Source: Hysterium pulicare CBS 123377
Lineage: Eukaryota > Ascomycota > Dothideomycetes > Hysteriales > Hysteriaceae
Length of the DNA: 49,397 bases
Assembly (NCBI GenBank): GCA_000467715.1
Contig: AJFK01000232.1
Coordinates: 1-49,397, forward strand
Direction of reading: 5' to 3'
In this document: positions 1 through 49,397 of the stretch, in pieces
How positions within the stretch are numbered: the stretch's first letter is position 1
Layout: every line of letters starts with the position of its first letter
Program-made: the position numbers and the translations under genes
Notes under the pieces: generated by a model
Seen by the model: only the letters and a program-made list of their open reading frames with translations
Databases searched by the model: none
What the model was told of the DNA's origin: nothing

Positions 1-1202
1 AAGGCAAGTACTGACCCGACGATGTTATTTGCTTGGTACGCGGCCATTCCAGCCCAGTTGGCGACGTAAGCTCCGGTTGCGAGATAGGTGCCTACATAGC
101 GCACCGTGACCTGAGTAGAAAAGCCCAGCATGCAAAACCCGAGAATGAGGCAGATGGAGTTGAAGACGATAATCGGGCCTCGGAGTCGAAACTTGTCTCC
201 GACGAGAGAGGAAAGGATGGCTGGGATGACGGCGTAGTAATAGGGGGGTGCGGACAAAAGGATCGCTTGGTTCGTGCTGAATCCCATGCCGCCCTGTAAG
301 ATGATGGGGAGGAAGTAGGATAGGCTTGTGGACACGAGGTTCTGGAGGAAGTATATGGTGCAGAAGCCATAGACTTTGACGTCTGCAGCATGTCGGAGGA
401 CTTTCTCCCAGCTGAAAGGGTCGATCTGGACGTCTCCTCTGTCCTTTTGGATTCGTGAAGCGAGGATGACGCTTTCTTCCTTGGAGAGGAATTTGAAGCT
501 GCGATGGGCATTTTCGGGGAAATCGACCATCCACCAGAAGGTTATGATGCCAATGAACGCGGCAATGGCTCCTTGGACTATGAACATCCACTGCCAGCCT
601 TTAATCCCGCTTCTGCCGTCTAGTTGGTTGAGACCGAAGTTAACGATGGAGCCGGTTGCGAGGACGATGACTTCGCCGCTTTGCATCAGCGCGAATCGAA
701 GCTGTTGTTCTCTCCTCGTGTAATAAGTAGATATGAGATACGTCAGGCCAGGATAGACTCCAGACATAGCGATACCCAGCAAGATCCTCAACGCAATCAT
801 CTGTCTCCACGTCTGCACAAAAGCCGTACAGAGCGTGATGATTCCAAAGCAAAACGTGATCAACGAGAACCATATCCTGGGCCCAAACGTCCTGACCGCG
901 ATAGTCGACGGTAGTTGAAACGCAATACTCGCGATGGTGAAAATGAATATAGACACTGAATACCGATTCCCCTGGTCCAAGTGCAGGTCCTTCAGCATCG
1001 ACGTCACAGAAGCGCTGGAAATAACACCGCTGTCCAGTAAATCGAGGCTACACAGGATTCCCGCAATGCTGCAGAGTCGCAGGTCCACTTTGAGCCGAAT
1101 TCGGCGCTCATGGGCTAAGTTGAGCTCTTCTTCTGCATTGGGCACCTCTTCGATTTCGCCGAGGAGCTCTGAGGGCTCGGAACGAGCGGGACTCTTGGAC
1201 AT
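1..1202 (-). CDS. MFS transporter, anion:cation symporter (Dal5/Tna1-like) family, 3' end outside window
   Basis: An uninterrupted frame starts at the ATG at 1202 and is still open at base 1, giving about 400 residues of a protein that usually has 450-520. The start (MSKSPARSEPSELLGEIEE) opens a hydrophilic, acidic cytoplasmic tail of about 40 residues, followed by repeated hydrophobic helices such as SVSIFIFTIASIAFQLPS, WFSLITFCFGIITLCTAF and WQWMFIVQGAIAAFIGIITF. The segment RILLGIAMSGVYPGLTYLIS followed by YYTRREQQLRFAL is characteristic of the ACS family, which takes up organic anions such as nicotinate, allantoate, pantothenate or vitamin-like acids by proton symport at the plasma membrane. 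The central hydrophilic loop (around residues 240-270) and several carboxy-half helices are also visible. The substrate cannot be read from the sequence. No intron is visible in this part. Family call is firm, substrate open. Confidence 0.88.
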   Translation of the reverse strand, partial: MSKSPARSEPSELLGEIEEVPNAEEELNLAHERRIRLKVDLRLCSIAGILCSLDLLDSGVISSASVTSMLKDLHLDQGNRYSVSIFIFTIASIAFQLPSTIAVRTFGPRIWFSLITFCFGIITLCTAFVQTWRQMIALRILLGIAMSGVYPGLTYLISTYYTRREQQLRFALMQSGEVIVLATGSIVNFGLNQLDGRSGIKGWQWMFIVQGAIAAFIGIITFWWMVDFPENAHRSFKFLSKEESVILASRIQKDRGDVQIDPFSWEKVLRHAADVKVYGFCTIYFLQNLVSTSLSYFLPIILQGGMGFSTNQAILLSAPPYYYAVIPAILSSLVGDKFRLRGPIIVFNSICLILGFCMLGFSTQVTVRYVGTYLATGAYVANWAGMAAYQANNIVGSVLA

Positions 1203-1779
1203 TGTGGTCGTGGGGTGGAGGTGGCATTTCGATGGGAAAGTTTGTGCGAGAGAAGGGGTTTTTGTTATCTGGTTGAGTCGACGATGTTACCTTGTAGGGT
1301 TGTGCATGTTCTAGAATATGTCTGGTCTAGCCTCTCGGGATCTACGACGCTTCGGAGTGCGGATGACTGCCGAGTTGCCGTTTTAGCAAGGTGGTGGGTG
1401 TTACCATTCTACAAAGATCTTTTGAAATCGGTAAAAGGGGATTCATTAAGTTGAAAAGCTGGAATGTGCTGTGTCTAGTAGTGCTGGTTTTGACATGGTG
1501 GAAAGTGGATAGACTTTAAGAGCATAGCTCATAACACCCATTATTATCTTACACATTCCACGGTTTACTAAATAATAGATATACATTTTGGTTCAAGAGT
1601 GGGGCATCTCATCAGTTGAAAGGGCGCACAAAGGCTCTGGACCACGATATCGGCAAGAAAATTGACACTACGGCTATTTTCAACATATCAACTATGCTGA
1701 TGCTTCTGAATTAGCTATTCCCTAGGCCTCGCCCTCAGTGAAACGCTTTTATCAAGATACTAAGTCCTATATATGATCA
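1203..1779. other. Intergenic: 5' flank of MFS gene, 3' flank of kinase gene
   Basis: AT-rich, with stop codons in all frames and only short chance frames. It should hold the promoter of the transporter (right of 1202) and the 3' untranslated region of the kinase that ends at 1780. I see no further gene. Confidence 0.5.
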
Positions 1780-3306
1780 TCATCTGACACCCTTCCGCAA
1801 CCATGGATCCGCTAGAAGCTCCTTGATAGGGGTTCTATCCTCAGGGCGCCACTGAAGCATCTTCCTCATGAAGGTAAGAAAAAGAGCCTTATCTTCGCCC
1901 TCCAGATTCCGTTCAGACTCTTCAAAACTCATTTCAGGTATCTCGGCCAGTTCTTTCAAGTTTCCTATCCTAAGTCAGGTACTGCAGACAAAGGCCAGTA
2001 GCTTCGATACTACGACTTACCATGCTCATCGAAGAAATCTCCTACTATTGGACTCTTCTCCAGCAAATCTTTGGGCGGCGGGCCTAGAAATGAAATGATA
2101 TCTGCGAGGTGATGAATCGTACTTAATTTGCGGTCCGGTCCGACAGAGGGGAACAAGATCTTCCCCTCGAACATATCCCAAGTCTAAGAGAGTAGTTAAC
2201 GCAGGAGATCTCCAGGCCGCTCAAAGTGATAAGACACTTACCAGAACTCCGACGTTCCAAATGTCAACCTCATAGCTCCAAGGGATGCCTAAAGTGACCT
2301 CCGGAGCGCGATACTGAAAAGGTTGAATGAGCTCGTCGTACTTCGATTGGCCGAATCTAGCTTCGCCAAAATCTGCTATTGTTGGTCTACCAGCCCCTCG
2401 TACACCTGCAATCTCTCGCGATGTATAGATAACAGAATCACCATCAATCTTTCTTTGGCTCGGATTGGTTTGCTCTTCTTTTTCAAATTCCTCGAGCAGG
2501 TGTTCTTCCTCCAGCGCGAGGAATATGTTTCTCTCCTGCAAATCTTTCATTGCAAGTCAGTATAATTCAGGAAGCAATTGATCGCTCCGATCGTAATCAC
2601 AGATACCAGGAGACAGCGGCATGAATAATGGATCTTGAGGACCGAGAAGCTATGGGGTTTCACTTACCTGTATGTACCATATGCGCCTCCGTGTGCAAGA
2701 AGTCAAGCGCAATGAAGATATGGATAAGCGTCATCTTCAACATGTCTTCAGAATATCGATTGTTTGGGAATTTGGTGCGGAACTCAGCCAAGCTCATCGC
2801 GAGAGTTTTATGCACTAAACACGGAAACTTCTGGCCAGCATGGTCGAGTTCAAATGAATCAGTCATAGTTCGAATAAGTGATGCGCCGTTGTGCTTTGAC
2901 TTTAATGTATTGAGATAATTGTAGACATCAATTTCCCTCTTCGCCTCGGGAGAATCTCTTGTGCACACTTTGACAGTGGCATATTTATGTGCACTGAAGA
3001 TCGTTTAGGCTAGGTGGGCAGATCCACTGGGGTAGTTATAACTTACTTCAAGTCTCTACAAAGCCACACGGTAGAGCCGCCTCCGTATCCGAGTTTGCCC
3101 ACGACCTGATATCTAGAGTCAAGAACTTCTCCGATCCGTACAGGATAAAATAAGAATGGAAAGTAATGAGGATGAGTCTCCTCTTCAAATGACTTCGTTG
3201 AGTCAAGTATTCGAAAGCCGGTAGTTGCGACATGATGTAGGGGTGATGGTGGCCTCTGTAGGAATCGCTGCGCAAGGCGCGACACAGACCGGAAGAGCGT
3301 GGCCAT
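1780..3306 (-). CDS. SRPK-like serine/threonine protein kinase, five exons
   Basis: Predicted exons are 3306-3047, 2993-2668, 2543-2242, 2183-2021 and 1964-1780; all phases join and give 411 residues. The order of kinase motifs is clear: glycine loop GYGGGSTVWLCRD near residue 75, the ATP-binding lysine in YATVKV, the catalytic loop HTDLQERN formed across the exon 2/3 junction, IADFGEA for the DFG motif, RAPEVTLG for the APE motif, and a carboxy-lobe segment TWDMFEGKILFP followed later by MLQWRPEDRTP and a DPWL end. This arrangement is typical of SR-protein kinases, which phosphorylate RS-rich splicing factors; filamentous fungi carry many lineage-specific copies of unknown substrate. The catalytic loop has Gln where active kinases usually have Lys. 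The amino terminus (MATLFRSVSRLAQRF) is Arg-rich and may be a mitochondrial presequence, which is inference. In exon 5 an upstream AG would give an immediate stop, so the second AG is used. Confidence 0.87.
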
Positions 3307-3792
3307 TGTTGGACTTGGTTGTCCTCGGTCTCAAAACCTCGCTTTCAAACCATCGAGTTCAAAATGTTCGGCTGATAATTCGGGTGAAGGTTTCTCCGCA
3401 GCTGCCTATTGTGACTCTTACTGGCAAACACTCGCCAGTGCTACCCTTTACTCGCCTTTCATTCACCTTGAAGCCCAGGCTGCTGTTTCTAAAGTCCAAA
3501 CTATGTGTATAGAACCAATCAAAAGCTCTAAGCTGGAGCACAATGCCTTTTTAGTTACCTTAACAAAATGTTCTCTAAAGACGGCGAAGGTCCAAGATAT
3601 GGACAAGCTTGACCGCATGTTCAACTCTGATGATGTCTTGTTTGGAGCCCCCAAACCTTCCGAGTTAGTCCTGCTGTGCTCTTTCACTGGATACCGCCGA
3701 GGATGTTAAAACCACCGTTCGTAGTAGTATTGACTCTGTAAACATTCAAACTATCAAGTTCAACCCAATCTCTTACTGCCATACACACAGAC
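3307..3792. other. Intergenic between kinase and small gene, divergent promoters
   Basis: The region separates the minus-strand kinase from the plus-strand small gene and so should hold both promoters. A plus-strand frame of 136 codons (3299-3709) crosses it and overlaps the kinase start on the opposite strand. It has no recognisable domain and I do not call it. The pyrimidine- and CAA-rich stretch just before 3793 looks like an ordinary fungal 5' leader. Confidence 0.45.
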
Positions 3793-4304
3793 ATGTTCAG
3801 AGCTACCCTAGCCCGCCTCACTAAGCTCATCGGCAAAGTGAAGATAACGGATCTTCCTCAAAATTACCAGGCCGCTGCTAAGAAAGTCCTTAAGGATTGT
3901 GACAAGGAGGTAGGGCTCAAAAAGTACAAATGTGACTTCGAATGCAACCTGACTGTTGATAACTAGGGCTCCCGTGTTACTCAAGCGGCCATCATGTAAG
4001 CTTATGCATGCGCATGGCATATGATGTTTCAATTTTTCTTTTTTAGTCCAATCTGCCGCAATGGTCCTCAATTTACTAGAATATCGCAGGGGTAAGCAGC
4101 CACACAAGTCCCACGATGACCCTTCCCTTCTGGATTCGGGGGAAATACTGGTCGACTGCCGACCCACAATTTGTCATAACCATGAGGCTTTACGACAAGG
4201 ACGGCAACAGAGTCGGATCGGTCCATATCCACGAGGACGAAACTTACAACCGTAAGGACAAGAATAAACCAGTGACTAAGGGCGGTCCGGGTGTGTCAAC
4301 ATGA
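3793..4304 (+). CDS. Small hypothetical protein, three exons (113 aa model)
   Basis: I do not recognise the family. The model joins 3793-3909, 3967-3995 and 4109-4304. The first intron (57 nt) starts GTAGGG, has a CTGAC branch site and ends AACTAG; without it the frame meets a TAG at 3964. The second starts GTAAGC. Its acceptor could be the CAAG ending at 4108, or there may be an extra 45-nt exon at 4047-4091 after a strong TTTTTTAG acceptor; both keep the same frame. The product starts MFRATLARLTKLIGKVKITD, contains an amphipathic Lys/Ala-rich stretch, and ends in a beta-rich segment (DPQFVITMRLYDKDGNRVGS, then VHIHEDETYN). It has no signal peptide and no cysteine in this model. The stop could also be avoided by another intron, so the end is uncertain. 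Confidence 0.42.
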
Positions 4305-5038
4305 TGTATGTGGTCGCTTCTACGATGCTCTGGAGGGAAGAGAGGCACACTGGAGGTTATCGATGGTATCTACTAGAGTCACAGTAGACTGCGGTCAATC
4401 CGACACAACCATTTTTGAAGATCGGGAAGGCCAATGAAGGCCGGTTACAGGGTACTGTATATCCTCTAATTCAATGCAATAGACATTGTGTCTTTTCGGG
4501 AAAACAGCTTCGAACATGTAGCGAGTCTGCTCTCCGTGAGAAAGTGATCGTTTGTCGTAGCCATACTACTTCTTATATTCACTGAATAATGTCGACTTAC
4601 TAAATGCCTGGATCGCGCTTCTCCAGCAAATCAATGCTGAGCTAAACTCAAGGATGATGATCGAGACGGAATTATGATCCTGAATTTATTCAGCTTTTTC
4701 CAACGTTACAAGATTGAGAGCTGGTGGTTCATTCGAACGCGAAGATGTCAAGTCGAGAGTTGCGGATCGATGAGAGGAAAGGGGGATTTCTGAAGAGTAG
4801 TTAGAGGCACGCTAAGAATTAGAACTAACCACTTTCAGCATTCCGATTATTTCCGCCATCCGAGTTCCATTTCTGACGATCACCATCGCTGGTTTCGAGT
4901 GACTCAAGATGCTGCTTATATATCCCTCAGTAATCCCTTCAAAAGAAATCCTAGGGATGATTCCAGGGCCAAATGTTGCACTGACCTGATATCGCATTGT
5001 TAAATACTCTCATACTATACAATTTCACGAACACAAGA
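4305..5038. other. Intergenic, with a possible minus-strand gene fragment
   Basis: No recognisable gene. A minus-strand stretch from the ATG at 4997 gives a protein-like segment (VSATFGPGIIPRISFEGITE), followed by a well-formed intron end (CTCTAACTACTCTTCAG, near 4790) and a short further frame. It could be a two-exon remnant or chance. The promoter of the transporter starting at 5039 should lie at the right end. Confidence 0.35.
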
Positions 5039-6694
5039 ATGGAGGTTTCTAGAGAACATTTGCAGCATGAGGATGGCATAGAGCTTAGAGACTTAGGGCG
5101 TGGAAGGGGAATAGCGACTGCAGATTTAGTTGCTGAGGCCAATTGGAGGTCTTCGCCTCAACATCGACGGTGAGCACATCATTCGAACTTTGTGTTGCCA
5201 TCTGAAGTCAGGTCTTTGCAGTGCGCCAATGTTGCCTTAATTGTTATTCTCAATCCTATTCCTCTATATATAGACAAAAGGCTATCCTTTCCAATCCTTT
5301 TTCCAATATCTTCCCTTTCTTAAGGCCTCACAACTGATTTCTTTTTCTCACTTCATAGCCGCGCCGCCCTGACAGTCCTTGCCTCCTTCGGCCTAACATT
5401 CACAGGCTGCGGCCTCAACTTCGCCTTCGGAGTCTATCAAGAACTTTACGAGACCCTCTCAGGTCCCTTCGAGCATGCCTCACCGGCCACAATCGATCTC
5501 ATTGGGACACTGGCCGTCTCGCTCATGACCATCGGCGCCCCTATCGCCTCTGCATGGACAAAAGCGTATACGCCTCGCACAGTCACTCTTATCGGAGGCA
5601 CAACGCTTTTGCTAGCTAACGTTCTAGCATCTTTCGGTCGACAGCTCTGGCACTTCATGCTTACGCAAGGGATTATGTTGGGCTGTGCGACTTGTCTTTC
5701 CTACATCCCTGCCGTGACTGTTGCTCCAGGTTGGTTCGACCAACGACGCGGCCTTGCCATGGGTATCATTCTTTCTGGAACAGGCGTCGGCGGTGTAGTG
5801 TGGGCGCCAGCCCTCCGCTCCCTTAATGCCAGCATTGGTTTTCGAAATACGTTGCGCTTGACCGGCGTCGTAGGTTTCATCCTCATATGCAGTGCTGCAT
5901 TCGTGCTTAAATGGGATCCCGACCGCGAGAGGAGAAATGCCGTTGAATATCCACGCCCAGTTCAAACAGGCAACGCTTCTCTGCTATCTAGGATCCGGCC
6001 TCGAAGACTAAAGATCCCGCTCGTAAATTGGCACATCGCACGTACCCGGCTCTTTGCCGCGGAAGCTCTAGGCGCAACAATGCAAGCAGCAGCTTATTAC
6101 ACCCCCGTCTACTTCTTCTCCTCCTACGCACGCACGCTCGGTTACTCATCCGCCACGGGAGCGAACTTCATCGCTGCATCGAACGCCTCCTCTGCCGGCG
6201 GGAAAGTCGTGCTTGGCTACGTCGCTGATCGCATGGGAAGACTCAACACCCTCTTCATCTGCACACTCATTTCCGCTGCGACGGCACTAGGTCTCTGGTT
6301 CCCATCCACATTCACCACTCCCGAGAACTCAGACACTCAAGCGAAGAGTCTATTCATCGCCTTCGCTATCTTATACGGTATCTTCGCCGGCGCATACGTC
6401 TCTCTCTTCCCGACTGTCCTTGTCGAACTCTTCGGTGTGCAGCATTTTGCGTCTGTCAACGGATTCTTGTATATGGTGAGAGGGTTTGGGACTTTGCTTG
6501 GGACGCCGATTGCCGGGGCGTTGATTAGAGAGGGAGGGAAGAGTATGGGGATGGGAGTGGGGATTGGAGCTGGTCGAGATAGTATGGAGTATCGACGGAG
6601 TAGTGTTATGGTGGGTGTGTTATTGATTGCTGCTACTATTATGGTGTTGTGGGTTAGGCTTGAGGCTGGGGGGTTGGGGAGGTTGAAGGCGTAG
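5039..6694 (+). CDS. MFS transporter, monocarboxylate porter (MCT) type, two exons
   Basis: Exon 1 is 5039-5169 and exon 2 is 5359-6694, giving 488 residues. The donor GTGAGC and the acceptor TTCATAG join CG|C without a frame break. Exon 1 encodes a hydrophilic tail (MEVSREHLQHEDGIELRDL); exon 2 opens directly into helix 1 (RRAALTVLASFGLTFTGCGL) with the FGVYQELYE segment typical of fungal MCT-like proteins. About twelve hydrophobic segments follow, including GWFDQRRGLAMGIILSGTG, a well-conserved family signature after helix 4, and the loop motif GYVADRMGRLNTL. Such proteins move monocarboxylates, riboflavin or similar small acids by proton symport in plasma or organelle membranes; the substrate here is not readable. 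The start was chosen because it supplies the normal tail and because the hydrophobic core begins only in exon 2. The intron (189 nt) is longer than its neighbours. The ATG at 5525, inside exon 2, would remove the first helices. Confidence 0.88.
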
Positions 6695-7101
6695 AGGGAA
6701 GGTAGATGGTGGCTATGGTGGAATATGAAGCTCTTTTGGAACATGTATTTTTTTGGTAAAAGAGTAGCCCCGCAGATCTAATATGTGGATAAAGATATAG
6801 ACCCGATCACGCAGAACGGGTCTTGTAGAGGTAGATGAAGAATGGGGATTCAAAACGGGCTCGGGGTGAAGGCGATTAGGCGATTCGATGCAGCACAAAT
6901 CTGAGGCTCAAGCCATTTGGCATAGACCTAGTATTTGGTAGTCCAGTAAAACAGTCAAAGAAATATAGATCATTTCGCTAGAATATCGCACTTAAGGTCT
7001 GAGAGAAGTAATCTAGGAAGTTGGAATTGAGATTGCTAAGATTTTGAGGTATCATGAAGTAAGAAAACTCCCCTATATACAACTAATATTCACTTTTATC
7101 A
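6695..7101. other. Intergenic between convergent MFS and pirin genes
   Basis: Both flanking genes end here, so this is 3' untranslated and spacer sequence. It is AT-rich and has no convincing frame. Confidence 0.5.
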
Positions 7102-8238
7102 TCACATCATAACCTTTCCAATCTCACTCTCCCAATTAGCCGCCCGCTCAAACCCGTTCGAATGTGTCTGATAATCCATCATTGCCTGCATAATCTCATC
7201 TCTAGTGTTCATGACGAATGGTCCGTACTGCACAACGGGTTGGTCGAGTGGCAGACCCGCTACAACAATGAATCTCGCTTCGGAGTCGGCACCCTCTTCG
7301 ACAGATATCTCGACGCTGTCGCCATCCTTCTCGAAGACTACATTGTGGTATTGGCCGATAGGTCTGCTAATGCCGTTCGACGACACGATGACCGAACCGT
7401 TCAAGATATAAGCGAATGCATTCCATCCCTTCGGTAGAGGTTGCTTCACTGTGCCACCAGGTTGTACTGTGAAATCCAGGAACCAAACCGGTGTATATGC
7501 GAGTTCCTTCACGGAATCCGTTCCATAGCTCCGTCCACTGATGACCTTGACCTTGACTTTGCCCTCATCAGCCGTAGCTACCGGGACTTCGCTGGCCCGC
7601 AAATCTCGGTATCGCGGCTCGCAAGCCTTTAGTTCCCGTGGGAGATCCACCCATAATTGCATTCCGACGTTCGGTGATCCGTCTTCGTTTTCGTGTGGCA
7701 TTTCGGCGTGCACGATTCCTTTGCCTGCGGTCATGAACTGCAAATCTCCCGAGTATAGTGTTCCTTTGTTGCCCGCAAAGTCTTCATGGTCTACTCCGCC
7801 GCTGATCAAGTACGTGATGGTTTCTTGGCCTCTGTGCGGATGATCAGGGAAGCCTCCTCCGGTAGCGACACCGAAATGGTCGAGCATGAGGAAAGGCGAG
7901 AAGTTGCGGAGTTGGGGCGTGCCAATTGAGCGACGCACCTTGGCGCCCTGGCCCTCGGATTGCTCGACTGCTAGGAAGGCCTTTTGGATCTTGCGCGGCT
8001 TCTCGGTGGTTAAGGGTTCATTGGTTGGAGGAATAACAGGAAGCCCTCGAAAGGGAGCATTTGCGGGGTTGTGCATTGCTGTCTTCGTCGACATATTCGA
8101 AGGTCTATTTAAAAATGTATTGACGGCTGGTTTAACTTTCGTAGATAGTTGTGTAAAGCGTGAAAGCATATACTCGTTGTTATAGATTCCGATGGCGATT
8201 GCTGCGATGCAGAAAAGAATGGAGAAGAGAATCCGCAT
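7102..8238 (-). CDS. Pirin family protein with amino-terminal membrane anchor
   Basis: A single exon of 378 codons from the ATG at 8238. Pirins are bicupin metalloproteins; the human one is a nuclear iron-dependent cofactor and several microbial ones act as quercetinases. All four metal ligands of the first cupin are present: the His pair in FPDHPHRGQE (about residues 133 and 135) and His/Glu in GIVHAEMP (about 177 and 179). The second cupin runs from about residue 250 (TVQPGGTVKQPLPKGW) to the end. Before the conserved core lies a short hydrophobic run (LFSILFCIAAIAIGIY) after MRI, which reads as a signal anchor. The frame stays open upstream to 8421, but that extension is Pro/Ser-rich and looks like leader. 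A shorter start at 8094 (MSTKTAMHNP) would give a soluble 330-residue pirin of more usual length. Which start is used decides the location. Confidence 0.9.
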   Translation of the reverse strand: MRILFSILFCIAAIAIGIYNNEYMLSRFTQLSTKVKPAVNTFLNRPSNMSTKTAMHNPANAPFRGLPVIPPTNEPLTTEKPRKIQKAFLAVEQSEGQGAKVRRSIGTPQLRNFSPFLMLDHFGVATGGGFPDHPHRGQETITYLISGGVDHEDFAGNKGTLYSGDLQFMTAGKGIVHAEMPHENEDGSPNVGMQLWVDLPRELKACEPRYRDLRASEVPVATADEGKVKVKVISGRSYGTDSVKELAYTPVWFLDFTVQPGGTVKQPLPKGWNAFAYILNGSVIVSSNGISRPIGQYHNVVFEKDGDSVEISVEEGADSEARFIVVAGLPLDQPVVQYGPFVMNTRDEIMQAMMDYQTHSNGFERAANWESEIGKVMM

Positions 8239-10087
8239 TGGAAGGTGGGGCCTATTTATACTTGGAACTGGAACTCGGGCGAGAAAGTACGAGAAGCATG
8301 AGGGAAGGATTGTGGGGATGTTCAGACATGATGAATGATGGGTTTGGTAAGCTCTTACAGTGCGGACGGATGGCAATTGTCCGGATGGCGTAGGGCTGAG
8401 ATTGAGATTTTGGCTGATCAAAGCCCATGTCAGCCATTAGAAATTGCCAAGAATCGGCAAGAGGCGTCGGGAACTGGAAGCACGTGATTTGCCCGCGAGC
8501 TTGAAGCTTAACCGAAACAAGTTTAGCTCCGTGCTTCAGTCCTCCTTCACCTTCTGCGCCACATCTTCCTACAATCCCACAAAGACGACGCATGAGATCG
8601 ATCACTCTTCTGCATAGGGATGCTTTTGTATGGTCAACGCCCATACCTCTGTCCCTTCGATGCGCTTACATACCGGAGTCAGCACATCCAGTGCCTATCA
8701 ACATCCGTCATCATCCTGGAGCTTGGAATGCAGCTATTTGCCATCTTGTATCATATGCGTCACGGCCCAAGAGTGGTCTGTGATATAACGGTGAAAACAG
8801 AGCTACAGATCACAGCAATGAGAACCTTCCCTTGGGAAGGTAAAGTCGATTTTCGAAGAACCTAGGATTTCAATAAGAGGATGGCACGCTTAGAAGCATC
8901 CTAGAGAAAGAAGGGAGCTTAATAGCCGTTGAGCATCGAATGCTTCATATCTTGGCCGACTCAAAATCAAGGCCAGAGCTAGATATCTCCAGCCTTCTAA
9001 CCTTCGAAGATGTCAAGATCCGGCAAGAATGTTCTATATTGCGACAGATCCTTCTGTAGAACCTCCGACGCTTCGCCGTATATTTCTTAATGTCCCAGTT
9101 GGCCTATACGAACCTCTCAACCGGGAAAGTCGGCTTCGACTGGACCACAAACAAGAAAAACGTTATTCACTTCCACGCAGGCTGACAATGCTGCCCAAGA
9201 AGCTGTTCGAAGGATCTGAGTCTCTGTTTGGACGCCCCAAATGCACTTAAGGACTGCCTCATGACTTTTTCGAAGTTTGACCGTGGAGATCAGTGGGGAA
9301 ATGACTGACGATGAATCAAGCAGCGTTCTAAGCCACCGAAACAAGACAGAATCCCGATAGAGCATGGCTGATGGTACGTTTATCCATAGCTTCGAAAGCA
9401 AGGGCTGACATCGGACATTGGAGTCTGAAACATTCGGGTCCAAGTTCCCGGTTGGGACAGCGGTGGGTTGTTTAAGTACCCCAAGGTAGGTCAAGCCAAG
9501 TGAGTATCAGCAATATAATCTTTGATATGGGTTGTTTGAGCTTGCTACAACATCTGAGGAATTTTTACAGCTCGCTCAACGCTTCCCAAATGGAAATATG
9601 GGAGGTGTCTCTACTCATGGGTCAGCAGAAAGGGCTAAAGTCTGCCTCTGTTGCTCATTTGAGGGGATCATATCCTATAGCTTTGGAGGTCGAATTGCTA
9701 ACCTCACTAAAAGGCCCTATCAAGCTCGTCAGTATGTGATACAATTTCTTATAGTGCTCTTGATGCATGCCAGCAATTGAGATCGTCGATGTAAGAAGCT
9801 GTCACGTGAGCGCGCACGCTTGATACTTCAACTCCCTGTTTAGGAGTTCGTAATAACTTGTTCTGTCCAAGTTGCGATGGAAAACATGTTTTAATGTTTA
9901 TTGTACTGGCGGACATTGGGGATCCGAATATTTGTTCTGGTCTAACCGCGTCCGACAGCTCCGAGATGAACGCGCGCTGTGCATCCCGAGGTCGCTCTGA
10001 AGGGTCGATCTCCTCGTCATGCCTCCGCATCAAATATTCATATATTACCACATCGAAGTTGAAGTTACAAGCGCTGGAAACACCAAC
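8239..10087. other. Gene-poor interval of about 1.8 kb
   Basis: It holds the pirin promoter and the F-box promoter. In between, several plus-strand stretches look faintly protein-like, for example a frame around 9532-9740 containing FPNGNMGGVSTHG, but each is soon interrupted by stops and I could match none to a family with confidence. Old gene remnants are possible. I see no RNA gene. Confidence 0.4.
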
Positions 10088-11101
10088 ATGGCTTTGGGTG
10101 CACGAACTACGCCACTTCATATACCGCTTGAGATTTTTCTCCACATTCTCGACCAATTAGTTGGGACCAAGACTGGGACTCCACCAATCGCTTATGCGCC
10201 GTCAGACCCAACTACGAAAACGTTGCGGTCATTGACTTTGGTATCGAAGCAATTATATCCGGTTGCGACCCGCTATTTGTTCTCGCATTGTCTCTACATC
10301 GACTCTGCTATACGCCTCCATCAACTACAAAGAACGCTAGGCTTTAAAGATGACATTGGACCCAACCAAACTGGGTGCCATGTCTCTTACAGCAGCAACC
10401 AAGATGAGCATCATGCCCAATCGAATGTCCAGAAATCAATAACGTCCCTCTACCTCTCGCCGAAACCATTTGGCTGGAACACATTGGCTACGCTTCCGCA
10501 GCTTGTAGGCCTTCTAGAGTTTCTAGCACCAACGCTGAGGAGATTGGCCATCAATTTGGAACCGGGCTTTGTACCTGACTTGACGGTGACATCGAGTGTT
10601 GAAAAGATTTTCTCGAGGTTGACTAGCCTCGAAGAACTCATCTGCTCCGCAGGTTGCGATGTATTCTATCGGTCGCGCCCTCCTAACCTTAAGCGACTAG
10701 CAATGGATTCATCGGGCTTGCGGACTATAAACCGATTCTTCTGTTTCGCAATTCCTTCGCTGGAGCGGCTGGTTGTCAAAAGGTGCAGCAAACTTACCCG
10801 GGAGCACATTGAATATATCTTCGACGCATATGACGGAGCCTACTTGGACGTTTTATTTGTGCATGTAGCAGCCGAACACGGTACTCCGGAGGGAAGTAGA
10901 GATTTTAAGCCCGAGGACAAGGTCCATCTCTATGAGCTAGATGTCCCGACTTCCTACTATGGCGATGAAGATGAGAGCGCAATTTGCCAAGAGTGGATTT
11001 GGCAGAAAGCACTCAAGGGTACACTATGGGCAGAAGAGGGGAGAAGAATGGAGAATTGGTCTAACATGAAAGCAAAGAGGTTGGGCCTTCAAGAGACCTA
11101 A
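10088..11101 (+). CDS. F-box domain protein
   Basis: The 337-residue frame starts at the ATG at 10088, directly before the F-box; the frame is open further up to 10019, but those 23 residues have no F-box character. The F-box spans about residues 9-70: HIPLEIFLHILDQL, an insert with Thr and Pro, then LRSLTLVSKQLYPVATRYLF. Fungal F-box proteins bind Skp1 through this segment and bring substrates to an SCF ubiquitin ligase. The rest shows loosely leucine-rich stretches (FLAPTLRRLAINLEPGFV, LTSLEELICSAG, PNLKRLAMDSSG, PSLERLVVKRCSKLT) that resemble degenerate LRRs, the usual substrate platform in this class. No intron is visible. The target is unknown. The gene ends about 70 bp before a dehydrogenase pseudogene on the other strand. 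Confidence 0.82.
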   Translation: MALGARTTPLHIPLEIFLHILDQLVGTKTGTPPIAYAPSDPTTKTLRSLTLVSKQLYPVATRYLFSHCLYIDSAIRLHQLQRTLGFKDDIGPNQTGCHVSYSSNQDEHHAQSNVQKSITSLYLSPKPFGWNTLATLPQLVGLLEFLAPTLRRLAINLEPGFVPDLTVTSSVEKIFSRLTSLEELICSAGCDVFYRSRPPNLKRLAMDSSGLRTINRFFCFAIPSLERLVVKRCSKLTREHIEYIFDAYDGAYLDVLFVHVAAEHGTPEGSRDFKPEDKVHLYELDVPTSYYGDEDESAICQEWIWQKALKGTLWAEEGRRMENWSNMKAKRLGLQET

Positions 11102-11170
11102 TGGGAAAACGGACAAGATTATTACGAACCAACTTCGAGAATCATCCTCATTCTCAATACAGTTCGGGAC

Positions 11171-12045
11171 CTATCTACGCATTCGTTCCATCCGCTGCTT
11201 CAGGTCGCATTTCCAAAACCTGTCAAACTTCTTCTCGGAAGGATGACCCTCGTGGCTCAGCTTCGCATCCAGGAACGTTGTTCTCAACAAATCTTTCCGG
11301 ACGACCTCCTCCTTTTGCTGATCCATTTCTTTGACGTCCCAAGTTGGAGTGAGATAGCGACCGCTCTAATAACATACGCTGGGTGTTCAAAGATACAGTG
11401 GAACGCTCCGACTAGATCCGGCGTGTTCTTGGTGCTCTGCTTTTTCGCAATGCCACGGTTGATGGGAAAGGCGCATATTCGGGATACCCGGCGTCCAAGA
11501 ACTCCATCAGACGAACGACACCGGCCTTGTTGATCGTGTATGCTGAAGTATCCAGCATCATCGAGAGTAATCCAGGGTTGGTAGCTACGCCAACCACAGT
11601 TCCTTTTGGCGTTATTCCATCGGGGAACTTGATGAAGTAATGGACCGCTTTAGAGGTGCCTTTAAGGCTCACGTCCTGCCGTTTTCAACATTAATCGAAG
11701 TCGAAACTTTTGAAATCCTCAAGAGCTTCCTTACAAAATGTGGGAGCACTTACAAAGTCTTTCCACCAAGATTTTGGATCCATATCCCCACTCTTTGGCC
11801 AATCGTTCCCTCCAGTCAAAACGCCAGCATTGAGAACAAGCACATCTGTGTCGTCTCGGCAGCACCTGCTTTGGCCCAAGCAGTTGAAATTCCCTGCTTC
11901 AAATCAATTCAAACCCCCAGCATCAGCGTTAATGTTTGGGGGATGCTAAACTTCCCTACGCTACGATTCCCCCCTATAATGAGCGCTTTTCCCCCCGCAG
12001 CACTGTTTCTTGGATTCTTGGGGCCCACAGCTGGATATACATCTC
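11171..12045 (-). pseudogene. Short-chain dehydrogenase/reductase (SDR) pseudogene
   Basis: Reading the minus strand, pieces of one SDR appear in order but in different frames. Near 11990 is a degenerate Rossmann start (KALIIGGNRSVGK), then an in-frame stop, then TAWAKAGAAE. Next comes TDVLVLNAGVLTGG with PKSWWKDF, where SDRs have their NAG motif. An intact intron (GTAAGTGC...ACGGCAG, about 11661-11752) then joins to DVSLKGTSKAVHYFIKF and TSAYTINKAGVVRLMEFLDA, which carries the catalytic YxxxK as Tyr-Thr-Ile-Asn-Lys. After that the frame shifts near 11480 (to NTPDLVGAF) and again near 11380 (to RYLTPTWDVKEMDQQKEEV), ending at a TAG at 11171-11173. About 40-50 residues between strand 2 and strand 4 seem lost. 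The good preservation of the intron and active site points to a recent loss; assembly errors could explain single shifts but not the deletion plus stop. Confidence 0.8.
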
Positions 12046-12861
12046 GATGCATTCCTTTCACGAATTAGCTCATTCAAATCCAGTGATCGGGATCCACTTC
12101 TTGGGTCATTGTGACGGACCGAGCTTTCTTTTTCAGGTTTAAAGAGGGTTATCTCGCGATACTCGAAGTCTGCGGATAGTGTTCGAGAAAGACTTCAGTT
12201 TTGAGCATGTTTGTTCCTTTCTAAACAAGGTTTCTTATATAAATATAAGACGTCTACCATGTGAAGTCATTGTGACTGCGAACTACGATTTCCTTAATGT
12301 TAACTCCTTTGCAGAATACTAATTGAGAGTATATATCCTGACATAGGCACTTCAAAAGTAAGCAACCAATATCAAGTGGAGTTCCACTGAATATCGAACC
12401 ATCGGGAGCTTCCAAGCGCTCCACAGATCCGTGCTTGCCAACACTATCTAACCTACATTATGCCCGAAAATAGGGCATTTCGTATCGACTCGAAGCTGGT
12501 GAAAGAACTGTGAAAGTCACCAAATCGCTTGCCTACACACTTCGCATACAGAAAACCACTTTACAATATAGGGGTTAACCTTTCCGGAACTACGAAAGAC
12601 ATACTACTCACCATACTCCCTACACCCCCACTCTTCCTTGTTATCAGCTCCACCACTTCGCTATAGCGGGGTCGCCGCTCGCCTAAGATACCTCCTGCAC
12701 TCTTCTTCTCACCCCACCATTGGCTACTACGGTACGAATTGGAGCAATTCTATCTCTTTGTCTTTCTGCATTCAAAAATCGCATAAAATGCATACTTCTA
12801 CGGTGCAACTGAACTTCCAACCCCAGAAACAGCCAGATTAGGACATACCTTAGTCACCGAA
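12046..12861. other. Intergenic, upstream of the 2OG oxygenase gene
   Basis: No gene recognised. The right part is pyrimidine-rich, as expected of a fungal promoter and 5' leader for the gene starting at 12862. Confidence 0.45.
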
Positions 12862-14199
12862 ATGCCAGGTCAATCTCTGGCCCCACCAATTCTCGATTTC
12901 TCCGGTATCTCCTACATCTCTCTCCTTCGTCAGTAGCAATTGATTCTAATCAATTCGATAGCGTTTTACAGCGAAGATGCTTCCGCCAAACAAAAGCTAG
13001 TCGATGATGTGCGAAGCTGTTGTCTGCACAATGGCTTCTTCCAGATTACGGGGCATTCTGTGCCTTTGGAGCTCCAGGATAAGATAATGGCATGGAATAA
13101 GAAGTTTTTTGACTTGCCATTGGAGGACAAGATGAAGGTTGGAAAAGGTATGTGATTGTCTCCTTTGCTTCAACCCTTTGGCGTCTTTCCACTACCCTAG
13201 TTTGAGGTAGAGAACCAAAAGGTTCATCTCCCAGGTCTGTATTCAGATATTTCACATAAAGCTTTTGGGGCCTTTTACTTGACTTTTGAGATATATTTGA
13301 GTCACTATGTCGAGCCTGATATAACCCAAATCCTAATCTTCAACACCATTACTGATAGTAAAATCCACACAGATACCTCCAACACCTGGAACCGCGGCTA
13401 CGAGCTCCTCCGCTCCCAAATCCTCGAACCCGGCACCAATCCCGAGTTAAAAGAAGGCTTCTACATCGGCGACGAGATCTCCAAAACCCATCCCTACTTC
13501 GTAAACCGTAAACTCAATTCTGGGCCCAACGTCTGGCCTTCCGCCTCTGACCTCCCAAACGTCGACGACTTTGCAGACACGGCAATGACATACTATCACT
13601 CTGTGGTCGCACTGGCAAAGGATATACTCAAAGTACTGGCACTGACGTTGGACCTGCCGGAATCGTGGTTCGATGAGTTCAGCACCGGTGCAGTGGCTAC
13701 AATGCGTTTACTGCATTATCCGACGCAGCCGAAAGACTCGGATGAGAAGTTGACGAGGGGAATCGGGGCGCATACCGATTTCGGCACTATCACGCTTCTT
13801 CTCCAAGATACGGTCTCTGGGCTTCAAGTCTTCGATTACCCAACGAAAGAGTGGGTTGATGTTATGCCGATTCGTGGCGCTTTCGTTGTGAATCTAGGGA
13901 ATTTGATGATGAGGTGGTCGAATGATAAGTATATTTCCAATCTGCACAGGGTGATTAATAGGAGTGGGGAGGAGAGGTATTCTATCCCGGTGTTCTTTTC
14001 CGGCAATCCGGATTTCGTCGTGAAATGCTTGCCGAATTGTAGGAAGGAGGGGGAGGAGGAGAAGTATGGGCCGATTACGGTTGAGCAGGCCGTGCTTGGA
14101 GGATATGCTGATAGTTATGGTCGGGCGGAGAGGTTTAAGAAGGGTGAGAAGGATGTGAAGGAACCTGCTGTTGCGGCGAAAGCTGTCGAGGTTGCCTAA
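12862..14199 (+). CDS. 2-oxoglutarate/Fe(II)-dependent oxygenase, isopenicillin-N-synthase-like, three exons
   Basis: Exons 12862-12904, 12962-13147 and 13373-14199 give 351 residues in phase. The amino part has the DIOX_N domain (PPILDFS, then LVDDVRSCCLHNGFFQITGH). The carboxy domain holds the full iron and cosubstrate set: His210-x-Asp212 in IGAHTDFGTITLLLQD, distal His268 in ISNLHRVI, and Arg278-x-Ser280 in RYSIPVFF for 2-oxoglutarate. The family hydroxylates, desaturates or cyclises small molecules in the cytosol; members act in secondary metabolism, flavonoid-like breakdown and gibberellin-type pathways, and the substrate cannot be told here. The join at exon 2/3 restores the usual NTWNRGYELLRSQ segment. 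The second intron (225 nt) is long for this window and might hide a small extra exon. A broken SDR lies upstream, but no biosynthetic backbone gene is nearby. Confidence 0.88.
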
Positions 14200-14488
14200 T
14201 GTTCTGTAAGTGTGGTATTGTACAGTTACTTCAAATCATTCATCACGTTTTCTCAAAAGATTTAGAAAGGTTTCAGGTACAGCAGACATATCTCTGCGTG
14301 CTTTTTAATTAATTACGTGCCGTATCGTCTAGATACCCACCAAAGAGCAGCCCTGAGGCCATTTTCGAACACCACCGCTATGCAACAAAGGACGTATATC
14401 TATGCAGTCTATCATCAGAACGATGGATTGAAACAAAGAAATTAACGCAAACCAACTCCAGTCAGACGATCCAGCTGGAAGATTTCAC

Positions 14489-16324
14489 TCAGCATGAGCA
14501 GCTAGAACCCAGTGCACTGAAGGAGTTATTCCCTCGAGAAGGCGGTCGCTGGTCATCATCATCATCTGAGTCGTCAGAGTCAGTATCAGAATCATACAGC
14601 TCAAAGCGGGGCTCAGGGTATGTTCCCTCACCTTGATACTCATCTAACAGTTGATTGGCCTTGGCGTGATCCGGATCCAGCAGGGCCTTCTCGGTATCGG
14701 CTTCATTGTCGGAATCGGAATCAAGATCGATGATTTCATCCTGGCCTGGTGGAAGGGGTACTGTGGCGGCGACCTCGGCGTCATCTTCCTGGTCCTCATC
14801 AGACTCATTCTCGACGTCCTCAGAGTCATCCTCCCATGGACACTTCTTGACGCCAGCGGTATCAGGATACATTTTAATCCAGTCCTTCACAATATTTTTG
14901 CCCTCGCTGCGCAACCAGGATGCATTCATCCCATTCATTGCCGTCTTCATAAGACGACGTGCAATGATGCACTCGGGAGAATAAGCTAATCGTAAGTACT
15001 CTGGATCAACTGCCGCCTCGAAGGTTTGCTTCAGTGTCCGATCAAGCTCGCCCTTTGGAGTAATATTTGCGAGGGTCTCATCCTCCTCGTCACGATCTTC
15101 ACCGTCATCCTCAAGCCAGAGCCACATTGGTGGCGCACAGCTCATAAACTTTGGAGCGAAGACAGCAGAGTCCCAGTCGAGAACGCCAGTGATCTCAAGA
15201 GTAGTCTCATCTTTGATCTCGACGAGGAGGTTTCGGGCTTGGAAGTCGAGATGGCAGAGGTGGAAAACGTCCGTATCAGGAAAGAAGCCCAGGTCTGCAA
15301 TTGCTTCTGCGACAATCATAAGATTATCCCAGGCGGGGTCATCCAGCATAAGTTCACCGTCAACACCCTCGCACTCGTATGCTTTCCAGCGCTTGCACTG
15401 CTCGAGGATCAACTCTAACGTTGTCTGGGGCTTGGAGGGATATGACAGCGATGGATTCCAAGACGGGACGATTCGACTGGGGACACTGAATTTGCTGATT
15501 TGACATGATTCCTTCGACGCATTGACGAGAGCATAGCCCGGGGCTACAACACCAGCACAAGGGCTCGTAGTCTTTTGTAGCTCCATGACGATTTTTGCGA
15601 CTCCTTGTGTCAGAGAGACCATCTGAGCAAGGTTAAGATCCTCGAAAATCTGGGTAAGATTGCTGCCGGGAAGTCGCGCCTGAAGGGAGTAAGGTGACCC
15701 GAGCGGATTGATCTGTGTCATGTCCAGTTTGATGACCTTGGGGATTGGGAGGGAAGTATGGTTGGCAACATATCGGAGCATAGCAATGTCCCACGCAATC
15801 CACTCATTGTCTTCGCTATACCAGCGAGGAATGCGAAGAATGTACTTTGAAGTCTCTTTCATCCACGATTTAGTCGACCTAAAGCCAAAGAGCCATTGGG
15901 AAAGCTCAAGGAACCATCGGGCAGAAAATCGAGCTGGGGATGGAGGCGCGACGGTGACGCCAACGATGCGGTTGAAGCCACCACCTTTGATGTGTTCAAT
16001 GCTGAATGCTTCTGGTAACTCCTCGGGCCAGAGTAGCCGGCAGAGCTGGTCAACACGACTTTGGTAAGTATCAAATGCCTCTTGGCCGTAGGTGACGGTC
16101 GAGGAGCTCTGTATAGACATAGCATCTTCATCATCTGAAGCAGCATCATCATCTTCGGCATCTCCTGGAAGATGTTCCTGGTCGGCTGCTTCATCCTTCG
16201 GAGTTGAGGGAAGGGGAATGTCCTCGGGTTGACCGCCCGGAGACATAGGACCAGTCATCAAAGGATGTTGGTCCGGCGCGATTGCATCCATCGAGGACGG
16301 TAGGGGAGCAGTAAGCCCAGACAT
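14489..16324 (-). CDS. APH-like phosphotransferase with acidic tails (paralogue 1)
   Basis: Single exon, 611 codons from the ATG at 16324. The core matches the phosphotransferase enzyme (APH) family, which has a kinase-like fold: KGGGFNRIVGVTV for the nucleotide loop region, YILRIPRW for strand 3, the catalytic loop HLDFQARNLLV (His358, Asp360, Asn365) and the metal-binding DWDSAVFAP (Asp383 region). Some family members phosphorylate small molecules (choline, aminoglycosides, fructosamine), but fungal copies are numerous and mostly uncharacterised. Both ends are strongly acidic and low in complexity: residues about 40-75 (EDDDAASDDEDAM) and the last about 110 residues, rich in Asp, Ser and Glu (DSDTDSDDSDDDDD). 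The arginine in RIPR replaces the lysine of classical kinases, which is common in APH proteins. It is a clear paralogue of the gene at 20394-21917 and the two enclose two small Cys/His proteins. Confidence 0.85.
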   Translation of the reverse strand: MSGLTAPLPSSMDAIAPDQHPLMTGPMSPGGQPEDIPLPSTPKDEAADQEHLPGDAEDDDAASDDEDAMSIQSSSTVTYGQEAFDTYQSRVDQLCRLLWPEELPEAFSIEHIKGGGFNRIVGVTVAPPSPARFSARWFLELSQWLFGFRSTKSWMKETSKYILRIPRWYSEDNEWIAWDIAMLRYVANHTSLPIPKVIKLDMTQINPLGSPYSLQARLPGSNLTQIFEDLNLAQMVSLTQGVAKIVMELQKTTSPCAGVVAPGYALVNASKESCQISKFSVPSRIVPSWNPSLSYPSKPQTTLELILEQCKRWKAYECEGVDGELMLDDPAWDNLMIVAEAIADLGFFPDTDVFHLCHLDFQARNLLVEIKDETTLEITGVLDWDSAVFAPKFMSCAPPMWLWLEDDGEDRDEEDETLANITPKGELDRTLKQTFEAAVDPEYLRLAYSPECIIARRLMKTAMNGMNASWLRSEGKNIVKDWIKMYPDTAGVKKCPWEDDSEDVENESDEDQEDDAEVAATVPLPPGQDEIIDLDSDSDNEADTEKALLDPDHAKANQLLDEYQGEGTYPEPRFELYDSDTDSDDSDDDDDQRPPSRGNNSFSALGSSCSC

Positions 16325-17832
16325 TGCTGGTATTCACTAATACCTGGAATACTGAAGTAGTTCGTTCGAATGTTTGGGATTGTGCCAGTGGTTGGTGCTT
16401 AGAGGTTAATTGATGAGAAAGTTTTCCTGAAGAAAGAAGAAGATTTGAGGGAACACTCCTAGCTTATATTCTGTTAATTAGAAGAATTTACTTCACGGGT
16501 ACTTCTTTGAATGTTCTGTGCATCTACAATGTCTGCGCGAAGGTGAATCGAAATTTAGTTGAGTGTGTGTACAACGCGTTGTCTCGTTCTCAGGGAAGGT
16601 GAGACAAAGGAAGAGACGTTCCTAACGACGTTCAAGCATATGAGTTCTTTATTTGAAAGAATAACTATCCTTGTTAGCAGGGTTCTTTGTTGGAGTGATT
16701 TCGCATTTCGAAATCTTCGTGAAGGGAAAATCTAAAGGAGAAGGAACTTGAACGTGATAAATAAGGATGCCAAGACTTGCTGACTTAGCAAACCCACCTA
16801 CAACCCCTTCTTGTGAACTCAACGACAAACTCCGACCTTCACTTCATCATCGTTAAACTGCTAGCACGAGTTCTCTTCTACATGTCCCTAGGTGGTTAGA
16901 AAGGCTCAATACGAAAGTCATCGAAGAACAATCTGCTAGTGGGTGATCGTTTGCCCAGCGGCAAGCAAACGAATTCTTTGCGAACAACTTTTTAGCTGAC
17001 TCTCATTGGAGTTCTCCATAGATCTTACCTTTCAATCCATACAGCGAACTGATTAACGTGATTATCTCTTTGCGTTCTGCAAATCCATAAATCAAGTATA
17101 AGACTTCTTCTCCTTTAGACCACAAGGGTTAAACGTACTGAAATTTAAGTAATTTAGACATAAACTGGCGGCGTTGAGGTATTCGAAACCTGATTTCCAT
17201 TTAATATTTGAAATAACGCACTTGAATTTGACGCCAGAAATGACACCCACCCGTTGATTTTATCTTCTCTATGGTCACACATAATCTTGGAAATGCCCTA
17301 AAATCACCTACGACTGATATTTCTCATGAGTATGTATTTACTATTAATCGCTACCTTATGATCGCACTAGTAATTTCATGGGTATTGCCGGTTCTTTCAT
17401 CGAATTCATCGAATTCATCAATGATAGCATTGAAGCCCGCCCTCAACCTACACTCAGATAACAGTACTCACCAATTTCAGAAGAAGTCAACGCTAAGTCC
17501 TTTCCATCGTCCACTTCCTTATTTTCTCACTGCCATCACGTTGTGAATGCGGTTCGCTCATTCCCTGCGAATGCCCCCTATCACTTGACGACGGATATCA
17601 TTGTTTCTTCACAACCTCATTGTTAGAATTCTATATTCACTACTGTTCATTACGATTCACCTTAAGTGGTTCCCCAGAGGTCATATAAAAATCGACATGC
17701 TTTTCCAGTGTCTTTTATTCTGCATCAATCAACTACCACGGCCCCTACCTACATACCACGACTCCACTTCTCCAACGAACCCCTCAAAGCAACCGCAACT
17801 TCAAGAACCTACTTCCCTTCTAAGTTTCCATC
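16325..17832. other. Long intergenic interval between APH-like gene and mini zinc-binding protein gene
   Basis: About 1.5 kb of AT-rich sequence with dense stops. It lies between divergent genes and should contain both promoters. Only a small 9-bp repeat run (17396-17421) stands out. The last 100 bases before 17833 are rich in CCA and CAA, like a 5' leader. Confidence 0.45.
17396..17421. repeat. Short tandem repeat, 9-bp unit, about three copies
   Basis: The unit ttcatcgaa is repeated directly at 17396-17404 and 17405-17413 and partly again from 17414. It lies in non-coding DNA and is probably a replication-slippage microsatellite without function. Confidence 0.75.
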
Positions 17833-18072
17833 ATGCCTCGAATGACGAAGGGTGCAACCACACATCACTGCCCTTTGGATGGTAAAGGCCAGGGCAATTG
17901 TGATGAAGTCGGCGGTTTCTGCAAAGTGCATCAAAAATACTGCCTAGAACATAAGTGGTACGGAACAAAAAACCAAGAGTGCCCGAAGTGCAAGCGGAAG
18001 CGGGAGATGGATGCAAAGCGCGCAAAAGAAGCTGCCGAAGCTGCAGCAAAGGCAAAGCCAAAGAAGAAGTAA
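17833..18072 (+). CDS. Small Cys/His-rich protein, probable zinc binder (copy 1, 79 aa)
   Basis: A complete 79-codon frame from the ATG at 17833. I know no named family for it. Eight candidate metal ligands are present: Cys13, Cys23, Cys30, His33, Cys37, His40, Cys50 and Cys53. The spacing of the last six (C-x2-H-x3-C-x2-H-x9-C-x2-C) is almost identical in the protein at 19159-19383. Both also start with a basic stretch and a TTH(H/Y)CP motif. Such spacing can hold two zinc ions in a RING- or treble-clef-like fold, but that is inference. After residue 53 there is a charged, alanine-rich helix (AKRAKEAAEAAAKAKPKKK) that may bind nucleic acid or act as a nuclear signal. No signal peptide, so it is probably intracellular. 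The codon pattern and the conservation between the copies argue that it is a real gene despite its size. Confidence 0.72.
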   Translation: MPRMTKGATTHHCPLDGKGQGNCDEVGGFCKVHQKYCLEHKWYGTKNQECPKCKRKREMDAKRAKEAAEAAAKAKPKKK

Positions 18073-19158
18073 GCTGGCTAATTCTAGGCTATGCATGATT
18101 AGCATTCCCGTTAGATGCTAGTCAGCGTGCAAAATACAACCAATGGAGCATGGTTTACAACCAATGGTCCTTGATCAGTTGTAGCCTTCCCGCCGGTATT
18201 TTCTTTTCCTCAGGTACATCATCTTATTCTGAGGACGAAACTTGATCGGCAATTCCGTCCATTTCCTTCTGAGTGTACCTACCCATCCCTTCGACGGGCG
18301 TCAATCGACAGTGCACTTATACGACTATCAACAATTCAATCAGGACCCGATCTAACGGCCAACTCTTCAATCGGGTCTAGAGTGATTTATATTCTCACGA
18401 CTTCTGGTTTTGCTCCCTCACACTGAGATTCCGGTATTTTGACATTCGCCTCGCGACATATACCGGGTCAGGACTCCTACGTTTAGTAGTTTGAGTGGGC
18501 TTTGCGATAATCCCCTTTACCTCTGCCCTAATGCCCCTACTTTCATTTACATAGACTGGTCGGTCGGTAGAAACGGATTCTACAACTTACATAAAAAGAA
18601 CAAAAATACAACCCCCACTTTCCCCCAAGATTGTTTTCATAGATGACCAAGTAATATGTGATGAATCCACATTTAGCCCCTGAAAGTCGCATGTCTTTTC
18701 TGAGTTCGTTGGTCGCCTTCGTGACTTGATCACATACGCCGGACCGGATCGGTAATTGGTCTGAGACTGAGTCTACAGGGCCTCATTTCTTTTATAAACC
18801 CGTTTATTGTTTTCCTTTGTGTTTCAGCATAGTCACTAGGATTCACCCAAATCACTCAAATTAAAAGATTTTCAAGGACCTCATTTCACTATCATGGTCA
18901 CGTCGTGCCGCACAAAATGATTCAGGGGTACTAGACATTGAGACAATTCACTGTGCATGTACAAAGTATGACCCTCCGACTACAACGTTCACTACAAGTC
19001 ACACTCAAACTGCTTTCTAGAATGCATAAGGGCTGGCGTATTACGGTATACTCTCCGCACATTCTATCAACCATAGGCCACCTACCAACCTACAACTACT
19101 CTCCACGCTCCATACGCATCAACTAGGACAGAACCGAGCTCGAACCGAAGAATACGAA
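18073..19158. other. Intergenic between the two small Cys/His protein genes
   Basis: About 1.1 kb, AT-rich, with stops in every frame. It lies between two genes transcribed in the same direction. I see no third copy of the Cys/His motif and no repeat linking the two flanks. Confidence 0.45.
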
Positions 19159-19383
19159 ATGGGTAAAATTGGTGTCAAAACTACCCACTACTGCCCGGGT
19201 GCGAAGAACCGTATTGGCTATATCCCCGCCGGCGGCTGCAAGAAGAATTACGCCTCCGGCAACAGCTACTACTGCAAGACTCATCAGGTAGGCTGCCCTG
19301 TTCATACGGACGAATTCCATTTAGCAAATGAGGATTGCCCTAGTTGTGCCACGGTTGCCTATATCGCTAGTATGAAGAAGTAG
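19159..19383 (+). CDS. Small Cys/His-rich protein, probable zinc binder (copy 2, 74 aa)
   Basis: A complete 74-codon frame from the ATG at 19159. It shares with the protein at 17833-18072 the opening KTTHYCP and the eight-ligand pattern: Cys12, Cys27, Cys38, His41, Cys45, His48, Cys59, Cys62, with C-x2-H-x3-C-x2-H-x10-C-x2-C at the end. Differences are a longer loop between the first three cysteines (IPAGGCKKNYASGNSYYC) and the absence of the Lys/Ala helix at the carboxy end, which here is short and ends MKK. Apart from the ligands and a few flanking residues the two are strongly diverged, so the duplication is old or the genes evolve fast. There is no signal peptide. It converges on the second APH-like gene, whose stop is about 1 kb downstream. 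Function unknown. Confidence 0.72.
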   Translation: MGKIGVKTTHYCPGAKNRIGYIPAGGCKKNYASGNSYYCKTHQVGCPVHTDEFHLANEDCPSCATVAYIASMKK

Positions 19384-20393
19384 ACAGCTTCGTTCGGGAC
19401 TTTAGGGGGCTGATCAAGCTGCTGGCTAATCGCTCTTGATTACCCCACAAAAGTTCCTTAATGATAGGCCCGTGTCTATTTCCGGATCGAATATCCTTAT
19501 TTGCTAGGCCTTCAGATGAGCATTACTACATTTGGGTCTCTTCCACACTACTACCTATCCGATTGACGACTCTTAGTTACTAGGGCATAGAATGATGCAT
19601 CTTATTGGGGGGCTGTCAGCTCTCCTCTTCTCTAACATTGGGTGTCTGGCTGCTTCTTTCGCAGCTTTACGTCGGACTCCCATTCACTTTGGTCGAGTCG
19701 GTCCATAGATACCCCCTTCTTCATATACACCGGGCTGATAGACGACGTTCTATCCTTAGAATTTAGAAAATACACAAAAATCCCATTCCCTAAGTTTGAT
19801 GTCTACGCAAACATGAGTGACACCGTGCCATATGATGTGCTTTTTCTGCTAATACAAAGGAACGCTTCCTGAGTGCGCCGTCCAAGCCTGTGTCAGACCT
19901 AGGATGTAACTTGAATATTTAAAGAAGAAGAATGAAATCCTGAAATAAGCAAGTGAAGTTATAGAATGATCGCTAGCCCCCCCTTTTCTCGTTCACAACA
20001 GCATTCTCATGTAGAATCAGTTCTGCGATGCACTTAGAGAAATGGGACACTTAGAGAAAGCTAATTGAAATCATTAGAAGGAGAACTTATTGGCTCTTGT
20101 TATCTATCAGGCACTCGCAATATGCAGCCAGGTGGTCATTGATGAAATCCTATCGCAACGCAAGCTCAGCTCAGCGAAATGCGTTCTTATGCTGTCCATA
20201 TAACATATACAGAAGAAGAAATAAATAGACCAGACTTTGCTAAGGGATTAGCATGGGCAACTAGCGTCTAACGCTCTTAAGGGGTTAGTCTCTCAGGGAG
20301 GCGTGTGCGGCTATTACTCACCCTCTTCATCCGAAAAGTTTCCGTCATCTCCTGGCAGAGGAAACTGAGTAGGATTGTAATTGAAGTCTTCCA
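19384..20393. other. Intergenic between convergent small gene and APH-like gene 2
   Basis: About 1 kb of AT-rich 3' flanking sequence for both neighbours. One 76-codon frame (19642-19872) has no recognisable features. Nothing else seen. Confidence 0.45.
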
Positions 20394-21917
20394 TCATTTC
20401 GTCGGCGGCATCAAAATTGGAGACTCACTGATAGTATCCTCCCCATCGTCAAGATCTAAAACTTCGGAGCCCATAGAATCCCCATCATCTGGTTCGTGCT
20501 CAGAGTCGTACTTCGGATTTGCACCAGGATGCAGTTCTTCCCACTCTTCAATCACCATCTCAGCCTCCCTAAAACGTTTGCTGCTATTCGCGCCATAGAT
20601 TGCCAAATAACACATCGCGCGAGCAAGACGATACTCGGTAGGATAGGCGTATCTGAGCCAATCCTGGCCGACGGCATCCTCGAAGGTACGCTTAACCTCT
20701 TGCATCCCAGGGTCTGTAGGGGTATCGTTGGCTTTAGCTTCATCTTCATCGTCATCGTCTTGCCAATCCCAAAGCCAAGATGGTGGTCGGCAGCCCATGA
20801 ACCGAGGAGCAAAGATGCTGCTGTCCCAGTCTAGGATTGCCTCAAGAGAAGCCGTGTTCTCATCTATCACATTTACCAAGATGTTGCGAGGCTCAAGGTC
20901 CATATGGCACAGGTAATGATTGGGATCATCAAAGAGACCAAGGTCATTCATTGCGACAGCGACGTTCTCGAGACGCTCCCAATGATCCATAAAGCCGCGG
21001 TTCCACTTGACATCAAATTCATGCTGGCGCAGAAATTGAGTTTTGAGGAATTCAAGCGTTGTTTGAGGGATTGCTGGAGACTCTTTAACCACCCAATCGG
21101 GCTCACCATGTCGCCAGTCCCTTGCTAGAACATCAAATCGAATGATTGAGATGTCATCTACATCTTGCAGAAAGGAATCTGAATCGAGGTTGCCAGCGTA
21201 TTCGTATTTGTGTTTCTGCAGTTCTGCCAAAGTGCGACCGTACTGCTGGGCGAGGGAGATTTTCTGTGATGTGTTGAGCTTAGGGTAAGCATGAATAACA
21301 GCCTCGCCAGGCACGCGATACTGAACAGTGTAGCGTTGACCAAGTGCATTATTCGTTGTCGTGTCGTACATTAAAATCTTTGGTATTGGGACTGAAGTGT
21401 GCTTTTCCAGATATCTGACGATGGCAATTTCGTGCTCGAACCATGCCTCCTCGAAACGTGGAATGCGGACGATGAAATCGCCTGGGCCTTGAGTATTAGT
21501 ATCTGCTGATGGTATCGGACAGTCGAACAGCCATTTGAAATAATCTACAATATGTTGGAAGTAATTTTTGGGGATCACCGGCCGATTGATCGCGACACCA
21601 ATGATTCGATTGTAACCGCCACCTTTCATCCAAGTGATTGAGAATGCTTTTGAACTTAAGCCTGGCCAAATATCACAACAAAGCTCAGCGACCTTCTGTT
21701 GGAACGTTTCGAAGGCCTCGTGTTCATAGCGAGTTGTGGACGTGGCAGAAATAATCGATGCGGCCACCTCTGCATCTGTGTCGTCAGGGACTTCATGCTG
21801 TGCAGCCTCTGGGATGTGCCCTTTCGGTTGCTTGGGAGGGAGAGCGTTGGACTCTAAATCGTTTCCAATAAGGTCCTGGACTGTAGCCTGAACCTGACCT
21901 GCAGGTGGCGCAGCCAT
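20394..21917 (-). CDS. APH-like phosphotransferase (paralogue 2)
   Basis: Single exon, 507 codons from the ATG at 21917. The frame is open upstream to 22082, but the first 55 residues of that extension lack any similarity to paralogue 1. The core matches the 14489-16324 protein in order: an amino segment with EHEAFETFQQKVAELC, KGGGYNRIIGVAI, FIVRIPRF, SVPIPKILMYD, the catalytic loop HMDLEPRNILV (His338, Asp340, Asn345) and DWDSSIFAPRFMGC (Asp363 region). PPSWLWDWQDDDDEDE is the acidic insert that follows in both. The carboxy end is also acidic (EHEPDDGDSMGSEVLDLDDG) but shorter than in paralogue 1. Family members transfer phosphate from ATP to small molecules or, less often, proteins; the substrate is unknown. 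Its stop faces the second Cys/His mini protein. Confidence 0.84.
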   Translation of the reverse strand: MAAPPAGQVQATVQDLIGNDLESNALPPKQPKGHIPEAAQHEVPDDTDAEVAASIISATSTTRYEHEAFETFQQKVAELCCDIWPGLSSKAFSITWMKGGGYNRIIGVAINRPVIPKNYFQHIVDYFKWLFDCPIPSADTNTQGPGDFIVRIPRFEEAWFEHEIAIVRYLEKHTSVPIPKILMYDTTTNNALGQRYTVQYRVPGEAVIHAYPKLNTSQKISLAQQYGRTLAELQKHKYEYAGNLDSDSFLQDVDDISIIRFDVLARDWRHGEPDWVVKESPAIPQTTLEFLKTQFLRQHEFDVKWNRGFMDHWERLENVAVAMNDLGLFDDPNHYLCHMDLEPRNILVNVIDENTASLEAILDWDSSIFAPRFMGCRPPSWLWDWQDDDDEDEAKANDTPTDPGMQEVKRTFEDAVGQDWLRYAYPTEYRLARAMCYLAIYGANSSKRFREAEMVIEEWEELHPGANPKYDSEHEPDDGDSMGSEVLDLDDGEDTISESPILMPPTK

Positions 21918-23949
21918 GGAGTCGTGAGGATGTTTGCCGTTCGGAATGACCTGCAAAGCGGTGTTACCAAGCTGGAAAAGCGCGAGATTTGAAGAGTCAC
22001 TTATTTGTGGAAAGCCTGTTCGAGAGATTTGACCACCTGAGAAAATGGAATACTTGACAAGTTGAGCCACGAGAATATACACCTTCTCGCTCTTGCCTTC
22101 ACAATGATATCGTCTACGTAGAGCGCGGTCAACAAATAATTGCTCGTTGCTCAGTACCTACCCAACCAATGACTTGTCAGGGTAGTTTTCCTACCTTCAG
22201 ATCTGAATCGTCATAGTATTGTGAATAAAAACATTCTGAGATGCTTCACGTTGTGGGGGAACCAACCTTGGAAAATAAGGAGGTCGGTTAAGGGGTTTCA
22301 AGAGTGATCGCATGACTAAGCAAGCCTTGATTTTGACTTCATCATCCCTTTGCGCAACTTGCCATGGTCACCAGAACTTATCGACTTACAATCCCCAAAT
22401 CCGCGAACTGAATATTATCGAGGTCGAATGACTGAGAAGCTTTGCGCATTCACATTACCTCTTCCAGAAGTCAGGAGATGTTTACACCTCAGACCTTCAC
22501 ACGCGCGCCGAATTTGTTCCTCTCCCCAATCATAGTGACATTGTGGACTTGCACATGCGCGAAAGAGTTTATGGCCTTTCTTACTATTTACATTCATGAT
22601 TAGTTATGGCAGAATTACAGCCTAGCAAAAGAGAGTCAACCGACTGACATAGCATCTTTCACAACTGTGGGTATGGTGGCGGTATTCACACGACGCGCTA
22701 CAGCTTGCCCAAAAGCCAACCCAACTATGGCAAAGGTGGTGAACACATGTTGCTATGTAACATGAAGACTAACCCAATCATTCATAAGGAGGTCATCAGG
22801 GTATATCAACGTTGACGGACGTTCCACAACACATGATTCATATCCTCATTTAGGCCTAGCCTGTTTGTACATCTTATTTATGTGACGGCTAAGCGACCCC
22901 TCCCAGAACCGATTTACGAAAGTCAGCTGAGTTGATATGCGATTAGGATGATCCGAGGAAGCTAACGCGAACAACCGACCTGGAAACAGTAGAGCAAACA
23001 AAAGCCGTCGTTTTTTCAACCCGATGACCATTTTCAGGTGTCAAGCAAACAGGTGAAGTTCCTCAAAGTCAAGTCAAATAGTTACCCCATGCAATAGCAA
23101 ACAAGGAACTTTGCAATTTTTGACACTCGGAACGATATGGAGATATCGAATCAGCAGTAGATCAGTCCGATTTGGCACCACACCCGAGCAGCGCCTTCCC
23201 GAGCCTCGATGTGACCTATTGAGTATGGCCTCCGGAATCCTGTTTGCTAAACGGCAATATGCATCAAACACGTCAGTTTGGTCCCCACCTTGCAACGAGA
23301 AAGATTATTTCTCATACGTGGCAAAGTACACCCAACTATCAATGCGACTCTTCGAGGTCTATATATGCTCGGGGGTTCAGTGTAGTTTTAAATTCTAATT
23401 ATTCTCAAAACATTCATTCCTTTCCCCCTCAACATCGCTCTTCTCATAATCATTGCATAGCTTCTTTTCCGTCGCCAGAACGCGTGGTTAATCTGGAACT
23501 GCTTACTGGAGACGTCCACAATGACATAAAGCGAACGGGATGACACCTCTTGCCCCTCCTCCCGTAGAAAGGCATTCAGAAGATTGCCACTAGTAGGTGG
23601 ATACTCCGCTCCCCCAGCCTTAGGTCCCCCAACAAGCTCCTAAACCCTCATCATCGGTCGAGCCATGGCTTTCAACGATGAAAACGCTCGCGTTGAGCCC
23701 ATCGAATTCGTGTGAATCGGCTGCAGTTAATTCCTCTAGCCAACCGTTTCAGAGCCCAGGACGCGTGTTAATAACCATGAACTCGCCACGAACCAGATCA
23801 TCGCCAAGGACAACGTGCACATGGAACAACTCCCGGCTTGATGGACCCATCGAGGCCAACCAAGTCTAAGTTCAGACTATTGTAAGTTCGATAAACCTAT
23901 GGAGGATGGATAATGTACTAACAGTTTGATACGTAGCTTATATATAACA
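21918..23949. other. Gene-poor interval of about 2 kb
   Basis: After the APH-like promoter I find only short frames without family features. At 23664 an ATG in good context opens a 16-codon frame (MAFNDENARVEPIEF) that may be the first exon of the membrane-protein gene to the right, but I could not follow it securely through splice sites. No RNA gene or mobile element recognised. Confidence 0.4.
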
Positions 23950-25656
23950 GCCTTTAATCAGCACCGCCATCATCAAGCAGCGCCACTGTTGTTCTACCAA
24001 CCTTCATCGAAGATTTAACCGATAACCTCGCTTCGAACGGCTACGAGAGGCTTTTCGGCATTGATACCCGAGTCAAAGGCAACTGGACGGAACTCACCAT
24101 CGGCAATGCAAGTGTCGTAGTACCTAGTAATGGCAACGAATGGGAAGGAACTTACATTCCTGGTGCGTTTGCTTTTGGTGATGAGAAGCCCGGCTTTAGA
24201 GTCCATGAGAAGCCTGGCACCGATCATAAACATTCCTCCTTATATACACGGACACGTCACGAAGCTGGCCTTCATGTCGACCCAAGAGGTCCATGCTCCT
24301 CGCTGTAACAGCCAAAATCTTGCCTGATATGGGCATCTCCGCCCGGAAGCTGGATGTCAACATGGGATATCACTCTTCATTCGATCAACCCCGCCATTTC
24401 ACAGGTCAAGACATTTATATACCCACGATGAAAACCACCATCCAAGTCGAATATATCTCCCTTCCCCTGGAAATATCCGCTCCTTTCTATATATATAAAA
24501 TCGTTAGTACTCATTCATCTATAAAACCTCCCCTTTACCCACCGGCAAACGCTACAGAACCGGATCCGCACACATGCAGCACTGGATTGCGGGTGTGGCG
24601 CTTGTAATCAAAGAAGCGAAAAGGACGAGTGTTTTTCTGGAGATGTTGGCTCGTTGTACTGATTTCTTCGAGACTGTACCACGCTGCCACCCGCGCCCGG
24701 TGGCAAATGACGGCAAGCTCTGAAGCCACTCTCGCCAACAGATGGAACTAAACTGAACGTTAGCGATTGGGTATGCACACTGGTTCGAGCATTGACCAAA
24801 AGTATGTCAAGAAACCACAACTCATAGATCTTCATGGTCGTCGAAACGGTTTACTGATCAACTTGATGATAACTAGACATGGCACGCTCGAGGAAAAGAC
24901 AACCCAAGAAGGGATCAAGTAAGCAAAGCAGCAAGGCGCCGAACCGAGATGCACCGTCGAAGACCCAACGTCGTCATGGGTAGCCTCAGGCTATAAAAGT
25001 TAGAGCAATATTAACGACACCATCCTTATCCTCTTGGTTTCCGTTTTCGCCGATCATGGGCTCCTGAAACAAGAGGCTGACCGGATTGAGGGTTGCAACA
25101 CCGTCTCTTGGACACAGTATCAAGGACTCTCGGATTGCGCTGCCAACGTCCGGGAGCTTATATATACAGCCGCCACGATCGAAGTTGATCGATATAGGGC
25201 GCACATTTCATGTCTGGGGGACAGCACGAATGAGCTGGTATGCAAACCCTCCTTCGGGTATATTCTCCTTCAGCTAATGTTGTTCAACAGTTCTGGTGGA
25301 TATCATGGATCTGCGTTCTGGTAGTGCAGCTCATTATATACTACAGTGTTGGGTTTACGAAGAACAACTCCCCGACGTCTTCGAAGCAAACACTATGGCA
25401 CGCTTTCGCGGTCATGAATGCGGCCATACTCGCCATCTCGGGAGTGGTCGCGATCATTGGGCTCTTGTTCGCCGGTTATACCACTTTAGTACGCAGTCTT
25501 GAGATTGCGGATACGAAAAGCTCGACGTTCGTGGACATGGAGGTCGAGCATGCTGCCAGTGAAGAGCACGCTAGTGAAGTACTCAGCTTTTCCCGGGGGG
25601 AGGCGATACTGAGAATTGGGTCGCAGTGTGAGAAGATTATGAGGTTCCCTGTATGA
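23950..25656 (+). pseudogene. Fragmented or multi-intron membrane-glycoprotein gene
   Basis: Protein-like stretches follow one another on the plus strand. From about 23980 is LPTFIEDLTDNLASNGYERL, followed by LTIGNASVVVPSNGNEWEGT with NxS/T sites; then KLAFMSTQEVHAPRC near 24260, and, one frame away, GISARKLDVNMGYHSSF near 24330. From 25006 to 25237 a good frame with spaced cysteines (HGLLKQEADRIEGCNTVSW) joins through a clean 53-nt intron (25238-25290, GTATGC...CAACAG) to two transmembrane helices (WWISWICVLVVQLIIYYSVG and AAILAISGVVAIIGLLFAG) and a cytosolic tail ending at 25656. The topology suggests an extracellular domain anchored near its carboxy end. The frame change near 24320 (NSQNL to LPDMG) has no splice signals and fits a one-base insertion. 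The gene is thus either decayed in the middle or contains introns I cannot place. Family unknown. Confidence 0.5.
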
Positions 25657-26355
25657 GACTATGTTTTTGTGGTAGGATGGTTACGCTTTCTGGGTTGTTT
25701 TGGAGAGATATTCTATGGATTGAATCAATGGTGGGATTTCCGAGGGAGTCAACATAAGGTATTTGGGATTCATGTGTGGGAGTTTGCTTCGTGACAGTCA
25801 GGTACTATGTGACAAGGATTGAAGTCGGAGTTGGAGATACATATACGTAACATCTATTTTTGGGAGAGATACTTACTGATGAATCATAAATCAGCTTTCC
25901 TTGTCCGCGGAGGTGATGTTATCTGAACTGAGGTGACCGTCTAAATGACACGAGCAGCCTGATATGAGCAACGCGGACTTCTAGGTGGCTGTGTAGACAT
26001 GAAAGCAAAATCTTAGGGAGTAATGAAATGTTGACCGACGTCATTGAAGAAGTGATCTTTGAACGAGCTCCCTGGCTTGGCTCTGCCATTCTCATTGTAG
26101 GAATAATAGGCACGGGCGATGGCACTTGTGTAGAACGAATTGCCCTTGGGAACTTTTAAGTATTTGATTGGTATACTTTAGCCACCTCAAAAAATTACCG
26201 GAGATAGAAACCTGGCTTCGTGAGCTGATATCATTTCTATTGAGCAGTATCACGAGTTAGCCTCCAACGCCCCATCGACGTTCCGAATCCCTAAAGCCTC
26301 AACAGGTGGCGCCTAAAACGTCTTGAAAACATTCCTTTGATGACTCCAATTCCTC
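25657..26355. other. Intergenic between convergent genes
   Basis: 3' flanks of the membrane-protein region and of the transcription factor. AT-rich and without a supported gene. Confidence 0.45.
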
Positions 26356-29300
26356 CTACCCTGGACTCTCATACATACTAACCAATCTCCACGGCACCAA
26401 TCCTTTAAGAACCATCATCCCATCATGAACCACCGCCCATCTAACTTTACTGAGAGACTTGCAGACAACAGCTGTCAAACCACTTGTCCCCTTCATACCC
26501 ACCCATCCCATTCCAGAAGCCGAAACAAGATTTTGAGGCGGTGCATTCGTCATCCAATTAAGTAGCGCCATCATTTCAGCCTTAACGTCCCAGATGATTT
26601 CATCATCATCCTCATGGCGACCATCAAAATGATCAGTTGCAGAAGTTGGGTCGCTAGGCGCTGGTCTAGCGTGATGGAAAGCCCACACTGTGAGCGTGGC
26701 GAGGTAGAGACACCATGGGTAATGGAAAAGTCCTCCGGCCTCGAATCCGTCTAGCTCCTGGAGTCCGTCTTTCAAAAGTCTGGCTGCGTGCCAAGCAGCT
26801 CGACTCGCGGCTTCTCGTTCTTCGGCTACCCATTTCTTCACTACACGCTGTGACCGCACATAGTCAGGGCGAGCGACAGGTCGGCCGAGAATGTGACGAG
26901 CGCCGGCGTAGATTTGGAGGTCGAGAAACTCGGCATTTAGGATGACATGTGCGGAATGGTAGATTGCGGTATTTGCTGTAGTGAAAGAAATAAATTCTTT
27001 CTTGAGAGCAGGACTGTATTGCGCAGCACCGATAGTGAGATACTGGGCGGTGTAGTTGGCGCAGTATACGTCAAAGTCGGCTTTCCAGGATTCATAGGAT
27101 CTAGCCATTCGAGTTTTCCAGTTGCCGATAGGCGCGTTATTTTCCATCATACCTGCAAGCATTAGTAAATTAAAAGCAATCTTATAGACATCGTCATACC
27201 TAGCGATGTCTGGTCTCTTCGCTTCATATCCCAAGCAATGGACATCAAGCCATGAAGAAGTAGTATTCTACTAAGTGCATTGAGTTTTTTGGGTGTTGAA
27301 GATCCTCCCGGTGCAAGGTAAGTCTTCAGGCATGAGAGGAATAGGGGCGAAGATGTCTGCTTTTGACGCAGCTGGTGCCATAGTTCTGCTGAATCAGCCT
27401 CCCACAATGATTGATCGCAAGGTAAGGATGATCGGAGTTCAAACGCTGACATGCACAGAGATTGGCAGAACAGTACAGCGTGCTGAACGTCCCACATAAA
27501 GCACAGAAATGCCAACCTGACTTGGATAAGCATCCAGCATCTATGTAAAAGGCACTGACTTACCTCTTCTTCTGCTCAGCATCAACCCACGTACGCCAGT
27601 CATCCTCAAGGTCCTCGGTTTCTTCCTGCACGTTCGGCGGTCGGATTGACTGACAGTCGCTTCTTCGAATCAAGTTGATGAGTAGGCCATGGAAAAGATG
27701 GGACATATCATGCTGCTTTTGTCCCGCTCGACTCTTCCCGAAGCATTCAACAAGCAAAATAGTTTGTAAGATCCATAATTCGGGCCGAGCAGAAAACCCA
27801 GCATCCGCAAATATGAGTGGACGGATAACATCGTGAATGCACACCTAGTAAAGTCAGCATTTCCCTAATAGACGTTCGTCGGAGTCTGAGCAAGGCCAAT
27901 TCTCTTATTATGCTGCAGGGAATCTTACCGCAAGTTGATGAGCATCTTTCTCCCCGTAAGTAGCGCCGAGTAACAGCACAGATACCAACAAGAGTGTTTC
28001 TACATGAGATGCATCGAACGTAGCTTGATGAATCAACGGATATGCAGTATTGAAGCGAGTGAAGTATAAATCGCAGTACGTTTGAAGACTGGAAAGGGAA
28101 AGAAGGGGGTGATCTCGAGTAACATGGGCTCCATCCGGGGTGACCGGCCGAGCCGTATCTATGAGATCTAAGATATGGGCACGAGCAACCTCGTCGATGG
28201 TTGGAAGGCCTTTGGAAACCTGAAGCATAGACATTGGGCGTTCCATATCCGGCGGTAGTACAGCTGATGCGGATACTGGTCTAGAGCTTCGGATCTTCAT
28301 TGGGTCGGGATTGCCCCCGCATATTGAATTTGAGGGCTCAGATATGTGTGAAAGATGCAGGGACTGATCATCAAATGATATGGAACGGCCGATTCCGGAG
28401 TCGAGGTCCTGCTCACTGAACGGAGAGATTGTTGGACCGCCAATTTGAGCCGCGTGCGATGCGTCGGATTGACTGGAAAGCACAGTGCTGTGTCCATCAG
28501 TAGTACCAAGGTCTCGACACAATGCTATACGGTCGGGTGGAGACCCAAAGGAATGTTCAAGAGCGGTTTGTTCAAGCTGATAATGTTGAAAGTTAGGCGA
28601 AATCAGGTCAGTTGGGGAAACATGATCTTGGCGAGACGACATGTTGATGTCGAATAGCCAGTTGTAGTTGTTCATGGTGGTGAAAGGCATATTGAACGAA
28701 CTAGCTGTATCAGGATTGAATATATCATCGTAGGGCACATCTTCGATTGGCTCCTGGACGAGTGTTGGGGTAATGCTAGATGACCAAAAGCGTTCATCAA
28801 CCGAGGTGGAATGGACCTGCGAGTGAGCATCGAGAGAGCCATGTCCAGCTCTCCACAAGTCCTCGTTGTTAGAGTCTGAGAAAGTTCTGCCATAAGAATT
28901 GGTGTGCGAGATTGGCGGAGAGATTGGAGCTCCGCTGTCGTGTCTTTGAAGAAACGTGACAAAGTCAGAGGTTGCTTGGATTTGCTGTGAGTCGCGCTGA
29001 GGCCCTCTCACGACCGGTTTCTTCGCAACGATATTGCCTTCAGGATCTTTCCACATCCGCTTGCGAGTGTTGAGCACACCACAGCCCTCAGCACCAGCCT
29101 CGGCATCTTTTTGGCGGTGCCGGGCCATGTGTCTGTCTATATTGCAATCATGGTTAGCATGCAGAAGATGAGTCAGGTGCTGGGCGAAGTGAAGTCGGAG
29201 CTAGTGTAGGAATAAAATCGATGAAGGAGCTTCAAGCTTCAAGTGACAACTAGTAATGACTACTAAATCCACTTTTGTGGACGAAATTCAACATAGCAAT

Positions 29301-29646
29301 ACTGTCGCAGTGGGAATCTTGAAAATAGACTAGAAAAGGCTCGATGCAGATGAGGGAAGTGTCCAAAGTCGCACCCACTCTAGGAAATGGAGGAACAAGA
29401 CGGCGTCTAAAAAGCGGATGCCACACATGAATCTAATAAAACAACCTCACCCAGAAGATCGCGTCGTTTAAAGTGCGCTCGACATCTCTCGCAGGTATTT
29501 TCTCCCTCAGTGTGGTTTAGGAGGTGTCGTTGGAGATGCTCGGACCTGGTGAAGCTCCTCCCGCAGCCCTCGGTCTGGCAAACAAACTTCCTGGTCGGAG
29601 CATCCAAACTTCGCTTTCGCGTGTTTCGTTGCGTGGTTTCAGCCAT
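26356..29646 (-). CDS. C2H2 zinc-finger transcription factor with fungal-specific domain, five exons
   Basis: Exons 29646-29451, 29136-27929, 27844-27564, 27516-27200 and 27152-26356 join in phase to 932 residues. Two C2H2 fingers stand at the start: C-x4-C-x12-H-x3-H in FVCQTEGCGRSFTRSEHLQR and C-x2-C-x12-H-x3-H in CERCRAHFKRRDLL, the latter completed across the first intron by DRHMARH. A Ser/Gln-rich, probably disordered middle part follows, then a fungal-specific transcription factor domain from about residue 400 (LQTYCDLYFTRFNTAYPLIH) to 750. The last intron has a textbook TACTAAT branch site before TTGCAG. Proteins of this build are nuclear regulators, often of morphology, carbon or stress genes; the target set cannot be told. 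It lies directly downstream of xanthine dehydrogenase on the same strand, which does not by itself show control of it. The first intron (314 nt) is unusually long. Confidence 0.9.
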
Positions 29647-30330
29647 CACGACACATGCAAACTAGAGACTGAGAGAATGGCAAGTAGTACAAAGGATGGG
29701 ATGGATCATGGAAGTTGGAGGAAGCGCTGGGGAGCATAGTGGGCGACATAAGCTTGGTCCTAGCCTTCCCGGCTTCTAGAAAAGGGCTTATCACGGGAGG
29801 TGGCTATCGAAGATACAACGTGTCGATCTGATGGATGCAGATGCAAGGCACTGCCCTACGTAGCACGACTCGAAGATGGGTCCATGGGGTCTTGTTGAGT
29901 GACAGATGCTGGAAGCCGATTGCCAAGCCCAAGAGTGGGGTAGGGCAGACTGACGGTGTTGGCCGTTATATCCATTTGGTAGGTCGTTAATGGGATTGAA
30001 TAGAAGAGATTGGATTAGCGTTGTGGAATTGATAATCCAGCTTGTGGCTGACACACAATCGACATTTTCATTATTCCTCATATTCGGACATCCGAGATAG
30101 GGACCATTGTTCATTACCCAGGCCCATATCAGAGCTCGCTTAGCCAATAAGAGCCCTGGAAGATGTCTTTTCAAAGTTAATTTTCTCATTGGCCGAGATA
30201 CTTCAATTTTAGACAGGATCACGTATGGTTGTATAATTGTGGCCTAAGGCATTGAGATCTGATAGTTTATCATTCTTAGCTAGCAACACAGGCAAGCGTC
30301 CAATTTTCGAAACCATAGCACGAACCCCCA
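29647..30330. other. Transcription-factor promoter and xanthine dehydrogenase 3' flank
   Basis: Spacer between two tandem minus-strand genes. A minus-strand frame of 143 codons (29791-30222) has no domain features. I see no other gene. Confidence 0.45.
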
Positions 30331-33300
30331 TCATGCAACTGTTACGAAGAAGTTCGTTTCTCCTTCCTTCTTCACGACCTCAGCTCGTCTCACAAGATCA
30401 TCACAAACCGCCAATCTCAACTTCTCGCATGTAGCAGGACTGTCCAAGGCGAGCGGTTCCTTGACTCCATTCATCTCTCTCGCCGCCTTCACTGCCTCCC
30501 TCAGAGCAAAGAAGACCGTGGAGCCGAGGAAAAGTGGTGGCTCTCCTATTCCCTTGCTGCTCTGGATAGTTCGAAGATGTTTCCAAGTCAATGGCTTACC
30601 TTCTCCATCGTGCCTCAACAAGCTGACGTTGAAAACTTGAGGGATATCTGAAAATCCGGGGATCTTGTAGTTTCCGGGACCTCGAGTAGCGAGCGTGCCG
30701 TCGCAGAGCCAGAGTGATTCTTCCATAGTGAAAAGACCTTGGCCTTGAACGAATGCTCCTTCGATTTGACCATAGTCGATTGCTGGATTGATAGACTGAC
30801 CAATGTCCTTGCCAAGGCATTAGCATTTCATCAATCTGGAAAACTTGGAGACTTACCATCATCAGGTCGGTTCGAAGCACGGTATGGTCTCCTGTGAGTA
30901 AATCCAGCTCGACTTCGGTCACCCCCGCACCCTGTGTAAAGTAATAATACATCGGCTTCGCAGTTTCAATGTTTGTGTCCCCCCATTTGTAGCCAACTTT
31001 TGGCATCTGCCAGAATCCGTTCGCAGCCAAGTTGACTCGATCCAAATAAGCAGCGTGGGCTATGTCTTTCATCGATGCATCTGGGCCCATTTTCTCGCGG
31101 TATGGCTTCAGTCGTTTGTTGAGGATCTCGCAGGCGTTCTTGACAGCCATACCGTTGAGATCGCTGCCGGAGGATGCGGCGGTGGGTGATGCGTTTGCAA
31201 TTTGATACGTCTGGCTGTCTTGGGTGAAGATCGAGTCTAGGGGTACAGAAAGTTCCTGGGCTGCGACCTGACACATCTTAGTATAAAGGCCCTGACCCAT
31301 CTCTGTTCCTCCATGATGGAGCAAAATGCTGCCATCAGCATAAACCTTGACGTAAGCGCCAGCTTGGTTGAGATGAAGAGCAGTTGCAAAGCTCAATCCG
31401 AACTTCGTGGGGATTAAGCATATGCCACGCTTCTTCCATTTGTTCACAGCATTGAATTCCTTGACCTTAGCTTTTCGAGATTCGTAGTCTGATGATGCAC
31501 GAAGCTGCTCAAGGAGTGTCGGTACATGCCAGTCTTCATCGATTTTCTGAAAGAACGGGGTCCAATTTCCAGGTTTATATAGATTCTTCAATCTCAGCTC
31601 ATCGACATCCATGCCAAGGCCTTCTGCAATGTTATACATCATGGTCTCAGCAAAGTACATGCCTTGCGGCGCCCCAAACCCTCGGAATGCCGTGTTACTA
31701 TGTATGTTAGTCTTGCAAACATGACCACGAAGATCGACGTTTGGGCATTCATAACTGTTGTCAAAGTGTGTGATGCATCGGTCCATTACGGCACCGCTCA
31801 TGTCCTGGGAGAATCCGGCGTTATCGTAGATGTCGGCATCGATTGCCAATAGTTTGCCTTCCCTTGAAACTCCAACTTTCCACCTGGCTTGGATTGGATG
31901 CCTCTGGCCACTCAGCATCATATCTTCATCTCGATTTAGCATAAGTCGCATCGGTCGTCTTTCTTTCTTGGCAGCGATCGCCAAGTAGCATGCAAATGGG
32001 ACACTGCGAGATTCTTTGCCACCAAAAGCTCCTCCCATTCGTTTTACTCGAGCATTGATGCGATTGCTTGGTACACCGCACACTTGACTTACAAACTCTT
32101 GGGTTTCCATAGTATTCTGGGTGGAGGACCACACTTCCATTGAACCGTCTTCACCGTGCGGTATGACCAGTGCAGCATTTGTTTCCAAGTAGAAATGTTC
32201 TTGCCCTCCCAATCTCGTGGTGCCTTCGAACACTTTGAAGCACTCTGCCATGGCTTCATCCATCTTTCCGGCAATAGCAGCACCCTTCTTGAGGTTCTTG
32301 CCGTGGGCGAAAAAACTTGATGCCTCGATAGCTTCATCGATGGTGAGTATGGTTGGCAAGACTTCATACTCAACCTTGACGGCTCTTGCTGCAGCCTGAG
32401 CTTGTAGTGCTGTTTCTGCATAGACCATTCCAATTACCTGGCCATAGTGATGAACCTCACCGTCAGCAAAGAACGGTTCATCTTTACGGATGGAGCCCCA
32501 GATGTTGGCATCCTTCGGAATGCTATCCTTATCGATGTAACCAACAACGCCTGGCATTTGAAGTGCAGGCGCCCAGTCCACATTCTGGAGCTTAGCATGT
32601 GTTTTCGTTGATAGAACCAATCCACCGAAGAGTTCACGCTCCTGACGTGGCATGTCATCGACATACTCGGCCTCTCCAGTGCATTGCTTCAGTGCAGAAA
32701 GATGCGGAATCTGCTTTCCTACAACACGCTGCTCATGTGGATTATAATCATCACGGTAGCCTGTCGAAATATCCCGATGGATCTCGTCGACGAGTTGACC
32801 ATCGACATCTCCTAACTTGAGCTCAGTCACAGCTTCATGCCAGAATCGGAAGAATAGAGATAGTGCGAGGGTTTTGCGATAGTGAGCCATGCCTCCAGGG
32901 ACGCTGAACCTGAGATCGAAATCCTTGGTCAAAGCATCAAGGCCAGCCTCGAGTGTTTCTGAAGAGAACCACTTTTTTCCAAGCATAGCAGTACGGGACT
33001 TCTCTGCCTCCAGAGTTTTTGGTGCCATGCCACCGTACGCCAGCCTTATTTCACTAACATTTCCCTGCTCATCTAGCCGTACGCGGAAGGCAGCAGTGAC
33101 AATTGCGATGTCGTCATCTCTTCTCTTGGCTTGTTTGTAGGCTTTTAGGACTTCGCGAGTCCCAGGAGCAGGGAACGGTATTTGTATGTGGCTAATAACG
33201 GCATCGGCTGGAAGGTTCGTAGTTCGATAGCCGATAAACAGATTCTGGAGTGGAACTTGAATAGAACCATTTGCTTGATTCTGTACAATGACTGAGGAAC

Positions 33301-34840
33301 CGGCCGCTAGAAGAACAGGGTTCGCATCAGAAATTGGCGAAGCAGTGGCAATATTTCCAGCCAAAGATGCTACATTTCGAATTTGTCGGCCACCAAAGTA
33401 TCTTAGCTGTTTTCGGAGTGCTTCAAGGACCATCACTCGCTGTCCGAGTTTCGCGTAAACGTCTTTGCAGATTGCTTCAAGCTCCGTCAGAGGCGTGTTC
33501 GCAGCGAGAAGGATGTTGTTCGCGGAGTGAAGGTCAGCATCTGGAGGCAGCCGAGGTGTCCTCAGCTCATCTATATCCGAGATATATACCGATACAGCGA
33601 AATCCGAGTTTTTGAACCTGACCTCAACTTGAACCTCGCTTGCGCCTCCTACAAGCTTAGCAGAGGGATAGGCACCCTTCAATTCGACGAGCTGACTCAA
33701 CGTTACTGGACGGAACCATATCTTCCTTTCGTTTCCATAACATAGAGGTTTGGGTTCATATTTCCAAAGTAGCGGTGGAAAAATAAGCTCCGTTCCGGGC
33801 GCATACTCTTTGAATTGAATTTGCGGAACCCCTTTCTTTGATCCCGAGAGTGGCGCTTCAAGGGAGGTCTCCAGTTTCACATCTATGTTCTTAGGATCCT
33901 TTTGGTTCTCTCTCGATTTGACGGGCGTTGAGTAGCTTGCACCGCTGATGGACGGATCTTTCTGTGGCGCATTTGTAATTTCGATGTTCGCTGGAGTTGG
34001 TTCATCATCAGATCCAGACGCTGGCTCCGTTGGCGGAGTACTAGCTGAAGATTTACCATCCATGCTACTAGAATCGGAGGGCGCATCTCGACAGCATCCG
34101 CCAGGTCTTCCACATGAGCCTTTCGAAATACTGCCACACCCATTTTGTACCAATTCCGGATCTTCAAGCTTCGAATCAGACTCGTTGGTAGCTACAGAAT
34201 CTTCAATTAGTTGTCCTTTTAAATCTTCAGTGATAAAGGTCTTGGCGGCATTGAGGATGGGTTTGTATCCAGTGCATCGGCAGAGATTCCCGTCCAGGTG
34301 ACCCTCAAGTTCGATATCTCGAGCTGAAAGCCGGAACTTCTTTGTTACAACATCGTATGAGTTCCTAACTAACGCGTATAGCGACATGACAATTCCAGGG
34401 GTACAAAAGCCGCATTGTGATCCGTGGAGTTTGGCGATTCGTTCTTGAAGCGGGTGAGGATTTGCTACACTCCCGATACCCTCAACGGTGATGACATGTT
34501 TGCCATCAACTCCAACCAGAGGGAATAGACAGGCGTTCACAGCAAGATGAGTGATTTTACGTTTGTCTCGGACATGTCTTGTTTGCAGTACCACTGTACA
34601 AGCTCCGCAACCTCCCTCTCCGCACCCCAGTTTCGTGCCTTGAAGCCCATGCTGCGAACGTATATAGTCCAGTAAGGTCCAGTGGGGATTTGGATTCGAC
34701 AAAACTACCTTTTTGCCGTTGAGGTAGAAGTTGATGTCTGGAGATGTGTAAGTGGAGGTGATCAGAGGTGTGAGAGACTCGGCAGCGGAACGGGCGCGAG
34801 TTGGTTCCGCTTGAGGTTTTGGCGGCAATGGCAACTCCAT
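30331..34840 (-). CDS. Xanthine dehydrogenase (purine hydroxylase I), two exons
   Basis: Exon 1 (34840-30857) and exon 2 (30807-30331) give 1486 residues. The enzyme oxidises hypoxanthine to xanthine and urate with NAD+, opening purine use as a nitrogen source; fungal homologues include Aspergillus HxA. The two 2Fe-2S clusters are intact: [14 protein letters not shown] near residue 70-80, and QCGFCTPG near 138 with GNLCRCTGY near 185. The FAD domain follows ([31 protein letters not shown]). The molybdopterin part shows [15 protein letters not shown] near 933, [14 protein letters not shown], and the catalytic glutamate in [11 protein letters not shown] near 1413, in exon 2. The 50-nt intron joins LRTDLMM to [13 protein letters not shown]. 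Fungal enzymes usually have about 1360-1400 residues; here a linker of roughly 150 residues between the iron-sulphur and FAD domains is Ser/Pro-rich and contains [11 protein letters not shown] divergent reductase gene shares the upstream region. Confidence 0.96.
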
Positions 34841-35849
34841 TCTTCTTGAACTTCAGCACTCTTCGAACGTCATGCCTCACACGAAGGGAGAGTTCCACGA
34901 TCTATGTTCAGATCATGTTTGAGGTCGCAAAGATGATTAATTCCTGAGGCCAGTAGTAACAGCCTGCCCAATTGCTGACACCCCCATTCTTGGATCTCGC
35001 GATGTCTGGATCGCCACTAAGATAACCTAAGGCGGGGCAGTGGCGTGTCTATCGTTTTTAATTGTCGATACTGCCTTTCCGATTTTGACATCGAGGCCCG
35101 GAACCAGTCGACGTCTTGAGGCTTACTTTCTGATCTTCTACCACGTGTACTCTCTTTCTTTCTTCTTTGCTTTCCTCGTCGACGCGAATTTGTATCCAAT
35201 AGAATTATGAATGGCGAAAGCGTCCGAATGGCTTATTCAACTGGTCAGTGTGTTTATCACTCAAACGAGTTCAGTTCCTTGAATCGTGCGATTTGTAGAC
35301 GGATGACAATTTTAGAATTAACTGATTGATTGAGAAATGATTACCAAGACCTGGTTTTTTGGTAACAACAACGACAGTAGTCTATTACGATATTGAGTTT
35401 GACAGAGCTTGAAATGCAAGCTATATAACTCTTTTCACCTAGGTAGTTACCTAATTTGGTCGTCGTCGTTATTAGTCAAGGTATTTTTTTAGAGATAATG
35501 ATTAGTGATTTAGATCATTAGGATTCACCCGTTCAATTGACAGACGACCACACAACACTACGAACAATTGATTTACGGCAGGGATTGATAATCGGTTTGT
35601 CAACCCGTTCGATCAACAAACCCACTGCGACTGGTCTGCTTTCGGATGCCCCACTTGTGAAAGGTGGGAGAGTCGGGAGCTACTTGCGCATCAAGATGCA
35701 GGGCATGTGCATCCAACGAACACACTAATCCTCCATGCGTACAGGTGCAAGGTAGAGAAACACAAAACTCCCCAGAATTCCCTATCCTTTGGTTTCGCGT
35801 CCTTCTCTCAACCTGCAGCTGCTGCGACACGTTTCTATCACATATCAAT
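34841..35849. promoter_or_regulatory. Divergent promoter region between xanthine dehydrogenase and Old Yellow Enzyme genes, with GATA-type sites
   Basis: About 1 kb separates the two divergent starts and no gene is seen in it. Four matches to HGATAR, the site of the nitrogen regulator AreA/Nit2, occur: AGATAA at 35020-35025, TTATCA (reverse TGATAA) at 35254-35259, AGATAA at 35493-35498 and TGATAA at 35586-35591. AreA control of xanthine dehydrogenase is established in Aspergillus; use of these sites here is inference, and six-base matches also arise by chance in AT-rich DNA. I found no clear UaY-type (TCGG-N6-CCGA) palindrome. Confidence 0.4.
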
Positions 35850-37263
35850 ATGCCAATCGCTGTTTCTCCAACGGGCTTCAAGCCTTTAAAGGACACTGCA
35901 TTGTTCACGCCGTTGAAGCTGGGCAGATTGGCGTTGGAACACAGGATTGTGCAGGCTCCGTTAACGCGTATGCGCGCGACGAAGGAGAGCGATGGGATCT
36001 TTGTCCCGGCTGAATTGAATGTCGAGTATTACAAGCAGCGGGCAAATAAAGGTGGTCTACAGCTGACAGAAGCGACTGACATCTGTCACTATGTAAGACG
36101 TTCACGCAGCGCACCTAGTCGTTGGACAGCAGAAAAAGCCATTCTCCTAGAAATCCCAGTGGTGTAGCGTTGAAGAAACATCAGCTGATCATCGAGAACA
36201 GGCAGGCGGCTATCCAGGAGTTCCCGGTATCTTCTCTCCATCTCAAATTGCAGGATGGAAAAAGGTGACAGACGCTGTCCACGAGAAGGGAGGATACATT
36301 TTCTGCCAGATCTGGCATACCGGAAGAGCATCACCACCATCGTTTCGGAATGGTCAGCAAGCTCCATCATCTAGCGACATACCAATTTCCGGAAATGCTC
36401 TGGATGGCACAAAGTACTCTGACAACCCTCCAAAGCCTATGACAGTTGAAGAAATCCAAGCGACGACGAAAGAATTCGGCGCGGCCGCGAAACGTGCTAT
36501 TGAAGCGGGATTCGACGGCGTGGAGATACACGGCGCCAATGGCTACCTGCTCGACCAATTCCTTCACGACAACGTGAATAAGCGAACAGATGCGTACGGT
36601 GGCTCTGTGGAGAATCGATGTCGGTTTCCTCTCGAAGTCATTCAAGAGACCTGCAGAGCCATTGGTGCGGACCGAGTTGGCATTCGGTTATCACCCTTCA
36701 ACTACTTTCAAGACACTAAAGATAGCAACCCAAATAAGCATTGGGGTTATCTCTGTGACAAGATTGCGGCGCTGCCTCAGGATGAACGTCCAGCCTATGT
36801 TCATATGTAAGTAAGTCCCGCGACACGAGTCAATCGTCTTTCTCATTACCACGCTAGGGTTGAACCGCGATTCGATGAAGTCCTCGACGAGCAACAGAAG
36901 ATGGATGCTCTTTCCGCTTACACTTCAACCGATGGCGTAGAGGCCGAGGCCACAGCAAAGCCTCATAAAAACTCCCTGGTCTTTTTCCGACGCATTCTCG
37001 CCAAAGGCGGGGTCAAGTTTTTCGCAGCAGGAGGCTTCGATAGAGATAACGCTGTCCCAAAGATCGAATCGGGTGACGCAGATGTAGTGATCTTCGGTCG
37101 ATGGTTCATTGCAAACCCGGACCTACCGAAGAGGCTGAGCGAAGGGTTACCTCTAAACCAATATGACCGGTCTACGTTCTACGGAGCCGATCCACCATCG
37201 CACGGATATGTTGACTATCCCTTCTATGAGGAGAAGGCTGAGGTGAATGGAAATGGAGCGTGA
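35850..37263 (+). CDS. NADH:flavin oxidoreductase, Old Yellow Enzyme family, three exons
   Basis: Exons 35850-36092, 36202-36806 and 36858-37263 join to 417 residues. The protein is an FMN-dependent ene-reductase: it takes hydride from NADPH and reduces activated C=C bonds of enals, enones or quinones; some homologues work in ergot-type or other secondary pathways. Visible hallmarks are FTPLKLGRLALEHRIVQAP, LTRMRA, the segment GGYPGVPGIFSPSQIAGWKK restored by the first splice, QIWHTGRASP, and the substrate- and FMN-contacting motif EIHGANGYLLDQFLHD, where His191, Asn194 and Tyr196 fall at the same numbers as in yeast OYE1. The phosphate-binding end is present as FFAAGGFDRDNA and VIFGRWFIANPDLP. 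The stop lies 15 bp from that of the convergent gene, so their 3' untranslated regions must overlap. Substrate unknown. Confidence 0.94.
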
Positions 37264-37278
37264 AGGTCATGAACGATC

Positions 37279-38433
37279 TTACTGCATCGATTCGGGCATT
37301 TGTGGAGCTGGACATGCATAGCAACTTAGCATCCATCTGAGCATCTGATCTCTGGGAACAATAAACGAAATTATAGAAAAAGGGAAATAAATACCATCTG
37401 CCAAGTTCAGACCAATAGACTCGTCCAATACCAATTCAGCCAACAATCCATAATGATCCGTGACAAACTCCACTTCTCCAACTTCCCTTAAACTCCTCCT
37501 TACCACCTCATCTTCGACGATGACCCCAACCCCTATCCTGTTCAACCTCTTCACCTCAATGCATCCATGAAAGAGCACTTTATCCAGCCTTCCCGGACCC
37601 CATTTCCTCCTCTTCCCAATTCCCCCCTGATAGCCCCAAGTAAACCCCTCTTCATCCTCCTCCTCACCACCAAGCTCAACCCACGCATCCCTGAACCCGT
37701 TTTCCTGCGGCAGCTGCACATCATACGGCATTCTCGCATTCATATCCCCCGCCACGATGCCCACGACCACATCTTCGTCTTGCAGCCACTTCGCCAATGC
37801 TTTCATCTGTAAAGGACGCATAGGCGGATTCGCAGCCGCGGAATCCAAGTGAACATTACATAGCCTAATCATTTTCCCTTCCTCCCCTCTTATCGCTAAA
37901 TCAACTAGTAACGCATCCCGTCGATACGCGCTTACGAACCGCAATCTCTTCACCTCTTTCACTGCTAATCTGCGGTCGATCAACATGACAGTCCCGTACG
38001 TACTCTCGTTCCAGTTCTCGGGCGTGAGGTCGGTTAGTAGAAAACGAGCACGGATCCACGGGGTCTGCGAAATCATTTCGAGATCTTCAGATACCATTTC
38101 TTGGAGGAAGATTAGGGTAGCTGATGTGAGTGGAATGGTTGATACTATAGAGTGCAGATAGGAGAGAGCGGAGGCCATTCGAGCATCGGGATATAGAGCC
38201 ATGAAGTCGATGTTCCATGTTAGGACGTGGAGAGTTGTGGGATGGAATTGAGGTGGCGGGGAGGAAGTTTGGGCTGGAATGGTAGAAGAAGAATTCGATA
38301 CATCATGCCAATGTCCGTTTTGAAATGAATGATAGGGCTGAGGTTCGGGAACGCGTTGCATTTGCTTCTCGAAGAGTTTTGCGAGGAAGGGCGAAGCGAG
38401 TTTTGTCGTTTTGTCTGGGGTCGGTATGTGCAT
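37279..38433 (-). CDS. TDP2-like endonuclease/exonuclease/phosphatase-family protein
   Basis: The 384-residue frame starts at the ATG at 38433 (MHIPTPDKTTKLASPF); 18 upstream codons in frame look like leader. The metal-dependent phosphodiesterase fold is shown by its four motifs: LTWNIDFMA (strand 1 Asn), IFLQEMVSED (catalytic Glu), VAGDMNAR (Asp-x-Asn) and FVTDHYGLLAEL (Asp-His near the end). TWN and LQE in this form are characteristic of the TDP2 branch, which removes 5'-tyrosyl adducts left by topoisomerase II; fungal members are mostly unstudied, so another phosphodiester substrate is possible. The last 40 residues (after LLAELVLDES) are hydrophobic and unlike the family, and could come from reading into an unspliced 3' intron. 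The gene is convergent with the OYE homologue. Confidence 0.85.
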   Translation of the reverse strand: MHIPTPDKTTKLASPFLAKLFEKQMQRVPEPQPYHSFQNGHWHDVSNSSSTIPAQTSSPPPQFHPTTLHVLTWNIDFMALYPDARMASALSYLHSIVSTIPLTSATLIFLQEMVSEDLEMISQTPWIRARFLLTDLTPENWNESTYGTVMLIDRRLAVKEVKRLRFVSAYRRDALLVDLAIRGEEGKMIRLCNVHLDSAAANPPMRPLQMKALAKWLQDEDVVVGIVAGDMNARMPYDVQLPQENGFRDAWVELGGEEEDEEGFTWGYQGGIGKRRKWGPGRLDKVLFHGCIEVKRLNRIGVGVIVEDEVVRRSLREVGEVEFVTDHYGLLAELVLDESIGLNLADGIYFPFSIISFIVPRDQMLRWMLSCYACPAPQMPESMQ

Positions 38434-39654
38434 TTTGGGGTCTAAGATGAAGAAAATTAGATAGAAGGAGTATTTACATATCAGCATTCTCTTTAAGTGT
38501 TAGACTATAGGATTATTGAAAACTGAAGACTTCAAATATATAGACGTGGGATCATGCGTTCCGTGTGTCACTAAGCTTGATAATGCCTAGTGCTATTTAT
38601 GGCATCACCCATTCAGGGACAGTAGAGCTTTTGAGTCGGGCGGAGGTATGAAGATGAAAAACAGGTCAATTTCTATATTTCAATCAATAAAAACTAGTAG
38701 CAGACCCATCTCATCTTGATTCCCAGTCTTGCAATCGATCGGCTAGTCAAAACATTTGCTGCAGTCACTTCTGCCATAGCACTCCTTCAATGTGACCCAT
38801 ATTTCCAGCCCCCTTTCCTAGAATCATATCACGACCCAAAACCGTTGTTTTGGAACCTGCGGTTGGTCTCTGATCGTGGGTAGAGTGTTAGTATCCACGG
38901 GTAAAGCGGACGGAAGGACTCGAGGCCGGTCCTGTACATCAACCGGCGCATGCAGAGAAATCCATAGCGAAGGCCATTATTCTTGGGAAATAAGGAGGAA
39001 GTACGTAAGTCAAGCTGCTGGATTGGAGAGGTTAGAATGGAATCAAGAATCATCATGTTTGCCCAGCTAATTGCTATCCTCCTCCTGCCTAAACAGTGCC
39101 TTACTCTCTCTAGCCTTTTGAACCTCTGAAAATCTTTCTGGATACGAATACTCCACGGATGCGCCTTTTCAACCCTTCTAAGTCGGTAGGCTATGGCAGA
39201 CGTCGATGGCAAACGAGAGGACCATGTTGCCAGCAACGCTACCCAGCACGGTTTTTGTGCATTGAATGTCCTGCTCTCTCGTTGTTAGTATGCAGATAAT
39301 CACCATGACCGGAAATTCGAGGTAGAAGAGTAGGAATCGGAAATTGATTTTGATTTAGACAAAAAGGAAAGACCTAAAACCCTGATCCCACCACTGCTAG
39401 AACATAGAGAAACAAATGCCAAGCAAAAACAGAGGTTCAGAATAGTCGTTGTTATCCAGCTTTCAAGTCACATCCTTTCGCAGAGGTACCGTACTTGGCA
39501 ATCCGCCGCAATGGTGTGAATCGCACTACAATTACAAACTGCAGCCAGCTTCGCTCTTCATCCCCTTCCACTCACATATCCTCTTCAGCAGTATATCTTA
39601 TTCGCTTCAAAGGATTATCATTAAGTTTGTATTGACTCGAGGGGACGAGACCGT
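38434..39654. other. Intergenic between TDP2-like promoter and CYSTM gene 3' end
   Basis: About 1.2 kb. A minus-strand frame of 135 codons (38829-39236) lacks domain features and I do not call it. Otherwise AT-rich spacer. Confidence 0.4.
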
Positions 39655-40218
39655 CTAGCAGCAGTCCTCGGCGCACTCGCAGCAATCGGCGCAGCATTCG
39701 CATCCTTCTTCGCAGACGAAGCAGCAGCAGAGGGCTGCCAAGCTATATGTGACAGTTGACGTTAGCTTCTGTTGCTCATAATTTAGGTCAATCGACCGAA
39801 GAGGCGCTTTGACTCAACGATTCTACATCACAACATCCTAGACCGAGCGGTGTAGAATGGAGGGTGGAATTCGGACGAACTTACCAGGCACCTAAGCACC
39901 CACGGTCCTTCTTCTGTCGCTGCTGGGGAGGTGGTGGGCCTTGCTGGTATTGCATCTGCGGGAGAAAATCTTGTCAGTGCCATGACCTCAAAACGTCTCG
40001 TAAGCGATTGATAGTAAGAGCGCATTCGTACCTGACCCTGTGGGGGATAGTATGGCTGTTGGCCATAACCTTGGCCCTGAGGGGGTCCATAGCTATTCAT
40101 CGGCGTCAGCAATTCGGACTCTCGTTTTGCTTGCGCCCATTGCGCAGGAAGGTGGGTGAAGATACCTTTGCGGTGGGTATTGTGGGCCGCCCTGCTGGTA
40201 GTATTGACCGGCAGACAT
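39655..40218 (-). CDS. CYSTM-domain protein, four small exons (90 aa)
   Basis: Exons 40218-40166, 40092-40032, 39955-39885 and 39742-39655 have clean GT-AG borders and matching phases. The product starts MSAGQYYQQGGPQYPP, has a Pro/Gln/Tyr/Gly-rich middle (GYGQQPYYPPQGQ, QQGPPPPQQRQ), then KKDRGCLGACLAALCCCFVC and an acidic Cys-rich end closing CCADCCECAEDCC. This is the layout of CYSTM proteins: a disordered proline-rich tail followed by a cysteine-rich tail-anchored membrane segment, found across eukaryotes and linked to stress tolerance and to plasma-membrane association (yeast relatives include YBR016W and YDL012C). The fungal copies end in a characteristic run of Cys pairs, as here. Because each exon is under 90 nt, the gene is easily missed. 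It is the only gene between the TDP2-like gene and SLA1. Confidence 0.9.
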
Positions 40219-41519
40219 GATTGTAGTGATTGATTTAGTGTTGAGGGAGCGCGAAAGTCGAGGTTTGCGATGAGATTCAGAGGTTAGTGTGGCAAGCTGA
40301 GAAGTTGATCGACTGATCGGCGAACCAGGTCAAGCTAGTGGTGCTAACGGGAGGCGTGAGGTCTTGAGCGTCGACGAGGATTGAGTGTTTGCTTTGCGCA
40401 AAGGATTGGAAGGGCAAGATGTTGAGTGAAGGTAGAGGAAGTTGATGCAGGAGAGATGGGGTTTGTCGGTGGTTGAGTTCGAGGAAGCGCTTCTTGTAAC
40501 GTTCAATGATTGGAATCACGGGGCCTAAGCCACACCGCACCTAGGTATGATTGGCTCACTGCCGACGATTTGCCTGCCCAGGTGGACAATTACGCGTTGG
40601 ATGCGGCGCAGAGGAGGGCCGTATGTCACTGATGCAATTTTACTCTCCCATAGAGTGTTTAAACAAGCTAGAAAGTGGCGCAAACATTTCAGGTATCAAG
40701 TTTCTTCTTCTCACCACATACAAGCCCTGACCGGTTATAACAAGGTGGCTGGTAAGGCATTCTGTCAAGCTTTTGCCAAGGGAGCTTAGCTGGAGCCATG
40801 TCAAGGCTGGGACGTTTCAGTATCCGCTGTCAAAGTCCGGTCCACTTCCACCGCTAATAATCTGTAAGTATATCAACATGTTTTGACATGTCACGTTACG
40901 CGGCTTCCAAATCATGGAAAACCAACAGGATGAGAGCTTCCTCACGTCATATAATGCTAGATCGACAGCGCTCGAAATTCATATTCCATGTATTAAATCA
41001 GCTATGCCATGCTTCCGCATTCCTGCGCATATAAAGCCCCGAGAAGAGCCAAGACATGGTTAGGGCTGTCCCTTCCTCAACTATCATACTCATCAACACA
41101 CACATCCCTAAGCTCATACGCCCTAGCCTGTTGCTACACTGTCTCCCAGATCCCAGCATCCACCGCCTCTCCTTCTTCTTCCATCAAACCACTTCAAGCA
41201 TCGCCCCTACACAAACACAAGCCACCCGTCTTACTCAGTCGCCAAAAAGAAAGAAGTCGAATGGCGCCATGCAATGAGGTCTCGCCAAGAATGTGGAAAT
41301 CAAAAACGTGCAAACTTCTTACTCATCCACTAAAAGCCACAACGATGACTGGTCAGACCAAAATAATCCCGATCGAAAAGAGAAACTACTATGTACAGTG
41401 TACAAAAGTGGACGCCGAAGAGAATTTGGCGCTTGCTAGGCTACCATAACGTACAAGCAACGCTGCAAGCAACGCTGCAAGCGAATCGCCTTTTGCCGAG
41501 GAAAGAGGCAACAAAATGT
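40219..41519. other. Intergenic between CYSTM promoter and SLA1 3' end
   Basis: About 1.3 kb. A plus-strand frame at 41009-41449 is mostly low-complexity Ser/Pro/Thr; only its last 62 codons from the ATG at 41261 (MAPCNEVSPRMWKSKTC) look faintly coding and might be a small orphan gene. I give this low weight. A 12-bp tandem repeat lies at 41454-41482. Confidence 0.4.
41454..41482. repeat. Short tandem repeat, 12-bp unit, about 2.4 copies
   Basis: The unit caagcaacgctg occurs at 41454-41465 and 41466-41477, followed by a partial third copy. It lies just beyond the SLA1 stop and is probably a small slippage repeat. Confidence 0.75.
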
Positions 41520-44500
41520 TTAGAAGCCGAAGGGGTTTTGAGCAGCTGCACACGTCAGTAACCGAACGTAATAATGAAGAGGCACGAAGATGTTGACATA
41601 CTAGCTTTGGCCAAGTTCGCCCTCCCCGTCGGTTGAGGCGTCAGCTTCTTCGCCGGTTGCACCCCGAATCGAACCGGAGGCGCAGGGCCTGTCTTCTGCG
41701 GTACCAACGATTGAGCTTGCGGCATGGGTGGCATTGGTGGAATAGGAGGAGGGCTCTGCGTATTGAAACCTCCTATTTGGAAGCCAGTTCGCTGGGGTTC
41801 TAAGACTGGAGGCAGGAATGCGTTGATTCCAGTAGCCTGTGGGTTAAGCGGCGACGGGGTGAAAGACGGATTGAAACCGGTAGGTTGAGAGTACAGCGGT
41901 TGGAACGGCTGACGAGGTGGATCAGCAAAGGGGCTTTGGTTCTGCTGGAATGATTGTTGTTGGAATTGTGGCTGGAAACCAGTCGGTTGTGGTTGTTGAA
42001 ATTGCCCAAAACCGGTCTGCGCGGGCTGTTGAGGTTGTGGTGAGAACGAATTGAATCCAGTCGGTTGCGGTGCAATTCCATTTTGCTGGAACTGGAAGCC
42101 TTGATTTTGCTGTGGAAATCCACCTGGGAACTGTTGGTTGAAATTTTGCTGTTGTAAGCGTTGCATATTCAGGTCTTGCAAGCTTTGACCGGGCGGTGAG
42201 ACTTGTGTTTGCATATTCGGGTTACCCGCGAACCCAGTCAGCTGAGGAGCCAAAGCAGGCGGCGGACCGAAAGCACTTTGCTGGTTCTGAGGAGCAGAAG
42301 ATGACCTTTGGGGAGGGGGTGCGATTAGCCCACCAGCATTCTGTTGAAGGGGCGCTTGAGGCCTTGCTCTTGGTGGCGCAAATTGCTGCTGGGGCTGCTG
42401 TGCATTGAAGCCAGTTGGTTGCTGGGTGACGAAAGAAGGCTGTTGTTGTTGACTTGGCAGCTGTTGTGGAGGTTGGTGGGCCGCTAATTGCTCGAACAAA
42501 GATGGTGTAGCCCCCATCGGTTGTGGTTGTTGCTGTTGAGGTGGCTGCGCAGTGGGTTGGGCTGGTTGCGGAGCTGGCTGAGCAGTCTTCGTCGGCTCTA
42601 ACGGAGGAGTGAGTAATGACAATTCCGCCAAGGAACCGGTAATTGCTGGTGCAGGTGCGGGAGCAGAGGCGGTAGCGGATGCTTGTGTCAGAGGTGGAGG
42701 AGCCGATACTGCAGGAGTAGATGTGGAAGGCCGTCTAGAGGGCTTCACTTCCCAAGCATTGTCATCAAATCCATCGACCGGCTTCTTCTCGGGCGCTGGA
42801 ACGGAAGCCAGAGGTGTTGGAGTAGACTCAGCGGGTTTTTTGACAGTATCGTCGGTCTTTTGCTCGAAGGCCTTTGCGTCTACAATGTCATTCGTCTGCA
42901 CTGGAGGAGCTGGACGTCCTTTCCGGGTATTGTTTCTGAGCACCCCTCCGGGACCAGAGAATAAACCACCAGCATTGCCATTGGCACCTTCTTCCCCATC
43001 CTCAATGACTGATGCGCCACCGAAGCTAACGCTACGCTTTTCACGGTCCTGAGTTCGGCCGAATTTGCTATCAAGATGTTTCATGACGCGCAAGATATCC
43101 CCCTCTTTCAGTCCGAGTGTTCGAAGAAGTTTTTCAGAGATATCTGGCAAGTTTTCTTTGCCCATCTGATCTCGGTTGAATGACTGCGCATACCGTTCGC
43201 AAATCTGTGGGTTGACACCGCATTGCAAGAAGAAGTCGAACCAGTCGTACGTTGGCTTCTTCTCCACAGTTAGGCCCGCAGATGATTGGCGAGAGCTCGC
43301 TTCCTTTGCGCGTTGAGTGTTCCTCCGCTTGATATCCGACAACGGTTTATCATCATCCAAGGAAATGCCTGTTGCACGCTCAACATATTCCAAGTCTTCA
43401 ATCGCCATCTTTGGCACCGGTACAGCAATTTTGACACCATTGACCTTGTGAAGATGGATTTTGCCATCTTTTAAGCCAAGAAATTCGGCTTCGACTTTGA
43501 AGGACCCGGATCGGTCAGTCCAGGTGCGGACTTTTGCTGTATCTGCGAACTCTTGAGTCAGCCAAGTTGGGATTACCCAAGAAGGAAAAGAAAGGGGAGA
43601 TATATAGAAAGTGGACGGCGCCGAAGACTCGCCAAGATTTGGTTGAGAAAACTGGTATCTTGGAGTCATGTGTTGGCGACTGTCCTCGAGGAGAAAGGTA
43701 TATATATCAATCGAAGAATTCAGAATGCTGTACTGACTTGGTTTAGACGAGGGTTTCTTCCCGTCGGTGCTATCGTGCTTGCTTCTCTGTGATGTACGAC
43801 GATGGTCAACATCCGATTGCATCAAGCTACTATGACGTTCAGGCAATTGCAGGCCAGGCCCTACCTCTGTTCCCCTTGACTCGCTATGAGAATGTTTCTT
43901 AGCAGCCTTGGAGACTTGGCGAGTAAGTTCTTGCTCCTCCAGTCTGTTCTGATCCACTATTGATCGTCCGGCATTGACTCCTGAACGGCTAGCAGATGCG
44001 ACCGGAACGGTTTCTGTGATTTCGACATAGTTGCTTGGCACCACTCCCTCTTTAGCGTTCTTCAGTCTTCGTACTTTCCACCACTCGTCACTTGCAGTGT
44101 CGTCAAGAATTAGTACCTCATCTCCAATGGCGACCGTAACCTCGTCTTCACCCTGGGCCATAAAATCGAAAAGCATGTGACCCTTCTTTTGCACATTGGA
44201 AGTTCCAGAGCCTGCTGCGAGGACCTCCCGCAGCCCGGATGCTTTGGCCGCTCCAGACAATTCACCGAGAGCGCCAATGATTTCCGATGCTGTGTCTTTC
44301 GCTCCACAATGGAAGTCGATGCTCTTGCTAGGCTTGACAAGCTCCATGAAGACATGCTTCCCTTCCTGCGAATAAAGTTCCAGTTTCTCCGCAGTCCACT
44401 CCTGTTGCGGTCCGTCACGGGATTTCTCAGGCGAGATCATGATCACACCCTTCGCTATGTTGATTCCCAACGTCATTGGCATTTTCTTGTTTTTACCCAT

Positions 44501-45517
44501 ATGTGACACCATCTCGTATATGTTATAAAGATGATAGCCGGACGCCGACAGCGGTGTAGGAGGCTGACGTTCATCATCATAATCGTCTCGAAAGCTAACT
44601 CGGTTTTGAGGTGGTGATGTGAGGCCGCTTGGTGGTGACTCGGGGGTTCGAGGCGAGGCATATTGGGTTGGAGGAGGAGATAATTGCTGGGATTCAGGCC
44701 TTCTAGGCAGATTCGGAGGAGGCGGTTCTTCTTCATCCGATTCCTCTGGAGTATACTGAGGCCGTCTGGGGGGTAAGTTAATCGCTGGCGGAGGAGAGAT
44801 GGTCGTTCGCGGAGCCGCGGACTGTCCAGTTTTCTGTTGAATGATGCCGGCAAGGGCCGCAGCAGGACTCTGATGCACAGGGCTATCCGGAGATCGTGGC
44901 GTGGGTAATTGTTCCGGCTCTGCCTCCGCTTCGGGTTGAGGAGGAGCCCTAGGACGGCCAGGTAGTGTCGGAGCAGCCTCCTCTACTTCCTCCTTCGATT
45001 CAATGTAGTTTGCAGGCGCGAATCCATAGTCGCCATCCAGTCCAACCAACGTCCAATCCGGATCTGAAGTATCGTAGATATCAAGAATTGCATCTTCCTT
45101 AAACGACAATTCTTCGTCCGTCTGGCGCGTGTAGTCATACAGGGCTTTGGCTTTCTGGGTTGGAGTGACCTAAACGTTGGGTCAGTAAAGGTTGAACAAA
45201 TGCAGTCCATGCTTCAACCCCCGAAAATACATGTCGACGCCCACAGAGCGATGCAATCACACGTGTGACCTGAAAGTCACATGTGCCATGCCGTTTTGGG
45301 GTGTTGGCACCCAACTCACCTCTTCGATGTAATTGCTTGGGATCAATCCTTCAGGTTCCTCATCATCATCTGGCGGAACCTTCTTCTTTGCCTTCCACCA
45401 GTCATCTTCTGTAGACCTCTCGAGGACCATGAGGAGGTCTCCTTCGTTCAGAGCAATCTCATTGCTGCTTTGCGGAACGTAGTCATAGATGGCGCGGTAT
45501 ATGCCTAAAAACACCAT
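41520..45517 (-). CDS. SLA1: Sla1-type actin cytoskeleton / endocytosis adaptor, four exons
   Basis: Exons 45517-45320, 45169-43738, 43542-41602 and 41545-41520 give 1198 residues. Sla1 couples cargo to clathrin coats and restrains Arp2/3 activation at cortical patches. SH3-1 opens the protein ([20 protein letters not shown]), SH3-2 follows in exon 2 ([18 protein letters not shown]), then a proline-rich stretch, a PH-like part ([20 protein letters not shown]), SH3-3 ([20 protein letters not shown]), the NPFxD-binding SHD1 ([20 protein letters not shown]) and the SAM-like SHD2 ([20 protein letters not shown]). The long Gln/Pro-rich tail carries many QxTG units (PQPTGF, PQATGI, PQRTGF), the target form of Ark/Prk kinases. 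The last exon is only 26 nt and supplies the conserved end TAQNPFGF. Intron 2 has a GTCAGT donor, is 195 nt long and has no stop in frame, so a form with the intron retained could be translated. Confidence 0.95.
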
Positions 45518-46908
45518 GATGGGCAGTTATGGTGCTGCGCACCTGGTGATGGTGGGCGTGATTCGTGGTAGAGAGCGATGTTGCTAAAACTGGCGGAAGG
45601 TTGGATGATGAATGTGCATAAGCTGGGCGGAACGGGGGGCTGTTGCGAAGTTGGAGAGGTTGTTTTGATGCAGCACTCGGGGGTCCCGGGCCCAGCAGAG
45701 ATTCGTCAGTGACGATGAGAATAAATATCAACAAGAAGTAGTGAAGGGCGGGTATATAGATGTGATTAGAGAGCGCTGTAGGGCTGGTTTGGTCGCGGTG
45801 CTGGGCGGCTTTGCTTGAAGATGAGTGCAGCACGGGCCACGCAGGCTGATCTCGTTTGAGGTCATCCCATTTCCAGGACAAGCCCTGCATCTCCACGTCG
45901 AATGCATGCAACGGCGCTGGCACGCGTTGAGGAACAATCACCTCCCCGACGTCGTGCACACCCGCCAGGAAGAGCCATTCCCGTCGAGCACCCTCTGTTC
46001 GACCTAGATGATGGCTTGTGGGCTCAGTAAAAGCCACACTATTGCTCAAGTTGAACGAACTGAAGAAATGCTCCGTCTGCGAATTGAAGATCACACCGCT
46101 TCGAGCATTATTCCAGATTGTACTGAGGATGGCCTCTACTGGACGGTTCAGTGTGTACTTTTTCGTCTATCTTTCACCGTCGCCAACCTGACGATTCATC
46201 CCTGGTATAAAGATCTCATTCTACATCCCTATCTTGACCGGGAGTGACGCGGGATTGGGTCCGCTCTTTCTCCAACCTTTGAGATCTCGGCCATTTTCAG
46301 GCTTTGGATGATGAGGATATTCGAGTCTTACATGCCAACCGGCCTACACGCCATAATAACATAAGATAGATGGGGTGCCAAACTACGCTAGTTTCGGTGG
46401 ACACTCCTGCCACATCAAGGACAATTCACTCCTAGCACAGTCTTCTATATCCTAAGCAAGTAGCTAGCTCAGCCATAATCCCACGAAGATAGCCAATCAT
46501 CAAATATTCAATCTGGAAGAAGTCTCTTGTAGAGTGTTGTGAACGAAGTTGTCATGATATTAAAGCGGAGTATTCTAACATTAGTGGTGCTGCGTTTCTT
46601 GCGAGGCGGGATCTCGCCCTGGGTAGATAGAGATACTCAATGCGTAGAGGTAGAACTGATCAAGAAATAGCATTCCAAATACCTCTTTGGGACTCACGTT
46701 CATGAAATTACTCGTTATAGACAGTCTGACGGACCTCGGCAATCCCGAACCTCCTCACATCACTTCGAATCTCACAACAACAGTCATGACTCTCAATATG
46801 AAAGACAATGTCCACTGACCTCAGAACACTGGCTGCTCTTTGGTTATGGGATTCCTTCCTCCTTTACGAATCCCTTTTTTGATAACTCTGCACCTCTGAT
46901 CTCAAAGC
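45518..46908. other. SLA1 promoter and divergent promoter of the thiolase-like gene
   Basis: About 1.4 kb between divergent genes. A 203-codon minus-strand frame (45483-46094) overlaps the SLA1 start in another frame; it is low in complexity (Ser, His, Pro) and I reject it. The C/T-rich run before 46909 fits a 5' leader. Confidence 0.45.
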
Positions 46909-48867
46909 ATGACAGGCACACACGCAACCCCAATCGTGGTCGGTGTTGGCGATGTCAAGAACAGGTCACAAAAGATCGAAGATGCTGTTGAACCGGCTGG
47001 ACTGATGTTTGAAGCTATTCAAAAAGCTATCAGAGATACGAACCTTGCATTGCCAGCCGCTACGGAGCTTCAAGCCCAGATTGACAGCATAGACGTCGTT
47101 CGCACTTGGACATGGCCATATCCAGATCTACCAAGTTTGTTATCAGAGAAACTTCGCGTCACACCGAGTCACCGGTTTTACAGTGAGCATGGGGGAAATC
47201 AGCCAGCGAAACTATTTGATGAAGCAGCGAGACGTATTTCGCTTGGGAAGAGCAAGGTTGCAGTGGTCACCGGAGGAGAGGCGTTGGCATCCTGTATGTG
47301 TCTGAAGGTCAGCTTACTTCCATTGTATCACTACCCACTAACTCTGTGATCTATAGTGAGTGCATTTGCTGCAGCTGGCAAGATCCCCCCACCTGGCTGG
47401 ACCAAGCCCGCCCAAAGTGTTGAATCTGTCTTTAGCCCTACTGGCCGTGATCTAGGAGATAGTATGATCTCCTCTCTATGGTTCTCCCTCAGACACGCTC
47501 ACTCTGCTGCAGATCTTGGAGCCATCCATTCAATAGGAGCTCCCATCCACGTTTACCCCTTGTATGAGAATGGATTTAGGGCGCACCGTAGTCAATCGCT
47601 CATGCAGAACCACCAAGAGTCGTCCGAACTGTACGCCGAGTTCTCTCGTGTAGCTGAAAAGAACCCCTTGGCCTGGAATTATGGCAAGCCTGCCGATACA
47701 GCAGAATCCATAGGGACTGTGACCAAGAAGAATAGGATGATATGCTTGCCTTGTAAGTTGGCCGCATACATAATGTTAGCTCACGTTTTGTTGACAAACT
47801 TGAAGATCCTCTCTTAATGAACGCTTTCAACACCGTGAATCTAGCCGGGGCTTGTATACTGACTTCGACCGACTATGCAAGGGAGCTTGGAATTCCGGAG
47901 AGCCGTTGGATCTATCCTTTGGGAGGTGCTGGCACCAAGGATTCTGATGATTGTACGAACTCGTCAGTCTAAACTTTATTTACATATACTGATGGGCACA
48001 GTCTGGAAACGCCCAAACTTCTTCACATCTCCGTCGATATCGAGATCGCTAGACGCCAGCCTCCAGATCTCTGGATTGAAGAAAGACGACATTGACTTAT
48101 TTGACTTCTACTCTTGTTTTCCAATCGTACCGAAATTAGCTTGTCAGCACCTGGGACTGCCCATCACGAACCCACCAAAAGCAATCACACTTCTGGGAGG
48201 ATTAACGTCATTTGGAGGCGCAGGTAAATCCGCATGTACTACCTTCTCGAATCATAGACTAACCTCAATGTCCAGGAAACAACTACTCTATGCATGTTCG
48301 TCATCACCAAGCCATCATTGAAATGAAATGACCATTCTAATCTTTCAATAGGCTCTCACGGAAATGGTGCGGCAGCTTCGCCAAAAAACCGGACAAACAG
48401 GCCTAGTGCTTGCCAATGGAGGGGTTCTAAGCTACCAACATGTCGTTTGCCTGTCCTCGAAACCTAGGAAAGATGGATCTCCGTACCCAAATGGAAATCC
48501 ACTTCCGGGTGAGATAACAGATATACCGTGCCCCAAGATTGATGTAATGGCCGAGGGCGAGGCTGTGATTGAAGTGAGCTGTCCCAAATCCTCTACTAGC
48601 ACAATTGCTAATCTCCACGATGCGCAGACCTATACAGTGGAATTCTCCCGTGATGGATCTCCTCTTCGGGCGTACATTGTTGGAAGACTGAAAGGTAGTG
48701 GCCACCGCTTCCTCGCTAATCACGGAGACGAGGAAACGCTGCGGCAGATGGCTAGTGGAGCCAGAGAAATGATCGGGTTGACAGGATGGGTGTGGAGGGA
48801 TGTGAAGGAGAAGAAGAGGGGGCTATTTGCGTTCGAGAAACCGAAGGGCGGTCCCTCTAGGCTATGA
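46909..48867 (+). CDS. SCP-x/acetyl-CoA acetyltransferase-like thiolase-fold protein, seven exons
   Basis: Exons 46909-47293, 47357-47461, 47513-47752, 47806-47952, 48002-48223, 48276-48295 and 48352-48867 join to 544 residues. The thiolase fold is recognised from TPIVVGVGDVKNRSQ at the start, RISLGKSKVAVVTGGEALAS, IHVYPLYENGFRAHRSQS, DIDLFDFYSCFPIVPKLACQ, TLLGGLTSFGGAGNNYSMHA and LVLANGGVLSYQHVV. A carboxy domain follows (AQTYTVEFSRDGSPLRAYIV, RFLANHGDEETLRQM), as in many bacterial and fungal 'acetyl-CoA acetyltransferase' proteins. Where true thiolases have the nucleophilic Cys, this subgroup has EHGGNQPAKL without cysteine, so condensing or cleaving activity is doubtful; a role in CoA-ester or sterol-side-chain metabolism is only inference. 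Exon 6 has 20 nt and its intron starts GTTCGT, a rare donor. No peroxisomal PTS1 (SKL-type) end: the protein ends PSRL, a possible weak variant. Confidence 0.88.
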
Positions 48868-49099
48868 TCACAGTCATCATAACTCCTTGTTATCATAACA
48901 GAGCATACAGCTAGCGAAAGGGTCCCGGATATGAGCAGCTTGACAGAACAAGATGTATTGGAATAAATTTACCCCCATCCAATTTCTTTCTTTAGCCTTG
49001 AAAGGCGGTACGATTGCTGAAGCCTCGAATGGGAATACATTTAACGAATTTACCTCGCTGTCCCAATTTCATCCAATGATGCAACCTCGTCCAAATCTT
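48868..49099. other. Intergenic between convergent genes
   Basis: Short 3' spacer of about 230 bp between the thiolase-like gene and the partial gene at the right edge. Nothing else seen. Confidence 0.5.
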
Positions 49100-49397
49100 T
49101 CAACAAACTATACCGACCTCGTTCTCCGCAATAGCCTCTGCCTCATCGAAACTCTTCACGGCCTTAAACTTGATAGCCCCTCTCTCCCTAGCTCCAGGCC
49201 CATCGACCATAGCACCCACGAAAGGCACCGAATTCCCACAAAGCGCCTCATAAAACACAATAATACCAGCCGCCTGTCTAGAATAAGCAACCATAAGCTT
49301 ACTAGCCGGCCTCCTCTCCCTATTCCTCACAACAACAAGCCACCTAACCTTCCTCCCGCCCTCCTCCCCACCCATCGGCACCACCTGCGCATCAAGC
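49100..49397 (-). CDS. Carboxy-terminal end of an unknown protein, 5' part outside window
   Basis: The minus-strand frame enters from the right edge and stops at 49100, showing about 98 residues. I do not recognise the family. Visible are a basic stretch (GGRKVRWLVVVRNRERRP), a mixed alpha/beta segment (KLMVAYSRQAAGIIVFYEAL, then VPFVGAMVDGPGARERG) and an end with FKAVKSFDEAEAIAENEVG. The C+T-rich codon choice on the given strand gives few stops, so a chance frame cannot be fully excluded, but the regular hydrophobic/charged alternation and the closing helix look like a real protein end. Confidence 0.5.
   Translation of the reverse strand, partial: LDAQVVPMGGEEGGRKVRWLVVVRNRERRPASKLMVAYSRQAAGIIVFYEALCGNSVPFVGAMVDGPGARERGAIKFKAVKSFDEAEAIAENEVGIVC

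Follow-up and report, generated by a model that had tools for sequence, protein, structure and literature searches.

The window, that is, the whole stretch of DNA that was analysed (49,397 nt), is contig C184 of a 37.2-Mb, 596-contig draft genome of the fungus Hysterium pulicare CBS 123377. It carries a block of four genes that, together with a third gene pair on contig C464, is best read as a filamentous-fungal module of two genes that has been duplicated, its members being an APH-type kinase and, encoded apart from it, a basic Cys/His mini-protein, the two inherited together. This reading is held with about even confidence, and it is drawn from one genome, from one dispersed and one local duplication, and from homology of the small family judged on short sequences. 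The APH-type partner would be a eukaryotic-like kinase acting on a small molecule or a protein, and the mini-protein, predicted to fold around one or two zinc ions, would most likely be a regulatory or targeting partner (subunit) of that kinase, or its substrate. The basic mini-protein might also dock to the acidic kinase tail, such electrostatic docking being possible on weak grounds. A dedicated small partner, if true, would provide a handle on the role of one fungal APH subfamily, and the mini-protein family would be one that Pfam, NCBIfam and PADLOC do not name. No description of this kinase/mini-protein pair was found in the titles and abstract openings of the best-ranked literature matches, drawn from a collection that lacks most subscription journals.

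Gene content of the window block

The four genes of the block are as follows.

APH1: 14489-16324, minus strand; 611 aa, PF01636 kinase-like protein with HLDFQARN and LDWDS motifs and acidic N- and C-terminal tails
small1: 17833-18072, plus strand; 79-aa basic Cys/His mini-protein with a lysine-rich tail, H-x-C-x9-C-x6-C-x2-H-x3-C-x12-C-x2-C
small2: 19159-19383, plus strand; 74-aa basic Cys/His mini-protein, H-x-C-x14-C-x11-C-x2-H-x3-C-x13-C-x2-C
APH2: 20394-21917, minus strand; 507 aa from the first ATG, PF01636 protein with HMDLEPRN and LDWDS motifs and an acidic tail

Location of the ORFs confirmed the arrangement given in the original prediction, in which two minus-strand APH genes enclose two plus-strand small genes, in the order APH1 (-), small1 (+), small2 (+), APH2 (-). 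APH1 and small1 are head-to-head with ~1.5 kb between them, and small2 and APH2 are tail-to-tail with ~1.0 kb between them. The mechanical ORF of APH2 reaches back to a GTG at 22082, and this longer form was the one used in the Pfam scan. Elsewhere in the window are a fungal transcription factor domain, SLA1 domains and an ORF that we take to be xanthine-dehydrogenase-like; the identified genes around the block are metabolic, transport and regulatory. A 138-aa ORF (25240-25656, plus strand) gave a Bax1-I match below the cut-off (E 0.0011) and is possibly a fragment of a membrane protein.

Both large proteins belong to PF01636 (APH1 36.7 bits, APH2 54.4 bits, against a gathering score of 23.2) and share 36% identity over 457 aa (E 1e-80), which bears out the paralogy proposed for the two phosphotransferase-like genes. 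In APH kinases, H-x-D-x4-N is the catalytic motif and D-W-D (DxD) the metal-binding motif. Both are intact in APH1 (HLDFQARN...LDWDS), in APH2 (HMDLEPRN...LDWDS) and in the third kinase, found on C464 (APH3; HLDLAPRN...LDWDS). Since APH1 and APH2 keep the catalytic motifs, they are likely to be active kinases. Their score above the gathering threshold, their HxDxxxxN and DxD motifs and their fungal host agree with the APH/PF01636 family, but they differ in their long acidic tails and in forming, in this genome, a distinct subfamily of three that is accompanied by a small Cys/His gene. Among solved structures even the best sequence match is distant (9fsg_A, E 1.7e-4), and a two-protein profile of APH1 and APH2 searched against the PDB returned 9fsg (E 0.0018) and hygromycin-B 4-O-kinase (E 0.04). 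Scores of the APH proteins against the NCBIfam aminoglycoside kinases were far under the cut-off.

A contrast between acidic large proteins and basic small ones had also been predicted and is real, the net charges being about -66 for APH1 and -41 for APH2 compared with +11 for small1 and +5 for small2. Three other APH-like ORFs, taken by a simple filter from the fetched loci, have lower negative charges (-9.5 to -19.5). The same holds for APH3 in its longer frame (-16.6), although this frame does not reach the real C-terminus and takes in residues past a frame break.

The relationship between the two small proteins is weak by BLASTP (18/57 identical, E 8e-5), yet their alignment score of 67 (shuffle mean 27) lies above all 5000 shuffles and their Cys/His positions coincide, in agreement with the claim that they too are paralogues. 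They have in common H-x-C, a linker Cys, C-x2-H-x3-C and C-x2-C, with longer linkers between the Cys/His positions in small2 than in small1; with about eight candidate ligands, two zinc sites could be accommodated. In Pfam, searched to E 1, small2 had no match, and the single family listed for small1 was zf-RING-like (E 0.31, 11.6 bits, cut-off 26.6). The only NCBIfam match was PG0870_Nterm for small1 (E 0.061, 13.5 bits against a cut-off of 50), and PADLOC gave no match to the small proteins. In the PDB, a profile of three small sequences (small1, small2 and the C464 copy) had no match and small1 alone matched only a protein kinase C zeta chain (E 0.055). Codon usage proved uninformative as a coding test: among the 81 window ORFs of 60-110 aa, small1 and small2 included, 11 score at least as high as small1 and 31 at least as high as small2. 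The small ORFs are taken as genes because of their common Cys/His pattern and the third copy on C464.

The third pair and the probable history of duplication

The whole genome was searched at the protein level with small1, small2, APH1 and APH2, each run separately. The small1 search returned itself and a single other place (C464:52253-52384, E 0.007), and the reverse search with the C464 fragment returned small1 (E 0.008) plus a weak place on contig C7 (E 0.19), around which the family Cys/His pattern is absent. By its own search small2 has no other relative in the genome, and this result and the weak E-value of the third small member are counted against the module. With APH2 as query, the hits that followed the gene itself and APH1 were pieces at C464:52509-53751 (best E 3.5e-41), every APH match beyond C464 being at E 1e-5 or worse; APH1 as query likewise placed C464 next (best piece E 2.3e-35), with the other APHs at E 5.7e-4 or worse. 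The genes detected on C464 by these genome protein searches are listed below.

Third small gene: C464:52247-52412, same strand as APH3
APH3, the third subfamily kinase: frames within C464:52473-53862, same strand as the third small gene

The kinase frame runs to its stop at 52473 and the small frame starts at 52412, which puts the two in tandem with 60 bp between them; the chance of a uniformly random position falling within 60 bp is about 3.5e-5. Copying of the pair as one unit, as had been proposed, is thus supported, as separate searches brought a third APH gene and a third small gene to the same spot. The third small copy has the identical Cys/His set, and all three pairwise small-protein scores exceed 5000/5000 shuffles, the 50-aa piece past the frame break representing the C464 copy both in these scores and in the three-row alignment. 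Invariant residues in that alignment include C13, P14, C30, H33, Q34, C37, C50 and C53 (small1 numbering).

A frame break of one base interrupts each of the C464 genes: in the kinase it lies in the acidic loop, and in the small gene between TTH and CP, where it is flanked by the first His and Cys; the C464 pair may be dead or misassembled. A comparison of 20 kb of C464 with the window (ORFs of at least 30 aa) gave no further convincing shared flank. The remaining matches were short, with E-values from 8e-7 to 0.007, and all those below 0.003 came from frames antisense to the kinases. Flanking the C464 pair, one on each side and no more than about 10 kb away, are a HET-domain gene (PF06985, E 9.7e-30; C464:44080-45060, minus strand) and NLR-type pieces (C464:59807-62780, minus strand), in which NPHP3_N and DUF7791 score above the cut-off and SesA and NACHT are weak, under it.

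Identities across the kinase cores are 39% for APH1-APH2 (116/299), 36% for APH1-APH3 (97/272) and 33% for APH2-APH3 (91/272). A segment of roughly 25 aa is common to APH1 and APH2 and missing from APH3, and the local duplication on C184 is therefore probably later than the split from C464. From these sequences, the order of events was probably an ancestral pair, its split into C464 and C184 lineages, and then local duplication at C184. The small genes speak against a simple pair-by-pair history, as the C464 piece is a better match to small1 (score 84) than small2 is (67). The three pairs have three orientations (head-to-head, tail-to-tail and tandem), and the gap between kinase and small gene ranges from 60 bp to about 1500 bp; a shared promoter therefore cannot explain the linkage, and, with each pair in its own orientation, at least some inversion must have occurred without parting the genes. 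A mobile-element origin of the block was considered and rejected: it contains no direct or inverted repeats of at least 20 bases, and a genome search that skips very common words turned up its two larger spacers nowhere else.

Distribution of the two families in the genome

In this genome, the three small genes detected accompany the three members of the APH subfamily. APH-family matches at E up to 0.01 number 36, at about 33 distinct places, and four of the 36 rows score under the curated cut-off. The pattern CxxH-x(2-4)-C-x(8-22)-CxxC was absent within ~1.5 kb on each side of 27 other PF01636 loci, representing 24 distinct places; six weaker PF01636 rows were left out of this control. With the pattern at 3/3 subfamily members and 0/24 other APH places, the association is one of a single subfamily and not of APH genes at large. 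The expectation that small genes lie beside APH-like genes is accordingly upheld for this subfamily, and a general linkage to APH genes is rejected for the 24 places. Small homologues scattered apart from APH-like neighbours, an observation that would have counted against the original prediction, were not seen in this genome. One segment (C134:165475-173661) has three APH-family matches in about 8 kb, with no mini-protein of the family pattern nearby.

Across the genome there are 128 places with the CxxHQxxC core and 45 with the reversed pattern, used as a control. A stop is contained in 24 of the 128, and among the other 104 only the three family members show the family pattern. A core at window position 12509 has no later CxxC (window scan). 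A further 100 were tested for a CxxC 8-20 residues beyond the first core match, 20 with about 500 bases and 80 with 72 bases downstream. Two of the 100, on contigs C388 and C174, have such a CxxC, but neither is accepted as a relative, as the HCP part is missing from both and stops lie immediately before them; a loose-pattern match on C454 (L050:1615-1719), lacking the HCP and HQ parts, was also rejected. A wide small family is thus not supported, the excess of CxxHQxxC over the control being other sequence in the stretches tested; members that are diverged, without the HQ core or split by introns would be missed by this census. Among the pattern matches outside the family are two similar stretches on C69 and C104 (CTKHQ[VI]RCDY), presumably part of a Zn2Cys6-type transcription factor.

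No relatives were found on viral contigs (queries small1, APH2, the APH pair and the three-row small alignment) or on prokaryote contigs (queries APH2 and the small alignment), an unsurprising outcome if the family is fungal. A fungi-specific class named APH3_Fungi is described in PMC4702295, where bacterial enzymes are presented as the only well-characterised members of the APH3 group.

Alternative readings and known fungal systems

The main rival to the module, given that only two genomic locations are involved, is that a short block of two unrelated genes was passively copied, the kinase and the mini-protein not acting together. Neighbours that are duplicated together give linkage without function, the two locations show three differing orientations, the 1.0-1.5 kb spacing in the window is unremarkable, and there is neither a fusion nor a shared promoter. 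Weighing on the other side is the depth of the divergence: the kinase cores have fallen to 33-39% identity and the mini-proteins are still linked to them with the Cys/His positions kept, and no other flanking gene stayed alongside in the 20 kb compared. Passive copying is regarded as a real possibility, at roughly one chance in three.

An unlikely reading is that of a toxin-antidote or allorecognition-like pair, in which one partner, perhaps the basic mini-protein, would be harmful and the kinase would neutralise it, or the reverse. It would account for the tight linkage, the duplication and the joint decay, and it gains from the frame breaks in both C464 partners and from the HET and NLR-type genes near that pair. 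HET and APH genes also occur together among the strain-specific genes of one Aspergillus oryzae strain, as reported in PMC6237848. A suggestive parallel is Spok, a family of meiotic drivers of filamentous fungi that likewise combine an ELK-type kinase and a Cys/His cluster; as described for Spok3 (PMC6660238), resistance seems to require the ELK-like kinase domain as well as the Cys/His cluster next to it, and some Fusarium homologues are described as toxin plus antidote in yeast (PMC12693581). Spok, however, is described as one protein with a nuclease domain, whereas two genes are present here, and neither the PD-(D/E)XK nuclease nor any other toxin domain was seen in APH1, APH2, small1 or small2 (Pfam, E up to 1). 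Nor does the Cys/His spacing resemble that reported for Spok, in which a C-x3-C-x13-C-x5-H-x7-H cluster precedes the kinase; spacing and order differ, and the residues are on a separate protein. Also against the toxin-antidote reading are the metabolic, transport and regulatory character of the genes identified around the C184 block, the main text of a paper on fungal NLR effector domains (PMC9815663), in which neither APH nor phosphotransferase appears, and the fact that linkage alone does not imply toxicity. The specific form in which the zinc mini-protein and the APH kinase would serve in self-recognition or as toxin and antidote, making up an undescribed module that corresponds to the kinase and Cys/His half of Spok divided over two genes and copied around the genome as a unit, is quite unlikely.

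The HET-S/NWD2 system is comparable in that two linked fungal genes are involved and their genomic clustering points to a joint function, as argued in PMC3321046. The window pair has no NLR domain match (Pfam), and the resemblance extends only to the type of reasoning.

That the small ORFs are detached kinase domains, an ancestral C-terminal Cys/His segment having become a separate gene, is very unlikely: the C464 small frame does begin 60 bp past the kinase stop on the same strand, but a spliced fusion of the two was rejected when inspection by eye revealed no in-frame GT-AG junction, and the three small ORFs have matching Met starts (MPRMTKGATTH, MGKIGVKTTH and MPKKGASTTH), as expected of separate genes.
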